Notes under the pieces: generated by a model | The model's input: only the letters and a program-made list of their open reading frames with translations | Told to the model about the DNA's origin: nothing | The model's database searches: none | Shown: in pieces, positions 1 through 64,000 of the stretch | How the letters are laid out: each line of letters starts with the position of its first letter | Position numbering within the stretch: position 1 is the stretch's first letter | From: Haloterrigena gelatinilytica | GTDB taxonomy: Archaea; Halobacteriota; Halobacteria; Halobacteriales; Natrialbaceae | Reading direction: 5' to 3' | Length of the DNA: 64,000 nt | Assembly: GCF_013342145.1 (NCBI RefSeq) | Contig: NZ_JABUQZ010000001.1 | Location: forward strand, 1,302,001 to 1,366,000 | Position numbers and translations under genes: made by a program

Positions 1-309
1 GGGCCGATGCTGACGCTGCCTGGCGTGGCCGATACGCTCAGTCAGTCGACGGTCGTCGCGGTCTCGCCGTTCCTCGGTGACGACGCCTTCTCGGGGCCCG
101 CGGGCGATCTCATGTCGGCGGTCAACGCCGACCCCAGCACCGAGGGGCTCGCGACGGCCTATCCGTTCGCCGACGCCTTCGTCATCGACGAGGGCGACGA
201 CGCCGAGTTCGACCGGCCGACGCTCCAGACCGACATCGAGATCGGCTCCTCGGACGACGCCGCGCGCGTCGCCCGGACGGTCGAGGAAGCGATCGATATC
301 GTCGACTGA
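1..309 (+). CDS. cofD: 2-phospho-L-lactate transferase, C-terminal part
   Basis: The reading frame is already open at base 1 and ends with TGA at 307-309, so only the last 102 codons or so are in the window. The motif VVAVSPF followed by D-x-A-F-SGPAG and the closing stretch around YPFADAFVID match the C-terminal part of CofD. That enzyme forms the F420-0 phosphodiester in coenzyme F420 biosynthesis in the cytoplasm. The next gene, a Dus-like TIM-barrel protein, is a frequent neighbour of cofD in haloarchaea. The assignment rests on the C-terminal third only. Confidence 0.8.
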   Translation, partial: GPMLTLPGVADTLSQSTVVAVSPFLGDDAFSGPAGDLMSAVNADPSTEGLATAYPFADAFVIDEGDDAEFDRPTLQTDIEIGSSDDAARVARTVEEAIDIVD

Positions 310-402
310 GCGTCGCCCCCCGTCGCAAATTCTCGACCGAGGGCAGTCGACCGCCGGCCGCGAACGACTACGTTCAAGGCCCCTCGGCGCCGACGCTCGA
401 GT

Positions 403-1155
403 ATGTTCACGCCGCCGCTCGCCCTGGCCAGCCTCAGCGGGGAAGCCGACGCCGAGTGGGCTCGAGCGGGCGCCGACTACGCGGGCGCCGCCGTGCTCGG
501 CGGCATCGCCATCGACGCGGAGTCCCGCGCAGCGGCGCGGGAACTCGTCGAACGCGACCGAACCGAGTTCCTCCCCGACGATCCCATCGCCTTCATCGAC
601 CGGCAGCTCGCCGCTCTCGAGGACGCGCCGATCCAGCCGGCGTTCAACGTTCGGAGCGCGACGCCCGATCCGATCCCCGACGCCGCCCGCGTCTGCCGGG
701 ACCGGGGCGCGTTCCTCGAGATCAACGCCCACTGCCGACAGGACGAACTCTGCGCGGCCGGCTGCGGCGAGACGCTCCTGCGGGACCGCGAGCGCCTCCG
801 CGACTACGTCCGGCGGGCCGCCGACACCGGCGCCACCGTCGGCGTGAAGGTCCGCGCCGAGGTCCCCGACGTCGACCTCCCCGCGCTCGCGGCCGCGCTC
901 GAGACCGCGGGCGCCGACTACGTCCACGTCGACGCGATGGACACCGAGTCGGTCGTCCGCGATATCGCCGACGCCACCGACCTGTTCGTCGTCGCCAACA
1001 ACGGCGTCCGCGACGACGCGACCGTCCGCGAGTACGTCGACTACGGCGCCGACGCGGTCAGCGTCGGTCGCCCCAGCGACAACCCGGTCGTCCTCGAGCG
1101 CGTCCGCGAGGCCGTCGATCACCACCTCGTTCTCGAGGGACCCCCGTCGCGATAA
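403..1155 (+). CDS. TIM-barrel protein, tRNA-dihydrouridine synthase-like
   Basis: A 250-residue protein starting at ATG 403, 93 bp after cofD. It looks like a compact (beta/alpha)8 flavoprotein of the dihydrouridine-synthase/dihydroorotate-dehydrogenase superfamily. The stretch FLEINAHCRQDELCAAGCGETLL around residues 105-128 keeps the E-x-N-x-H-C core and three further cysteines. GVKVRAE and VVANNGV are typical barrel strands, and the late SVGRP resembles a phosphate-binding loop. It is shorter than true Dus enzymes (about 320 residues) and has no C-terminal tRNA-binding domain, so tRNA reduction is not proven. The conserved position next to cofD suggests a flavin-linked role. Confidence 0.7.
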   Translation: MFTPPLALASLSGEADAEWARAGADYAGAAVLGGIAIDAESRAAARELVERDRTEFLPDDPIAFIDRQLAALEDAPIQPAFNVRSATPDPIPDAARVCRDRGAFLEINAHCRQDELCAAGCGETLLRDRERLRDYVRRAADTGATVGVKVRAEVPDVDLPALAAALETAGADYVHVDAMDTESVVRDIADATDLFVVANNGVRDDATVREYVDYGADAVSVGRPSDNPVVLERVREAVDHHLVLEGPPSR

Positions 1156-1266
1156 CGTGGCCGCGATACCGGGAGGTCGCCTCGAGCCCTACTGACTGTA
1201 ATAAAGGGCCACTATGTTCGGACGGAGACTTTTCAGTGCGACGTACAACCCCGACGTAGAACCAGC

Positions 1267-1488
1267 ATGGGCCGTCCCAACGAGTACGCCGGCGATATGC
1301 GCTGGGGATGGGAGTGTCCCCGCTGCGACGCGGACGTATCGGTCGCCAGAGACCCCGGGTCGGAGACGTTTCACTGGGTGTGCCCCACCGAGGACTGTCC
1401 GTCGGTCGGATTCGGCTTCGCCTCCCGGCGGCGGGCGCGCCTCGCCCTTCGCGAGTACCGCGAGGCCTACCAGAACATCTACCGCTGA
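1267..1488 (+). CDS. small zinc-finger protein
   Basis: A 73-residue protein from ATG 1267. It carries CPRC near residue 17 and a later CPTEDC near residue 40. This C-x2-C ... C-x4-C arrangement would bind one zinc ion. The C-terminal third is basic (RRRARLALREYREAY), which suits contact with nucleic acid or acidic proteins. Haloarchaea encode many such small zinc proteins, some linked to biofilm or stress phenotypes, but this one has no known function. It lies alone between the TIM-barrel gene and the convergent HTH gene at 1636. Confidence 0.7.
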   Translation: MGRPNEYAGDMRWGWECPRCDADVSVARDPGSETFHWVCPTEDCPSVGFGFASRRRARLALREYREAYQNIYR

Positions 1489-1635
1489 TCGAAGCCGTCG
1501 AATTCACGACTTTCGGAACGGCGGCTCCCGTCAGTATCCGGATCTATCGTGCAGGTGACTACAGAGGATGAGTACAGCACTGGCTGGAACACGGTCGACT
1601 GGATATCCAATCGGCAGTTGACATACCATCTCGTA

Positions 1636-1854
1636 TCAGTCGTCCGCCTCGTCGCGTTCGGCGAGGTAGCGCTCGACGCAGGCGGCTATCGCTTCTTGCA
1701 GGCGGATCTGAAACGCGGCCGGGGAAAGGTCGAGCGACGCGGCAATTTCCTCGCCGGCGGTACGGCGGGGATGCTCGAAATAGCCCGCCTCGTACGCCGC
1801 TTCCAGTACCACCTCGTGTTCGTCATCGATCGAGGGATTCGATGCGTCACCCAT
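1636..1854 (-). CDS. stand-alone bacterioopsin-activator-type HTH protein
   Basis: A 72-residue protein that is almost entirely one HTH_10 (Bat-type) domain. It has the family signature AAYEAGYFEHPRR followed by T-x-x-EIAASLDLSPAAF. Its start overlaps the stop of the upstream MEDS gene by 8 nt, so the pair is probably translationally coupled. In the 845-residue protein at 5741 the same HTH follows MEDS and GAF domains in one chain, so this locus looks like a split version of that sensor-regulator. It is likely a DNA-binding output module driven by the upstream protein. No ligand can be inferred. Confidence 0.8.
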   Translation of the reverse strand: MGDASNPSIDDEHEVVLEAAYEAGYFEHPRRTAGEEIAASLDLSPAAFQIRLQEAIAACVERYLAERDEADD

Positions 1855-2983
1855 CGGTAGGAGGGTCGTATACGGTGTGAACCGTGACGTCCCAGTCGGG
1901 ATACGGCGGTTCGTTCCGGCAGGTGAAACTGTCGGATGCGAGGTCGAGATCGCTCTCGTAGCCGGCGCGAAGTATCGCGTTCAGCGTCTCCCTGAACGTC
2001 TCCTCGTCAGTGAGCGTATCGGGGGCCGTCTCCGTATCGGGCGTCTCGCTCGGTGGTTTTCCGACGGCGTGAATTGTGACGTCCCAATCGGGATACGGCG
2101 GTCCGTTCCGGCAGACGTAGCTGCGTTCGAGCGCGATATCGTTTTCGTAGCCGGCGCGAAGCACTGCACTCAGCACTCTGCTAAACGTCTCTTCGTCGGT
2201 AATCGCGTCCACGGTCTCGTCGCAGGGATTGCTCTCGTCCAGAACGTATTGCGCCCGGGCGTGACCGGTCGCCTCCTCCAGCGTTCGTTCGACGTCAAGT
2301 GACGGAAGGGTCGTCCCGAGGAATTCCGTCGGCGGGGAATAATACTCGTTTCGAGCCACTATGCCGTCGGAGACGACCAGCGGATGGGTTCGAATGACGT
2401 CCGCAAGCACGGACTCCGGAAATCGCGTCCGATCGTATTGGCACAGAACGAGGCAGTCCTCCCCGCGAAAGAGGTCGTTCGCCCGGCTCTCGTACTCCAT
2501 GAAGTTCCCGACCCTCGTCCACTCATCGAGGACCCAGGTCGCTTCGGCGGTCACGCGAAGCCCCGGATATTCGGCGGTCGCCTCTTCGACGATCTCGCCG
2601 GAGCGTTCGATCATCTCGTCGGGATCGAATTCGCCCGTCTGCAGGTACGTATCGGATTCCGTGCAGATTACGAGCGTCCCGGCGTCGAGGGCAGCCGCGA
2701 CGTCGATCCCGCCCTCGCGCAACAGGGCTCGGACCTCCTCCGGCGTGTCGCCGTCCGCAACGTACAGACAGCGTTCTCCCCGTTCGAGCCCCTGCTGGAG
2801 GAAGGGAACGACCGTCTCGAGCCGCTCGTCTCGAGTGTCGTAGATCAACGCGAGGTGTCCGGCCGTTTCCGCCTCCCCGTCGTGATGATCGCCCCCGCCG
2901 CTCTCGTCCCGTCGGTGAGGGTTCGTTTCCAGTGCACCCTCGAGGCCGAATCGGTCGGGCGTCTCGGTGTGAGAGGGGCTCAT
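1847..2983 (-). CDS. MEDS-domain sensor with duplicated C-terminal module
   Basis: A 378-residue protein starting at ATG 2983. Residues about 42-225 form a MEDS (methanogen/methylotroph DcmR sensory) domain: HLALIYD, then FLQQGLERGERCLYVADG and an MEYESRANDLF-type motif. MEDS domains are thought to sense hydrocarbon-derived compounds. The C-terminus has two copies of a module of about 55 residues, each built as DEETF...AGYE...C-R-N-x-PPYPDWDVT. The copies are similar at DNA level, near 1877-2020 and 2067-2210, which indicates a tandem duplication. The same module ends the protein at 8934-9464. The gene is coupled to the HTH_10 protein downstream. Confidence 0.75.
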   Translation of the reverse strand: MSPSHTETPDRFGLEGALETNPHRRDESGGGDHHDGEAETAGHLALIYDTRDERLETVVPFLQQGLERGERCLYVADGDTPEEVRALLREGGIDVAAALDAGTLVICTESDTYLQTGEFDPDEMIERSGEIVEEATAEYPGLRVTAEATWVLDEWTRVGNFMEYESRANDLFRGEDCLVLCQYDRTRFPESVLADVIRTHPLVVSDGIVARNEYYSPPTEFLGTTLPSLDVERTLEEATGHARAQYVLDESNPCDETVDAITDEETFSRVLSAVLRAGYENDIALERSYVCRNGPPYPDWDVTIHAVGKPPSETPDTETAPDTLTDEETFRETLNAILRAGYESDLDLASDSFTCRNEPPYPDWDVTVHTVYDPPTDG

Positions 2984-3460
2984 AACGGTTCCGGGGTCGA
3001 AGTGCGTTCTTCGTTTCCGTTCTCCTCTACGTCCGGTGATTCGAGACCTCTCGGATAGTCGTTTGAAGCGTTCGATCCCCCGTCAGAACGATCTCTTATC
3101 GAATTGTTTCTCATTGGAACCAATAGGTCTCCGTGGGACTGGGTGTCACTCCCCGACTATCGTTGATCACTCTATCGCTATTACGGCGCCCCGCTATTTA
3201 GAGTTAGCAACCGGTGAAAAGACGGCCTCTTATCGCTGGCTTTCGGCCTGCTTTCGCTGGAATCCGGTCGGCCAAGTGAGAGAGGAACCACACGGGTTCG
3301 ATTACGCGCTCCGAGTTCGGAGCCGCGGTCGGGAGTTTCCGGAGAGCCGGCCGGAGGGGGTGACGGAAGGGCGACGATGAGCTATCGAACGCGACGGCGA
3401 GTCCGTCCCACGGACCGATGTGGTATCCGTATTTAACCGCTCCGTACCGAACGTGGTTCC
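2984..3460. other. gene-free divergent promoter region
   Basis: No convincing gene lies here. The stretch separates the minus-strand MEDS operon from the plus-strand zinc protein. It contains a short inverted repeat, ATTGG (3113-3117) and CCAAT (3120-3124) with a 2-nt centre, about 130 bp upstream of the MEDS start, in a locally AT-richer patch. This could be an operator, but one short repeat is weak evidence. Confidence 0.4.
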
Positions 3461-3802
3461 GTGACGGGCAGTGGTTCTGCGGCGTCACTCGGGCTCCGAA
3501 GCGGGACCGCTGGGCTCGCAGCCGAGGGCGATGGCCGGCCGTTCGCTGACGTCGCGACGTTCGTCGAGTCGCGGTCGACAGCGGTACCTGATACCTGCCC
3601 CGACTGCGGGGGAGAACTCATCGTTACGGCGTCGTGTAGCGTTCCGAACGAGAGCCCGGTCGCCGTCCGGCTCACCCGTACGGCGATGTACGATGGGACC
3701 CGAATCGCGACGTACGTTTACGACCCGGAAGCGGACGATCTGTCCCTCGAGTTAGAGGAGGAACCGCAGATGCTCGTCGGTGACTGGGGTGATGAGCAGT
3801 GA
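3461..3802 (+). CDS. hypothetical protein with a CPxCG zinc knuckle
   Basis: A 113-residue reading frame opening at GTG 3461. Its middle has CPDCGGEL near residue 46 and one more cysteine at ASC, a partial zinc-ribbon. The C-terminal part is acidic and ends VGDWGDEQ, the usual haloarchaeal bias, which supports this frame over the overlapping ones. The N-terminal 30 residues are low in information, so the true start may lie further in. I do not recognise the family. It is followed closely by the TFB gene. Confidence 0.5.
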   Translation: MTGSGSAASLGLRSGTAGLAAEGDGRPFADVATFVESRSTAVPDTCPDCGGELIVTASCSVPNESPVAVRLTRTAMYDGTRIATYVYDPEADDLSLELEEEPQMLVGDWGDEQ

Positions 3803-3889
3803 TACTCGCTCGGCATCCGCTTTCGAATCGATCGGTTGACGGGGCCGCGTTCGAGCGTAGCGTCGATGGGTAACGCGAACGTCGTGATC

Positions 3890-4903
3890 ATGGTTCAGAG
3901 ACCGAATCAAACCGCAGAGAAGACGTCGCCGAACGATACGAGCGCCCGATCGGAGCGGCGACGAGTCGAGGAGGCGCCCGATGCCAGCGAGCGGACCGTC
4001 TGTCCGGAGTGCGAGTCAGCGAGTCTTCTCCGCGATGGCGACCAGCACGAGGTCGTCTGCGGTGAGTGTGGACTGGTTGTGGTCGATGAGACGATCGACT
4101 ACGGACCCGAGTGGCGGGCGTTCACGGAGGCCGAGCGAGAGGACCGGTCGCGCGCGGGTGCTCCGACGACGGAATTGCTTCACGACAAAGGTCTCACCAC
4201 GACTATCGATTGGCGCGACCGGGACGCTGCCGGGCGGATGATCGAGGCCGGACAGCGGGACCGGGCCCGGCGCTTACGGATGTGGCAGCAACGGGCGCAG
4301 GTCGGCGACGCTCGCGAGCGTAACCTCCGGCAAGCACTCGGCGAACTCTCCCGGATGGCCAGCGCGCTCGGCGTGCCTCGATCAGTCCAGGAAATCGCGA
4401 GCACGCTGTATCAGGAGGCGCTGGACGCCGACCTCCTTCGCGGGCGGTCGATCGAGGGGATCGCGACGGCGGCTCTGTACGCGGCGTGTCGGCAAGAGGA
4501 TGTCCCGCGAAGTCTCGATGAACTCGCACGGGTCTCCCGCGTGGACCGGCGGCGGATCGGACGCGCGTACCGGTACATCGCCCAGGAACTCGAGCTCGCG
4601 ATCGAACCGATCGATCCGGAACTGTTCCTGCCCCGGTTCTGTTCGGCGCTCGAGCTCGGCGAGGAGACTCGTCGGGAAGCGCAGCTGATCGTCGACGTCA
4701 CGGCCGAGGAGGGCCTTCACTCCGGCAGGTCACCCGTTAGCATTGCGGCCGCAGCAGTCTATCTCGCCGCCCGCCGCTGTGGTCGGGACCGTTCTCAAGA
4801 GGAGGTTGCGGACGTGGCACAGGTAACGGTCCCGACGGTCCGTCACCGATATCAGGAGCAGGCCGAGGTCGTCTCTGACCGAGAACTGACGGCGGACGGT
4901 TGA
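3890..4903 (+). CDS. tfb: transcription initiation factor IIB (TFB)
   Basis: A 337-residue basal transcription factor. The N-terminal zinc ribbon has C38, C41, C57 and C60 (CPEC...CGEC). A B-reader/linker region follows, containing TTTIDWRDRDAAGR, and then two cyclin-fold repeats at about 140-225 and 235-315 with the RSIEGIATAALYAACR and RSPVSIAAAAVYLAARR helices. TFB bridges TBP on the TATA box and RNA polymerase. Haloarchaea carry several TFB paralogues with different promoter sets, so this need not be the housekeeping copy. ATG 3890 (MVQRP) was chosen; ATG 3866 and ATG 3836 are in-frame alternatives. Confidence 0.93.
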   Translation: MVQRPNQTAEKTSPNDTSARSERRRVEEAPDASERTVCPECESASLLRDGDQHEVVCGECGLVVVDETIDYGPEWRAFTEAEREDRSRAGAPTTELLHDKGLTTTIDWRDRDAAGRMIEAGQRDRARRLRMWQQRAQVGDARERNLRQALGELSRMASALGVPRSVQEIASTLYQEALDADLLRGRSIEGIATAALYAACRQEDVPRSLDELARVSRVDRRRIGRAYRYIAQELELAIEPIDPELFLPRFCSALELGEETRREAQLIVDVTAEEGLHSGRSPVSIAAAAVYLAARRCGRDRSQEEVADVAQVTVPTVRHRYQEQAEVVSDRELTADG

Positions 4904-5216
4904 ATCGGTGCCCTCTATCGGTCGTCACCACGCTCGGCGGGAGAGTACGAAGCCGCTCATATCGGTGATCGGGTCGCGGTTCGGTGTCAGTCCGTTCGTC
5001 GACCAAGGCGGCACGTGCGCAGAGACACCGGATACCCGACAGGTTATCACTTCCCTACCGGATTAATCCGGTATACGCGGGTGGGATTTCACTGTCCTCC
5101 GACAGCAGCCATCGTATCTGGTCGATGGCAGTGTGTCCTCCGTACTGCGAGCCGTGCCTACAGTACCGGAACTATGGTCGACCGGTTTCACACCGATTCG
5201 TGTGGACGGTTCCCTA
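4904..5216. other. gene-free interval
   Basis: No supported gene or RNA was seen between the TFB stop and the HalOD1 gene. Short frames in this stretch have unlike composition and no motif. It presumably contains the promoter of the HalOD1 gene, but no clear TATA-like element could be singled out. Confidence 0.4.
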
Positions 5217-5498
5217 ATGTCCGACGACGCCAAGATCACGTGTGCATACGAGGCTGGGACACCACCCAGCCTCGCGATCGTGCGCGCCATCGCGGCCCTC
5301 GAGAACACCGACCCCACCGCGTTGCCGGCCGAATGTGGGGTGCAGCTCTCCGATCACATCGATCCGGAAGCGCTCGATCGGCTCACGACTGACGCTTCTG
5401 ATGTCGTCGTCACGATCGAACTCGGTCTTCACGACGAGTCCCACTATACTGTACAGATCCGTGACTCCGAGCGGCTTATCGTTACGAAAGCCGGCTGA
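5217..5498 (+). CDS. HalOD1 domain protein
   Basis: A 93-residue protein from ATG 5217. It consists of one HalOD1 (halobacterial output domain 1): PSLAIVRAIAALENTDPTALP, then LSDHIDPEALDRLTT and a closing beta pair with VQIRDSERLIVT. HalOD1 is a small haloarchaeal domain often attached to response regulators and other signalling proteins as an output module. Here it stands alone. A second stand-alone copy is at 62782-63084. An upstream in-frame ATG at 5133 would add 28 residues without acidic character and was not used. Confidence 0.8.
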   Translation: MSDDAKITCAYEAGTPPSLAIVRAIAALENTDPTALPAECGVQLSDHIDPEALDRLTTDASDVVVTIELGLHDESHYTVQIRDSERLIVTKAG

Positions 5499-5740
5499 TC
5501 GGATTCGTACTCGGCGTCATCCGATCCGGTGTTCTATCACGACCGCTGTGGGAACGGGTACGGATCCGTGTTCGGTGACGTAGCGTGATCGATCTCGGCA
5601 CGCGGCGGGAAGACGTTCGTCCGTTCGACGGGTTCGGAACGGACGTCACCGACGAGTTCGGCTGACCCGCGACCGCGTTCCGAGCCCTCGGCTTCGGAAC
5701 ATACAATCGCGGCCGGATTTGATAGTCGCCAGTCCATCTA

Positions 5741-8278
5741 ATGCCTATGCTTTTAGGCCTCTCCGTCGAAGTACGAGCGCGAGAGCGAGTAGGAGAGAGA
5801 ACATGTTACCGCGCAAAAGCCCGGTTTCGAACCGTGGACCATCGTACTAGAGCCGCCCGAGCGAGCAGACTCGGTGCGTTATCGTCGCGGCCCGAATTTC
5901 AGGGGCCCGTCGAACCGCTCGGCGAGCACGCCTCGACCGAACATCTCTCCCTGATCTACGAGTCTCGTGAACAGCAGTTCGCCGCCGTGATTCCGTTCCT
6001 CGAACAGGGGCTCGAGCGGGGCGAACGCTGCCTCTACATCGCCAGTGAGAACGAGCGAACCGACGTGGTAGACGAACTCGACGCGGCCGGGCTGGACGCG
6101 GCCGACGCGATCGATAGGGGCCAACTGGTCGTTCGCTCCCTCGAAGAGATCTATCTTCCGGATGGGACGTTTGACCCCGACGAGACGCTCGCGTTTTTCG
6201 CCGACGCCCTCGAGAAGGGCGTCTCCGATCACGACGCGCTCCGTGTAACCGCCGAAATGAACTGGATCGGACGGAGCGATACGGCGGTCGATGACGTTAT
6301 GGAGTACGAGACGCGGGTGAACGACCTGCTTCACGGACAGGAGGCGATCACGCTGTGCCAGTACGACCACGACCGATTCTCCGACGCAGTGATCCGTGAC
6401 GTTCTCGAGACCCATCCCCACGTCATCTACGAGGAGACGATCAGCCGGAACGTCTTCTACTCCGCGTCGCCGGCGGAGGTTTCGGAGCGCGATCGCGATC
6501 AGAGACCGGATACGGACCGGCTGCTCGAGGGGTTAGTCGAGGCCACCGAGGCGAAGCGCGCGCTTCGAGAGCAGGTTCGGTTCCTCCGCGATCTGAACAC
6601 CATCACGGCCGGATCGGACGAGTCGGACGAATCGTTCGAGGAACGCCTACAGCTGCTGTTCGATCTCGGTTGCGACCAGTTCGATCGCGACCTCGGAGTG
6701 GTTGCACACGCCGATCGCGAAACCGGACGATTCGAAATCGACCGGACGAACGGCGACCACGAGTACTTCGAGCCCGGTGCCGAACTCCCGCTCTCGGAGA
6801 CCTACTGCGAAACTGCTATCGACAGCGGAACCGTCGCCGATGACCTGCTCGATGAGAACGGGTCCGAGGACGTCACCGTCCTCACGGAGTTCGGGTTGCA
6901 GGCCCCGATCGGCACCTACGTCGAGGTCGACGGAGACCGTAATCGGATCCTCTTCTTCGTCAACTCGCAATTCCGGGAACGACCGGTCTCGAGGGAAGAA
7001 AAACGGTTCCACGCGCTGCTGGGCCGCTGGCTGAAAGTCCGGCTCGAACAGCGCCGGCAGATCACGACGCTCGAGCGGGAGAACCAGTACAAGGACTTCG
7101 TTTCCGACCTTCTCGGAGCAGTGATAGCGGAACCGACCCGTTCTCGGATCGAGCAAACGGTCTGTGACCGGGTCGCCGGGTCCGCGTTCTACGACGCGGC
7201 CTGGATCAGCAACCGACCGGTAACGGATCAGCGACCGACGCCGACGGTGTGGGCCGGTATCAGCGACGAGACGATCCGGCTGGCGACCGATACCGATCCG
7301 GGTCAGACTGCGTCGATACGGCCGGAGTTCCCGAGTCGCGCGGTCGATACCGGACAGCCGGCGGCGTGTCAGTTCGGAGACGACGCGTCGGTCGTCGACC
7401 GTTTCCACCGGCAGCTACGGGACCGAGGGCTCGACTCGGCGCTGGCGGTTCCGCTCGAGTACGAGGACACGTGTTACGGCGTACTCGTGGCGTACGCCGA
7501 CGGGTCGGCTGCGGTTACCGACCGGCACCAGACGATGCTCGCGGAGGCCGGAAGACGGATCGGGTTCGTGATCGCGGCAACGGAGCGCAAGGAGGCGCTC
7601 GTTACCGACGAAGTCGTCGAACTGGAGGTTCGAGTCCGCGATCCCGAGCACTTTTTCTTCGCCGTGACGGCCGATATCGACGTCACGTTCGCGCTCGAAC
7701 AGGTGATCACGCAGTCCGACGGGGATTATCTCGTCTACGTCACGGCGATCGGCGTCCCGCCGGAGGCGGTAGTCGAGCGTGCCGAACGGTCTCCGAACAT
7801 CGATCACGTGCGCGTCGTGGAGGAACGTGAGGGGGACGCACTCGTGGAGTTCGTATTCGCGGGGCCGACGGTCGCGGAAACGTTCGCGGAGTACGGAGCG
7901 ACGGTCACGGCCGCGCGTATCGCGGACGGTACTGGAACCGTAACCGTGGAGTTACCGCAGACTGCGGATGTGCGAGCTGCCGTCGACGCGTTTCAAACGA
8001 CGTTTCCCGACTCGGAGGTCGTGACCAAACGGCACCGCGATCGGCCGCTCACGACCGAGCGGGGGTTCCGACACGCCGTCGCCGATCAGCTCACCGAGAA
8101 ACAGCGAGAGGTGCTGCAGGCGGCCTATTTTGCGGGGTACTTCGAGCACCCGCGGCGATCGACGGGGAACGAGATCGCAGACACGCTCGACATCTCATCG
8201 TCGACGTTTCACCAACATCTGCAGGTCGGGCTTCGGAAGCTTCTCACCGCGGCGTTCGACGACGGGAACGACGGGTGA
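5741..8278 (+). CDS. MEDS-GAF-GAF bacterioopsin-activator-like transcription regulator
   Basis: A large one-component regulator of up to 845 residues. In order: MEDS domain (about 68-230), a short coiled coil (about 255-285), two GAF domains (about 290-435 and 450-605), a bacterioopsin-activator beta domain (about 612-775) and a C-terminal HTH_10 (about 783-838, with AAYFAGYFEHPRRSTGNEIADTL). Small molecules sensed by MEDS/GAF probably control DNA binding by the HTH. The first 50 residues are arginine-rich and unlike the rest, so translation may begin further in, for instance at GTG 5834. The paired genes at 1636-2983 carry the same input and output domains on separate chains. Confidence 0.85.
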   Translation: MPMLLGLSVEVRARERVGERTCYRAKARFRTVDHRTRAARASRLGALSSRPEFQGPVEPLGEHASTEHLSLIYESREQQFAAVIPFLEQGLERGERCLYIASENERTDVVDELDAAGLDAADAIDRGQLVVRSLEEIYLPDGTFDPDETLAFFADALEKGVSDHDALRVTAEMNWIGRSDTAVDDVMEYETRVNDLLHGQEAITLCQYDHDRFSDAVIRDVLETHPHVIYEETISRNVFYSASPAEVSERDRDQRPDTDRLLEGLVEATEAKRALREQVRFLRDLNTITAGSDESDESFEERLQLLFDLGCDQFDRDLGVVAHADRETGRFEIDRTNGDHEYFEPGAELPLSETYCETAIDSGTVADDLLDENGSEDVTVLTEFGLQAPIGTYVEVDGDRNRILFFVNSQFRERPVSREEKRFHALLGRWLKVRLEQRRQITTLERENQYKDFVSDLLGAVIAEPTRSRIEQTVCDRVAGSAFYDAAWISNRPVTDQRPTPTVWAGISDETIRLATDTDPGQTASIRPEFPSRAVDTGQPAACQFGDDASVVDRFHRQLRDRGLDSALAVPLEYEDTCYGVLVAYADGSAAVTDRHQTMLAEAGRRIGFVIAATERKEALVTDEVVELEVRVRDPEHFFFAVTADIDVTFALEQVITQSDGDYLVYVTAIGVPPEAVVERAERSPNIDHVRVVEEREGDALVEFVFAGPTVAETFAEYGATVTAARIADGTGTVTVELPQTADVRAAVDAFQTTFPDSEVVTKRHRDRPLTTERGFRHAVADQLTEKQREVLQAAYFAGYFEHPRRSTGNEIADTLDISSSTFHQHLQVGLRKLLTAAFDDGNDG

Positions 8279-8358
8279 CGCTCGGTTTCCGGGTCCCGTC
8301 CCACCGGAGTGCTGAGGTAGTCGACTTACGGCCTGTGACGGCGTCAGGCATTGGTATC

Positions 8359-8631
8359 ATGCGGAAAAGCGAGTTTATCCATCTGCACGCACTGTTCGTC
8401 GAGTTGCGGTGGTATCTCGGCGAGTCGGGACCCGTCCCCGTCGGAGCGTTTACCGCATACGACGAGTATAACGTCGGCCCGACGGAGATCCATCGGCGGA
8501 AGGCGCAGCATCACGAAGCGGTGAGCCGCCTTCGAAGCGGTGTTCAGCGGACGATCGAAGTCAGAGAGCAGACCGTGACTGAGCCGCCGATGTCGGCGCC
8601 GACGGCGAACGCGGACTCGATAACCCACTGA
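8359..8631 (+). CDS. UPF0058 family protein
   Basis: A 90-residue protein. MRKSEFIHLHALFVELRWYLGE at the start and the central GPTEIHRRKAQHHEAVSRL are the two conserved blocks of UPF0058, a euryarchaeal helical family of unknown function sometimes annotated as metal-binding. ATG 8359 was chosen because the family begins exactly at this M-[RK]-K-x-E-[LF]-IHLH motif; the open frame upstream has no family similarity. The tail after residue 70 is variable. Confidence 0.85.
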   Translation: MRKSEFIHLHALFVELRWYLGESGPVPVGAFTAYDEYNVGPTEIHRRKAQHHEAVSRLRSGVQRTIEVREQTVTEPPMSAPTANADSITH

Positions 8632-8933
8632 CGGAGACCGAACCGGGATCAGCAATCGGATCGAAGTCTCAGATAGGAACTACTGCGGGAACAGACGATT
8701 CTCGAGAGCGAATACGACCAGTCGCGTCTCCACCGGATTCAGACGGTATAATAGCTACGGCCGTCCGTAACGGAGCAACGAACGGGTCGGGATGATCCGT
8801 CCGACCCAGCGAGAAAGACCACACCATCTACCCTACAGGCACCCACCGTGGTACGATGAGGGACCCGTTACCGGTCACCTCATCTCCATTCCGTTCCGGA
8901 CGGCGTTTCTCAGTTCGCGCCTACGTTCTCCTT
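8632..8933. other. convergent gene-free interval
   Basis: This stretch lies between two convergent genes. No coding frame with haloarchaeal character, RNA gene or clear hairpin terminator was found. It is somewhat richer in A+T than its surroundings. Confidence 0.35.
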
Positions 8934-9464
8934 TCACGTGTCTTCCGCCGGTCGATTCACTTCGGCAATCGTCACGTCCCAGTCCGGATAGGATGGCCCG
9001 GTGTCGCAGCTGAATGAACGCGCGAGTTCGACATCGGCGTCGTAGGCGTCTTTCAGTGTCGATGTCAGTGCGGTAGTTACGGTCTCTTCGTCCGTTCTCG
9101 ACTCACGCCGCTCTCCCGTCTCGAACTCTTCAGTTCTCGCCTGCTCGAGCCACGTCCGCTTCGGGAACCCGTCCCGGTACCGGATCGTCTCGCTCTCCGA
9201 GTCGTAGTCGATAATATCGTGATCTTCCAGCTTCGGAAGATGCTCGTGGTGAAGTGCGATTTCGATTTCCTCCCTGTGATCGTTCGTGGGCTCGGTCTCG
9301 AGTCGCGTCTCCCAGTTAGCGAGTTGTGTCACGACCGCATCGAACCCCACAACATCGTCGGACGCCGTCTGCAGGTAGTACAGCGCGTATCGACGGCGGC
9401 GATCAGCCAACAGTTCGAAGAGAACGGTAAGCGACTCGGGGTCGGTCGTGCAGGACGTGTCCAT
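8934..9464 (-). CDS. DUF7344 winged-helix regulator with C-terminal YPDWDVT module
   Basis: A 176-residue protein from ATG 9464 (MDTSCTTDPE). Residues about 12-105 form a DUF7344 winged helix: LFELLADRRRRYALYYL and then HHEHLPKLEDHDIIDYD. The last 55 residues hold TDEETV...SFSCDTGPSYPDWDVTI, the same module that is duplicated in the MEDS protein at 1847-2983. This suggests a shared sensory or interaction role. A longer open frame continues upstream to 10103, but it is arginine/serine-rich and antisense to the CitG-like gene, so it was discarded. Confidence 0.8.
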   Translation of the reverse strand: MDTSCTTDPESLTVLFELLADRRRRYALYYLQTASDDVVGFDAVVTQLANWETRLETEPTNDHREEIEIALHHEHLPKLEDHDIIDYDSESETIRYRDGFPKRTWLEQARTEEFETGERRESRTDEETVTTALTSTLKDAYDADVELARSFSCDTGPSYPDWDVTIAEVNRPAEDT

Positions 9465-9768
9465 CGTGTCATTACGTAAATGATGTGTGGTCAATACTTC
9501 CGCTGCTTGGGTACTCAACTGTTTAAAGATCCTGTTCGCGGCGTGACAACAGAGGAGAGTCACCACCGCTGAGAGCCGAGAAGTGTCGCGGCGTTCCGTT
9601 CGCAGGACGGGTGACTGATGCGGGTGTCTGAATTCCGTTTCAAGGATCGACCGTATCCGGTAAGGCCGCAAACCGAGACGGCTCCGCTCCGGCCGCGGGC
9701 CGCGATCCGAATCGAACCGCCGTTCGAAGAAACACACGCCTAAACCCGACCGGACCGTACCTGAAGCC
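9465..9768. other. divergent promoter region
   Basis: This gene-free stretch separates the minus-strand DUF7344 gene from the plus-strand CitG-like gene. It contains an AT-rich patch near 9470-9530 (with GTTTAAAG) that could hold the DUF7344 promoter. No repeat or RNA structure stood out. Confidence 0.35.
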
Positions 9769-10626
9769 ATGACAGCCAGAACGCCAGCGGCGAACGCACA
9801 ACTGGCGCTCCTCCTCGAGGTCGCCGGCACGCCCAAACCGGGCAACGTCGACCGGCGCCGCGACCTCGAGGACCTGCGATTCGAACACTTCCTCGCGGGG
9901 GCCGTCGGCGCCCGCGACGGCCTCGAGATAGCGGCGAACGGCGGCGCGGTCGGCGCTGCCTTCGAACGCGCCGTGGCGGGGATGGCCGGCCAGCGCGGCG
10001 GCAACACCCAGTTCGGCTCGCTGCTGTTGCTCGTTCCGCTCGTCCGCGCGGCCCGCGAGGACCTCTCCGCGCCCGTCGTCGAGGCCGTCTGCGAGGACAC
10101 CACCGTCGCCGACGCGGCGAACTTCTACCGGGCGTTCGACCACGTCGACGTCTTCGTCGGCGATCCGCCCGCGGACATGGAGCCCCTGGACGTCCGCCGC
10201 GGGAGCGACGCCGTCCCGGCCGTCGAGGACCGAGGGCTGACGCTACTGGACGTCATGAGCCGGAGCGTCCCGGGCGACGACGTCGCGCGCGAGTGGGTCG
10301 AGGGCTTCGAACGCTCCTTCCGGGCCGCCGAACGCCTCGCCGCGGCCGAGGGCCCGCTGGGTGACCGCACCGCGGCCGTCTTTCTCTCGCTGCTCGCCGA
10401 ACGGCCGGACACGCTCGTCGCGAACCGCAGCGGCGAGGCCGTCGCGCGGGAGGTCACCGACCGCGCGGCCGAGTTACTCGAGCGCGAGGCACTCGAGACC
10501 GACCCCGACGCGGTGGAGGCCTTCGCAGAGGAGCTCGTCGCCCGCGGCGTCAACCCGGGGACGACCGCCGACATCGCGGCCGCGGGGCTGTTCGTCGCCC
10601 TCGAGCGCGAGGCGGTCGACGTATGA
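9769..10626 (+). CDS. triphosphoribosyl-dephospho-CoA synthase-like (CitG family) protein
   Basis: A 285-residue protein. The N-terminus LALLLEVAGTPKPGNVDR matches the CitG/MdcB signature (E-x-x-x-x-PKPGNV-D), and the C-terminal RGVNPGTTADIAAAGLFVAL is the second conserved block. CitG makes the prosthetic-group precursor of citrate or malonate lyase in bacteria. No lyase gene lies nearby, so the archaeal protein probably acts in another pathway. It overlaps the DUF447 gene by 4 nt (ATGA), and this pair recurs in archaea, which implies a joint function. Confidence 0.8.
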   Translation: MTARTPAANAQLALLLEVAGTPKPGNVDRRRDLEDLRFEHFLAGAVGARDGLEIAANGGAVGAAFERAVAGMAGQRGGNTQFGSLLLLVPLVRAAREDLSAPVVEAVCEDTTVADAANFYRAFDHVDVFVGDPPADMEPLDVRRGSDAVPAVEDRGLTLLDVMSRSVPGDDVAREWVEGFERSFRAAERLAAAEGPLGDRTAAVFLSLLAERPDTLVANRSGEAVAREVTDRAAELLEREALETDPDAVEAFAEELVARGVNPGTTADIAAAGLFVALEREAVDV

Positions 10627-11297
10627 CCGGCGACGAGTCGGGGTCGGACGCGCTCGAGACGAGCGGCGAGGACGTCGACTCCGTCGCGTGGCCCGTCTCG
10701 CTGTCGGGGGTCACCGAGACCGTCGTCGCCACGCGCGGGCCGAACGGGCTGTGGAACCTCGCCGCGCTCGGCCTGTTCGCGCCGGAGCGGAGCGACGTCG
10801 CGAACGAGGATCCCGAGGGCGACTCGAGCGAGGGCTCCAATCTCGTCACCGCGCGCACGTGGGGGTCCACCCGCACCCGCGGGAACTTCCGCCGACAGGG
10901 CGAGGGGTACGTGCTGTTCGTCGACGATCCCGTCCTCTTCGCCGACGCCGCGCTCTCGATCGTGGAGCGCGAAGCGCCGGTTCCCGACGCTGCGAGCGCG
11001 TGGGCCCGCGTCGCCGTCGAGTCGCTCGAGACGGGCGTCGACGAGGGGACCGAGTGGGAACGGTGGACCCTTCGGCCCGTCGAGGCCGCCGTCGAATCGA
11101 CGGCGGTGCCGACGATCGACCGCGGGTTCGGCGCCGTCGTCGAGGCCACCGTCGCCGCCTCGCGGCTGGGCGTCGCCGGCTACGACGACGAGGACCTCCG
11201 GGAGCGCCTCGAGTACTACGCTTCGGTCGTCGACCGCGCGGGCGGTCCGCGCGAGCGCGAGGCGCTCGAGCGCGTACGCGAGCATTCGTCGTGGTGA
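10623..11297 (+). CDS. DUF447 family protein
   Basis: A 224-residue protein with its start codon inside the stop of the CitG-like gene (ATGA overlap). The N-terminal VAWPVSLSGVTETVVATRGPNGLWNLAALG and the later GSTRTRGNFRRQGEGYVLFVDDPVLFADAAL match DUF447, a flavin-reductase-like split-barrel family of archaea. FMN binding is plausible from the fold but is not shown by the sequence. A 25-residue acidic segment (about 57-80) looks like a lineage-specific insertion. Coupled translation with the upstream gene suggests a shared pathway. Confidence 0.75.
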   Translation: MTGDESGSDALETSGEDVDSVAWPVSLSGVTETVVATRGPNGLWNLAALGLFAPERSDVANEDPEGDSSEGSNLVTARTWGSTRTRGNFRRQGEGYVLFVDDPVLFADAALSIVEREAPVPDAASAWARVAVESLETGVDEGTEWERWTLRPVEAAVESTAVPTIDRGFGAVVEATVAASRLGVAGYDDEDLRERLEYYASVVDRAGGPREREALERVREHSSW

Positions 11298-11336
11298 TGC
11301 CGACGGTGCGACGAGCGGTCGCGATCGAGAGCGACC

Positions 11337-12338
11337 CTACGCCGTAGTATCACCCGGAGTCTCGGCCGTACCGTTGCTCCCTTGACGGTCCTCGTCGATC
11401 GGTTCGTCGTTCTCGGCTTTCACGACGATCTCGCGGAACTTTTCGGAGCGGTCCGTGAGTGCGTGTTCCGTTTCTTCGTCGGGCGTCCGCTCGCGCTGCT
11501 CGACGAGGAACGTCGTGATCACGACCGTCTTCACCCACGGCTTGACCAACCCGGTGTGGACGATCGCGACCAGTCCGGCGACGATCAGCCACGAGATCGC
11601 CTCGAGCGCCGTCGGCAGGACGTCCAGCGCCGCCGAGACCGGTGCCAGCAGCGTCAACAGCACGAACGACAGGGCGTACATTCCGCCGACGATAACCAGC
11701 GTCGAGCCGAGCACCGTCTTCCAGGCCTGGGCGTAGAGGACGAGCCCCTCTCGAGCCGACTGCCAGCGGTTCTCGTTCCCGTCGACGAACATGTAAGCGA
11801 TGATCGCGTTATCGAGGTACCGGACCGCCAGCACGATCGACTTCTGGACGATCGCGAGCAGCGTCTCGAGTTGCTGCGGGATCGGAACGGGAATCAGTTC
11901 CTTGAGCCGCGCCGTCGCGCGGGTGAACTGCTTGAGCACCGCATCGACCAGCGTGCTGACCCCGAACAGCCCCGTCGCGGAGAGGAAGTACTCCCGAACC
12001 TGATTCACGCCGTATCTGATCTGGTTGTCCGGCGCTTCGCCCTCCTCGACGACGTGTGCGATCACGGCGACGTGACCGGCCTTGACCATGTACAGCAGGT
12101 ACCGCTGTATCAGCCGCCAGACCGCCGCGAACGTGACGAGTCCGACGATCATCACGCCCGCGACGGCGAGCAGACTCAGGCCGCCGTCGCCGGCGACGAC
12201 TCTGAGCGCCAACCAGCCGACGAGGCCGAGATATATCACGCCGAAGAGCGCGAACAAGACGCCGATTCCGAACTGGAGGAGAACGTACGGGAGCGTTTTC
12301 CGGTATACGCTCGTCGCTTCCTTGAAGTGCAGTCCCAT
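11337..12338 (-). CDS. polytopic membrane protein, unknown function
   Basis: A 333-residue protein from ATG 12338 (MGLHFKEATSVYRKTLP). It has about five to six hydrophobic helices, including VLLQFGIGVLFALFGVIYLG, a glycine-rich pair near residues 60-100, and later LVIVGGMYALSFVLLTLL and ISWLIVAGLVAIVHTGLV. The C-terminus is an acidic cytoplasmic tail. I do not recognise the family with certainty; similar proteins are common and uncharacterised in haloarchaea. An upstream in-frame start at 12470 would add 44 basic residues and is less likely. Confidence 0.7.
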   Translation of the reverse strand: MGLHFKEATSVYRKTLPYVLLQFGIGVLFALFGVIYLGLVGWLALRVVAGDGGLSLLAVAGVMIVGLVTFAAVWRLIQRYLLYMVKAGHVAVIAHVVEEGEAPDNQIRYGVNQVREYFLSATGLFGVSTLVDAVLKQFTRATARLKELIPVPIPQQLETLLAIVQKSIVLAVRYLDNAIIAYMFVDGNENRWQSAREGLVLYAQAWKTVLGSTLVIVGGMYALSFVLLTLLAPVSAALDVLPTALEAISWLIVAGLVAIVHTGLVKPWVKTVVITTFLVEQRERTPDEETEHALTDRSEKFREIVVKAENDEPIDEDRQGSNGTAETPGDTTA

Positions 12339-12520
12339 CGCCGCCGTTTGCCGCCCCTTTTCTTTTAAACCCACCGTCGGATCGTCTCGGGAAGCGAGTC
12401 CCTCGAGCGACCGCCGAACCGCTTCGGGGTCGCGAGACCGCCGGCTACGCGTGACAATCCACGTGATCACCCACTAGCGAAAATGGTGCGTTATAAGAGC
12501 CTCTAGACGGAAGGGCCAAT

Positions 12521-12715
12521 ATGGCAATCAAACCGGCCTACGTCAAGAAGACGGGGACCATCCTCCTGGAACGGTACCCGGACGCGTTCACGACCGACTT
12601 CGAGCAGAACAAGGAAAGCGTCGAGAAGCTCACGAACGTCGAATCCAAGGGCGTTCGCAACCGCATCGCGGGCTACGTCACCCGCAAGAAGAGTTCGCAG
12701 GCGGCCGCAGCGTAA
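12521..12715 (+). CDS. rps17e: 30S ribosomal protein S17e
   Basis: A 64-residue protein with the S17e pattern: [29 protein letters not shown] followed by [10 protein letters not shown]. This archaeal/eukaryotic ribosomal protein belongs to the small subunit. The length fits the short archaeal form. The gene is transcribed alone, divergently from the membrane protein, and its promoter would lie in the 180-bp region upstream. Confidence 0.95.
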
Positions 12716-12860
12716 TCAGAGCGTTTTCTCTCGGGTTTCGCGGCCGTGAGCCACCGGTATCGCGACTGATAGTGACGGGTAGCGTCAGAGGTGAGCGGGA
12801 GAGCCGTCGACGAACGGACGGCGCGTCGGGGTCGGGGTCGAGTTCGAGTCGGCAGAACGG

Positions 12861-13118
12861 TCAGTGGTCGAAGCCGGAGTCCATGAAGAGGGCGACGATG
12901 AGCGCGCCGATGGCGAAGAACATGGTCAGCATGAAGCCGACCGCGCCGGTGACGATGTTCATCTCCGTGCCGACGACGAACAGTTCCATCCCCTGAAATC
13001 CCGTCCAGGCGAAGACGACGGCGACGAGAAACAGGATCACCGAGACGACTGCGGCCCCGGTCTGGAACAGGCCGTCGAACGGGCCGATGCCGCTCGAGTT
13101 CGCGGTCGAACTCGTCAT
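12861..13118 (-). CDS. small two-helix membrane protein
   Basis: An 85-residue protein from ATG 13118 (MTSSTANSSG). It has two hydrophobic helices, AAVVSVILFLVAVVFAW and AVGFMLTMFFAIGALIVAL, joined by a short loop. The composition and termini fit a haloarchaeal membrane protein of unknown role. An alternative GTG at 13127 adds three residues. Confidence 0.65.
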   Translation of the reverse strand: MTSSTANSSGIGPFDGLFQTGAAVVSVILFLVAVVFAWTGFQGMELFVVGTEMNIVTGAVGFMLTMFFAIGALIVALFMDSGFDH

Positions 13119-13281
13119 CGGGACCACCCCGCGTCCGAGTCGAATCGAACGTGTTGCGTGTGCATCGGTGAATCAATTTCACTCCGTTTTCTTAACGTCT
13201 TCTATGCGCCGCGTCGAGCGGGCGCCGCTCGTGCGACGAAAACCCAAACGGTTTTGCGGACACGCAACTGAGTGCGGGAAA

Positions 13282-14316
13282 ATGGCAGTACGAGTAGGCG
13301 TCCTCGGCGCGACCGGTGCCGTCGGACAGCGACTAATCCAGCTTCTCGACCCTCACCCGGAGTTCGAGATCGCAGCACTGACCGCCAGCGACTCCAGCGC
13401 CGGCAAGAGCTACCGGCAGGCCGCGAAGTGGCGCGTTAACAGCCCCATCCCCGACGACGTCGCCGACATGACCGTCACGGCGACCGATCCCGACGAAGTC
13501 CCCGACGACGTCGACCTGATCTTCTCGTCGCTCCCCTCGAGCGTCGGCGCGGAGGTCGAGCCGCCGTTCTGCGAGGCGGGCTACGTCGTCTCCTCGAACT
13601 CCTCGAACGGCCGAATGGACGACGACATCCCGCTCGTGATCCCGGAGGTCAACCCCGAACACATCGACCTGCTCGAGGTCCAGCGCGACGAGCGCGGCTG
13701 GGACGGCGCGATGGTCAAGAACCCCAACTGCTCGACGATCACCTTCGTCCCCACGCTGGCCGCCCTCGCGGAGTTCGGCCTCGAGAAGGTCCACGTCTCG
13801 ACGCTGCAGGCCGTCTCCGGCGCGGGCTACGACGGCGTCAGTTCGATGGAGATCATCGACAACGCCATCCCCTACATCGGCAGCGAGGAGGACAAACTCG
13901 AGACCGAGTCCCGCAAGCTCCTCGGCGAGTTCGACGGCGCCGAACTGAGCCACAACGGCATGGCGGTCTCGGCCTCCTGTAACCGCATCCCGACCATCGA
14001 CGGCCACCTCGAGAACGTCTGGGTCGAGACCGAAGAGGAACTGACCGTCGACGCGGCCGCCGAGGCCATGCGCGAGTACCCCTCGCTGGACCTGCGCTCC
14101 TCGCCCGACCCGCTCATCCACGTCTTCGAGGAACCCGACCGGCCCCAGCCCCGGATGGACCGCACGCTCGGCGACGGGATGGCCATCGCCGCGGGCGGCC
14201 TCCAGGAGACGCCCTTCGGGCTCCAGTACAACTGCCTCGCGCACAACACCATCCGCGGCGCCGCGGGCGCCAGCGTGCTGAACGGCGAACTCCTGCTCGA
14301 GCAGGGCTATATCTAA
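13282..14316 (+). CDS. asd: aspartate-semialdehyde dehydrogenase
   Basis: A 344-residue enzyme from ATG 13282 (MAVRVGVLGATGAVGQR), which opens with the Rossmann NADP-binding loop GATGAVG at residues 9-15. The catalytic cysteine sits in NPNCSTI and the substrate-binding segment is VSGAGYDG. It reduces beta-aspartyl phosphate to aspartate semialdehyde, the branch point to threonine, methionine and lysine. The sequence is of the archaeal/fungal type. The longer upstream frame lacks acidic bias and was excluded. Confidence 0.95.
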   Translation: MAVRVGVLGATGAVGQRLIQLLDPHPEFEIAALTASDSSAGKSYRQAAKWRVNSPIPDDVADMTVTATDPDEVPDDVDLIFSSLPSSVGAEVEPPFCEAGYVVSSNSSNGRMDDDIPLVIPEVNPEHIDLLEVQRDERGWDGAMVKNPNCSTITFVPTLAALAEFGLEKVHVSTLQAVSGAGYDGVSSMEIIDNAIPYIGSEEDKLETESRKLLGEFDGAELSHNGMAVSASCNRIPTIDGHLENVWVETEEELTVDAAAEAMREYPSLDLRSSPDPLIHVFEEPDRPQPRMDRTLGDGMAIAAGGLQETPFGLQYNCLAHNTIRGAAGASVLNGELLLEQGYI

Positions 14317-14426
14317 CTGCTGAGGGCGCTCGCCGCCGTCGGCCACCGATTTTCGATCAGTCCGTTCGCGAGCATACCTGACTGATTTGGCGGGGGGCAC
14401 AAGTAGGGACGACCCTTACGACGGAT

Positions 14427-14891
14427 ATGCTCCCAGTCATCTCCGATCCCGAGTCGCTGACCCCCGTTACCGGCGAGCCCGCCGGCGACGGCTCGCAGTT
14501 CGACGCGCTCGCGGATCGGCGTCGCCGGGCCGTCCTCCGATATCTGGACGACCGCGACGCGGAGTCCGTCTCGCTGCCCGACCTCGCGGACCACCTCGTG
14601 CTCGAGGACGACGCGGACGACGGCGGCGCGCTGGCCAGTTGCGGCGACGCCCTGTTCGGGACGCGGCGACGCGTCGCGATCACGCTCCGACACAGCCACG
14701 TGCCGAAGCTGGCGGACGTCGGAGCCGTCGCGTTCGATATCGATTCGAACACCGTCGCGCTGACCGAGCGCGGCGAGCAGTTGCTCGCTCGAGCGGACGA
14801 TATCGACGCGGAGCCGGACGCCGAAAGCGAAGCCGAGCGGAACGCGAACGGCGCAGCCCGCGGTCGTGCCGCCGGAACGTCGACGTCGTAA
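14427..14891 (+). CDS. DUF7344 winged-helix protein
   Basis: A 154-residue protein. FDALADRRRRAVLRYL and RVAITLRHSHVPKLADVGAVAFD are the conserved halves of DUF7344, a haloarchaeal winged-helix family related to ArsR-like regulators. The C-terminal 35 residues are an Asp/Glu/Ala-rich tail. It is likely a DNA-binding regulator, but nothing shows its target; it stands alone between asd and the convergent universal stress gene. Confidence 0.75.
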   Translation: MLPVISDPESLTPVTGEPAGDGSQFDALADRRRRAVLRYLDDRDAESVSLPDLADHLVLEDDADDGGALASCGDALFGTRRRVAITLRHSHVPKLADVGAVAFDIDSNTVALTERGEQLLARADDIDAEPDAESEAERNANGAARGRAAGTSTS

Positions 14892-14978
14892 TCTCGGAAG
14901 GCTCGAGAAAAACGCGCTACGCGGCGACGAACCGTCGAGTACCGCGCGTTCAGGACGCTAACGATCGAGCCACACGAC

Positions 14979-15422
14979 TCACGACTTCTCCGAAGACGAC
15001 TCGAGCGGTAGCGCGACCACCGGAACTGACGCCTCCTTGACCAGCCGTCGCGCCACGTCGCCGGTCAGTAGCTCCGCAAGCCGGTTCCCCTTTCGAGCCG
15101 CGAAGACGACGGCGTCGACCTCGCGGTCCTCCGCTTCGGCGAAGATCCGCTCGACGACGTCGGTGCCGTAGAGGACCGCCGTCTCGACGGTCGCGTCGGT
15201 CGCCTCGAGCGGCCCGCGCGCGCGGCCGAAGATCTCCTCGGCGTACTCCTCGCGCTGTTCCATGCCGGCCTTGTCGGGCGCGCCGCCGGCCTTCTCGATC
15301 ACGTTGACGACGATCGCCCGACTCGAGTCGGCGAGGTACGGGGCGAGCGCCGCGGCCGTTCGCTCGCCGTCTTCGGGGGTCGCGACGGGGACGAGGATCG
15401 GTCCGTCGAACGAGAGCGTCAT
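14979..15422 (-). CDS. universal stress protein (UspA family)
   Basis: A 147-residue protein with a single Usp domain. It begins FDGPILVPVATPEDGERTA and ends with LLTGDVARRLVKEASVPVVALP, matching the C-terminal strand and helix of the family. The ATP-binding G-x2-G-x9-G-[ST] loop is not intact here (AARKGNRLAELLTGDVA), so this may be a non-nucleotide-binding member. Two further Usp proteins lie at 51652 and 52134. Confidence 0.82.
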   Translation of the reverse strand: MTLSFDGPILVPVATPEDGERTAAALAPYLADSSRAIVVNVIEKAGGAPDKAGMEQREEYAEEIFGRARGPLEATDATVETAVLYGTDVVERIFAEAEDREVDAVVFAARKGNRLAELLTGDVARRLVKEASVPVVALPLESSSEKS

Positions 15423-15619
15423 CGGTCACCCTCCGCTCGAGTTCGGTCCGTTCGGTTTCGGTTCGTTCGGCCCCAACCCGCTCGGGACAGCGGTTCCGTT
15501 CGATCGCGAGCGCTCCGACCGCGGGATCGACGGGCGACTGCTGGTTCCATACCGGAAGTTGGTGCGGTGCCGTGAAAAAACTGCAGTCGAATCCTCCGGT
15601 TAACGGGACCGGACGGCGT

Positions 15620-16585
15620 TCAGGGACGGACCTGATTCTCGAGGTCCGCGTCGGGATCGTCGGCGAACCGGCGAGCGTTCTCGGCCACGATATCGGCGAG
15701 TCGCTCGTAGTACTCGGGGGTGTGTCCGGCGTTGTGGGGCGTGATCTGGACGTTCTCGAAGGTCCACAGCGGGTGGTCCTCCGGCAGCGGTTCGGGATCG
15801 GTGACGTCGAGCGACGCGCCGCGGATCCAGTTCGAACGCAGCGCCTCGACGAGCGCGTCGGTGTCGACGACCGGCCCGCGGGCGACGTTGACGAGGACCG
15901 CGCCGGGATCCATCGTCACGAACGCCTCGCGGTCGATCAGCCCGCGCGTGGTCTCCGTGAGCGGACACGCGAGCACCAGATAGTCGGTCCGCGCCAGTGC
16001 GTCCTCGAAGCCCTCGCCCTCGAAGCCGACCACCTCGTCGGTCGGGCCGCCCTTCTCGGGCGTGTACCGGACGCCGATCGTCTCGACGCCGAAGGGCTTG
16101 AGGCGGTCGGCGACCGACTCGCCGATCGCGCCCAGTCCGACGATCGTCACCGTCGACCCCTGCAGTTCCTCGGCCTGGTAGTGGCGCCACTTCCGACGGC
16201 GCTGCTGGCGCGCGCCGACGTGGAACCGGCGGGTAAAGCGGAGAATCGCGCCCAGCACGTGTTCGCCGATGTTGGGTCCGTGGACGCCCGAGGCGTTCGT
16301 CACGGCGACGCCGCGCTCCTCGAGTTCCTCGAGGGGAAGGTGGCCGGTCCCCGCGTAGGCGCAGGCGAAGACCTCGAGGTTCTCGGCGGCCTCGAGCAGT
16401 TCGTCCTCGAGGGTCATCCCGGTGACGAAGCGGGCGTCTCGAATCCGGTCGCGCTCCGCCGTCGGCGTGCGGGCGAGGTCGACGGTGCCGTCGGGCAGCC
16501 GGTCGCGGAGCGCGTCCGCGTACCGTTCGATCGGCATGCCGTGAGTTCCCTTCCGGAGCACCAGAACGTCGGTCGGCGTGGACAT
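15620..16585 (-). CDS. D-2-hydroxyacid dehydrogenase
   Basis: A 321-residue protein from ATG 16585 (MSTPTDVLVLRKG). The NAD-binding loop is VGLGAIGESVADRLKPFG. Catalytic residues of the D-isomer-specific family are visible: Arg in NVARGPVVDTDALVEAL, Glu in DVTDPEPLPEDHPLW and His in ITPHNAGHTPEYYE. It reduces a 2-keto acid with NAD(P)H; the substrate cannot be told from sequence. It is transcribed toward the universal stress gene with a gap of about 200 bp. Confidence 0.88.
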   Translation of the reverse strand: MSTPTDVLVLRKGTHGMPIERYADALRDRLPDGTVDLARTPTAERDRIRDARFVTGMTLEDELLEAAENLEVFACAYAGTGHLPLEELEERGVAVTNASGVHGPNIGEHVLGAILRFTRRFHVGARQQRRRKWRHYQAEELQGSTVTIVGLGAIGESVADRLKPFGVETIGVRYTPEKGGPTDEVVGFEGEGFEDALARTDYLVLACPLTETTRGLIDREAFVTMDPGAVLVNVARGPVVDTDALVEALRSNWIRGASLDVTDPEPLPEDHPLWTFENVQITPHNAGHTPEYYERLADIVAENARRFADDPDADLENQVRP

Positions 16586-16682
16586 ATCGCTGTCGACGCG
16601 TGCGAGACACATCAATCATCCCGATCGATAGCGAGCGAACGGACGACGTCGCGCTCCGTTCGGCGGTCGTCTCCGCCGGCGA

Positions 16683-17513
16683 TCACTGCCGCCGGTAGAT
16701 CCGCGACGCCCTATCGGCCGGCTCGAACGCGTTCTCGATGTTCCGCGTCAGCGATTCCGACTTGCCGATAACCAGATAGCCGCCCGGACGGATCGCGTCG
16801 GCGAGCTTCTCGAGCACGGTTCGGTGGTGGCGGTCGTCGACGTAGATGAAGAAGTTCCGACAGAGCACCAGATCGTAGGTCGATCCGATCGAATCGGTGA
16901 TCAGATCGAACCGGTCGAAGTCGACCATCCGCTTGATCGAGGAGCCCACTCGGTAGGCCTCCCCGTCGTCCCGGTCGCCCGGACAGTCGAGGTAGGAGCG
17001 GTACGCGTCGAGATACGACAACTCCGTCTCGAGGTTGGACGTTCGTTGCTGTTCGTAGACGCCGTTTCGCGCCCGTTCGAGCGCGTTTTCGTCGATGTCG
17101 CTGGCGCGAATGGAGAGGCGGTGGGACGAAATCCCGGCACTTTCCCGAGCGAGCATCGCCAGCGAGTACGGCTCGCGACCGTCGGAGCAGGGAACGCTCC
17201 ACGCCGAAAGCGGTCGGTCCCGCCGTTCCTGGAGCGTCTCGAGGACGCCTCGAAGCTCGTCCCAGACGGAGGTGTCGCGGAAGAACGACGTGACGTTGAC
17301 GCTCAGCGTATCGAGCAACGCCGTCCGCTCGGCGCCGTCGTCGGCCTCGAGCAACGAGAGGTAGCTGCTGTAGGCGTCTCGCTCGAGACCGTTTCTCGAC
17401 AGCCGGGATCGGATCCGGCGGCGGAGATACCGATCGGCGTAGTAACTCGTCGCGAATCCGTACCGGGATTCGATGTGCGAAAGGAGGCGGTCGAAATCGT
17501 CGGTGTGTGTCAT
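16683..17513 (-). CDS. cheR: chemotaxis protein methyltransferase CheR
   Basis: A 276-residue protein. The N-terminal helical domain begins FDRLLSHIESRYGFATSYY. The SAM-dependent methyltransferase domain contains FFRDTSVWDEL, WSVPCSDGREPYSLAML and, near the end, LVLCRNFFIYV and GYLVIGKSESL. CheR methylates glutamates on chemoreceptors during adaptation, working against CheB. The usual SAM loop reads W-x-x-x-C-S-x-G-x-EPYS with a Pro after the Val. It lies 49 bp downstream of cheW (17563-17994) on the same strand. Confidence 0.93.
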   Translation of the reverse strand: MTHTDDFDRLLSHIESRYGFATSYYADRYLRRRIRSRLSRNGLERDAYSSYLSLLEADDGAERTALLDTLSVNVTSFFRDTSVWDELRGVLETLQERRDRPLSAWSVPCSDGREPYSLAMLARESAGISSHRLSIRASDIDENALERARNGVYEQQRTSNLETELSYLDAYRSYLDCPGDRDDGEAYRVGSSIKRMVDFDRFDLITDSIGSTYDLVLCRNFFIYVDDRHHRTVLEKLADAIRPGGYLVIGKSESLTRNIENAFEPADRASRIYRRQ

Positions 17514-17562
17514 GGAGTCAGCTCCGTCACGGGAGTCGGTCTCGAATGCGCTCGGGTCCGCG

Positions 17563-17994
17563 TCAGATCCTGATCGCGGTCGGATCGACCCAGACGACGA
17601 ACTCGTCTTCTCGTCGGATGACGCCGGCGATCCCGTCCCCGTCGACCGCCGTGTTGACGACGTCGGACGCCAGCGCCTGCACCTGGTGGACTTCGTCGGC
17701 GAACCAGCCGATCCGTTCGGGCGCCCCCCGTTTGCGTTTGAAGACGATGATCCGATCCCCGAACCCGTCGTCCTCGAGCCCGAGAAGCGTCTTGAGGTTC
17801 ACGATCCTGGTGGTCTCGCCGCGGAGGTCCATGACGCCCTCGACGTGGGCCGGCGTGTTCGGGATCGCGGTCAGTTCGTCGGAGTTGACGATCTCGGCGA
17901 TGTAGCCGATCTCGACGCAGTAGCGGTTCTCACCGAGATCGAACTCGAGGACGTGCGTTCCGTCGGCGTCGGACTGGAGCGACTTCGTCGCCAT
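17563..17994 (-). CDS. cheW: CheW adaptor protein
   Basis: A 143-residue single CheW domain from ATG 17994 (MATKSLQSDADG). The core is VLEFDLGENRYCVEIGYIAEIV, then IPNTPAHVEGVMDLRGETTRIVNL, the latter containing the strongly conserved G-x-x-x-LRG-E turn. CheW couples CheA to the chemoreceptors in membrane arrays. The frame is open upstream to 18102 but that extension is arginine-rich, so the start inside was chosen. An AT-rich box at 18139-18149 would give a leader of about 100 nt. Confidence 0.92.
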   Translation of the reverse strand: MATKSLQSDADGTHVLEFDLGENRYCVEIGYIAEIVNSDELTAIPNTPAHVEGVMDLRGETTRIVNLKTLLGLEDDGFGDRIIVFKRKRGAPERIGWFADEVHQVQALASDVVNTAVDGDGIAGVIRREDEFVVWVDPTAIRI

Positions 17995-18102
17995 GGTCAC
18001 TGTTCGCCGCCGGCGGGTCGCCGTCGGTCGGTCGGAGTCTCGTCGCCCGTCGACGGCCGTCGGTCGGGCACTACGCTGGCGGCGCCGGTCGGTAGTCCGC
18101 AC

Positions 18103-18300
18103 TCTCGTATCATAGTAGCTAGGCTGATATACAACAAGTTAAATATTTTTGCTATACGGATATCAATAGCCGAGAAGCGGCCGAAACGCTAATATACGCC
18201 CGTGATACCCAGATGTGGGAGACATCCATCTATGATAAGAATATGACTAAAAGTCTGAAAGCGTGTAGATATTCGAGCCGATACGGCGGGGTCGCGGACG
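18103..18300. promoter_or_regulatory. AT-rich promoter region of cheW-cheR
   Basis: A stretch with markedly lower GC than its surroundings separates the two minus-strand transcription units. TTAAATATTTT at 18139-18149 reads on the minus strand as a plausible archaeal TATA element for cheW-cheR. The part nearer 18300 may hold the terminator of the parA-cheW unit, but no clear stem was seen. Confidence 0.45.
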
Positions 18301-19452
18301 TTACTTGATCCGCTCGATGATGCTGTCGATATCCAGCCACGAGATCAGGCTCGTGTGATCGCCGTTGGGTTTCTTGATGACCGAGTCGACGAACTCGTGG
18401 CCGTTGTCGTCGGCGCCTCGAGACTCGTCGATCTGGTCCTCGTGATACGTCGCGGCCTGACGGACGTCGGTCACCCTGATGCCGAGTTTCTGCTTGTCGT
18501 CGCCGCGGTTGAGCACGACGATGTACTGCTCGTCCGAGGGTTCGCTCCGCTCGACGTTCAACAGGGCCGTCGGATCGACGACCGCCGTGATCTCGCCGCG
18601 GAGGTCCGTGACGCCGTCGATCGCTTCCGGACCGCGCGGGAACCGGGTGATCTCTTTCATCTCCACGATCGCGCTGATGCGATCGATCGCGATCGCGTAC
18701 CGGTCGTCGTTGAGCGAGAACTCGAGGACCTGAACGGTGCTCTCGTCGCTGCGGGCCGAGTGGTTCAACGCGGTGTCGTCGGCGAACATCCCGTCTTCGG
18801 CGTCGACCGCACCCCGGAGGACCGACCCGTCCCCGGACGCCGTGTCGGTCTCCAGCGCCGTCGCGTCCACGATCGGTTCCATTCCGTCGGCCGCGTCGAA
18901 CTGCTGGACGCGACCGGCCGCAGCTCCGTCGCCCGCGGCTGCCGATTCCGCGGCCGGAGTGAGAGAGTGGTTCGCGCGGGTCGCCGGATCGGCGCGGGCG
19001 GCCGGCCCGCCGGCGTACGCTTCTGGTTCGGCGCCCCGTCCCGGGGCGGACGCCGCGCGAGTACCCGTCCGTGCGGCCGGTTCGGCGGCCCGGTCTCGAG
19101 GCTGCGTCGCCTGTCCGGTCGACTCGGTCGCTCGCTCGGCCGAATCGCCTGAGTGCTCGGGGACGTCGCGGGAAGCCGGTTCGGAGACGTCACCGGAACC
19201 GGACTCGGCGGCGGCCGTTTCGACGCCGTCGTCGGACCGATCGGCGCTGGCGGCGGCGTCGGTCGCGGTCGGTTCGGGGTCGCTCGAGTCGGGGTCGTTC
19301 GTCCCGGAATCGTCCGTCTCGGGCGCGGCGTCCGCGTCGGCGGCGTCGTCCGCCGCCGATTCGTCTTCGTCGCCGTTGTTCGCGTTCGCAGTCGCCTGCG
19401 ATCGGGATCGGTTCCGGATCCGTTTGATTCGTTCTGCTCGTTCGTCAGTCAT
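18301..19452 (-). CDS. CheW-domain protein with a long disordered N-terminal arm
   Basis: A 383-residue protein. Only the last 145 residues or so form a CheW domain (VQVLEFSLNDDRYAIAIDRIS, then GPEAIDGVTDLRGEITAVVD). The first 235 are low-complexity Asp/Ala/Ser/Thr/Pro/Arg sequence with a short basic start (ERIKRIRNRSRS), and are almost certainly disordered. The start codon overlaps the parA stop by 4 nt (ATGA). This architecture resembles bacterial ParP, a CheW-like protein that links a ParA-type ATPase (ParC) to chemosensory arrays. The functional analogy is inference. It could also simply be a second CheW with a tether. Confidence 0.85.
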   Translation of the reverse strand: MTDERAERIKRIRNRSRSQATANANNGDEDESAADDAADADAAPETDDSGTNDPDSSDPEPTATDAAASADRSDDGVETAAAESGSGDVSEPASRDVPEHSGDSAERATESTGQATQPRDRAAEPAARTGTRAASAPGRGAEPEAYAGGPAARADPATRANHSLTPAAESAAAGDGAAAGRVQQFDAADGMEPIVDATALETDTASGDGSVLRGAVDAEDGMFADDTALNHSARSDESTVQVLEFSLNDDRYAIAIDRISAIVEMKEITRFPRGPEAIDGVTDLRGEITAVVDPTALLNVERSEPSDEQYIVVLNRGDDKQKLGIRVTDVRQAATYHEDQIDESRGADDNGHEFVDSVIKKPNGDHTSLISWLDIDSIIERIK

Positions 19453-20237
19453 ACTGTCATCTCCGTGGTGGAAAACTCCTCGTCGAGCGACGCCGCGACC
19501 GCTCGGAACCGCTCGCACATGTCGATCTCCTCGTCGGCCGCGAAGATCGACCGGCCGCTCGAGAACGCCCGCTGGAGGGCGACGCGTTTCCGGACCTCGA
19601 ACGTGGGGACGTCGGGGACGGCCTCCTCGAACCACTCGAGCATCTCGGTCGCCTCGCCGGTGTTTTCGATCCGGTTGACGACCAGCGATTTGGCGTCGAT
19701 CTGCACGTCGTGTTCCATCTCGAACGCCCGCGTGTAGTCGAACAGCAACTCGAGGGAGCGCTTGCTCGTCGATTCGGCCAGCGCCGGAATGACGAGGTTG
19801 GGCGCGGCGTACAGCGCGTTATCGGTGAGCATCCCGAGGTGGGGCGGGCAGTCGACGATCACGTAGTCGTAGCCGTAATCCGCGGCGTCGAGCAGCTTTG
19901 CGAGTCGCCGTTCGCCGTCGTCCAGTTGCAACAGCGACGCTTCGGCGGCCGTCATGTCGATGTTGCTCGGGAGCACGTCCATCTCGTCGTGGTGCCAGAC
20001 GAGCTCGTCGAACGAGACCGACGAGTCGTCGACGAGCGCGTCGAACAACGTCGGCGGAGCCGCGTCGTACGCGTCGGTGAGGCCGAGCCCCTCGGTACCG
20101 TTGCCTTGGGGATCGAGATCGACGAAGAGGACGTTCCTGTTTCGCTGACTGAGCGCGCCGGCGAGAGTGATCGCCACTGTCGTCTTTCCGACGCCCCCTT
20201 TCTGATTGGTTACACAGAGCCGCGCGAGTCGCGCCAT
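19449..20237 (-). CDS. parA: ParA/MinD-family ATPase of the chemotaxis locus
   Basis: A 262-residue protein from ATG 20237 (MARLARLCVTNQKGG). The deviant Walker A is KGGVGKTT at residues 13-20. The switch I motif is VDLDPQGN and Walker B is VIVDCPP. No partner ParB-type gene is present; instead the stop overlaps the start of the CheW-domain gene at 18301-19452. ParA proteins position cargo on membranes or nucleoids. Given its neighbour the likely cargo is the chemosensory array. A TATA-like box near 20259-20270 would make the transcript nearly leaderless. Confidence 0.9.
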   Translation of the reverse strand: MARLARLCVTNQKGGVGKTTVAITLAGALSQRNRNVLFVDLDPQGNGTEGLGLTDAYDAAPPTLFDALVDDSSVSFDELVWHHDEMDVLPSNIDMTAAEASLLQLDDGERRLAKLLDAADYGYDYVIVDCPPHLGMLTDNALYAAPNLVIPALAESTSKRSLELLFDYTRAFEMEHDVQIDAKSLVVNRIENTGEATEMLEWFEEAVPDVPTFEVRKRVALQRAFSSGRSIFAADEEIDMCERFRAVAASLDEEFSTTEMTV

Positions 20238-20339
20238 TCGGTCAACGGTTCTGCCGCATACTACATAACTCCGATGGCTGTTGAAAGGCCGATAACTGGA
20301 CAAACGCGTTCTAAGTAATCGAATATGGGGACGATATCA

Positions 20340-20366
20340 ACTCAAACCTCGTATCGAGATTTGAGT
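20340..20366. promoter_or_regulatory. 27-nt palindrome between parA and cheY
   Basis: A nearly perfect inverted repeat lies in the divergent parA/cheY region. The outer arms are ACTCAAA (20340-20346) and TTTGAGT (20360-20366), and the inner arms are CTCG (20348-20351) and CGAG (20355-20358). The centre is TAT, with a single mismatched pair between the arms. It sits about 40 bp upstream of the cheY TATA-like element and about 70 bp upstream of that of parA. Size and position fit an operator for a dimeric regulator acting on both units. Confidence 0.6.
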
Positions 20367-20406
20367 CCAAACCTATATGGTAAGAAATCATATTAGTTAG
20401 CCGTAT

Positions 20407-20415
20407 TCTTTATAC
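20407..20415 (+). promoter_or_regulatory. TATA-like element of cheY
   Basis: TCTTTATAC lies 25-33 nt upstream of the cheY start codon at 20440, the spacing expected for an archaeal TATA box with transcription beginning at or just before the ATG. The cheY-cheD transcript is therefore probably leaderless or nearly so. Confidence 0.5.
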
Positions 20416-20439
20416 GGGTGTCGTTAGAAGGCCACCACT

Positions 20440-20799
20440 ATGACAGTGAAGGTACTGATCGTCGATAACTCCGAAGTGATGCGGGAAGTGTTGGAAGAAG
20501 CGATCAAGGAGGAGTTTTCCGTCGTCGCGGAGGCCGAAAACGGAGCGGAAGCGATCGAAGCGGTCGAGACCTACGACGTCGACGTCATCATGATGGACAT
20601 GGTGATGCCGGGCATCGACGGCGTCGAGGCGACGGCCACGATCAAGGAGAAAGCTCCCGATATCAAGGTCATCTTCTGTACGAGCGTGACCCAACAGGAG
20701 CGGATGAAGCCGGCGATCGAGGCCGGAGCCGACGGCTACATCATGAAGCCGTTCGAGAACAGCACGATCCGAGAAGCGATTCACGATGTCGTCTCCTGA
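20440..20799 (+). CDS. cheY: chemotaxis response regulator CheY
   Basis: A 119-residue single receiver domain. The phosphoacceptor is D53 in DVIMMDMVMPG. The conserved Thr lies in FCTSVT and the Lys in MKPF. The N-terminal acidic pair reads D9-N10 (LIVDNS), where nearly all CheY proteins have two acidic residues. CheY carries the phosphoryl signal from CheA to the motor, in archaea through adaptor proteins. It is the first gene of the plus-strand unit and overlaps cheB by one base (TGATG). Confidence 0.93.
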   Translation: MTVKVLIVDNSEVMREVLEEAIKEEFSVVAEAENGAEAIEAVETYDVDVIMMDMVMPGIDGVEATATIKEKAPDIKVIFCTSVTQQERMKPAIEAGADGYIMKPFENSTIREAIHDVVS

Positions 20800-21845
20800 T
20801 GGTTCGCGCCGTTATCGCGGACGATTCCGGCGTCATGCGCGAGATTCTCTCCGAGATTCTCACGGCGGCCGGAATCGAGGTCGTCGAGGCGGTCGAGGAC
20901 GGAACGAGCGCCGTCCGCGCGATCTTAGAGCGGGATCCCGACGTCGCGACGATCGACATCAGCATGCCGGACAAGAACGGCCTGGAAGTGATCGAAGAGG
21001 TCATGGCCGAGCGACCGACGCCGATGCTGGTGATCAGCGCTCGAGCGAACGACGGGGCGTCGGAGACGTTCGAGGCCCTCGACCGGGGAGCCGTCGACTT
21101 CATCGCGAAGCCGAGCGGGCAGCTCTCGGTCGACATCTGGTCCCAGCGTGACGAGATCGTCGAGAAGGTTCGGGCCGCGGCCGCGGTCGATCCGACGACG
21201 CTTACCCAGGACGCCGGCGCGGAGCCGGTTCAGTCGACGGTTCCGGCCGATCGGGTCCCGGACGGATCGACGGTCGTCATCGGGTCGTCGACCGGCGGTC
21301 CGCAGGTCCTCGAACGGGTGCTCGCAGAACTGCCGCGAGAAGCGAAGTTACGGGTTCTCATCGTACAACACATGACAGACCACTACACCGGACGTTTTGC
21401 AATGCGTCTGAACGAGCGAACAGCATACGAGTGTCGAGAAGCATCGGACGGCGACACGGTCGGGGCGGGCGACGCGGTCGTCGCAAAGGGCGGTCGCCAC
21501 CTCGAGGTGACGGCCGATCGCGACGGCGAGCTCGCGGTCGCCCACGACGACGGGCCCAAGATCCACAACGTCAAACCCGCGATCGACGTCACGATGCAGT
21601 CGGCCGCCGAGGCGGTCTCCGGCCCCCTCGTGGGGGCGGTGTTCACCGGCATGGGCGCCGACGGCGCGGCCGGACTCTCCGCGATCAAGGCCGCCGGCGG
21701 GAAGACCATCGCGCAGGACGAGGAGACCTCCAGAGTCTTCGGCATGCCCGGCCGCGCGGTCGAAACCGGCGACGTCGACATGGTGTTGCCGGAGGAACGG
21801 CTCGCCGAAGGAATCGTTAACGCGCTCGACGGGTGGTCCGGGTGA
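20799..21845 (+). CDS. cheB: chemotaxis methylesterase/response regulator CheB
   Basis: A 348-residue protein with an N-terminal receiver (D8, D9, phosphoacceptor D53 in TIDISMPDKNG). A linker leads to a C-terminal methylesterase with the catalytic loop IGSSTGGPQVL, IVQHM and GMGADGAAGL. It removes methyl groups from, and deamidates, receptors when phosphorylated by CheA. Its start shares one base with the cheY stop, and its stop overlaps the cheA GTG start by 3 nt, so the three genes are likely translationally coupled. Confidence 0.95.
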   Translation: MVRAVIADDSGVMREILSEILTAAGIEVVEAVEDGTSAVRAILERDPDVATIDISMPDKNGLEVIEEVMAERPTPMLVISARANDGASETFEALDRGAVDFIAKPSGQLSVDIWSQRDEIVEKVRAAAAVDPTTLTQDAGAEPVQSTVPADRVPDGSTVVIGSSTGGPQVLERVLAELPREAKLRVLIVQHMTDHYTGRFAMRLNERTAYECREASDGDTVGAGDAVVAKGGRHLEVTADRDGELAVAHDDGPKIHNVKPAIDVTMQSAAEAVSGPLVGAVFTGMGADGAAGLSAIKAAGGKTIAQDEETSRVFGMPGRAVETGDVDMVLPEERLAEGIVNALDGWSG

Positions 21846-23833
21846 GCGACGCCATCACCACCTTCGTCCACGAGAGCGAGGAAGACATCCGGAAGCTGAA
21901 CAACGCCCTGCTCGACCTCGAGAACGATCCCGACGGCAACGAGGCGATCGAGACCGTCTTCCGGGTCGCCCACAACCTCAAGGGGAACTTCGGCATCATG
22001 GGCTTCGCCACGGCCAGCGAGCTCTCACACGCCGTCGAAGACCTCCTCGATCAGATCCGGGACGGCCGGCTCGAGGTGACCTCCGAGCGGATGGATCTCG
22101 TCTTCGAAGCGGTCGACCAGATCGAGCTGATGGTCGACGAGATCGCCGAGAACGGCGAGCCGACGACCGATCCCGCGGAGACGATCGAATCGATTCGCGC
22201 TTCGATCGACGGCGAGAGCGCTCGGGCGGCGACCGGACAGTCCGCTGAAAACGCCGCCAACGCGGGCGGCGACGACCGATCTCGCTACCGCGCGACCGTC
22301 GACGTGGGCGAGACCGACGCCAAACGCGTCGACGCGATGTTCGTCCTCGACGCGACGGGCGACGCCGACGCGTTCGAGCTGGTCCGCACCGTTCCCGATC
22401 GGGACGCGATCGAGGACGGCGAGTTCGACGGCACGTTCGACGTCGAACTGGCGGTCGACGACGACGCAGCCGGCGACGAGATCGCGTCGTTCTACGAGGA
22501 GAGTCGCTACGTCGAATCGGTGTCCGTCGATTCGGTCGCCGACGCGACCGAGACGGAGACGGCCGACGAGACGCCCGCGCAGACGGACGATAGCGGAGTC
22601 GAGACCGCTCCCGACGCGTCAAGCGAGGACGGCGACGACGACTCCGACGAATCGAACTCCGAGGGGGCATCGATCGCCTCGCGACGCAACAAGGAAGTCG
22701 AATCGATCCGCGTCGACGTCGAACAGGTCGACCGCCTCTACAACCAGGTCGAGGAGATGGTCACGAGTCGGATCAAGCTCCGCAAGATCATCAAGGGGAG
22801 CGGACTCGTCTCCGCCGAGGAGGAACTCGAGGAACACGGTAAGATCACCTCGAGCCTGCAGGATACGGTCCTCGAGATCCGCCTCGTTCCCCTAGAGAAG
22901 ATCGTCGGCAACTTCCCGCGGGTCGTCCGCGACCTCGCGCGCGATCAGGGCAAGGAGATCGACTTCGAGATGGAGGGCGTCGACAACGAGATGGACCGGT
23001 CGATCCTCAACGAACTGAGCGACCCGCTGATGCACATCATTCGGAACGCGGTCGACCACGGGATCGAGCCGCCGGCGGTCCGCGAGGAGAAGGGCAAGCC
23101 CCGCGAGGGGACGATCCGCCTCACCGGTGAGCGCGAACGCGACCGCGTGTCGATCACCGTCGAGGACGACGGCGCCGGCCTCGACGTCGAGCGGATCAAG
23201 GAGAAGGCCGTCGAGAAGGGAATCATGACCCAGGAGGAGATCGACGTCCTCGACGAGTCCGAAGTCTACGACCTGATCTTCCACCCGGGGTTCTCGACGC
23301 GCGACGAGGTGACCGAAGTCAGCGGTCGCGGCGTCGGGATGGACGTCGTCAACGAGGTCGTTCGCGGCGTCGACGGGACGATCAACGTCGAGAGCGAGCC
23401 CGACGAGGGCACGAGCGTCACGCTCACGCTCCCCGTTAGCGTGGCGATCGTCCGAGTGCTCTTCGTGACGATCGGGGACGAAACGTACGGCATTCCGATC
23501 AAGAACATCGACGAGATCTCCGAACTCGAGGACCTCGCCATCGAGACGATCGAGGGCCAGGAGATCATCACGCACGACGACCGCGTGTACCCCCTCATCG
23601 CGCTCGACGACACCCTCGACGTCGGCGACGCCGAGCGCTCCGACGACGACATGGTGATCCGGATCAAGACGGACGTCCGTCAGGTCTGCATCCGCTGTTC
23701 GGACGTCGTCGGACAGGAGGAGGTCGTCATCAAACCGTTCGAGGGGATCCTGAGCGGCGCGCCCGGCATCAGCGGGGCGTCCGTCCTCGGCGAGGGCGAG
23801 GTCGTGATGATCCTCGACGTGGAGACACTGTAA
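21842..23833 (+). CDS. cheA: chemotaxis histidine kinase CheA
   Basis: A 663-residue kinase starting at GTG 21842, which overlaps the cheB stop. P1 Hpt domain: H44 in VAHNLKGNFGIMGF is the phosphorylated histidine. A P2-like domain (about 140-230) and an acidic linker follow, then P3 dimerisation, and P4 ATPase with HIIRNAVDHGIEPP (N box), VEDDGAGLD (G1) and SGRGVGMDVV (G2). P5 is the CheW-like regulatory domain at the C-terminus. An in-frame GTG at 21833 is the only nearby alternative start. Confidence 0.95.
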   Translation: MSDAITTFVHESEEDIRKLNNALLDLENDPDGNEAIETVFRVAHNLKGNFGIMGFATASELSHAVEDLLDQIRDGRLEVTSERMDLVFEAVDQIELMVDEIAENGEPTTDPAETIESIRASIDGESARAATGQSAENAANAGGDDRSRYRATVDVGETDAKRVDAMFVLDATGDADAFELVRTVPDRDAIEDGEFDGTFDVELAVDDDAAGDEIASFYEESRYVESVSVDSVADATETETADETPAQTDDSGVETAPDASSEDGDDDSDESNSEGASIASRRNKEVESIRVDVEQVDRLYNQVEEMVTSRIKLRKIIKGSGLVSAEEELEEHGKITSSLQDTVLEIRLVPLEKIVGNFPRVVRDLARDQGKEIDFEMEGVDNEMDRSILNELSDPLMHIIRNAVDHGIEPPAVREEKGKPREGTIRLTGERERDRVSITVEDDGAGLDVERIKEKAVEKGIMTQEEIDVLDESEVYDLIFHPGFSTRDEVTEVSGRGVGMDVVNEVVRGVDGTINVESEPDEGTSVTLTLPVSVAIVRVLFVTIGDETYGIPIKNIDEISELEDLAIETIEGQEIITHDDRVYPLIALDDTLDVGDAERSDDDMVIRIKTDVRQVCIRCSDVVGQEEVVIKPFEGILSGAPGISGASVLGEGEVVMILDVETL

Positions 23834-23835
23834 CC

Positions 23836-24945
23836 ATGAGTATGAAACTCGACTTACGAAAGCTAGAAGAATTCGACCAGATGGCCATCGACGGCGCCGA
23901 CGGGGCGAGCGACCGCCTCTCCGGACTCACCGGGGTCGACACCTCGGTCGACTGCAGTCGCTTACACGTCGTCGCCGCGACGGCGGTGATCGACGAGTTC
24001 GAGCGCGACGACGTGCTCGCCATCTCCATCTCCCTCGAGGGCTATCTCGAGGGGGAGGTCGTCACCGTCCTCGACAGCGCCAGCGCCCGCGAACTCGCCG
24101 AGGCGTTCATGCCGATGCTTCCCTCGGACGACGGCTACACGTCGAAACACGAGTCGGCCGTCGAGGAGATCTGTAACGTGATGGTCAGCGGCTACGTCGA
24201 CGGCTGGGCGAACGTCCAGGGCGAGTCGATCGTCATGTCGCCGCCGTCGGTCGTCTCGAGCGCGTTCGACGCCGAGGAGGGCGTTCGATCCGAACTCCTC
24301 GAGGAGACCGAGCACGTGCTCTCCCAGCGCAGTTCGATCGTGACGCCCGACGACGAGATCGAGTTCCAGATGTTCCTCTTCCTCGACGAGGCGACGTCCC
24401 GAACCCAGTTCGGCGCGGACCCCGACGCCAGCGCGATCGATTACGAACTCCTCGAGGTGCTGACGGCGCTGGACGGGATGGAACCGCGGTCGATCGGCGA
24501 TCACCTCCTCGAGACGACCGAGTTCGACGCCGACGTCGCGATCGACACGCTGGATATCGTTCCGGCCGAGCGACTGTCGGAGACGGTTTCCGACGAGGAG
24601 AGCCTCGGCGCGGTGGTCGAACTCGTCGATCCGCCGATCGGCTCCGCGATCACCTTCTTCGACGACCGCGACGGATCGACCGACGAGGTCGGCGCCGCGG
24701 TGACGACGAGCCTCGTCGACGAGATCGCCGACCGGCTCGAGGTAGCGGTTCGGGCCGGCGAGCCGACGATCGTCGACGACATGCGGTCGTCGATCGTCAA
24801 CGACGTGGTCGCGAACCTCGGGCCGGGCGAACGGTTCGTCCTCAGCCTCGAGGGGCTGCTCGAATCGACGGCGGGCGATCTCAGCTGCGACGTCTACCTG
24901 CTGCTCAGCCCGAAGGAAATCGCGGACTACTGGGCCCAGCGATGA
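23836..24945 (+). CDS. cheC: CheC-type CheY-P phosphatase
   Basis: A 369-residue protein, almost twice the usual CheC length. The first half has the CheC active-site pattern S-x3-E-x2-N followed about 22 residues later by P (ESAVEEICN ... SPP). The second half has a similar fold pattern but only a degenerate motif (VDDMRSSIVND), so it is probably catalytically weak or regulatory. CheC dephosphorylates CheY-P and binds CheD. It starts 2 bp after cheA; ATG 23842 is an alternative start. Confidence 0.85.
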   Translation: MSMKLDLRKLEEFDQMAIDGADGASDRLSGLTGVDTSVDCSRLHVVAATAVIDEFERDDVLAISISLEGYLEGEVVTVLDSASARELAEAFMPMLPSDDGYTSKHESAVEEICNVMVSGYVDGWANVQGESIVMSPPSVVSSAFDAEEGVRSELLEETEHVLSQRSSIVTPDDEIEFQMFLFLDEATSRTQFGADPDASAIDYELLEVLTALDGMEPRSIGDHLLETTEFDADVAIDTLDIVPAERLSETVSDEESLGAVVELVDPPIGSAITFFDDRDGSTDEVGAAVTTSLVDEIADRLEVAVRAGEPTIVDDMRSSIVNDVVANLGPGERFVLSLEGLLESTAGDLSCDVYLLLSPKEIADYWAQR

Positions 24946-25727
24946 GCGACGACGCGAACGACGCGGGCGGCGAGGACGGCGGGATCACAATCTACGGCGC
25001 CGACGACGGGGCCGACGACGAGGGCGACGACACCGACGACCTCGGGATCAGCGTCTACACGCCGGCGACCGACGGCGACGAGGACGACGGCGATGACGAC
25101 GACGAGGTCGAGGTCCCGGTCTACGGCGAGTCGGCGGACGACTCGAGCGCGGACGGGGACGGCGACGCCGATGGCGACGACGGCGACGGTGATGACGACG
25201 ACTTCGAAATTCCGGTCTTCGGCGAGTCCGACGACCCGGAGCCGACGGCCGACCCCATCTCTGTCGGCGTCGCGGAGTACGCGATCACCGACGAGGGGCG
25301 ACCGCTGCGGACGAGCGGGCTCGGCTCCTGTCTCGGTCTCGTCGTCCACGACGACGTTCGGGGCGTCAGCGGCCTCTTACACTTCATGCTCCCGCGGGCC
25401 GCGGAATCGAACGGGCAGAACCACAGCGACGCGAAGTTCGCCGACACGGGGATCGCCGCGATGCTCTCGGCGTTCGTCGCGACCGGCGGCGACCTCTCGT
25501 CGGCCTCGGCCAAGCTCGCCGGCGGCGCGACGATGGTCGACTTCGATCGGGTCGACACCCCGATCGGCAGCCGAAACGTTGAGGCGGCCCGGCGCGAACT
25601 GTCCGACAACGGCGTCGAGATCGTCGCCGAGGATACCGGCGGCGACGCGGGACGATCGCTGCGGTACGATCCGCAGACCGACGAACTCCGCGTGACCGGC
25701 GCGAACGGCACCGAGCGAACACTGTGA
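24942..25727 (+). CDS. cheD: CheD receptor deamidase with repetitive acidic N-terminal arm
   Basis: A 261-residue protein. Residues about 105-250 are CheD, with the catalytic triad visible as T124, C130 and H147 (RTSGLGSC ... LLHFMLP), at the same spacing as in Thermotoga CheD. The first 100 residues are extremely acidic and carry four short beta-like motifs: ITIYG (15-19), ISVYT (36-40), VPVYGES (58-64) and IPVFGES (90-96). CheD deamidates receptor glutamines and binds CheC. The start overlaps the cheC stop by 4 nt. Confidence 0.92.
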   Translation: MSDDANDAGGEDGGITIYGADDGADDEGDDTDDLGISVYTPATDGDEDDGDDDDEVEVPVYGESADDSSADGDGDADGDDGDGDDDDFEIPVFGESDDPEPTADPISVGVAEYAITDEGRPLRTSGLGSCLGLVVHDDVRGVSGLLHFMLPRAAESNGQNHSDAKFADTGIAAMLSAFVATGGDLSSASAKLAGGATMVDFDRVDTPIGSRNVEAARRELSDNGVEIVAEDTGGDAGRSLRYDPQTDELRVTGANGTERTL

Positions 25728-25863
25728 CGCCACCCGACCCGATCACCGCGGACCGCCGGCCGGCGTCCCGTCGGCACCTCCGTCCGCGGCCTCGAGGGCC
25801 GACTCGCAGTTCGACGCGGGGCGTCTCTCGAACCGGACGGCAGACGAACGACACCTAGCATCG

Positions 25864-27564
25864 ATGGCCTGGCAAATCGATCCCGGCGACTTCGACGAAA
25901 CGAGTCTCTCGAGCGACCTCGAGGAGCAGATGGATCGCCATCCGCACCTCGAGGAACACGTCACCGCGTTCCACGACCGAGCGAACGTCTACCCGCGGTA
26001 CATCGACGAACCGGAGGACCACCACAACACGACGGTCGACCACCCCAACTACTGCTGGCAGATCGACGATCTCGTCTTCGCCCACGTGTACGGATCGACC
26101 GATCAGGACCCGATCTACTACGCGATCGAACCCTCCCTGAGTTACGACGAGGTCACGCTGTTCCGAGAGGTGAAAAACCGGGTGCTAAACGAGAACGTGA
26201 CCGATCCCGGCGACGTGGACCGCGAGGACATCGACGAGGTCCTCGAGCCGGTGGTTTCGGTGACGACGGAGGCGCCGCCGGAGGAGCGGTCGGCCGTCGA
26301 CGGCCTCCTCGGTCGGCTCCGCGGCGCGCTCTCCCGGCGGCCGATCTCGGTCGACCAGCGGACCTACGAGCGACTGCGGTATCAGTTCCGGCGGGACGTG
26401 CTCGGTCTGGGGCCGCTCGAGCCGGTCTTGCTCGACGACAGTAACGAGGACATCCACGTGCTCGCCCACGACAACCTCCACGTCTACAACGACGTCTTCG
26501 GCCTGGTTCGGACGGACATCGACTTCGGATCGGAGTACGAGTACGAGCACTTCCTGCGGTCGATGGGCGAACGGATCGGCGACCCGCTCTCCGACGCCGA
26601 CCCGATCACGGACGGAACCCTCCCCGACGGCTCCCGATTCAACGTCGTGTTCAGCAACGACGTCTCGGTGAAGGGGCCGTCGATGACGATCCGCCAGCAG
26701 GACGAAATCCCGCTGACGATGACGGCGATCACCCGCGGCGGAACCTTCTCGCCGACGGCCGCGGCGTACCTCTGGCTGGCGATGGAAAACGAGACCAGCG
26801 CCATCGTCGCCGGGGAGACCGCGTCGGGGAAGACGACGACGCTCAACGCGTTGACGTCGTTCATCCCGGACGACGCGAAGATTTTCACGGCCGAGGACAC
26901 CGCCGAGGTCATCCCGCCCCACGACACCTGGCAACAGCTCCTCACGCGGGAGGGAACCAGCAACGAGGTCGACCTCTTCGACCTCGTCGCCGCCGCGCTC
27001 CGCTCGCGGCCCGACTGCATCATCATCGGCGAGGCCCGCGGCGAGGAGGTCCGGATGGCCTTCCAGGCGATCCAGACGGGCCACCCCGTGATGATGACCT
27101 TCCACGCCGGCAACATCAAGAGCTTAGTCCAGCGGCTGAAGGGCAATCCGATCAACGTCCCCTACTCCCATCTGGACAACCTCGACCTCGTCATCTTTCA
27201 GAACTTCATCCAGAGCGACGACTACCGGCGCTGTACGAGCATTTACGAAATCGACAAGTTCTCGAGCGAACTCGGCGGACTGGTCACGAACAAGGTCTTC
27301 GAGTGGGATCCCGTCGACGACCAACTGGAGTTTACCGGCATGAACAACTCGGTGCTCTTAGAGGACAAGATCGCGACGCTGCACGGCTACGAGGACACGC
27401 GAGACATCTACGACGACCTCGAGTATCGGCGCCGGATCATCGAGAAGATGGTCTACAAGAACGTCGTCGACTACGAGGAGTTCAACCGGATCATCTCCGA
27501 GTTTCAACAGGACGGCCACGCCAGTCTCCCCTTCCACGTCGAGAAACCGGAATCGATCGCGTGA
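25864..27564 (+). CDS. arlI: archaellum/type IV pilus-type assembly ATPase (ArlI-like)
   Basis: A 566-residue secretion ATPase. The N-terminal domain (about 1-150) includes HVYG and YYAIEPSL, a pattern seen in haloarchaeal ArlI/FlaI. The RecA-like core has the P-loop GETASGKT (317-324), an Asp box FTAEDTAEV, Walker B IIIGEARGEE and the His box MTFHAGN. ArlI powers archaellum assembly and rotation together with the membrane platform ArlJ. No arlJ or other arl gene follows here; the next gene is a flavoprotein. It lies 136 bp after cheD. A PilB-like pilus ATPase is the alternative. Confidence 0.78.
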   Translation: MAWQIDPGDFDETSLSSDLEEQMDRHPHLEEHVTAFHDRANVYPRYIDEPEDHHNTTVDHPNYCWQIDDLVFAHVYGSTDQDPIYYAIEPSLSYDEVTLFREVKNRVLNENVTDPGDVDREDIDEVLEPVVSVTTEAPPEERSAVDGLLGRLRGALSRRPISVDQRTYERLRYQFRRDVLGLGPLEPVLLDDSNEDIHVLAHDNLHVYNDVFGLVRTDIDFGSEYEYEHFLRSMGERIGDPLSDADPITDGTLPDGSRFNVVFSNDVSVKGPSMTIRQQDEIPLTMTAITRGGTFSPTAAAYLWLAMENETSAIVAGETASGKTTTLNALTSFIPDDAKIFTAEDTAEVIPPHDTWQQLLTREGTSNEVDLFDLVAAALRSRPDCIIIGEARGEEVRMAFQAIQTGHPVMMTFHAGNIKSLVQRLKGNPINVPYSHLDNLDLVIFQNFIQSDDYRRCTSIYEIDKFSSELGGLVTNKVFEWDPVDDQLEFTGMNNSVLLEDKIATLHGYEDTRDIYDDLEYRRRIIEKMVYKNVVDYEEFNRIISEFQQDGHASLPFHVEKPESIA

Positions 27565-27659
27565 TCTCCGATTCGGCGCGGCTACCGCTCGTTTCCGTTC
27601 GGTTCAGTCGCCGTCGGTTTCAAGCATTTTAATACGGGAGGCTGAGACCTCTACGGAGT

Positions 27660-29048
27660 ATGGAACGCGTAGATGTCGCGATCGTCGGTGGCGGACCCGC
27701 GGGGGCGTCCGCGGCCGAGCGGGCCGCCGCCCACGGCGCCGAGACCGTTCTCTTCGAACAGGGCGTCCCGCGGGAGGACCGCGACGGCCTCGGTCCCGAC
27801 TCGACCGACGCCGCCGGGATGCTCGACTACTGGATCGATATCATGGAGTTCGACTACCGGGAGATTCCCGACGACGTCATCTTACGGGAGCTCGAGGCGA
27901 CCGAGTTCGTCGGCCCCTCGACGTCGGTCGAACTGACGAGTACGGGGATGGACGCCAGCTACCCCAACTTCGGCTACACCTTCCATCGCGCGCGCATGGA
28001 CGACTGGCTCTACGAGCGCGCCGAGGACGCCGGCGCCGACCTCCGCGTCGGGACGGGCGTCAAGGACCTCGAGACCGACCTCCGCGCCTCGAGCCCGAAG
28101 GGGCCGACCCACACGCTGACCCTCTCGAACGGGGACGAGCTCGAGGCCCAGTACGTCGTCCTCGCGGACGGCCCCCAGCGCCGCGTCACGCTGGACGCGC
28201 TCGACCAGTTCACCGCGCCCGGTCGCAGCGTCTCCGACTACCTCTCGCCGCCGGAGGCAAACCACATCGCCTACCAGGAGTATCGGGACTTCCCCTCCGA
28301 GCTGTTCGAGGAGTTCGAGGACACCCTCAAGTTCTGGTGGGGGTACATGCCCGGCGAGACCGCCTACCCGTGGGTCTTCCCCAACGACGGCACGGTCGCC
28401 CGCGTCGGACTGACCATGCCCATCGGAATGGAACTCGAGGACGTCGAAAACCCCGCCGCCTACGCCCTGCTCGAGCACGACGACGACAAGCTCCCCTCGG
28501 GCGCGGAGTACATCCGGCGCCTGCTCGAGCGCGAGTACGGCGACGAGTACGACATCGAGGAGGACATCCCGCGCGTCGAGGACCGCGGGAAGTCGAAGGG
28601 GACCGAGACGTACCCCATCTCCTCGACGCGACCGATCGAGTCGCCCGTCGGCGCCAACATCGCCGTCGCCGGCGGCGCGATGGGCACCACCTCGGCCTTC
28701 CACGAAGGCGGCTACCACGTCGCCGTCCGCACCGGGAAGATCGCCGGCCGACTCGTCGGGACCGATTCGCTCGCGAACTACAACGACGTCTGGAAGCAGG
28801 CCATCGGCGACGAGATCCTGCGCAACGTCTCCTTCGCCGACATCGTCGAGGAGTACGAACCCGCCGACTGGGACCGCACGTTCGAGATCGTCAACCGGAT
28901 GCAGGGCGACGACGGCGAGGGCCTGGTCAGCCGCGGCTACTCCGCCGGGATCGGCGCCTCGAAGGTCCTCCTCGAGTACAAGCGCCGGAAGTTCGCCTAC
29001 CGCGACGGCGGCTACGTCCAGTTGCGCGAGGACGAGTACTTCTACTGA
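27660..29048 (+). CDS. geranylgeranyl reductase family FAD-dependent oxidoreductase
   Basis: A 462-residue flavoprotein. VDVAIVGGGPAGASAAERAA at the N-terminus is the FAD dinucleotide-binding loop. The later WVFPNDGTVARVGLTMP, and VGANIAVAGGAMGTTSAFHEGGYHVAVRTGKIAG with the second flavin-contact motif, follow the geranylgeranyl reductase/electron-transfer flavoprotein dehydrogenase pattern. Such enzymes saturate the isoprenoid chains of archaeal lipids or quinones; the exact substrate is not readable. A TATA-like TTTTAATAC lies about 30 bp upstream of the start, so it is probably its own transcription unit and not part of the che operon. Confidence 0.82.
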   Translation: MERVDVAIVGGGPAGASAAERAAAHGAETVLFEQGVPREDRDGLGPDSTDAAGMLDYWIDIMEFDYREIPDDVILRELEATEFVGPSTSVELTSTGMDASYPNFGYTFHRARMDDWLYERAEDAGADLRVGTGVKDLETDLRASSPKGPTHTLTLSNGDELEAQYVVLADGPQRRVTLDALDQFTAPGRSVSDYLSPPEANHIAYQEYRDFPSELFEEFEDTLKFWWGYMPGETAYPWVFPNDGTVARVGLTMPIGMELEDVENPAAYALLEHDDDKLPSGAEYIRRLLEREYGDEYDIEEDIPRVEDRGKSKGTETYPISSTRPIESPVGANIAVAGGAMGTTSAFHEGGYHVAVRTGKIAGRLVGTDSLANYNDVWKQAIGDEILRNVSFADIVEEYEPADWDRTFEIVNRMQGDDGEGLVSRGYSAGIGASKVLLEYKRRKFAYRDGGYVQLREDEYFY

Positions 29049-29554
29049 GTCTCGCGTTCCGCTCGCCTCGGTTCGCCCGCGACTGCGTTTCCCGGCCAGT
29101 TAGGGGGAACCAGCACTTAGGGAGAGGCGGATCGGACGGGGACACGCGCCAGCTATCGACAGCGACCGCACCCGTCGGTCTCTCACCGACGCGTGCGTCG
29201 CCTGACTCGGGTACCTCATTCTGGCGTCCCCGCTACGACGTCTGGGACGACCTCCAGTACTTCTCGTGGGGCTGCTCAGGACCTGCTCGAGAACCGAAGC
29301 GCGATTCTCGCGATCCGGTAGTCACGCGAGGCGCGCCCGCGGACGCCGCGGGACCGAGCGCCGACGCCGCGGCGGACGAACGCGAAGCGACGGACCGGGA
29401 ATCGCAACCCGGCGCCGGATGACAGTCGCAGGACGGACGGTATCGATACCGATACTCGAGGCCCCGACGGCGACGGACCCGCGGATGATCGTACGAACAC
29501 CCTCCCGGCGCGTAAGCGGCGATCCTTTTTCCGGCTCGACGTTGGACTGCGGAT
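29049..29554. other. gene-free interval upstream of cox subunit III
   Basis: About 500 bp without a supported gene. Overlapping short frames here have arginine-rich, unlike composition. The only plausible signal is a T-rich run near 29526 about 25-30 bp before the subunit III start. No repeats or RNA genes were seen. Confidence 0.4.
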
Positions 29555-30508
29555 ATGGCTCGACGTACCGACGCGAGCGGTTCGGGCGACGACACGGCGT
29601 TCGAGACGGCTCCGGTTCGAACCGACGGCGGCGGCCACGGCGTCTCGAGCGACGGCGCGACGGTCGGGCACGATCCGGACGGCCCCGTCGGCCCCGATAG
29701 CCCTCACGAACCCGACGTCGATCACGACGAACACGAACACCGCAGTCGCTGGCCGCTCGTCGCCGCCGTCGGCGCCGGCGGTCTCTACGGCGGCGCCGCG
29801 ATCGCGATTCTCGGGAACGAAACGGGCCTGCTGCCGCCGCTCGTGGGCGTCGCCCTCGCCGTCGTCGGGACGATTGTCCTGCTGGCCGGCATCGCCGGCT
29901 GGGTCGACGAGGTTTTTCTCGCACCCGCGCGAGAGGGAGCCGTCGGCGGGTCGTCTCGAGAGTCGTACGTCTGGACGACGCTGCTCTTTCTGACGACCGA
30001 CGTCTCGACGTTCGGCGCGCTGTTCATCTACTACTTCTTCGTCAGAGTCGGCGCGTGGCCGCCCGAAGAGCTGCCGCCGCTGCTGGGATCGCTCGTGATC
30101 GTCAACACCGCGATCCTGCTCGCCAGCAGCGTCACGTTCCACTACGCGCACGAAGCGCTCGAGGAGGGGAACCGGCGCCGCTTCCTCGGCCTGCTCGGGA
30201 CGACGCTGGTCCTCGGGATCGTCTTCCTCGGCGGCCAGGTCTACGAGTACTACGAGTTCGTCGTCCACGAGGGGTTCTCGATCTCCAGCGGCGTCTTCGG
30301 GACCGCCTTCTACGGGCTGACCGGGCTCCACGGCTTTCACGTCGCGCTCGGCGTCGGCGGGATCGCCGTGCTGTGCTGGCGCGCGCTCCGCGGCCACTAC
30401 GGCCCCGATCGGGACACCTCCGTCGCGACCGTCTCGCTGTACTGGCACTTCGTCGACTTCGTCTGGGTGTTCCTCGTGCTCGTCCTCTACGTGGGCGCGA
30501 CCGTCTGA
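29555..30508 (+). CDS. coxC: heme-copper oxidase subunit III
   Basis: A 317-residue protein. After about 60 hydrophilic residues with a His/Asp-rich patch, seven membrane helices can be read. They include LFLTTDVSTFGALFIYYFFV, FLGLLGTTLVLGIVFLGGQVYEY and the family block FYGLTGLHGFHVALGVGGI, ending SLYWHFVDFVWVFLVLVLY. These are hallmarks of cytochrome oxidase subunit III, which stabilises the catalytic subunit. It lies apart from subunits I and II at 33-36 kb but in the same respiratory block. Confidence 0.92.
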   Translation: MARRTDASGSGDDTAFETAPVRTDGGGHGVSSDGATVGHDPDGPVGPDSPHEPDVDHDEHEHRSRWPLVAAVGAGGLYGGAAIAILGNETGLLPPLVGVALAVVGTIVLLAGIAGWVDEVFLAPAREGAVGGSSRESYVWTTLLFLTTDVSTFGALFIYYFFVRVGAWPPEELPPLLGSLVIVNTAILLASSVTFHYAHEALEEGNRRRFLGLLGTTLVLGIVFLGGQVYEYYEFVVHEGFSISSGVFGTAFYGLTGLHGFHVALGVGGIAVLCWRALRGHYGPDRDTSVATVSLYWHFVDFVWVFLVLVLYVGATV

Positions 30509-30589
30509 ACGGCCCGCGAACTCGGTCGCGCGACGATACACCTTCTCCCGCCGTCGCGCTACGTCGTGGCCCTAACGGCGTCTCCGTCG

Positions 30590-30784
30590 CTACGGGAGAT
30601 CGTCGCCCGCCTCGCGCTCTTCCTCGAGGAGTCGGAGCGTCGGATCGGAACACTCACAGAAGTTCGTCTGCCCGAGCGGTTTGCGCGTACCGTCGGGCCA
30701 GACGTGAACGATGCCGATCCGGCCACAGCCGACGCACTTCGCCGCGGCACGCCGTCGCTTCTCGTGTTCGGCCACTGATATCAC
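30590..30784 (-). CDS. small zinc-binding protein
   Basis: A frame of about 64 residues with CVGCGRIGIVHVW and a later FCECSD. C-x2-C plus C-x-C would form one zinc site. It starts at GTG 30784, or at GTG 30775, which gives a slightly shorter form. The gene lies convergent to subunit III. The antisense frame here has no motif. Function unknown. Confidence 0.5.
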   Translation of the reverse strand: MISVAEHEKRRRAAAKCVGCGRIGIVHVWPDGTRKPLGQTNFCECSDPTLRLLEEEREAGDDLP

Positions 30785-30874
30785 CTCGAGTCCGGGGTAC
30801 GAGAGCCAGCGGGGAAAAACCCCGGTGGACCGGCCGCCGCGGGGCGGGTGTGGAGCCGAATCGGTGGTCGTCGA

Positions 30875-31360
30875 CTAGTCGGCGCTCGGACCGGCCGTCT
30901 CGTCGACCCCGAGGTCGACGGTGACGTACTGCGAATTCGCCGCCGCCGGCGATCCGCGAACGGTACCCAGCGAGAGCGAATCGCCCGGCTGCAGGGGATC
31001 GGAGCCGGATCCGCCGTTGTCTGTATTGCCGTCGCCGCCGTCGCCGGTACCGCCGGCGGTCGTAAACAGGAGCGCGCGGAAGGAGGGCGCAGCGTCGTAC
31101 GAGACCACGTGGCCGGTCGCCTCGTCGAGTCCTCGGGGCTGCCAGTCGACGGGCTCCCCGACCGTGATCGCGCTGTCGGGCATGTGCTGGTAGGAACGCA
31201 TCACGCCCTGCTCGATCGGTTGCTCCGCGCTCTCGGTCGACTCGGTCAGCGACCCGTCGGCTACCCCAGTACTCGAGGTGCCGACGAGCGCTCCGGTCGA
31301 CAGGAGGCCGCACTTGACGAACGTTCGTCGCGTCGTCGATCCTGACGTATCCTGGCGCAT
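30875..31360 (-). CDS. Tat-exported protein of unknown function
   Basis: A 161-residue protein from ATG 31360. The start STTRRTFVKCGLLSTGALVG is a twin-arginine signal (RR-x-F-V). The mature part is short, with a Gly/Asp/Asn-rich low-complexity segment around residue 110-125 and a closing VTVDLGVDE. It is divergent from the manganese catalase gene, and the two share a 115-bp promoter region, which hints at co-regulation. No enzymatic motif is visible. Confidence 0.65.
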   Translation of the reverse strand: MRQDTSGSTTRRTFVKCGLLSTGALVGTSSTGVADGSLTESTESAEQPIEQGVMRSYQHMPDSAITVGEPVDWQPRGLDEATGHVVSYDAAPSFRALLFTTAGGTGDGGDGNTDNGGSGSDPLQPGDSLSLGTVRGSPAAANSQYVTVDLGVDETAGPSAD

Positions 31361-31390
31361 GAGTACGCTCCGTGTTCTCGACCATCGACG

Positions 31391-31410
31391 ATGGGATAAT
31401 GATTTCCCAT
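31391..31410. promoter_or_regulatory. inverted repeat in the divergent catalase promoter
   Basis: ATGGGA (31391-31396) and TCCCAT (31405-31410) form a perfect 6-bp inverted repeat around an AT-rich centre that resembles a TATA element. A smaller repeat, TAAC (31436-31439) and GTTA (31443-31446), lies 30 bp before the catalase ATG. Either could be an operator for a peroxide- or metal-responsive regulator. Short repeats arise by chance, so confidence is low. Confidence 0.35.
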
Positions 31411-31475
31411 GCTGACACAACGGCGCATTGGCAAGTAACAGCGTTATTTCAGTGGCTCTGGCCAGTGATATCTGG

Positions 31476-32387
31476 ATGTTCTTCCAAGAACCGGAGCTCC
31501 AGTACGAGGTCACCGTCGAAGAACCGGATCCGCACTTCGCGAAACTTCTCCAGCAGGCGATCGGGGGACAGGAAGGGGAGATGCGCGTCGCGATGCAGTA
31601 CATGTTCCAGGCGTGGGCGCTCCCCGAAGGCTACGAGGAGTATCGGAACCTACTGATGGAGACCGCAGCGGAGGAACTCGGTCACATCGAGATGCTCGCC
31701 ACCGCGGTCACCAAGAACCTCCGCGGCTCGGCGAAGCAGATGAGCGACGACGCCGAGGAGACCGCGGCGACGGCCGCGGCGATGACCGGGCAAAACCCCC
31801 GCCAGTTCCTCTCGGCGGGCGAGTCGGCGATGCCCGTCGACAGCAACGGCGTCCCCTTCACCGGCAACTACATCGTCGCGTCGGGCAACCTCGCGGGCGA
31901 CCTCTACGCGAACGTGATGTCCGAGGCGACCGGGCGCACGCTCGCGACCCGGCTCTACGAGTACACCGACGATCCCGGCATGAAGGACATGCTCGCCTAT
32001 CTCATCGCCCGAGACACCATGCACCAGAACCAGTGGCTCGAGGCCCTCGAGTCGCTCGACGACCCGGTGCCGGTGCCCGCGAGCTTCCCGCAGGAACAGG
32101 AAAACCAGGAGTACAACTACGCGTTCATGTCGACCCGGCGCGAACAGCAGCCCGACCCCGGCTACCCCTGGACGCAGGGCGAGTCGCCGGACGGCAAGGG
32201 GCAGTTCTCCTATCTCCCCGAGCAGCCGGGCGACGGGGAAGTCATCGCCCCCCAACCGAGTCCGATGACGAACGACACGCCGAGCCGGCCCGACGAGTCC
32301 GCCGCCAGCGATTCGAACGCGACCGGCATCTCGGAGACGAGCGACTCGAAGTCCTCCGACGGGAACGCGACCGACTCGAACCAGTAA
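31476..32387 (+). CDS. manganese catalase
   Basis: A 303-residue protein from ATG 31476 (MFFQEPELQYEV). Dimanganese ligands are readable: E35 in GGQEGEM, E67 and H70 in EELGHIEM, and the distal His in ARDTMHQNQW. It decomposes hydrogen peroxide without heme. After about residue 235 the chain becomes a Ser/Asp/Asn/Thr-rich low-complexity tail (about 60 residues), a common haloarchaeal addition. Its position among cytochrome oxidase genes suggests defence against respiratory peroxide. Confidence 0.92.
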   Translation: MFFQEPELQYEVTVEEPDPHFAKLLQQAIGGQEGEMRVAMQYMFQAWALPEGYEEYRNLLMETAAEELGHIEMLATAVTKNLRGSAKQMSDDAEETAATAAAMTGQNPRQFLSAGESAMPVDSNGVPFTGNYIVASGNLAGDLYANVMSEATGRTLATRLYEYTDDPGMKDMLAYLIARDTMHQNQWLEALESLDDPVPVPASFPQEQENQEYNYAFMSTRREQQPDPGYPWTQGESPDGKGQFSYLPEQPGDGEVIAPQPSPMTNDTPSRPDESAASDSNATGISETSDSKSSDGNATDSNQ

Positions 32388-32468
32388 GCCGAGCGCTCGG
32401 CGCCCGTCGCGCGGTCTCGGAGGAGACGGCTCCGTGATCGCGGCCGCGAGAACCGTCGACCGGCCGCC

Positions 32469-33041
32469 TCATCGCCGCATCCGTTCCTCGAAGCCCGCCA
32501 GTTTCCGGTAGATCGGCGGGGTCAACACGCCGCCGATCCCCATGAGGATCGCCACCGCGCCGATCGGGAACAGCAACGGCTGCACCTCGAGACAGGAGTT
32601 CTGGGACGCGATCTGCACGTAATAGCGCGTCCCCTCGTACTCGACGACGACCCCCTCGAGCAACGCCGCCCGGTTCTCGAGCTCGCCCGAAACCACTCCC
32701 TCTCGCAGGGGGCTGTCGATCGCCTCCTCGAGGGCCTCCCGTTCGGCCGACGAGAGCTGCTCGGCGGGAATTTCGTCGATGGTCGCCAGCGATTCGTCGT
32801 ACTCGTCGGCGGGCGTCGCCGTGAGCGTCGGCTCGCCGCACAGCCCGAGGCCGTCCTGGACGACCACGTAGCCGCCGACGATCGAGAGGGGAAGGCCGAC
32901 GGCGATCAGCAGAACGCCGAGAAAGGGGGCGGCGTAGGTCAACATGAGCGACTCCGACGACGCGGTCGGCTCGACGGGGCCGGTGCTGTCCGTGGCGGGC
33001 GGTTCGTCCGCGTCGGACGGCGTGGCGTCGTCGTCGCTCAT
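32469..33041 (-). CDS. small membrane protein of the cox operon
   Basis: A 190-residue protein from ATG 33041, overlapping the stop of the subunit I gene by 4 nt (ATGA). It has two membrane helices, LTYAAPFLGVLLIAVGLPLSIVGGYVV (about 34-60) and a C-terminal VQPLLFPIGAVAILMGIGGVL, flanking an extracytoplasmic domain of about 90 residues with two cysteines. Coupling to subunit I suggests a role in assembly or as an accessory subunit. I do not recognise a named family. Confidence 0.75.
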   Translation of the reverse strand: MSDDDATPSDADEPPATDSTGPVEPTASSESLMLTYAAPFLGVLLIAVGLPLSIVGGYVVVQDGLGLCGEPTLTATPADEYDESLATIDEIPAEQLSSAEREALEEAIDSPLREGVVSGELENRAALLEGVVVEYEGTRYYVQIASQNSCLEVQPLLFPIGAVAILMGIGGVLTPPIYRKLAGFEERMRR

Positions 33042-35317
33042 CGGGGCCCCTCCGGCGACGTCGGGCGGCGACCGCCGAGGTACGTGATCATCCCGGCAAG
33101 CCCCAGCCCGTAGATCCAGTGGGCGAGCAGTGCGAAGACGAGGTACGTCACCAGCTCGAGGCCGGTCTGCCCGGTGTAGAAGGCGATGACGAATCCCGAG
33201 GCGATGACCGTCGCGTACCACAGGCCCGTGATGAACGTGAGTTCGCCCGGTAGGTACTCTCCGAGCGAGAGGAACAGCAGGGGCCAGACCGTCATGCCCG
33301 CGAAGAGGAAGAGCCCGTAGCCGAGCGCGAGGTTCGCCGGCAGCCCCACCAGCGTCGCGAGGTTCGCGAAGGACTCGAGGTCGAAGACGCCCAGTGCGAC
33401 CGCGACGAGGAGGGCGCCGGTCATCAGTACCGTCCCGACGAAACCGCCGGCCGCGCCCGCGCCCGCGTCGCTCAGAGCGCGTCGGGCGACCGGCACGATG
33501 CGACCGTACAGCGACGGCGGCCGCTCCTCCTGGGCGGGCACGTACGACGGCCGAACTTCCTCGGGTTCGCTCGGCGGAATCCCGTGCTTGCGCTCGAGGC
33601 GGTCCTCGAACCACTGCCACTCGGGCGTGAACTGCTGGGTCGCCTTCAGCTCCCACGGGTCCGCGGTCTCGACCCGCGACCCCTGGAAGTACGACCAGAG
33701 CATGTTGTAGAGCCACATGAGCACGCTGATCCCGATGATGAACGAGCCGACGGTCGCGACGACGTGCAGCCCCGAGTACTCCGCCGGATAGGTCGCGTAC
33801 CGACGGGGGTGCTCGAGGAAGCCGAGCGCCATCAGCGTCATGAACGTGAGGCCGGAGCCGATGACCAGCAGCGACGACTGGAAGATCGCGAGCCGACGGT
33901 CGTACATCCGCCCGGTAATCAGGGGGTACCAGTAGTAACTGGCCGCGAACATCATGAACGGGATGATCCCCATGATGATGAGGTGGAAGTGGCCGACGAC
34001 GTAGTAGGTGCCGTGGTAGATAATGTCGACGGGGATGACCGCGAGGAAGATGCCGGTCACGCCGCCGACGATGAACAGTCCAACCGAGCCGACACAGAGA
34101 ATCGTCGGCGCGGCCAGCCGGACGTCGCCGTTCCACATCGTCGTGATCCAGTTGAACACCTTGATCGCGCTGGGAACGGCGATCGCGATCGACGTCGCCA
34201 TGAAACTCGCCCGGATGCGGGGATCGACGCCGGTCACGAACATGTGGTGGGCCCAGACGCCGAAGGAGAGGACGCCGATCGCGATCGTCGAGTAGACGAT
34301 GAACTTGAACCCGAACAGCTTCCTGCCGACGAACTTCGGGAGTATGAGGCTCATCAGGCCGGTCGCCGGGAGGAAGATGATATACACCTCGGGATGGCCC
34401 CAGAACCACAGCAGGTGCTGCCAGAGGATGGGGCCGCCGCCCTCGACCGCGAAGAACGTCGTTCCGAAATTGCGGTCGAGCAGCAACATGAGCAACGCGG
34501 TGCCGAGCAACGGGAACGCGAAGATGACGATCGCGCTCGTGATGAGCATGTTCCACGAGAAGATGTCGAGGTTCGCCCACCCGATCGACTCGTCGCGCTC
34601 GTAGACGACCGTCGCGATGAAGTTGATCCCGCCGATCGTGGTCGCGATGCCGCTCAAGTGGAGGCCCAACAGGAGGAAGTTCGTCTGGGGATTCGGCGCC
34701 AACGATAGGGGCGGATACATCGTCCATCCGATCGCCGGCTCCTGAAACGCCAGCAGAACCGACAGCCACTCGCCCGGAACGACGACCGCGAGCACCGCCC
34801 CCGTCACTTCGGCGACGATTCCCAGGCGGGCGAGCAACAGCGACGGCGGGAGGAGCCAGAACCCGATGGCGTTGAGCCGCGGAAACGCCATGTCGTCGGC
34901 GCCGATCAGCAGCGGCAGGAAGTAGTTCCCGATCCCGAAGAACACCGGCGTAACGAAGAAGATCAGCATCGTCAGCCCGTGCATCGTAAACAGTTCGTTG
35001 TACGTCTGCTCCGTCCAGAGGTTCGCCTCCGGCGTCAGCAGATGCGTCCGAATCATCATCGCGTCGATCCCGCCCCAGATCGCCGCGACGGTGCCGAACG
35101 CGATGTAGAGCAGTCCGATTTCGCGGTGATTCGTCGTCGTCGCCCAGCGAATCGCGGCCGCCTTCGCCTCGGCCAGGCTCAGTTCGCGACGGTGTCCCGT
35201 CGCGTATCCCCCGTCCGGCGACGGCTCGTCTCGAGCACGCCGCGCCAAAACGATCGTCAGGAGACAGCCGATAACGACGACGGCAAACAACGAGACTTCT
35301 GTGAGCGCGCGATTCAT
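33038..35317 (-). CDS. coxA: heme-copper oxidase subunit I with C-terminal extension
   Basis: A 759-residue catalytic subunit. Heme and CuB ligands can be seen: H113 (MHGLTM), H308 with cross-linked Y312 in GHPEVY, H357-H358 (WAHHMF), and the later histidines of GHFH. E310 in GHPEVY and the GADDMAFPRLN block are A-type D-channel features. The core ends near residue 560. The last 150 residues add about four more helices (GAGAAGGFVGTVLMTGALLV onward), not part of a standard subunit I. An extra N-terminal helix precedes the core. Confidence 0.94.
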   Translation of the reverse strand: MNRALTEVSLFAVVVIGCLLTIVLARRARDEPSPDGGYATGHRRELSLAEAKAAAIRWATTTNHREIGLLYIAFGTVAAIWGGIDAMMIRTHLLTPEANLWTEQTYNELFTMHGLTMLIFFVTPVFFGIGNYFLPLLIGADDMAFPRLNAIGFWLLPPSLLLARLGIVAEVTGAVLAVVVPGEWLSVLLAFQEPAIGWTMYPPLSLAPNPQTNFLLLGLHLSGIATTIGGINFIATVVYERDESIGWANLDIFSWNMLITSAIVIFAFPLLGTALLMLLLDRNFGTTFFAVEGGGPILWQHLLWFWGHPEVYIIFLPATGLMSLILPKFVGRKLFGFKFIVYSTIAIGVLSFGVWAHHMFVTGVDPRIRASFMATSIAIAVPSAIKVFNWITTMWNGDVRLAAPTILCVGSVGLFIVGGVTGIFLAVIPVDIIYHGTYYVVGHFHLIIMGIIPFMMFAASYYWYPLITGRMYDRRLAIFQSSLLVIGSGLTFMTLMALGFLEHPRRYATYPAEYSGLHVVATVGSFIIGISVLMWLYNMLWSYFQGSRVETADPWELKATQQFTPEWQWFEDRLERKHGIPPSEPEEVRPSYVPAQEERPPSLYGRIVPVARRALSDAGAGAAGGFVGTVLMTGALLVAVALGVFDLESFANLATLVGLPANLALGYGLFLFAGMTVWPLLFLSLGEYLPGELTFITGLWYATVIASGFVIAFYTGQTGLELVTYLVFALLAHWIYGLGLAGMITYLGGRRPTSPEGPR

Positions 35318-35407
35318 CGGCGCTCACCACCGCCGGTCCGACCGCACCGCTCGTCGTCGTACATAGCGGTAGGCTCACCACCGACCCCAATAAATATGAA
35401 CTGACGT

Positions 35408-35420
35408 GACAGTGACTGTC
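35408..35420. promoter_or_regulatory. perfect palindrome in the coxA/coxB divergent promoter
   Basis: GACAGT (35408-35413) and ACTGTC (35415-35420) form a perfect inverted repeat around one base. On the minus strand the TATA-like ATATTTATT at about 35388-35396 lies next to it, about 75 bp upstream of the coxA start. The palindrome is therefore placed where archaeal activators or repressors bind. It may coordinate subunits I and II. Confidence 0.45.
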
Positions 35421-35532
35421 GTTTATTTTGATATTCCTTCGAATTCCAGCATTCATCTAAAACTGTCCAGAACCGTGATTGTTCACCAAACGATGGACGA
35501 CGTATATCACGCCGGTCGTTGAATCGCCGTCA

Positions 35533-36306
35533 ATGAGTAGTCGCCGTCGTACGATCGTCGCGTCCACCGCCGCGGCGCTCTCGACGCTCCTCGCGCTGAC
35601 CGGCACGGTCGCGGCACAGTCACCTAATCGCGAACTCATCGATGGCCTCGAGTATCAGTTGCTCTACGCGGCTCTGCCGCTAACGCTGTTCGTCCTGATG
35701 ATTCTGATCTACGCGGCCGTCAAGTTCCACGACAACGACGATCCGCAGCCGACGACCGAGGACCCCGCGCTCGAGATCACTTGGACCGCCGCGACGGCGA
35801 TTATCCTGCTGTTCGTCGGCCTCTCCGGCTACTCTGTCCTCGTCAACCCCTATATCTCACCGTCGCAGGCGATCGATACCGACGATCGAAGCCAAGAGGG
35901 GTTCGACTCCTTCGAGGACCTCCCCGATACCGGCGACGAAGAGGTTCACGTCCGCGGCTATCAGTGGGAGTGGCAGGCAACCTATCCGGACGCCAACGTC
36001 ACGACTGAAAACCAGATCGTGATTCCCGCCGGCGAGGACGTGACGTTCTGGCTGACCAGTGACGACGTGATCCACTCACTTTTCATTCCGGATCTGGGCG
36101 TCAAGCAGGACGCGTTCCCCGGCGACTACACTCGCGCACGGACCGTCGTCGACGAACCCGGCCGCTACGACGTGGTCTGTGCGGAGTTCTGCGGCGCCGG
36201 CCACTCGCGGATGCAAGGTGAGATCGTGGTCGTCGACTCCGAAACCTACGACCAGTGGCTTTCGGAAAACGAGGGGACCGTCGCCGAAGCGCCGAACCCC
36301 GATTGA
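35533..36306 (+). CDS. coxB: heme-copper oxidase subunit II
   Basis: A 257-residue protein from ATG 35533. It has a signal-like N-terminus (AALSTLLALTGTVAAQ), two membrane helices at about 42-62 and 85-105, and a C-terminal cupredoxin domain. The binuclear CuA motif is complete: H in DDVIHSLFIPD and C-A-E-F-C-G-A-G-H-S-R-M. It receives electrons and passes them to subunit I. It is transcribed divergently from coxA across about 215 bp. Confidence 0.94.
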   Translation: MSSRRRTIVASTAAALSTLLALTGTVAAQSPNRELIDGLEYQLLYAALPLTLFVLMILIYAAVKFHDNDDPQPTTEDPALEITWTAATAIILLFVGLSGYSVLVNPYISPSQAIDTDDRSQEGFDSFEDLPDTGDEEVHVRGYQWEWQATYPDANVTTENQIVIPAGEDVTFWLTSDDVIHSLFIPDLGVKQDAFPGDYTRARTVVDEPGRYDVVCAEFCGAGHSRMQGEIVVVDSETYDQWLSENEGTVAEAPNPD

Positions 36307-36742
36307 GAGGGACCCGATACCGATCGCACGATGGAAGAGTTAAACCGGACGACCTCCTAAGGGGAGTGCGTGCCTTTAGTCCCCGTCCGAGTCTACCCAT
36401 CCGGGTGCGATGACAGCACGGCGAACCCGGGCACGCGATATCCGGTGGGCCTTGCCCACCCGTTCGAGGAGCACGACCGCTCCTCCGCCCGGCACGAGGG
36501 TTAGCCAGCCGACGCGGCACGCCGCCACGGGATGAGGCTGGACGTTAGTGTTCCGGGCGATACCGATTTCCACCCGGTAGCTCCGCTTTCATCCGCTGCA
36601 AGCCGAGCAAACGTGTAATACCCTGTGCGTTAGCATTCATCACCGTGGGTATCACACCCACACGCTCCATTCCCCCTTGGACTAACATCTCCGTCGCGTC
36701 GACTCGTGGTTACCGAACGAGAGCCAAGTCGCTTGTGCTCTA
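36307..36742 (-). ncRNA. hairpin-dense non-coding stretch, possible transposon-associated RNA
   Basis: No supported gene lies here, but five strong hairpins follow each other: 36401-36406/36425-36430, 36444-36450/36454-36460 (7 bp, 3-nt loop), 36466-36472/36479-36485 (7 bp), 36553-36559/36571-36577, and 36645-36650/36656-36661. The fourth has a G-U pair on the minus strand but a C-A mismatch on the plus strand, which favours a minus-strand RNA. Haloarchaeal IS605-type elements leave structured guide-RNA (omega RNA) relics downstream of tnpB, which is one explanation. I could not recognise a TnpB end with certainty. SRP and RNase P RNA signatures are absent. Confidence 0.4.
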
Positions 36743-37150
36743 CTACTGCTCCCTGTTCGATGAGGGCACCGGTTCGCTGTACAGGAACGACTCCATCGAT
36801 GACCCTGTTATCGTGACTTCGTCTTCGCTCGCCCGCGCCTGACGAACCGTTTCGCTGATCTCGTCGAATCCGTCGCTACCGATCACGTCCCCCGTCCGAT
36901 TGTCGTGTTCGATGAGACCGTGGTCCTCGAGCTTCGGAAGGTGGCTGTGGATCAGCGATGTCGTGACACGTTGTTTTTGTGCCTCGGTGACGGCCTCGAT
37001 CGATTCGCCTTGTTCCCAAGCGGCGATCTGTAATGAAACGCTCTCAATGTTCGCGTGGTCGTTCTCTAAAAAGTAGTAGAGGAGGTATCGACAGCGCGAC
37101 TCGGAAAGAAGTCCGTATACGACGTCCAAGGAGAGACGTTCTGATTCCAT
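36743..37150 (-). CDS. DUF7344 winged-helix protein
   Basis: A 135-residue protein from ATG 37150 (MESERLSLDVV). VYGLLSESRCRYLLYYFLE and RVTTSLIHSHLPKLEDHGLIEHD are the two conserved halves of DUF7344, with the IAAWEQGE helix between them. It is likely a DNA-binding regulator. It lies just downstream of the rRNA operon and has noticeably lower GC than the flanking genes, which hints at a different history. Confidence 0.78.
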   Translation of the reverse strand: MESERLSLDVVYGLLSESRCRYLLYYFLENDHANIESVSLQIAAWEQGESIEAVTEAQKQRVTTSLIHSHLPKLEDHGLIEHDNRTGDVIGSDGFDEISETVRQARASEDEVTITGSSMESFLYSEPVPSSNREQ

Positions 37151-37277
37151 ATTACACGGTTTTCCACACACCCGAATAAGCCCCGCTCCAAAAATATTTG
37201 GTCCGGTTGGAACGGGAATCGTTGTGCCGAGGGTTAATACGACTGATAGCGATGTCACTACGGAATAAATACGAGTA

Positions 37278-37305
37278 GCCCCGCACAGCCGGTGCTGTGC
37301 GGGGC
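37278..37305 (-). terminator. rRNA operon terminator-like stem-loop
   Basis: A perfect 12-bp stem (37278-37289 with 37294-37305, GCCCCGCACAGC and its complement) with a 4-nt loop follows the 5S gene. On the minus strand it is followed by TACTCGTATTTATT. This fits transcription termination or 3' processing of the rRNA transcript. No tRNA gene lies between 5S and this stem. Confidence 0.6.
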
Positions 37306-37323
37306 GTGATGATGAGAGTATGA

Positions 37324-37446
37324 GTGGTGGCGGCGAATCGGGTCTCCCAGAGGGTCGCCCACTCCAGTACTCGCCGAAACGCAGGCGGGCTTAACGTCCG
37401 TGTTCGGGATGGGTACGGGTGGAACCCCGCCGCTGTGGCCGCCGAA
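37324..37446 (-). rRNA. rrf: 5S ribosomal RNA
   Basis: Read on the minus strand, it starts TTCGGCGGCC and contains CCCGTACCCATCCCGAACACGG and the closing CGATTCGCCGCC, matching haloarchaeal 5S rRNA of about 122 nt. The ends pair as the terminal helix. It follows 23S by about 120 nt in the same transcript. Ends are accurate to a few bases. Confidence 0.92.
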
Positions 37447-37493
37447 CGCCGATCAGCGGAATCGAACCGCCGCAATACCAATATCGGTGGTGC

Positions 37494-37544
37494 GACCGTG
37501 TTAGTACGTGTAGTCCAGTTAGCGCCTGGACCCGTTTCCGGGTC
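37494..37544 (-). other. 23S processing stem, downstream arm
   Basis: This segment is complementary to 40518-40566 on the other side of 23S. Read as RNA, the pairing gives an outer stem, a 4-bp helix (GCGC with GCGU on the other arm) flanked by 3-nt bulges (UAA here, CCA on the other arm), and an inner stem of about 10 bp. This is the canonical bulge-helix-bulge that the archaeal splicing endonuclease cuts to release pre-23S. Confidence 0.8.
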
Positions 37545-37567
37545 TGATCCAGATGCGATATGAGTGT

Positions 37568-40477
<2,910 letters not shown>

Positions 40478-40517
40478 GTTCATCGGATCGGCATTGCACA
40501 GAAGTGCAATGGTATGT

Positions 40518-40566
40518 GACCCGGGAACGGGTCCAGTGGACGCCTGGACTACACGTACACACGGTC
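40518..40566 (-). other. 23S processing stem, upstream arm
   Basis: This is the partner of 37494-37544. The arms share ACGGGTCCAG and CTGGACTACACGTAC (plus-strand reading), interrupted by the bulge-helix-bulge core. It lies about 40 nt before the mature 23S 5' end. Confidence 0.8.
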
Positions 40567-40702
40567 TCATCTGCACGCCGTAGACGCGGCATGCATTAAC
40601 CCTTCCCAGCCACGTTTACACGGGCTGGTGCATCGGTTCGTTCGGATTAGATCGAAATCGCCTGCCCCACTTAAGGGGCACGATTCGATCCGCTCCGAGC
40701 CA

Positions 40703-40774
40703 TGGACCCACAGGGATTCGAACCCTGGGCATCCTCCTTGCAAAGGAGGCACTCTACCACTGAGCTATGGGCCC
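40703..40774 (-). tRNA. tRNA-Ala (anticodon UGC)
   Basis: A 72-nt tRNA in the 16S-23S spacer on the minus strand, starting GGGCCCATAGCTCAGTGGTA. The acceptor stem GGGCCCA/TGGGTCC has one G-U pair. The anticodon loop TTTGCAA reads anticodon TGC, and the T-arm is GGGTTCGAATCCC. The CCA end is not encoded. A spacer tRNA-Ala is standard in euryarchaeal rRNA operons. Confidence 0.96.
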
Positions 40775-40809
40775 ACGTCCACCCAGAGGGGTGGACAGAG
40801 CGCGAAAGT

Positions 40810-40842
40810 GTTAGCCTTGGTAGTTCTAAGGTGCCCGATCGG
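40810..40842 (-). other. 16S processing stem, downstream arm
   Basis: This is complementary to 42482-42514 upstream of 16S. As RNA the two arms form a 17-bp outer stem, a 4-bp central helix (CACC with GGUG) flanked by 3-nt bulges UUA and ACG, and a 9-bp inner stem. This canonical bulge-helix-bulge is the cleavage site for maturation of 16S by the tRNA splicing endonuclease. Confidence 0.85.
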
Positions 40843-40909
40843 CCAAACGCTGGTCGATCGAACGTGGAAACCGCTAGTGAGCCAGGCCGTCGGCCTGGTC
40901 TCGGTCTGT

Positions 40910-42383
<1,474 letters not shown>

Positions 42384-42481
42384 GCTATCTGTCTCCCCAG
42401 TTGGGGAGGGTTTGTTGGCGGTGAATGTTAAGATACACACTCACACATGGGTCCACGTTCGGTGACCACAATGATCGTCGA

Positions 42482-42514
42482 CCGATCGGGCGTCACCGAA
42501 CTACCAAGGCTAAC
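42482..42514 (-). other. 16S processing stem, upstream arm
   Basis: This is the partner of 40810-40842. It carries CCGATCGGG at one end and GAACTACCAAGGCTAAC at the other (plus-strand reading), with the bulge and central helix between. Its distance from the mature 16S 5' end is about 100 nt. Confidence 0.85.
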
Positions 42515-42771
42515 ATCAGATCCCATCTGTACGGCGGACCGCAGGGGTGGAATCCTCATCTCCTTCGGACCTACTCGTAAGCCACGAAGGGTACTTAACC
42601 CCTTCGGACTCGAGTGGTCCGGGATGACGGGACGAGTTGAACGTCCCGTCGATCACGCGTTTGCGTTCATATCCCAACGCCCTCATACAGTTAAGGGCAT
42701 CGGATCAACCTGACATCCGGAAACCACATCCGGCATCGGGTTTCGCGTACTTCAATGTACGACGCCAGCCC

Positions 42772-42789
42772 ATATAAGGCCGTCGTCTC
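42772..42789 (-). promoter_or_regulatory. rRNA promoter, proximal copy
   Basis: On the minus strand this reads GAGACGACGGCC followed by the TATA box TTATAT. The identical 18-nt string recurs at 42971-42988, exactly 199 bp further upstream. A shared upstream element joined to a TATA box is how haloarchaeal rRNA promoters are repeated. Transcription would begin about 25 nt downstream, near 42750. Confidence 0.7.
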
Positions 42790-42970
42790 ACGACGCCGGT
42801 CGGCGTCGGTCGCGAGGTGATCCGCGTGCCCTCGAGCGAACCGGTCGATCGAATCGACGGCTCGCAACGAGAGGCGGGATATTGTGCCTACCTCCGCGCC
42901 GGAATGCGGCCGGAGGGGACGTGGCGGCGTGGGCCACGTCGTTCGCATTAGTGACGGAAGCCGGGGACAT

Positions 42971-42988
42971 ATATAAGGCCGTCGTCTC
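42971..42988 (-). promoter_or_regulatory. rRNA promoter, distal copy
   Basis: This has the same GAGACGACGGCC-TTATAT string as the proximal promoter, here extended to TTATATAT, a stronger archaeal TATA box. Tandem promoters allow high and growth-dependent rRNA output. The start point would be near 42945. Confidence 0.7.
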
Positions 42989-43072
42989 GAGAGGCGTCTG
43001 CCGTACGTTGATCAGTACCGAGAGTCTGTCAGGAAGACGAAACTGTTGGGAACAAATCGAAGTCCGGGATCG

Positions 43073-43699
43073 CTAGCGGCGGCCGGTGGACTCGTCGAAT
43101 CGGTGATTCGATCCGACCACGCCGAGGAGCAGCCGGCGAAAGCCACGGAGGAGGTCCCGAAGCACGGGTGCACCGTCGTAGAGCCACAGGAGGGCGGTAA
43201 AGACGGCGAGTCCGATCTGGAGCCAGCGGTACGTCGTGAGGTCCCCCGCGAGCAGTTCGTCCCGATACCGGGAGAAAAACAGCAGGAACTGGTCGACGAA
43301 CCCCTGAGTCGCACTGTGATCCTGAACGACGACGACGGGCCAGAGCATCAGTTCCGGCTGAAAAATCCCCTCGCGGACGTAGGAGTCGAAGACGTCCGCG
43401 GGTAGGTGTAGGAGGTAGCCGAGCGCGAACGCGATCCCGGCTCGAGGGCGACCCGTCGAGCGAGCCGCGAGGCCGATACCGATCGAGATCGGAACGGCGG
43501 CGAAAACGGAGTGGCCGAGCGCGTAACCGGCGTCGAAGACGCCGAACTCCCAGGCCAGCAGTTTATCGACGAGATCCGGGAAGACCGACGCGAAGACGAC
43601 GGTGATCGCCTCGAGTCCGGACGGGGAGTCCCGATAGATCGCGTGACAAAACGTCGAGTAGGCGAGGTAGGCGACGATCGCGTGTTCCCACGGCCACAT
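43073..43699 (-). CDS. YdjM-family membrane-bound metal-dependent hydrolase
   Basis: A 208-residue protein from ATG 43699 (MWPWEHAIVAYLAYS). Conserved polar residues of the YdjM/PF04307 family sit in hydrophobic surroundings: H6, FPDLVDK, ALGHSVFAA and HLPADVFDSY. These His/Asp positions are thought to bind metal. It has about four to five membrane segments. It is transcribed toward the rRNA promoter region. A second family member is at 48246-49238. Substrate unknown. Confidence 0.72.
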   Translation of the reverse strand: MWPWEHAIVAYLAYSTFCHAIYRDSPSGLEAITVVFASVFPDLVDKLLAWEFGVFDAGYALGHSVFAAVPISIGIGLAARSTGRPRAGIAFALGYLLHLPADVFDSYVREGIFQPELMLWPVVVVQDHSATQGFVDQFLLFFSRYRDELLAGDLTTYRWLQIGLAVFTALLWLYDGAPVLRDLLRGFRRLLLGVVGSNHRFDESTGRR

Positions 43700-43980
43700 A
43701 CGAGGGCGGTGCGGTGGGGAGTGGATAGTTATGCAGCGCCTGTTGACCGCGCGGGTGACGGTCCGCGCGGCGCCGGCCGGAAGGCACGTATCGCTGATCG
43801 GGACGGCCACGGTACCGAACTGCCGTTCGAAACGGTCGATTTACCGCGCCCGGTGGAACGAAACTGTACGGAGCGGCTGAACGCGTTACGGATGGGAGGT
43901 CGAACGCGGGCAGTCGGGTCGGGTCGGGTCGGACTCCGGCTAATCGATACGATTTACCGATCGGCGTCGTATGCTCGCGT

Positions 43981-44202
43981 ATGGATCGATCGGGATTCGT
44001 CAAGCTCGCGGTCGTCGGGATCGGGCTGGTCGTGCTGAGTTTCTTCGTCCGCGGGTTCGGCCAGCTGGCCCTCGGCCGCGACGTCGCGGAGGTGCTCCAG
44101 GCGCCGTTCGCGGTCGTCGGTTTTCTCATCGTCGTCTACCTGTTCGTCCGGGCGACGCTGGACGCGGTCGGCGTCTGGACGGTCGAGAACGACGAGGCCT
44201 GA
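43981..44202 (+). CDS. small two-helix membrane protein
   Basis: A 73-residue protein with two hydrophobic helices, LAVVGIGLVVLSFFVRG and PFAVVGFLIVVYLFVRATL, joined by a short charged loop. It lies 48 bp before hisD on the same strand. The function is unknown and the family is not recognised. Confidence 0.65.
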   Translation: MDRSGFVKLAVVGIGLVVLSFFVRGFGQLALGRDVAEVLQAPFAVVGFLIVVYLFVRATLDAVGVWTVENDEA

Positions 44203-44250
44203 GGCGGGACTAAGGAAACCGTTTTTCCGCCACCCCACGAATCGGATGGT

Positions 44251-45549
44251 ATGACTGTGGACGTACGGGAACTCGCCGACCTCGGACCGGCCGATCGGAC
44301 CGCGTTCTTCGACCGCGACGCCGGTATCGACGCGATCAGCGACGACGTGCGGGAGATCGTCGACCGCGTACACGAGGAGGGCGACGTCGCCGTTCGCGAG
44401 TTCACGAGCGAGTTCGACGACGTCGAGCTGGGAAACATCGAAATCACCGACGCGTGCGAGCGCGCGTACGATGATCTCGAGGACGACGTTCGGGAGGCGA
44501 TCGAGACGGCCGCGGAGAACGTCAGGGAGTTCCACGAGGCCCAACTCCCCGAGGACTGGCGCCGCGAGTTCGGTCCCGGACGGGAACTCGGCCGGCGGTT
44601 TCGCCCGATAGAGCGGGTCGGCGTCTACGTGCCCGGCGGCTCCGCGGCCTACCCCTCGAGTGCGATCATGGGCGTCGTCCCGGCGGTCGTCGCGGGCGTC
44701 GACCACGTCGCGGTCGTCACGCCCCCGGCCGACGAGCTGAATCCCGTGACGCTGGCGGCGATCCACGTCGCGGGCGCGGACGCGGTCTACAGCGTCGGCG
44801 GCGCGCAGGCGATCGCCGGACTGGCCTACGGCACCGAGACGATCACGCGGGTCCAGAAGATCGTCGGGCCGGGCAACAAGTGGGTGACGGCAGCGAAAGC
44901 GGCCGTCCGGGGCGACGTCGAGATCGACTTCCTCGCGGGGCCCAGCGAAGTGGTCGTCGTCGCCGACGAGACCGCCGATCCGGACCTCGTCGCCGCGGAA
45001 CTGGTCGCGCAGGCCGAGCACGACCCGAACGCGTCCGTGGTCGCCGTCACGGACGACGCGGACACCGCAGACGCCGTCGCCGCGGCCGTCGACGAACAGA
45101 CCGAGGCGCGCGAGCGCGAGGACGTGATACGCGGTGCGCTCGAGAACGACGCGAGCGGCGTCTTGCTCGCCCGCTCGATGAGCGAGGCGATCCTGTTCAC
45201 CGAGGAGTACGCCCCCGAACACCTCTCGATTATCGCCGACGACGAGGAGTCGATCCTCGAGCGGATCGACAGCGCGGGCAGCGTCTTCCTCGGGCCGAAC
45301 ACGCCGGTCGCCGCGGGCGATTACGCCAGCGGAACGAACCACGTGCTGCCGACGAACGGCGGCGCGCGCGTGGCCGGGGGGCTCTCGATCGAGACGTTCC
45401 TCCGGTCGACGACGGTTCAGCGTCTGTCCGCCGAGGGGCTGGCCGGCATCGGGGACACGATCACGACGCTGGCCGACGCCGAAGGGCTCGAGGCCCACGC
45501 CGAAAGCGTTCGACGTCGACTCGAAGACCGGGAGAACGACGGGGTGTAA
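44251..45549 (+). CDS. hisD: histidinol dehydrogenase
   Basis: A 432-residue enzyme. Motifs of the family are VPGGSAAYPSSAIMGVVPA, GPGNKWVTAAKAAV, EIDFLAGPSEV, LVAQAEHDPNA and NHVLPTNGGARVAGGLS, which include the zinc and NAD ligands. It oxidises L-histidinol in two steps to L-histidine, the last steps of the pathway. No other his gene is nearby; dispersed his genes are normal in haloarchaea. Confidence 0.95.
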   Translation: MTVDVRELADLGPADRTAFFDRDAGIDAISDDVREIVDRVHEEGDVAVREFTSEFDDVELGNIEITDACERAYDDLEDDVREAIETAAENVREFHEAQLPEDWRREFGPGRELGRRFRPIERVGVYVPGGSAAYPSSAIMGVVPAVVAGVDHVAVVTPPADELNPVTLAAIHVAGADAVYSVGGAQAIAGLAYGTETITRVQKIVGPGNKWVTAAKAAVRGDVEIDFLAGPSEVVVVADETADPDLVAAELVAQAEHDPNASVVAVTDDADTADAVAAAVDEQTEAREREDVIRGALENDASGVLLARSMSEAILFTEEYAPEHLSIIADDEESILERIDSAGSVFLGPNTPVAAGDYASGTNHVLPTNGGARVAGGLSIETFLRSTTVQRLSAEGLAGIGDTITTLADAEGLEAHAESVRRRLEDRENDGV

Positions 45550-45630
45550 GCAGTAGTTACGGCGGTCGGTCGAGTTCCGAACACGGCCAACCGAGTTTTT
45601 ACGGTGCTGGATCCGCAAGTACGAATTAAG

Positions 45631-45885
45631 ATGTCACGGCGTGAATGCGACCGTGAGCCCGATCGCGAGTCGGTGGTCGATCCGACCGACGGACGCGTAC
45701 TCGAGCGAAATTACGACTACGCCCAGAAGAACGTCCGGCTCCTGTCGATGTGGTACGACTGCGAGCCCAAGCGAATGCTCGAACTACTGGCGGAACACGA
45801 CATCGAACTGTCGCGCAACGACGAGCGGCAGTTCGGGACGTACTATCGCACGGTGCAACAACACGTGAACAGCTACGGCGAGTAG
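45631..45885 (+). CDS. hypothetical protein
   Basis: An 84-residue protein from ATG 45631. It is hydrophilic and mostly helical: NVRLLSMWYDCEPKRMLELLAEHDIELSRND, followed by FGTYYRTVQQHVNSY. It ends with a helix that could pack as a small dimer. The composition is typical for the genome, which supports the frame. I do not recognise the family. Confidence 0.6.
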   Translation: MSRRECDREPDRESVVDPTDGRVLERNYDYAQKNVRLLSMWYDCEPKRMLELLAEHDIELSRNDERQFGTYYRTVQQHVNSYGE

Positions 45886-46024
45886 CCCCGCGGCGTCCGT
45901 CACCGACCCCGGCGAACGGCACTCGAGGCGGGCTTGCTATCGAACGTGTCTCCGGACGATCACAGGTCGAGGAGCGGTGCCGGTGGCGTCACAGTTAACA
46001 TCGTAGCGCCGGTACGGAATACAC

Positions 46025-46399
46025 ATGAGCACGGACAGCATGGATGGCGGGGAGGCGGAGACGCGTCCCGAGATCGAAGTAACCGAAGACGCGGCCGAGC
46101 AGGCACTGTCGCTGCTCGAGGGAGAAGGACTCGACGACGGCGAAGCCGGTCTGCGCCTGTTCGTCCAACAGGGCGGCTGTGCGGGACTGTCCTACGGGAT
46201 GCGCTTCGACGACGCGCCCGACGAGGACGACACGATCTACGAACACCACGACCTCCGGGTGTTCGTCGATCCGGCCAGCCTGAAGTACATCGAGGGCAGC
46301 GTCCTCGATTACGAAGACGGGCTGCAGGCCGAGGGGTTCCACGTGGACAACCCCAACGTCGTCAGCGAGTGCGGCTGCGGCGAATCGTTCCGAACGTAA
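46025..46399 (+). CDS. A-type iron-sulfur cluster carrier (IscA/ErpA family)
   Basis: A 124-residue protein with the three conserved cysteines of A-type carriers: GGCAGLSYGM near residue 60 and CGCGESF at the C-terminus. It delivers or stores Fe-S clusters for apo-proteins. The first 15 residues are variable and acidic. It is monocistronic here, convergent with dodecin across a spacer of about 210 bp that contains a short imperfect direct repeat near 46485-46530. Confidence 0.92.
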   Translation: MSTDSMDGGEAETRPEIEVTEDAAEQALSLLEGEGLDDGEAGLRLFVQQGGCAGLSYGMRFDDAPDEDDTIYEHHDLRVFVDPASLKYIEGSVLDYEDGLQAEGFHVDNPNVVSECGCGESFRT

Positions 46400-46609
46400 C
46401 GTCGGTCGACGCTTCTCGCCGTCCGTTCGCTGCGGTCTCGCGATGCCGACCAGCGGCGGGACCGTCGCGGGAGGCCGTCGGTCGACAGCGGCCCTCCGTC
46501 GATAGCGGCCCTCCGTCGACAGCGGCCGACGCTCGGACGGGTTCTGCTGGCCGGCGTTCCGGTGTGCTACCGACCGGGTGCGATATCCGCGTAAGCCCCG
46601 GCGAGTCGA

Positions 46610-46810
46610 CTATTCCTCGAGTTCGAAGGCGACGGTCACTTCCGCCTGGTACTGTCGCTCCTCGACGCTGGCGAGTTCGACGCCGAGCTCGTCGACTTCG
46701 ATCCAGTAGAGGTTCTGCAGGGTGTCCTCCGCGCGGTCGATCGCGTTGTCGGCGGCGTCGTCGAAGCTCTCCGTACTCGTGCCGATCAGGGTGATCTTCT
46801 TGAAGACCAT
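46610..46810 (-). CDS. dodecin flavoprotein
   Basis: A 66-residue protein: [28 protein letters not shown], then [14 protein letters not shown] and a final [12 protein letters not shown]. The aromatic W of LYWIEV is the flavin-stacking residue of dodecins. Dodecins form 12-mers that store riboflavin or other flavins; the archaeal protein was first described in Halobacterium. Confidence 0.95.
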
Positions 46811-46894
46811 GGCCCGGATCGCTACACCGTACGCGGACGTAAAGCTGGTCGTCAGTTTCGCCTCGTGAATCGGTACTGGGATGTCGGCCCGCCG

Positions 46895-47554
46895 TCAGTC
46901 GGCCCGCGCTTCGAGTCGGTCGCGGATCGCACCGGAGACGTCGGTGAGGTACGCACCGCCCCACAGCGCGACGATGAGCGCGCCGATCGAATTGAAGACG
47001 AAGTCGAGCATCGTGTCCTCGAGGCCGTACTGGGTGAGCACGGCCCTGGTCCCAAGCGCCTGAGCCGCCAGCGCGATGGCGAACTCGAGGATTTCCCAGA
47101 GGACGCCGAACGCGAGGACGAACAGCAGGATGAACACGGCGACGAATCGCTGGGGAAAGTGAATGCCGTCGGCGTGTTCGTGGAGCGCGCGGACGGTGGC
47201 GTAGCCCGCGCCGGCGACCAGCGAGGCCGACAGCGCGTGGGTCATGTGATCCCACCACCAGATCTGGCTGTAGAGCGTGACGGTAGCGCCCGGCAGCCCG
47301 ACGGTCCCGAAGGCGTGGAGGAAGACGGCGGCGGTGATCCACAGCGTGAGTCGCGGATCCATCGGGATCTCGTAGTCGCGCTCGAGCAGCGGCGGAAGTT
47401 GGGTGACGATCAGCGCCACGCCGGTGTTGATCACGATGCCGCCGTTGCCGCGCTCGATACCGACGAACAGCATGCCGATCAGCCCGATCTCCATGAGGTA
47501 GGTGAGCTGTCGCTGCCGGCGCTGCGATCGCAGTCCGCGGACGAGATTACGCAT
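46895..47554 (-). CDS. polytopic membrane protein
   Basis: A 219-residue protein with about six helices. IWWWDHMTHALSASLVAG and AFGVLWEILEFAI contain conserved polar residues (D-H-x-x-H and E-x-x-E) inside membrane helices, a pattern seen in the DUF2238/YjdF-like membrane proteins. It overlaps the following membrane protein gene (47547-48164) by 8 bp, so the two are co-translated. Function unknown. Confidence 0.7.
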   Translation of the reverse strand: MRNLVRGLRSQRRQRQLTYLMEIGLIGMLFVGIERGNGGIVINTGVALIVTQLPPLLERDYEIPMDPRLTLWITAAVFLHAFGTVGLPGATVTLYSQIWWWDHMTHALSASLVAGAGYATVRALHEHADGIHFPQRFVAVFILLFVLAFGVLWEILEFAIALAAQALGTRAVLTQYGLEDTMLDFVFNSIGALIVALWGGAYLTDVSGAIRDRLEARAD

Positions 47555-48164
47555 CGTCGACCTCCGCGGCCGGCTGGACCGTCGCCGGAACGCGCCGTTC
47601 CGGACGGGCGTACCGCCTGAAGTACAGTTCGAAGACGACGCCGGCGCCGAGTCCGGCGACGGCGGAGTAGACGAACTCCCACATGACCGCGTCGTGGTCG
47701 GCCGTGAACGGGATGCCGAGCGTCTGGGCGGCGCTCCACCGGAGCAGCGCCCACAGTCCCGCCGCGGCCATCGTCGTCACGACGACGAAGACGACGGCGA
47801 AACTAGAGGTCATCCGGACGGTCGTAAACGACTGCAGTTCGACGGCGAGAACGAGCGCGATGGCCGCGACCGAGAGATAGGACGCGAAGTGCCCCGTTAA
47901 CCGCTCCGCGCCGACGGCCATCCCGAGTACCGGCAGCGCCGCCATCAGCAACACCTCCCAGGGGACCATCACGACCGCCGATCGGTAGGCGATCGAGGGG
48001 AGCACCGCGAGCGCGACGAGCACCGCAGCGAACGTCGCCCACAGGAACCCGCCGGTCACCAGTTCGCTGATGCCGACGACCGCGATCGCGACGACCAACG
48101 CCCACGCGATCACCGCGTTGGTGCGGCCGTCAGCGAGCAGTTCCTCGAGTGAAGTTTGAGACAC
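47547..48164 (-). CDS. polytopic membrane protein, partner of the preceding gene
   Basis: A 205-residue protein with six probable helices, including AWALVVAIAVVGISELV, TFAAVLVALAVLPSIAYR and YLSVAAIALVLAVELQSF. The late segment DAVMWEFVYSAVAGLGAGVVFELYF echoes the W-E...E pattern of the coupled protein at 46895, so the two may be distant paralogues forming a complex. Its stop overlaps the start of that gene by 8 bp. Confidence 0.7.
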   Translation of the reverse strand: MSQTSLEELLADGRTNAVIAWALVVAIAVVGISELVTGGFLWATFAAVLVALAVLPSIAYRSAVVMVPWEVLLMAALPVLGMAVGAERLTGHFASYLSVAAIALVLAVELQSFTTVRMTSSFAVVFVVVTTMAAAGLWALLRWSAAQTLGIPFTADHDAVMWEFVYSAVAGLGAGVVFELYFRRYARPERRVPATVQPAAEVDDA

Positions 48165-48245
48165 AGTGACTGGTACTGACCGTTCTCACAAAAGCGTATT
48201 TCGTCTTGTACTGAAAGGAGCGGACGGCGCGGGGGACGTCCGTCG

Positions 48246-49238
48246 CTACCCGGCCGGAGCGACGAAGAGGTACACTGCGGCGTACGCCGCGAGCGCGACG
48301 GTCACGGCGGCCAGAGCCGTGAGCGCGACCTCGAGGGTCGGCTCCGTGCGGGGGAGTTGTCGGCCCCACAGCCGGCGGACGGGCATCGAGTGCCCCCCTC
48401 GAACGACGCCGCAGCAGAGGCCGACGCCGAGAATCGAGAAGACGAAGTGGTACGAAACGTCGAGGGTCGGCGGCGCGACCGCGAGCGCGGCGAGCCCGTA
48501 GGCGACGCCGACGCCGGCACGGCGGTCGACGGACGCGAGGATCGCTCGGTCGGTGAGCCGACAGACGACCGCGACGGCGAGCCAGATCGCCGCGAGTTCG
48601 ATCGCGAACGCGCCGAGCAGGTGCAGCGTCGGGTCCGGGTGGAGGACCACCCGCGACTCGAGGACGGGGAGGTCGAAGGGGAAGAACCAGTCGGGCGGCG
48701 AGCCGGTGACGAGGTCTCCCCACGGGTGCGACCAGAGGCCCCAGAGCGCGGCGACGGCGACCGTCGACGGCGAGAGCGTGGTCCGTCGAGCGACGCCGCG
48801 GGCGACGAGAACGCCGCTCGCCGCGAACAGGACCACGACGACCGCAGTCAGGGGCCCGTCGGCGAGAAACGCGACCGCGACGAGCGCAGCGAGTGTCGCG
48901 AGCGCGCCCGTGCGCGCGACTCGAGCGCGATCGGAACGGCCGCGAACGGCGAGCAGTCCGAACGCCGGCGCGGCGACGGCGCCGACGACCAGCGAGTGGG
49001 TGGCCGAGCGGTGGACGACCCGGCTCGCGTCCCAGAAGGCCGTCGACGCGCCGAGGACGCCGTCGGCGACCTGCCACCGGAGGAGCCCAACGAGGGCGTA
49101 CGCGACGTCGATGTCGGGAATCGCGGCGAACGCGCCGGCGACGGTCCCGACGATCAGCGCCGGGCGGCGCTCCCAGCCTCGCCAGTCGGCGATCAGCGCC
49201 GCGACGGCGAACGCGAGGAGGGCGTGACCGACGAACAC
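48246..49238 (-). CDS. YdjM-family membrane-bound metal-dependent hydrolase
   Basis: A 330-residue protein starting MFVGHALLAFAVAALIADW. The conserved residues of PF04307 are H5 (FVGH), AIPDIDVAYA, HRSATHSLVVG and, later, WSHPWGDLVTG. These would form a metal site near the membrane surface. About eight helices follow each other. Substrate unknown. It is monocistronic and divergent from the aminotransferase gene. Confidence 0.78.
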   Translation of the reverse strand: MFVGHALLAFAVAALIADWRGWERRPALIVGTVAGAFAAIPDIDVAYALVGLLRWQVADGVLGASTAFWDASRVVHRSATHSLVVGAVAAPAFGLLAVRGRSDRARVARTGALATLAALVAVAFLADGPLTAVVVVLFAASGVLVARGVARRTTLSPSTVAVAALWGLWSHPWGDLVTGSPPDWFFPFDLPVLESRVVLHPDPTLHLLGAFAIELAAIWLAVAVVCRLTDRAILASVDRRAGVGVAYGLAALAVAPPTLDVSYHFVFSILGVGLCCGVVRGGHSMPVRRLWGRQLPRTEPTLEVALTALAAVTVALAAYAAVYLFVAPAG

Positions 49239-49431
49239 GATAGCTCGGCTATGTGTCGGGTAGGCTTAAACGGATCGCAGCCGCGAGAAACGATAGCAAC
49301 CCGCAGAACTCGAGTCGCTCAGCGCCCGCTCGATCGGGAGTACAGCCGGGTGCGGACGTGATCCGCCGTCCGGCGTCCAGTACTTCCGATGCCGGTAGGC
49401 CTTTGCGAGTGGCACTCGAGCACACGTTCAT

Positions 49432-50637
49432 ATGGCTCAGACTCCGTTGAACGAGTCGGCTCGCGCGCCGTCGGTCGGCGAACTCACCCCACCGGATCGC
49501 ACGCTGATGGGTCCCGGACCGAGCGACGTGAACCCGCGCGTGCTCCGGGCGATGAGCACGCCGCTGGTGGGCCACCTCGATCCGTCGTTCGTCGAGATCA
49601 TGGACGAGGTCCAGGAACTGTTGCGCTACACGTTCCGCACCGACAACCAGTGGACGATCCCGGTCTCGGGGACCGGGTCCGCGGCCATGGAGGCCGCGAT
49701 CGGCAACGTCGTCGAGCCGGGGGACACCATGCTGGTGCCCACGAACGGCTACTTCGGCGGCCGCATGGCCTCGATGGCCCGCCGGGCCGGCGGCGAGGTC
49801 GTCGAAGTCGACGCGCCGTGGGGAGAGCCCCTCGATACCGACGACGTCGCGGACGCGCTGGCCGAGCACGATCCCGACGTCTTCGGGTTCGTCCACGCGG
49901 AGACGAGCACGGGCGTCCTCCAGCCCGACGTTCCCGAACTGACGGCGGCGGCCCACGACCGCGACGCGCTCGTCATCGCCGACACCGTCACCTCCCTCGG
50001 CGGAGTGGAGCTACGGGTCGACGAGTGGGATATCGACGTCGCCTACTCGGGGCCACAGAAGTGTCTCTCCTGTCCGCCCGGTGCCAGCCCACTCACGCTC
50101 TCGGACGAGGCCATGGAGAAGGTCCTCGCGCGTGACGAAGAGCCCCGCTCGTGGTACCTCGATCTCTCCCTGCTCGAGGGCTACTGGGGCGACGAGCGAT
50201 CCTACCACCACACGGCGCCGGTCACGAACGTCTACGCGCTCCGGGAGGCGCTCCGGCTGGTCGCCGAGGAGGGAATCGAGGAGCGCTGGGCGCGCCACGA
50301 GCGACTGGCCGGCGCGCTGAAAGCCGGCGTCGAGGGGATGGGCCTGGAGATGAACGCCCCGGACGAGTACTGGCTGCCCAGCTTAAACGCCGTCCGCGTC
50401 CCCGACGGCGTCGACGACGGCGCGGTCTGTGACGCCTTGCTCGAGCAGTACGATCTCGAGATCGCCAGCGGGCTGGGCGATCTGGACGGCGAGATCTTCC
50501 GGATCGGCTGTATGGGTCACTCGGCGCGCCCGGAGAACGTCATCTACGTCGTGACGGCGCTGGGCGACGTCCTCGAGTCGATGGGCGCGGACGTCGATCC
50601 CGGGACCGGCGTGTCGGCGACTCGAGACGCACTGTAG
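49432..50637 (+). CDS. PLP-dependent aminotransferase (serine-pyruvate/alanine-glyoxylate type)
   Basis: A 401-residue class V enzyme. It opens with MGPGPSDVNPRVLRAMSTPLVGH and binds pyridoxal phosphate in the SGTGSAAMEAAI turn, with the Asp of VIADTVTSLGG. The Schiff-base lysine is in YSGPQKCLSCPPG. It most likely uses alanine, serine or phosphonopyruvate-type donors with glyoxylate or pyruvate; the exact pair is not decided by sequence. Confidence 0.9.
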   Translation: MAQTPLNESARAPSVGELTPPDRTLMGPGPSDVNPRVLRAMSTPLVGHLDPSFVEIMDEVQELLRYTFRTDNQWTIPVSGTGSAAMEAAIGNVVEPGDTMLVPTNGYFGGRMASMARRAGGEVVEVDAPWGEPLDTDDVADALAEHDPDVFGFVHAETSTGVLQPDVPELTAAAHDRDALVIADTVTSLGGVELRVDEWDIDVAYSGPQKCLSCPPGASPLTLSDEAMEKVLARDEEPRSWYLDLSLLEGYWGDERSYHHTAPVTNVYALREALRLVAEEGIEERWARHERLAGALKAGVEGMGLEMNAPDEYWLPSLNAVRVPDGVDDGAVCDALLEQYDLEIASGLGDLDGEIFRIGCMGHSARPENVIYVVTALGDVLESMGADVDPGTGVSATRDAL

Positions 50638-50673
50638 CGGCGAAAAAAGCGGTTCGGATTCTCGTCTGCGTCG

Positions 50674-50994
50674 TTACGCGGAGACGCGCGGTCCTGGCGG
50701 GGCTCGTTCCACCTGATAGTCTTCCCCGTCGACGACGATGATGGCCCACTCGTAGTCCGGATTCCGGCTCCGGAGCTTGTTCTCGAGGTCGTCCGCGTCC
50801 TCGGGTTCGGCGACGAAACAGTGGAACTGCCCCGACTCGGAGGGGAGCTCTCCCGTCTCGAGGACGGCGTTTACGTGGACGACTTTCCACTCGCGTTCGG
50901 CGCGGAACGTCGGGCCGGTTCCTTCGACGGTGTAACCGAGCTCTGCGAAGATCGACCTGGCCTGCTCGACGAGTCGCATGTTAACAGGACCCAT
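50674..50994 (-). CDS. DUF7116 family protein
   Basis: A 106-residue cytoplasmic protein: LVEQARSIFAELGYTVEGTGPTFRAEREWKVVHV, then CFVAEPEDADDLENKLRSRNPDYEWAIIVVD, and ending APPGPRVSA. This block order, including the final PPGPRV, is that of a haloarchaeal protein annotated as DUF7116. The function is unknown. The start at ATG 50994 was preferred; ATG 50979 is possible. Confidence 0.78.
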   Translation of the reverse strand: MGPVNMRLVEQARSIFAELGYTVEGTGPTFRAEREWKVVHVNAVLETGELPSESGQFHCFVAEPEDADDLENKLRSRNPDYEWAIIVVDGEDYQVERAPPGPRVSA

Positions 50995-51257
50995 TCACCA
51001 CTCCCTACGACGGCCTCCACCATAAATGTTAGTCCGTAACAAGGGGGTCGAGATTCTCCGACGAACGCACTCCGTGCGCCCGTTTAGAGACAGTTCGGAA
51101 CCTATCGTCTCGGTTAGTGGCGGGAAGTCGACCGTCTCCTCAGAAACGTGACTGATCGACGGTTCGCGGGGCACCAGGGTCGGTACCCGTCGCTCGCCGT
51201 CGTCCGCGTCGTTCGCGTCCAAGCGGTGCCCGCACGGCTGCGGGCGCGAGACGACGG

Positions 51258-51497
51258 TTACTCGTGTGCGGCGTCCCACTCGGTCGGCTTCCGGAAGTTG
51301 CCACACTGGTTGCACTTGATGCGGCCCATCGAATCCATCGCGTTGTCGAAACTCTCGCAGTTGGTACAGAACCAGCCGTACCGCCGGTCGGCGTCGCGAG
51401 ACTCGTAGGCGACGAGGAACGGTCCCTTCGAGCCGCGGTCGCCCTCGGTCTCCGTCACGTAGACGGTCGTCCCGTCCGTAGTGGACCGTGATTGCAT
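51258..51497 (-). CDS. DUF5816 zinc-ribbon protein
   Basis: A 79-residue protein from ATG 51497 (MQSRSTTDGTTVYV). Two CxxC pairs, CTNC (FCTNCESFDNAMDSMG) and CNQC, form a zinc ribbon. The ending RKPTEWDAAHE is shared across haloarchaeal DUF5816 proteins. Function unknown. It is divergent from the universal stress gene at 51652. Confidence 0.82.
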   Translation of the reverse strand: MQSRSTTDGTTVYVTETEGDRGSKGPFLVAYESRDADRRYGWFCTNCESFDNAMDSMGRIKCNQCGNFRKPTEWDAAHE

Positions 51498-51593
51498 ACC
51501 ACCTGCTATCGTCGCTCGGGATAAATGACTGTCCTTCCGTCGTCCCCGCACGGAGCACCGGGAGCGGCCGCGAGCAGACCGTGATACACGTTC

Positions 51594-51607
51594 ACAATCG
51601 TGATTGT
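51594..51607. promoter_or_regulatory. perfect palindrome upstream of a universal stress gene
   Basis: ACAATC (51594-51599) and GATTGT (51602-51607) form a perfect inverted repeat with a 2-nt centre, 45 bp upstream of the Usp start at 51652 and 97 bp upstream of the divergent DUF5816 start. The position is where regulators sit relative to archaeal promoters. It is probably an operator for one or both genes. Confidence 0.45.
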
Positions 51608-51651
51608 CCTAACTGAAAGGTTTACCCGGGCGGGAGTCGTTCGCTTGGGTA

Positions 51652-52062
51652 ATGTCGCTGGTCGTCGTCCCCGTTCGGTATCCCCTGTCGAAACGCTCCA
51701 AACGCACGCTCGAGCGAGCCATCGAGATCGCTCGCGAGCGGGAGGCGGCGCTGACGGTCCTCCACGTCGACCTCTATCAGAACGGGCGGAAAGTGACGCG
51801 GGTCGACCTGAAAACCGCCGTCGAGCGGACGTTCGGCCACCTCGAGAACGCGCGGTACGTCGTGCGGACGGGCTTTCTCGTCGAGGAGAGCATCCTCGAC
51901 GAGGTGGCGGCGGAGGAGGCCGACGCGGTCGTCATCGGCAGCCAGCAGGCGAGCCGACTGCGCCGGCTCTTCCGGCGCTTTACCGACAACCCGGATATCG
52001 ACCAGTATCTGCGGAGCCACCTCGAGTGCGAGGTCATTACGGTCGAAGGCGCCCGCGCGTAA
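51652..52062 (+). CDS. universal stress protein (UspA family)
   Basis: A 136-residue single Usp domain: LVVVPVRYPLSKRSKRTLERAIEIARE at the start, VLHVDLYQNGRKVTRVDL after the first strand, and DAVVIGSQQASRLRRLFRRF with VITVEGA at the end. The usual G-x2-G-x9-G-S nucleotide loop is replaced by GSQQASRLRRL, so it may not bind ATP. It is convergent with the Usp gene at 52134. Confidence 0.8.
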   Translation: MSLVVVPVRYPLSKRSKRTLERAIEIAREREAALTVLHVDLYQNGRKVTRVDLKTAVERTFGHLENARYVVRTGFLVEESILDEVAAEEADAVVIGSQQASRLRRLFRRFTDNPDIDQYLRSHLECEVITVEGARA

Positions 52063-52133
52063 AACGGCGACTCGACCGCATCGCGATTCTTCGCCGGCGG
52101 CGCTCGCGTTACTGCCGGCGTCCGGACGCGCCG

Positions 52134-52577
52134 CTAGTCGGTGCCGCCCGCATCGCGGACGACGAACACCGGAATCTCGGCGTTGTCGACGACCCGCTCC
52201 GAGACGCTGCCCAGCGAGGCGATCTTCTCCCGCGGACTTTTCCCCCGCGTCCCGATGACGATGAGGTCGATACCGTGCTCGTCGGCGTACTCGAGGATCG
52301 CCTTCGACGGCGTCCCCTTCCGGACGTCGGTGACGGTCTCGAGCCCCCGTCGGTCGGCCCGATCGGCGACGTCCGCGACGGCCTCGCGGCCCTCGTCCTC
52401 GAGGGAGGCCTCGAGCTCGGGACCCGTCTCGTCGGTCGCCGCGGCGGTGACGCGGCTGTCGACCACGTACAGCGAGTGGACCGTCGCGTCGTTGTGCTCG
52501 GCGATCGGCAGGCCGTGGGCCAGCGTCTCGGCGATCGTCTCGCTCCCGTCGGTCGGAATGAGGATGTCGTCGTACAT
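52134..52577 (-). CDS. universal stress protein, ATP-binding type
   Basis: A 147-residue Usp domain with the complete nucleotide loop IGTRGKSPREKIASLGSVSERVV (G-x2-G-x9-GS) near the C-terminus, and ILIPTDGSETIAETLAHGLPIAEH at the start. This is the ATP-binding class, often involved in stress survival. It differs in that respect from the other two Usp proteins of the window. Confidence 0.9.
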   Translation of the reverse strand: MYDDILIPTDGSETIAETLAHGLPIAEHNDATVHSLYVVDSRVTAAATDETGPELEASLEDEGREAVADVADRADRRGLETVTDVRKGTPSKAILEYADEHGIDLIVIGTRGKSPREKIASLGSVSERVVDNAEIPVFVVRDAGGTD

Positions 52578-52689
52578 CGTCGGCTACCGCAGACTTGGAC
52601 GGGAACCCGGATAAAAGACGGTCACAGTTCTCTCGCGGCGGTAGTGTCCGTCCGACGGAGCGGCGACGACGTGCCCGGTCGGCCCGGCG

Positions 52690-53727
52690 TCACTGATCGG
52701 CCGGTTCGCCGATGTCGGTCCCGTCGCCCTCTTCGCCCTCGCCCTCGGACCGCGGGTCCCGCTCGACCGACGACTCGGGCGCCGGCCGCTCGGCGCCCCG
52801 CTCCTCGATGGACATGCGGGCGACGCCGCTCGTCTCGTCGAAGACGTGGTGGCGTCGCGGGTAGGCGAACTCGACATCGATCTCGGCGAACCGGTCGCGC
52901 AACTCCGTTTGCACCTCCGAACGGGCGACGTTCAGCTTGTAGGGGTTTTTCACCCAGAAGAAGAGCTCGAGGGCGACGCCGTGGTCGGCGAATTCGGCGA
53001 TGTTACAGAGGGGCGCCGCGCCGTACCGCGCGCTGCCGATCCGGATGTCCGGACCGCCGGAGATTACCGTGCCGACGGCTCTGGCGGCCCGTTCGGCCTG
53101 CCGGCGCGCGGCCTCGACGTCGCTCCCGTAGGTGACCGCAAAGGAGAGCGAGATCCGGGTCCGTTCGTCCTCGGCGGAGTAGTTGACCACGTCCCGTTCC
53201 TGAATCGCGGAGTTCGGGATCACGATGAACGTGTTCTGGAGGGTGAAGATCTTGGTGTACCGGATCGTGATGTCCTCGACGAACCCGCGGTGGCCCTGAT
53301 CGGGAATCTCGATCATGTCGCCGATCTCGTAGGGCCGGTCGGCGAGCACGAAGAAGCCGTTGATCAGGCTGCCGACCAGGGGCGCGAGGACGACGGCGAT
53401 GACCGCCGAGATGACGGTCACCGAGAGGAGGATCTGCGTGTTCCCGACGCCGAGGATACCCGCGGCGACGAACAGGGAGAACAACAGCACGGAGAACCTG
53501 ACGCCGCGGAGGACGGTCCGAGTGACGCTGGGGCGTTCGATCCGGCGAGCGACCGTCCGCCCGGCGATCCGAACGACGTACTTCGAGAGGTACCAGCCGG
53601 CGATGACCACGAGAAGCGAGAGGGTGATGTCGACCGTGGACTGCGAGACGTCGAACGGCAACACGCTTCGCACGCCCTTTGCCGCTTCGCTGGCCTCGCT
53701 CTCGTTTCCCTGTAACACCCCGCGCAT
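52690..53727 (-). CDS. MscS-type mechanosensitive channel
   Basis: A 345-residue protein from ATG 53727. Three membrane helices come first; the pore helix region is VISAVIAVVLAPLVGSLINGFFVLADRPYEIGD. The beta domain follows (GHRGFVEDITIRYTKIF, then IVIPNSAIQERDVVNYS), the conserved core of MscS. The soluble C-terminus has a long acidic tail. It releases solutes on hypo-osmotic shock. It is divergent from the TrmB gene. Confidence 0.9.
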   Translation of the reverse strand: MRGVLQGNESEASEAAKGVRSVLPFDVSQSTVDITLSLLVVIAGWYLSKYVVRIAGRTVARRIERPSVTRTVLRGVRFSVLLFSLFVAAGILGVGNTQILLSVTVISAVIAVVLAPLVGSLINGFFVLADRPYEIGDMIEIPDQGHRGFVEDITIRYTKIFTLQNTFIVIPNSAIQERDVVNYSAEDERTRISLSFAVTYGSDVEAARRQAERAARAVGTVISGGPDIRIGSARYGAAPLCNIAEFADHGVALELFFWVKNPYKLNVARSEVQTELRDRFAEIDVEFAYPRRHHVFDETSGVARMSIEERGAERPAPESSVERDPRSEGEGEEGDGTDIGEPADQ

Positions 53728-53885
53728 AGCAGCACACTCTGGGCCGCTGTGGTTAAGAGTTCTGACTGTCACGGCTGTCGTGCTAACTGGGAACCACTCT
53801 CACTGGACGGAACTACCCGATTTCGAAAACAGGTGCTACTCGGGTTATAATAAATCATATATCCGTCGGGAGCGTAGGGGCTCGT

Positions 53886-54950
53886 ATGGCACCAGACGAG
53901 CTCCGCACGACCGTCGAAGGGGTCGGCGAGCGATTCAATCTCGGCGAGTACGAGATCGACGCCTATCTCACCGTTCTCGAGCAAGGACAGCTCACCGCGA
54001 GCGAAATCGCGGATCGGACCGACATCCCGCAGCCGCGGGTCTACGACACCGTCCGCAGTCTCAGCGACCGCGGGCTCGTCGAACTCCGCGAGTCCCGCCC
54101 GATGAAAGTCGTCGCGATCGATCCCGAGGAGGCCTTCGAGAACGTCCAGCAGTCCTTGGAGGAGATGATCAACGAACTCGAGGCCCGGTACACCGCGCCC
54201 GCCCGCGACACGGAGGCCGTCTCGCTGGTCAAATCGCGCTCGACGATCCTGCGCTACCTCGAGGAGGTCATCGACGCCGCCGACTACGAGCTCTCCCTGT
54301 CGCTGACGCCGGACCTGTTGACCCGCTTCGAGGACGAGCTGAAGGCCGCCGTCGACGCCGGCGTCAGCGTCGACCTGATCGTGACGCCGGCCGGCGAGGC
54401 GCCCGATCCGTCCGAGTTCGACTACCTCGAGATCGCGACGACCGCCCGCGCGCGACGCGGGATCACGACGCCGGTCGTCGCCGTCGCCGACGGCAACTAC
54501 TCGATCTACGCGACCCAGGACGCCCTGCGCGACGATCAGGACCGCTACGGCGTCATCTTCAACCGCTCGGCGCTCGGCTTTCTCGTCTCCGGCTTCTTCG
54601 GGACCGTCCTCTGGACGACCGCCGAACGGACGCTGGGCGAGGACGGTAGCACGCGGACGTATCCGCGCAAGTACGCCACGATCCGCCGCTGCGTGAAGGA
54701 CATCATGGAGGAGGGCGGCGAGTTCTACGCGACGATCGAGGGTCGAGACGTCGACGTCGGCGGGCCGCGCGTCGTCCGCGGGCGCATCCTCGACGTCTCC
54801 TTCGAGGTCAGCGAGGAAGTCGCCAGCCTCACTATGGAGACCGAGGAGGGCGAGGAGATCACCGTCGGCGGCCGCGTCGCCGCCCTCGAAGACGTCGAAG
54901 CCCACGAGATCCACATCGGCCGCAACGAGCCGCCGACGCTCGAGGACTGA
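53886..54950 (+). CDS. TrmB-family sugar-sensing transcription regulator
   Basis: A 354-residue protein. The N-terminal winged helix is at about 15-80 ([21 protein letters not shown], then [21 protein letters not shown]). A coiled coil and the TrmB effector domain follow, with [11 protein letters not shown] and the C-terminal beta domain ([34 protein letters not shown]). TrmB proteins bind sugars and repress or activate sugar transport genes; the ABC transporter immediately downstream is the likely target. A TATA-like stretch near 53843-53862 precedes it. Confidence 0.9.
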
Positions 54951-55287
54951 GCGGTCGACCGCCGACGGACGACCCCGTCGACGCGACGGTCCCGCCTGGA
55001 CAGGGTGGAAGTCCACCACTTACCGCTCGAGACGGACGAAGTTCCGATCGATATCACTCCCCGGAACATCGGTCGTCGGCCGGCATCTGCCGACCGCCGA
55101 TAGCAATGGCCGATTAGGCGCGCTGCGAAACTGTTTCTCAGCTTACCCACCTACATCCATAGTTCCCCCCATAATCCCGTGATTGCCGACAAAGAGGCCG
55201 TAACGAGGCCGCCATCGTGACTGTCAGATCTTATCATACCATTTATTGCCAACAGCTAAGGCACATAACGTGGACGGCCCACAGGTC
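54951..55287. other. gene-free region before the sugar transport operon
   Basis: No gene is supported here. GGTGG-AAGT-CCACC at 55004-55017 is a short perfect stem-loop just after trmB and could end its transcript. Further on the sequence becomes AT-rich (near 55225-55250, TTATCATACCATTTATT), which probably holds the promoter of the transporter operon. No clear TrmB consensus half-sites were found by eye. Confidence 0.45.
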
Positions 55288-56760
55288 ATGGGACGTGATA
55301 CCGGCGGTTGCAGCGATCGCCCGCGGCTCCGACGGCGGTCGTTCCTGCAGACCGCATCAGTGGCCGCTGCGGGCGGTGCAGTGGCCGTTACCGGCTGTCT
55401 CGGTAGCGGCAGCGCTCCGGGAACCGTGGTGATGACCGCCGCCCAGGACGTCGCGGGGATCATGCACAGCGACGGAGACGAGCCGTCGATCCAGCAGGCC
55501 CTGTGGGACGCCGGGCTGGACGCCGACATCCGCGTCGAGGTCCAGACCGTCGTCAGCGACTCCGTCCAGCGGATGCAGGAGGCCCAGGCGGCGCTTCAGG
55601 CGGGTCGCGCCCCGCCGGACATCCACATGATGGACAGCGGGTGGACGATCCCCTTCATCCTCCGGGAGCAGACGACCAACCTGAGCGAACACCTCGGGGA
55701 CGAGGCCCTCTCGCGCGTCGATGAGGACTACAGCCAAGCGATCGTCGAGACGGCTCGTCACCCGGAAACAGACGATCTACACGCCGTGCCGCTGTTTCCG
55801 GACTTCGGCCTGATGCTGTACCGACAGGATCTCATCGAGGACGCGGGCCACGATACGAGCAACTGGGCGACCGAGCCGCCCTCCTGGGAGGAGTTCGCGA
55901 CGGCCGTCGACGACGCGATGAGTCAGTCCGACGTCCAGTACGGCTTTACGACCCAGGGGGCCGCCTACGAGGGACTGGCCTGCTGTACGTTCAACGAGGT
56001 GATGACCTCCTGGGGCGGCGCGTACTTCGGCGGCGTCGAGAACCTGTTCACGGCCGGCGACCGTCCGGTCACGGTCGACGCGGAGCCGACGATCGACGCG
56101 ATCCGCATGATGCGCGCGTTCATCAACGGCGACGATCCGAACGGCCTCGACGGGTTTCCGGAGATCTGTCCGTCCGCCGTCGTCCAGTGGACCGAACAGG
56201 AGTCGCTCAACCCCTTCGCGGCCGGCGACGCCGTCGCCAACCGCAACTGGCCGTTCGCGATCGCCGAGACCGGCGGCGAGGACGGGTTCGGCGAGGACCT
56301 GGGCGTCATGACGCGGCCGTACGCGGTCTCTCCCGAAGAGGCCGAGTACGAGGGGGTCGGCGGCTCCGCTTCGGCGCTCGGCGGCTGGAACCTCGTCGTG
56401 AGCCCGTTCTCGGAGCGCCGGGAGGAGGCCCTGCAAGTCCTCGAGGCCTTCACCGATCCGGAGGTACAGCTCACGGTCTACGAACTGGGCGGGTTCCTGC
56501 CCCCGAACGTGAACCTGATCGAAGAGGCCGATCCCGAGGAGATCGGGCCGTCGGCCCGGTACACGGACGTTCTCCTGCAGGCCAGCGAGAACGCGATTCC
56601 GCGGCCGGTGACCGACGTCTGGCCGGAGCAGTCGGCGCTGATCTACCAGGAGGTCAACGCCGCCTACCGGGGCACGAAATCGCCGGCGGGAGCGATGAGC
56701 GACCTCGCGGAGCGACTGGAGTCGAGCGAAACGGAGGTGGCCGAACAAAATGTCGACTGA
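55288..56760 (+). CDS. sugar ABC transporter substrate-binding lipoprotein
   Basis: A 490-residue protein from ATG 55288. It has a twin-arginine signal (RLRRRSFLQTASVAAAGG) and a lipobox ending at C37 (AVTGC), so it is exported folded and anchored by a lipid. The mature chain is a cluster 1 extracellular solute-binding protein: DIHMMDSGWTIPFI, LHAVPLFPDFGLMLYRQDL and the C-terminal GGWNLVVSPFSERREEALQVLEAF. It captures a carbohydrate and hands it to the two permeases downstream. TTG 55246 is a less likely start. Confidence 0.92.
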   Translation: MGRDTGGCSDRPRLRRRSFLQTASVAAAGGAVAVTGCLGSGSAPGTVVMTAAQDVAGIMHSDGDEPSIQQALWDAGLDADIRVEVQTVVSDSVQRMQEAQAALQAGRAPPDIHMMDSGWTIPFILREQTTNLSEHLGDEALSRVDEDYSQAIVETARHPETDDLHAVPLFPDFGLMLYRQDLIEDAGHDTSNWATEPPSWEEFATAVDDAMSQSDVQYGFTTQGAAYEGLACCTFNEVMTSWGGAYFGGVENLFTAGDRPVTVDAEPTIDAIRMMRAFINGDDPNGLDGFPEICPSAVVQWTEQESLNPFAAGDAVANRNWPFAIAETGGEDGFGEDLGVMTRPYAVSPEEAEYEGVGGSASALGGWNLVVSPFSERREEALQVLEAFTDPEVQLTVYELGGFLPPNVNLIEEADPEEIGPSARYTDVLLQASENAIPRPVTDVWPEQSALIYQEVNAAYRGTKSPAGAMSDLAERLESSETEVAEQNVD

Positions 56761-57778
56761 TACCGATACGGTGACCGGAGGCGAGACGACCGAACGCGAC
56801 CGCACCGGGAACGTCGTCGTCAACTGGATGGAGAACCTGAGCGAGGCGGCCTACGCCTACCTGCTCCTGTTGCCGGCGTTCGCACTGTTGACGCTGGTGG
56901 CGTTCTACCCGCTGCTCCGGACGTTCGTCATGTCCTTGCGAGCGGATCAGACCCGCGGCTTCGATCCGCTGGGCGGGTTCGTCGGCGTCGATAACTACGT
57001 CGACATCCTCACGGGCAACGCCCGCCTCGCGCGGCAGTTCCTCGACGTCTCGCTGACCGCCTCGTTCCCCTTTATCGAACTCGGCGTTCCGTTCTTCCAG
57101 CAGGCGCTGTTCGTCACGCTCGCGTTCGCGATCATCAGCGTCCTCCTCGAGACGCTCATCGGGTTCGGACAGGCGTACGTGCTCGACCAAGACTTCCGGG
57201 GTCGACGCTGGGTCCGCGTGGCGATCATCCTGCCGTGGGCGGTGCCGATCGTCATCCAGGGGATGATCTTCTTCCTGATGTTCCAGCCGGAAGTCGGGTT
57301 CGGAACCGACGTCATGCAGTGGTTCGGCCTCTTCAGCGACGCCCCGCTGGCCAACAGCCGGGACTCCTTTATCATCATCCTCGTGGCCGACATCTGGAAG
57401 TCCTCGGCCTTTATGGCCCTGCTGATCCTCGCGGGGCTCCAGAGCGTCGACCGGAGCCTCTACGACGTCGCGAAGGTCGCCGGCGCCTCGCCGTGGCAGC
57501 GGTTCAAGCTGATCACGCTGCCGCTGGTGATGCCGGCCCTGCTGGTCGCGATGCTGTTCCGGACGATGGACGCGATGCGGGTCTTCGGGCTGATCGAGTC
57601 GACCGCCGGCTGTACCACGGTGCCGTCGCTGACCTGCCTCGTCGTGGAGGCGATGTTCGGCGGCACCCGCATCTTCGCGACCGCGGCGACCGTCGCGTTC
57701 ACGACCGCGCTCGTTATCGGCCTCATCATCGGCGGTTACGTGGTCCTGTTCCGCGACACCGAAGGAGGGATGTACTGA
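56750..57778 (+). CDS. sugar ABC transporter permease, first subunit
   Basis: A 342-residue protein with six membrane helices and the EAA loop VAGASPWQRFKLITLPLVMPALL that contacts the ATPase. It starts within the last 11 bases of the binding-protein gene and ends TGATG with the next one, so it is translationally coupled on both sides. It belongs to the MalF/UgpA type of carbohydrate permeases. Confidence 0.92.
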   Translation: MSTDTDTVTGGETTERDRTGNVVVNWMENLSEAAYAYLLLLPAFALLTLVAFYPLLRTFVMSLRADQTRGFDPLGGFVGVDNYVDILTGNARLARQFLDVSLTASFPFIELGVPFFQQALFVTLAFAIISVLLETLIGFGQAYVLDQDFRGRRWVRVAIILPWAVPIVIQGMIFFLMFQPEVGFGTDVMQWFGLFSDAPLANSRDSFIIILVADIWKSSAFMALLILAGLQSVDRSLYDVAKVAGASPWQRFKLITLPLVMPALLVAMLFRTMDAMRVFGLIESTAGCTTVPSLTCLVVEAMFGGTRIFATAATVAFTTALVIGLIIGGYVVLFRDTEGGMY

Positions 57779-58815
57779 TGTCCGATCCGAATAGCTCCAC
57801 CGATCCGACCGACACCGGGGGTACCGACGCGGACGACCGACCGCGGGATCCGACGCTCCGCCGCCCCGACGGGGGCACGGACGTCCTCAAAAACGGCCGC
57901 GAGGCGGAACTCGACCGCGGGCCGCTTCAGCGGTGGGCCGCCGACTCGATCCAGAACCCGGAGCGAGTCTACCGGGCGCTGTTCTACGTCGCGGCGATCT
58001 TCTTCCTCTTTACGACGCTGTTCCCGTTCTACTGGCTGCTCATGGTCGCGCTGACGCCGGAAGGACAGCTCCAGGACATCGTCTTCACGCCGAACGGGTT
58101 CAACCCCGGCGCCTTCGTCGAGGTGTTCGAGGTCATCCCGTTCCACTGGTACATGTTCAACAGCTTCGTGATCGCGCTGGGGTCGACCGCCGTCGTCCTC
58201 CTCGTCGGCAGCCTCGCCGGCTACGCGTTCGGCCGCCTCGAGTTCCCCGGTCGGACGCCGCTGATGCTGCTGGTGCTGGTGATTTCGTTCTTCCCGCCGG
58301 CGGCGTTCTTCATCCCGCTGAACGACCTGTTCAACACGTCGTTCTTCTTCCTCGAACCGATCACGGGCGACGGCACCCTCTACAACACGCCCTTCGCGAT
58401 GGTGACGCCGCTGTCGGCGATCTTCATGCCCTTGGCGATCTTCATCCTGACGACCTTCTACTCGCAGATCCCGGACGGGTTAGAGGACGCGGCCCGCGTC
58501 GAGGGGACGACCCGACTGGGCGCGCTGTTCAGAGTCATCATTCCGCTGTCGGCCCCCGGCGTCGCGACCGCCGGCGTGCTGACGTTCATCGCGGTCTACA
58601 ACGAGTTCTTCTTCTCGTTCCTGATGACCGACGGCCAGCCCGAGAACTGGGCGCCGATCCTCGAGGGCATGCTCGCCTATCAGGGGCAGTACGAGGTGCT
58701 GTACCATCTGATGGCCGCCGCGAGTATCATCGGGGTGATCCCCGTCGCGATTCTTGTGGTCATCGCACAGGAAAAGATCGTCAGCGGACTCACCGCAGGA
58801 GCACTCAAGGAGTAA
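57778..58815 (+). CDS. sugar ABC transporter permease, second subunit
   Basis: A 345-residue protein. About 70 hydrophilic residues precede six helices; the EAA loop is VEGTTRLGALFRVIIPLSAPGVATA. It is the MalG-type partner of the first permease, and its ATG overlaps that gene's stop by one base. The hydrophilic N-terminal arm with many Asp residues is a haloarchaeal addition. Confidence 0.92.
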   Translation: MSDPNSSTDPTDTGGTDADDRPRDPTLRRPDGGTDVLKNGREAELDRGPLQRWAADSIQNPERVYRALFYVAAIFFLFTTLFPFYWLLMVALTPEGQLQDIVFTPNGFNPGAFVEVFEVIPFHWYMFNSFVIALGSTAVVLLVGSLAGYAFGRLEFPGRTPLMLLVLVISFFPPAAFFIPLNDLFNTSFFFLEPITGDGTLYNTPFAMVTPLSAIFMPLAIFILTTFYSQIPDGLEDAARVEGTTRLGALFRVIIPLSAPGVATAGVLTFIAVYNEFFFSFLMTDGQPENWAPILEGMLAYQGQYEVLYHLMAAASIIGVIPVAILVVIAQEKIVSGLTAGALKE

Positions 58816-58819
58816 CACA

Positions 58820-60007
58820 ATGGCACGAGTACGACTCGAGAACATCACGAAACGGTACGGAGAGGAAACGGCGGTCGACGACATCAGCCTCGAGGTCGAG
58901 GACGGCGAGTTCGTCACCTTCGTCGGCCCCTCGGGCTGTGGCAAGTCGACGACGATGGAGACGGTCGCGGGGCTGACGACGCCCACGGAGGGACGGGTCT
59001 ACATCGGCGACGACGACGTCACCGACCTGGCTCCCAAGGACCGCGGGGTCGCGATGGTCTTCCAGAACATCGCGCTGTTCCCGCACATGGACGTCTACGA
59101 GAACATCTCGTTCGGGTTGCGCCTCCGGAAGTACGACGACGAGGAGGTCCGGCGCCGCGTCGAAGAGGCCGCCGATATCGTCCAACTGGAGGGGATGTTA
59201 GACCGGATGCCGGCGGAGATGTCCGGCGGCCAGCAACAGCGGGTCGGCATCGCCCGCGCGATCGTTCGGAACCCGGACGTCTTCCTGATGGACGAGCCGC
59301 TGGCGAACTTAGACGCGAAGCTCCGGGTGCACATGCGGACGGAACTCCAGCGGCTCCACCGGGAGTTAGACGCGACGGTCATCTACGTCACTCACGACCA
59401 GGCCGAGGCGATGACGATGTCCAACCGGATCGCCGTCTTGAACGACGGGAAACTCCAGCAGATCGCCCCGCCGCTGGTCTGTTACAACGAGCCCACGAAC
59501 CTCTTCGTCGCGGGCTTCATCGGCTCGCCGTCGATGAACTTCATCGAAGGGACGCTCGTCGAGGGCGGCCTCGAGACGAACAACTTCACCGTCGATCTCG
59601 ATCCGGGCCGACTCTCTGGCGTCTCGATCGGCGACGACGTCACACTTGGGGTCAGGCCGGAGGACGTCCACCTGTCCCAGTACGCGGACTCGCTGGCCGC
59701 GCCGACGGATCCGATCGACGCCCGAACCGACGTCTTGGAGCCGATGGGCGACGAGGTCTTCGTCTACCTCCTGCTCTCCGAAGCGGCGGAGGGGTCGATG
59801 GATCAGGACCCCGCCACGTCGCCGAACCAGTTGCTGATGAGCGTCACCCCCGATACGGAGATCGAGGCGAACGAGGACGTCGACGTCGTGCTCGATCGAT
59901 CGAAAATTCACCTCTTCGACACGGCGACCGGCGACGCCTTGCTCCACGGCCTGACCGACCGCTCGGAGCGAGAGCCCGGAACGACGCCGACGGAAGCCGA
60001 TAGCTGA
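58820..60007 (+). CDS. sugar ABC transporter ATP-binding protein (MalK/UgpC type)
   Basis: A 395-residue ATPase from ATG 58820, five bases after the permease stop. Walker A is GPSGCGKSTT (36-45), the signature is MSGGQQQRVGIARAI, Walker B is VFLMDEPLANLD and the switch His is in YVTHDQAEAM. The C-terminal 160 residues form the OB-type regulatory domain with GVRPEDVHLS. It drives uptake through the two permeases. Confidence 0.93.
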   Translation: MARVRLENITKRYGEETAVDDISLEVEDGEFVTFVGPSGCGKSTTMETVAGLTTPTEGRVYIGDDDVTDLAPKDRGVAMVFQNIALFPHMDVYENISFGLRLRKYDDEEVRRRVEEAADIVQLEGMLDRMPAEMSGGQQQRVGIARAIVRNPDVFLMDEPLANLDAKLRVHMRTELQRLHRELDATVIYVTHDQAEAMTMSNRIAVLNDGKLQQIAPPLVCYNEPTNLFVAGFIGSPSMNFIEGTLVEGGLETNNFTVDLDPGRLSGVSIGDDVTLGVRPEDVHLSQYADSLAAPTDPIDARTDVLEPMGDEVFVYLLLSEAAEGSMDQDPATSPNQLLMSVTPDTEIEANEDVDVVLDRSKIHLFDTATGDALLHGLTDRSEREPGTTPTEADS

Positions 60008-60165
60008 CACGTCTCGACCACCGGCGGCGAGCGACCGCCGACCCGCCGATCGGCTTATCAGCCGCTGCCGTTTGGCAACGGACAGAAGACGTTCGAGTAC
60101 GAAGGTTCGATATCGCGGTACTGGGTGTATCAGTACGAGAACAGACTGCAGCTATCGACACTCCG

Positions 60166-61233
60166 ATGACAACAGATCGAAGCGACATCAGAACGGGAAT
60201 CGTCGGCTTGGGGAACATCGGCCAGTACCACGCGGAACGCCTCATCGAACTGGGCGTTCCGCTCGTGGGAGGGATGGACGTCGCCGCCGAGGCGCGCTCG
60301 CGGTTCGCCCGCCGCTACGACGTCGACGTCTACGAGGACCACCACGAACTGTACGACACCGTCGACGCCGTCGTCATCACGACGCCGAACAAGTACCACG
60401 AGGAGTACGCCGTCGACGCCTTCGAGCGCGATCTGCACGTCCTGCTCGAGAAACCCCTCGCGCACTCCCTCGAGAGCGCCCAACGGATCGCCGACGCCGC
60501 CGCGGACTCGGACGGCCACGCGATGGTCGGATTCAACAACCGGTTTTCGAACACGGTCCAGATCGTCCGCAACCGGATCGAACGCGGCGATCTGGGCGAG
60601 GTGACCCACGTCGAAGCCAACTACGTTCGCCGCCGAGGCATACCGGGGCGGGGTTCGTGGTTCACCCGCCGGCAGATCGCCGGGGGCGGGTCGCTCATCG
60701 ATCTCGGCGTCCACGCCATCGATCTGGCCCTCTACCTGCTGGACTATCCGCCCGTTTCGGAGGTAAGCGGGGTCGCCCGCGGCGAGTTCGGAGCGGACGA
60801 GGAGTACGCCTATCTCGACATGTGGGGCGAGGACGCCGGCCCGGCCGGCTTCGACGTCGACGACTCCGCCAGCGCGTTCATCCGGTGTGGGGGCGACCGG
60901 ACCATCTCGCTGGAAGTCGCGTGGGCGACCAACCGGCCGGCCAACCACGAGTTCGTCGTTCGAGGCACCGAGGCGGCCGCGCGGTTCGACCTGCTCGAGG
61001 GGGATCTGACCATCCACTCGGCGAGCACCGCCGGTCCCGACCACCTCGAGAACACGTCCGTCGAGACGCGCCAGAACGACACGCACTCGGCGGAACAGGA
61101 GGAGTTCTACGATCGGATCCTCCGCGACGACCCCGACGACAGGAGCGTCGAGCACGGGCTCTCCGTCCAGCGGATCATCGACGCGATCTACCGGTCCAGC
61201 GACGACGGCCACACGATCACGATCGAGGAGTAA
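60166..61233 (+). CDS. Gfo/Idh/MocA-family oxidoreductase
   Basis: A 355-residue protein. The NAD(P) loop is GIVGLGNIGQYHAERLIELG (residues about 11-30). The catalytic LLEKPLAHSLESAQ with its conserved Lys-Pro pair and the C-terminal GGGSLIDLGVHAIDLALYLL are typical. Such enzymes oxidise sugars, sugar acids or inositols. Its position behind a sugar transporter suggests it acts on the imported compound. The exact substrate is open. Confidence 0.88.
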   Translation: MTTDRSDIRTGIVGLGNIGQYHAERLIELGVPLVGGMDVAAEARSRFARRYDVDVYEDHHELYDTVDAVVITTPNKYHEEYAVDAFERDLHVLLEKPLAHSLESAQRIADAAADSDGHAMVGFNNRFSNTVQIVRNRIERGDLGEVTHVEANYVRRRGIPGRGSWFTRRQIAGGGSLIDLGVHAIDLALYLLDYPPVSEVSGVARGEFGADEEYAYLDMWGEDAGPAGFDVDDSASAFIRCGGDRTISLEVAWATNRPANHEFVVRGTEAAARFDLLEGDLTIHSASTAGPDHLENTSVETRQNDTHSAEQEEFYDRILRDDPDDRSVEHGLSVQRIIDAIYRSSDDGHTITIEE

Positions 61234-61304
61234 GCCGGGACTCCGACGCCGGTGCCTGCGATTGCAGATACGTCGTTTTCTCCGCAGTTGTGGTAGTTGC
61301 TCGC

Positions 61305-61622
61305 ATGCAGATCGAACGATCCCTCGTGCTCGAGATCAGCCGCCACGAGGTGCCCGTCGGACGGCCGATCACCGTCCGGGTCCGCGACAAGGGGAACAAC
61401 CCGATCGAGGGGGCGCTCGTCGAGGCCGGCTCGAAGCGAAAGCGAACGGACGGCCGCGGCCGGTGTGAGATCGCGTTTCGCTCGCCCGGCTTCTGGAAAC
61501 TCGTCGCGACCAAGTCGCCGACCGAACGGGTCCGCTACCGGTCGACGTCGACGTTGGTTCGAGCGCTCCCTCGGTCGACGACGGACCGGCGGCCGCGGCG
61601 GGTCGGTCCGCCGACGAGATAG
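61305..61622 (+). CDS. small Ig-like (carboxypeptidase regulatory-type) domain protein
   Basis: A 105-residue protein from ATG 61305. LVLEISRHEVPVGRPITVRVRDKGNNPIEGALVEAGSKRKRTDGRGRCEIAFRSPGFWKLVATK is a single beta-sandwich of the type found in carboxypeptidase regulatory-like domains: P-I-x-G-A-x-V followed by T-D-x-x-G. No signal peptide is visible, so it probably stays in the cytoplasm or binds the inner side of a complex. The basic tail is unusual for this genome. Confidence 0.65.
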   Translation: MQIERSLVLEISRHEVPVGRPITVRVRDKGNNPIEGALVEAGSKRKRTDGRGRCEIAFRSPGFWKLVATKSPTERVRYRSTSTLVRALPRSTTDRRPRRVGPPTR

Positions 61623-61782
61623 CGCGCAACCCGGTAGCGTCGCTGAACGGCGAGCGGAACCGAGCCGCGAGGCTCGCTCCGCCGGAGACGTATCGAACCG
61701 AACCCCCGCCGGAGATCGCGGGAGTCGAGACCCCGCGTTGCCGGCCCGCGTTTTATTTCTCCCGCCGTGGTTGGTGGTCGAT

Positions 61783-62751
61783 ATGGACATCGGCGTACAC
61801 ACCCCGCCGCTGGCGGACGAATCGCTCGAGGGGGCACTCTCGTATCTCGACGAACTCGGCGTGAGCGCGATCGAACCGGGCGTCGGCGGCCATCCGGGAC
61901 AGGACCACCTCCCGCGGGCCGAATACCTCGACAACGACGCCGAACAACAGGAGGTGCGAAACCTCCTCGACGAGCGCGACATGCGGATCAGCGCGCTCGC
62001 GACGCACAACAACCCGCTGCATCCGGACGACGAACGGGCCGAGCGGGCGGACACGGAACTGCGCGAGGCGATCGAGCTGGCCGCTCAGCTCGACGTCGAC
62101 GCCGTCACCTGTTTCTCCGGCCTCCCCGCCGGGGGGCCGAACGACGAAGTCCCCAACTGGATCACGGCCCCTTGGCCGCCGGAACACGATGAGGCGCTCG
62201 AGTACCAGTGGGAGCAAGCGGTGGCCTACTGGAGCGACCTCAACGAGTACGCCGACGAGCACGGCGTCGATATCGCGATCGAGATGCACCCGAACATGCT
62301 GGTCTACGAGCCCCACGGGATGGCCCGACTGCGCGAGGAGACGGGCGAGCGCATCGGGGCGAACTTCGATCCGTCCCACCTCTACTGGCAGGGGATCACG
62401 ATCACCGACGCGATCCGCTATCTCGGCGAGCGCGACGCGATCCACCACGTCCACGCCAAGGACACCAAGATCTACGACGCCCAGGCCCGCGAGAAGGGGG
62501 TCCTCGATACGACCGCCTACGACGACGAGCCGAACCGCTCGTGGCTCTTCCGCTCGGTCGGCTACGGCCACGGCGAGGGTCACTGGAAGGACATCGTCTC
62601 GACGCTGCGGATGGTCGGCTACGACGGCGCGCTGAGCATCGAACACGAGGACTCGCTGACCAGCTCTCGGGAGGGCCTCGAGAAGGCGGTCGACCTGCTC
62701 GAGCGAGCGGTCTTCGAGACGGAGCCGGGCGAAGCCTACTGGGCCGACTAG
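61783..62751 (+). CDS. sugar phosphate isomerase/epimerase (xylose isomerase-like TIM barrel)
   Basis: A 322-residue protein from ATG 61783 (MDIGVHTPPLADES). The AP-endonuclease-2-type barrel is read from ISALATHNNPLHPD, AVTCFSGLP, VDIAIEMHPNMLVYEPHGMARLREETG, GANFDPSHLYWQG, IHHVHAKDTKIYD and ALSIEHEDSL. The metal ligands E, D, H and E of the family are present (EMHP, FDPSH, HAKD, EHED). It would isomerise or epimerise the sugar acid or keto-inositol formed by the preceding oxidoreductase. Confidence 0.88.
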   Translation: MDIGVHTPPLADESLEGALSYLDELGVSAIEPGVGGHPGQDHLPRAEYLDNDAEQQEVRNLLDERDMRISALATHNNPLHPDDERAERADTELREAIELAAQLDVDAVTCFSGLPAGGPNDEVPNWITAPWPPEHDEALEYQWEQAVAYWSDLNEYADEHGVDIAIEMHPNMLVYEPHGMARLREETGERIGANFDPSHLYWQGITITDAIRYLGERDAIHHVHAKDTKIYDAQAREKGVLDTTAYDDEPNRSWLFRSVGYGHGEGHWKDIVSTLRMVGYDGALSIEHEDSLTSSREGLEKAVDLLERAVFETEPGEAYWAD

Positions 62752-62781
62752 GAGGGCGGTCCTCGCGCCTCGAGTGCGTGC

Positions 62782-63084
62782 CTAGTCCTCCAGCGAGAAC
62801 TCGATGGAGCCGTCGGCGACCGATCGATCGTTGACGTCGACGCGACCGTCGCTGGAGACCGTGATCTCGTACCCCTCGTACTCGAGGACGACCCGTGCGG
62901 TCGTCGACCCGGCTGCGGGCTGGAACAGTCGGTCTAGCGCCTCGGGGTTGACCACGGCGTACAGCGGCTCGTATGCCGGCGGTTCGACGTCGGTGACGTC
63001 GACGCCCTCGTGGGCGGCGATCGCCTCGATGACGGCCTGGCTGGGTGCCACCGCATCGGACGACGGGTCGGACGAAGCGGACAT
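62782..63084 (-). CDS. HalOD1 domain protein
   Basis: A 100-residue protein from ATG 63084 (MSASSDPSSDA). VIEAIAAHEGVDVTDVEPPAYEPLYAVVNPEALDRLFQ and VVLEYEGYEITVSSDGRVDV form one complete HalOD1 domain. It is more canonical than the copy at 5217-5498, with the full D-G-x-V-x-V end. It probably relays a signal by protein contact; no partner is coded next to it. It is convergent with the isomerase gene. Confidence 0.85.
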   Translation of the reverse strand: MSASSDPSSDAVAPSQAVIEAIAAHEGVDVTDVEPPAYEPLYAVVNPEALDRLFQPAAGSTTARVVLEYEGYEITVSSDGRVDVNDRSVADGSIEFSLED

Positions 63085-63255
63085 AGCCGTCGCTACACCG
63101 AACGGCCCGATAAGCGTAGCGGCTCTCAAACCCTCGTGACAAAGTACCCGCACAACCCGTCAAACGACGGTATTTTGCGGTTCTGAAATCCGCCGTCGGA
63201 TATCGTCTGACGAAATCGGCGGTCCGAACGGACGTCGCCGGGCGACGCCGGGCGA

Positions 63256-63693
63256 CTACTCGGCGGCCTCCGGACGAATGAACCGATCGACCGCGGTCCG
63301 GAACTGCGGGCTCACCTGATACCAGAGCCAGCAGCTGACGCCCGCGGCGATCAGCGACGTGGCGACGATCCCGAACGTCGCCACCAGATAGGCCGTCGAG
63401 CCCTCGCCGCCGACCGCGAACACGTTCGCCGGGTTCTCGTGAACGAAGAAGAAGTAGCAGACGAACCACGCGGTCGGCAACAACGCGCCCACGAGCAACG
63501 GGGCTCCGTAGATGTAGTTTCGCAGCCAGATCAATCCGAGTGCAACCAGGGGGCCGACGACGCCGACGACCAGCAGAAAGGCGGGCTGGCCCTGCGTAAA
63601 CGTCGCGCCCACTGATGACTGGGCGAGGGCGAACAACCCCATGATGACGTAGTACGTCAGTACCGGGACCGTGACGATGAGTCGGGGATCCAC
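63256..63693 (-). CDS. four-helix membrane protein
   Basis: A 145-residue protein with four hydrophobic helices: VTVPVLTYYVIMGLFAL, FLLVVGVVGPLVALGLIWL, APLLVGALLPTAWFVCYFFF and YLVATFGIVATSLIAAGVSCWL. A basic/aromatic C-terminus follows. I do not recognise the family. The short spacing and similar sequences known in haloarchaea support it as a real gene. Function unknown. Confidence 0.7.
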   Translation of the reverse strand: MDPRLIVTVPVLTYYVIMGLFALAQSSVGATFTQGQPAFLLVVGVVGPLVALGLIWLRNYIYGAPLLVGALLPTAWFVCYFFFVHENPANVFAVGGEGSTAYLVATFGIVATSLIAAGVSCWLWYQVSPQFRTAVDRFIRPEAAE

Positions 63694-64000
63694 GTACTAC
63701 GATGGCGACCTGTTCGTCTTAACCGTTATTACCATCGTTCCGATAGGTTCGGCGGCGGCCTGTGACGAGACGCAGTTGGGAGTTCCGTCTCCTCCCGAAC
63801 GATCCGTCGACCGAACGGTGTAATTCGAGACGGTTCGCCGTCGTTCGCCGGTGTCCGACGGCGGTAAGCGCCGCATTACGTCGCGGCTGACCGTGGGTAT
63901 TGGGACCGCATTCCTATCATATCTCGTGTCATTCACGGTAACAAGATCATAACGAAACCGAATACGGTGGGACCGCTGCGTATGCGAGGTCAGGGGAGAC
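63694..64000. other. gene-free window end
   Basis: No supported gene or RNA. It contains the promoter of the membrane protein gene on the minus strand (AT-rich at 63716-63735) and becomes AT-richer again near 63910-63960. A short frame at 63697-63936 has no motif or acidic bias. Confidence 0.35.

Follow-up and report, generated by a model that had tools for sequence, protein, structure and literature searches.

Several ATPases of the ParA/MinD superfamily place or distribute chemosensory arrays. In Vibrio, the ParA-like ATPase ParC works with ParP, a partner made of an N-terminal ATPase-binding part, a Pro-rich linker, and a CheW-like AIF domain (PMC5706961), and the system is anchored by HubP. 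In Rhodobacter sphaeroides, the ParA-like ATPase PpfA distributes chemosensory clusters, and the role of adaptor has been proposed for one of the chemoreceptors, TlpT, which has a basic N-terminal extension (PMC7993993). A ParA/MinD ATPase of Halothiobacillus neapolitanus, also named ParC (Hn0722), is encoded in a che operon; its deletion disperses the chemotaxis clusters, and the N-terminal peptide of its CheW partner, ACX95572, was docked onto it in silico (PMC10241942). In haloarchaea, the arrays of Haloferax volcanii are placed by MinD4 and MinD2 (PMC11588486). More generally, ATPases of the ParA/MinD kind are known to be activated by basic peptides at the N-terminus of their partners (PMC7993993, PMC10241942), as in ParB-type proteins, MinE, ParG, and PomX, and similar N-terminal extensions exist in TlpT and McdB (PMC7993993).

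Here, we analyse a parA–CheW gene pair found in a 64,000-nucleotide stretch of the Haloterrigena gelatinilytica genome (hereafter, the window). In our reading, which we hold to be probable, the two proteins, an ATPase of the ParA type and the adaptor that belongs to it, both derived from plasmid partition, spread or place the chemosensory arrays of a single chemotaxis system. We found no description of the haloarchaeal ParA–CheW pair in the literature searched, mostly open-access journal papers, and the main text of the Halobacterium taxis interactome paper (PMC3579733) does not mention ParA. As judged from sequence comparison, what is new here is a peptide common to these pairs and to plasmid-type pairs, together with two independent conversions of the latter.

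The gene pair and its neighbourhood

The parA gene (19449..20237, minus strand) encodes a 262-residue ATPase with strong ParA/Soj-type matches in Pfam (AAA_31, E=2e-42) and in the PDB. Its stop codon overlaps, by ATGA (19449..19452, minus strand), the start of the partner gene (18301..19452, minus strand), whose 383-residue product consists of a short N-terminal peptide, a disordered spacer, and a C-terminal CheW domain. This CheW domain, a candidate array-docking element, covers residues 241-381 (18310..18732, minus strand) and matches PF01584 with E=8.4e-25 (87.4 bits for a gathering score of 23.5). CheW is also the sole NCBIfam match of the C-terminal domain; the CheW tree, where an affinity to CheA-P5 like that of AIF domains might show, contains a single CheA-labelled row.

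The surroundings are those of a chemotaxis cluster. On the minus strand lie cheR (16683..17513) and a second, ordinary short cheW (17563..17994, with an assumed start at MATKSL; PF01584, E=1.4e-22), and on the plus strand cheY (20440..20799), cheB (20799..21845), cheA (21833..23833; 666 residues, one of two CheA genes in this genome), a cheC/cheX-like phosphatase gene (23836..24945), and cheD (24942..25727), whose product has an acidic N-terminal extension. The first-pass annotation had described a parA overlapping a CheW-domain gene inside a chemotaxis island, with an intact deviant Walker A and no ParB, and all of this was borne out: KGGVGKTT occupies ParA residues 13-20 (20178..20201, minus strand), and the scanned neighbours of parA, i.e., the che genes and the CheW partner, include no ParB match. 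The pair sits on the 4.29-Mb main contig. A T2SSE gene (type II/IV secretion ATPase; 25864-27564, plus strand), either ArlI or a pilus ATPase, follows cheD. The same genome has a second che region (G000:C1:2470286-2477092), with a CheA frame of 1305 residues and two CheW matches, and without this ParA.

Conservation of the pairing and association with chemotaxis genes

We searched for this ParA across Halobacteria, fetched a first set of 30 loci, and then added 80 named loci. The orthologues fall into two groups, one in Natrialbaceae (63-67% identity) and one in Haloarculaceae with a few Haloferacaceae (about 50-57% identity), which has an insertion near residue 103. A CheW gene lies directly downstream of parA in all 30 loci fetched first. 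In total, 91 loci are CheW-paired, and the −3 overlap is identical in 84 of them; they represent about 74 distinct ParA sequences, which is the safer count since some genomes occur twice, in two collections. The pairing is thus far above chance. The first-pass annotation had made its reading depend on a genome survey of parA and long-armed CheW co-occurrence, and this survey finds the pairing conserved in two main families. The insertion-type ParA is present in 60 of 391 Halobacteria (E below 1e-150), one or two of which may have the alternative MYLP partner described below, and in a phylum-wide search of 295 genomes, the ParA relatives among the matches listed were all within the same order. 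In Haloarcula rara (L104:8840-9969), the CheW partner is split over two frames after the arm, by a frameshift or a sequencing error.

The pair is associated with chemotaxis genes. In 125 Natrialbaceae genomes, this ParA was counted as present at E below 1e-130, a cutoff that a clear gap separates from the matches at 1e-106; at least two CheA genes are found in 32/32 genomes that have it vs. 3/93 that do not (Fisher p=1e-26). Given the relatedness of these genomes and the usual position of the pair inside the second che cluster, the association comes near to that of a single linked block and should not be read as 32 independent events. Of 145 Halobacteria sampled, all 31 that bear the pair have CheA vs. 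90 of the 114 others (p=0.002).

Haloarculaceae carry the pair away from the che cluster, with neither cheA nor cheB detected within the 15 kb fetched. There, the pair is divergent from an Arch_fla_DE gene (PF04659, archaellum motor family) in 43 of the 62 loci with enough flank (e.g., L105:6167-7801 and L146:6003-7157), and 37 of the 62 Haloarculaceae-type loci encode salactin (PF25229, E about 1e-186) within 3 kb of the pair. Neither gene was found beside the Natrialbaceae pairs or the MYLP pairs. The ArlD/E-family and salactin genes are also neighbours without ParA–CheW nearby (G006:C1:605451-606778 and G124:C1:2256814-2258208), so that this two-gene unit may predate the arrival of the pair.

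A conserved N-terminal peptide on a variable spacer

The long arm of the adaptor had been described in the first-pass annotation as a 235-residue disordered region and proposed to bind or activate the ATPase. The AlphaFold model does predict disorder, with most of residues 22-237 at pLDDT 34-53, but the arm is not uniform: a helix is predicted at residues 3-21 ahead of the roughly 215-residue variable spacer, and the CheW fold spans residues 238-382. The modest confidence of the whole model (pTM 0.40) is expected because the chain is mostly disordered. The helix corresponds to the N-terminal peptide MTDERAERIKRIRNRSRSQA (19393..19452, minus strand), the candidate ParA-binding or ParA-activating element. 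In an alignment of 17 partners (A2), M1, R5, A6, R8, and R13 are invariant, and no column is invariant between residue 13 and the CheW domain. The peptide core, R-A-x-R-[IL], is present in 91/91 CheW partners, while a slightly looser pattern was found in 1.9% of 1,666 other ORFs and in 1.5% of shuffled N-termini. In the Haloferacaceae group, the core is present three times in two partners and twice in another, whose sequence is truncated.

The invariant Arg and Ala residues of the peptide are encoded by 4-6 synonymous codons each. The constraint hence acts on the protein, and a DNA-level cause of the conserved gene start, such as the operon junction, is ruled out. The spacer (residues 22-237; 18742..19389, minus strand) behaves differently. 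It is dominated by Ala, Asp, Glu, Thr, Gly, and Ser, Pro makes up about 5-6% of the arm, and the window partner has a spacer net charge of −36 with 8% hydrophobic residues. Its length is hypervariable, the peptide plus arm ranging from 95 to 365 residues among homologues. Since only residues 1-20 are conserved, the whole arm is ruled out as a single functional element. From these comparisons, the key element appears to be the first ~20 residues, a predicted basic helix, and the long remainder a variable spacer; the earlier interpretation is partly supported, right in outline and wrong on which part of the arm matters.

A ParA of the plasmid type

MinD4 and MinD2 of Hfx. volcanii resemble the window ParA in being ParA/MinD ATPases of haloarchaea, and they affect the placement of arrays and archaella (PMC11588486). 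However, they are MinD-type and no dedicated CheW partner is described for them in that paper, whereas the window ParA scores far below the MinD cutoff (TIGR01969, minD_arch: 52.1 bits vs. 201.75), which excludes a MinD4-like reading. The deviant Walker A (KGGxGKTT), the Walker A' (D-x-D-P-Q-G-N), and the Walker B are all found in 91/91 CheW-paired ParAs. On sequence criteria, we thus classify the window ParA as plasmid-type and not MinD4-type. Residues R216, K217, R218, Q222, and R223 are invariant in the ParA alignment (A1), within a basic stretch, RKRVALQRAF in the window (residues 216-225; 19563..19592, minus strand), that is a candidate non-specific DNA-binding surface; the full motif of this type is found in 80 of the 91 sequences. 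By a crude count, aimed at a C-terminal basic membrane helix, 81/91 have fewer than three Lys or Arg in their last 15 residues. The basic stretch suggests DNA binding by ParA and, together with the lack of an obvious basic C-terminal helix, it favours the nucleoid over the membrane as the binding surface.

These features bear on the main rival of a nucleoid-based ratchet, namely that ParA holds the arrays at the pole through a landmark, as ParC/ParP does, and that the peptide only recruits the adaptor. The adaptor does follow a ParP-like logic, with an N-terminal ATPase-interaction element, a long linker, and a CheW-like C-terminal domain (PMC5706961). Moreover, Hfx. volcanii arrays are polar in early log phase (PMC11588486), and the Haloarculaceae pair neighbours genes for an ArlD/E-family protein and for salactin, which in Hbt. 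salinarum forms filaments growing out from the poles. We nevertheless consider polar tethering rather unlikely, since the ParA is plasmid-type with non-chemotaxis relatives that are often plasmid-borne, its basic stretch points to DNA, no HubP-like landmark was identified, and the linker is rich in Ala, Asp, and Glu and not in Pro. The comparison with Vibrio is one of domain layout, an acidic spacer and a plasmid-type ParA standing in place of the Pro-rich linker and the HubP anchor. Hence, of the ParC/ParP-type module proposed in the first-pass annotation, the ParA-like gene beside a C-terminal CheW-domain gene holds, while the linker and the closest kin, which are plasmid-type pairs, depart from it. 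In PpfA/TlpT, compared here at the level of the ParA superfamily and of the basic N-terminal element, the proposed adaptor is a bacterial chemoreceptor and not a CheW protein. The best reading, by analogy, is that the pair would work like PpfA/TlpT or ParC/ParP, and likewise like Halothiobacillus ParC, a likeness that need not mean membership of any of these families. Halothiobacillus ParC is also bacterial, and a peptide common to plasmid partition partners was not found in the available part of PMC10241942.

Plasmid-type relatives and exchange of the cargo domain

The nearest non-chemotaxis ParAs precede genes for proteins of 110-200 residues, mostly again with a −3 overlap. At their N-terminus, these short partners have the same peptide (MSDDSRADRLRRRR...), but their C-terminal domain, of ~70 residues, is another one, named here MYLP after its consensus, YMYLP...EKNRHFYPLVV (L016, L019, L092, L133, and others). 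The strict peptide core is present in 24 of 32 MYLP partners, and the eight that lack it mostly accompany distant ParAs. Many MYLP-paired ParAs are plasmid-borne, including that of PHS4 in Hbt. salinarum (OE_RS13295/OE_RS13300). This PHS4 pair has a related ParA (roughly 50-60% identity), the same ATGA overlap, and a partner, annotated as hypothetical, which begins with MSGDEDNGQSRSERLRQRRQSR and, like the window partner, combines an N-terminal peptide (RSERLRQRR) with a low-complexity spacer. It differs in its C-terminal domain, which is not CheW but a helical domain of ~70 residues without Pfam or clear PDB match. None of the three MYLP domains scanned against Pfam has a match there, and all 13 members scanned match PHROG 26668, a family without annotated function. 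Foldseek returned nothing at E<1, and VIA-align returned proteasome helices only, with Z<=5.1; a ribbon-helix-helix or other DNA-binding domain is therefore unsupported by these structure searches. On pNRC100 (L184:2498-3262), gvpC-gvpN-gvpO is followed directly by a related ParA, with stops in the frame read and nothing annotated as a partner behind it; this ParA may be partnerless or may serve gas vesicles.

We define here the haloarchaeal plasmid ParA/adaptor family by its ParA clade and by a partner starting with R-A-x-R-[ILM]. The window pair has both, and the window and 90 further loci carry a CheW domain instead of the C-terminal MYLP domain. In the ParA tree, the CheW-paired sequences occupy two clades, each with MYLP-paired relatives, and constraining them to one clade is rejected (AU p=1.7e-7). 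A single clade is likewise rejected for the partner CheW domains (AU p=0.004), albeit from an alignment of only 142 columns and a tree with some long branches. Rejection of a single origin of CheW pairing implies at least two swaps of the cargo domain. The distances between peptides track those between ParAs (Mantel r=0.78, p=0.001), and in Halococcus thailandensis (L133), a MYLP partner has a Haloarculaceae-type peptide, DRMGRADRIRNTREGRR, with a ParA that groups with the Haloarculaceae che-ParAs. The peptide therefore stays with the ATPase, and the exchange concerned the C-terminal domain. The trees support a scenario in which haloarchaeal plasmid partition-type pairs gave rise to the module, the C-terminal domain of the adaptor being replaced by CheW at least twice while the peptide and the ParA were kept. 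Thus, the idea of a dedicated partition pair for arrays stands in that a conserved ParA and CheW-adaptor module with a basic N-terminal element exists, and has to be amended in that its nearest kin are plasmid partition-type pairs.

This ancestry could also mean that the ParA still segregates DNA, in ordinary plasmid-type partition or as a relic, and that the fusion of its partner to CheW is incidental or decaying, as the nearest relatives outside chemotaxis are plasmid-type ParAs with MYLP partners. We regard this as very improbable: neither gene is damaged and ~74 distinct loci conserve them, the window copy sits on the main contig, CheW was swapped in at least twice and kept thereafter, and the association with a second CheA is perfect in Natrialbaceae. 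Another reading takes the long-armed CheW for a regulatory adaptor, similar to CheV or CheW2, that competes with ordinary CheW, the ParA setting the number or activity of arrays and not their position. An ordinary CheW is encoded in the same cluster of the window, CheW2 of Hbt. salinarum, a proposed tuner of signalling, binds receptors but shows little binding to CheA (PMC3579733), and loss of Halothiobacillus ParC also lowers cluster assembly (PMC10241942). This reading is improbable to us, as it leaves unexplained both the peptide common to plasmid partition-type partners and its co-divergence with ParA.

A model for array distribution and its implications

In the array-distribution reading, which we prefer, the CheW domain of the adaptor would dock into the receptor array, as CheW domains insert into arrays. 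The first ~20 residues, a basic helical peptide carried on a long, flexible, and acidic tether, would bind the ParA dimer in its ATP-bound state and, as the analogous ParB, MinE, ParG, and PomX suggest, probably stimulate its ATPase activity. The ParA would most likely act on the nucleoid, through a diffusion ratchet of the ParABS or PpfA kind, rather than on the membrane as MinD does, given its plasmid type, its conserved basic stretch, and its lack of an obvious basic C-terminal membrane helix. In the simplest model, an array coated with ParA-stimulating peptides would be the cargo that moves on, or spreads over, the nucleoid, as for PpfA/TlpT. A broader proposal, which we advance tentatively and do not favour as a whole, is that the portable ParA-docking peptide of ~20 residues constitutes a platform for cargo exchange, that a machine for plasmid partition was converted in this way at least twice into one for chemosensory arrays, and that in Haloarculaceae the pair forms an island with an ArlD/E-family archaellum protein and the polar actin salactin, which together organise the motility pole.

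The work on PomX led to the proposal that activators of ParA/MinD ATPases are modular, a short basic N-terminal peptide being placed on any interaction domain (PMC7993993). The pair described here looks like a natural and repeated archaeal case of this modularity, in which related ATPases and peptides are combined with two C-terminal domains, and it makes the modularity directly testable through swaps of peptides and cargo domains. It also predicts that haloarchaeal genera other than Haloferax have a mechanism of array placement in addition to MinD4, and it suggests a likely function for two genes whose names so far come from their ParA and CheW domains alone.
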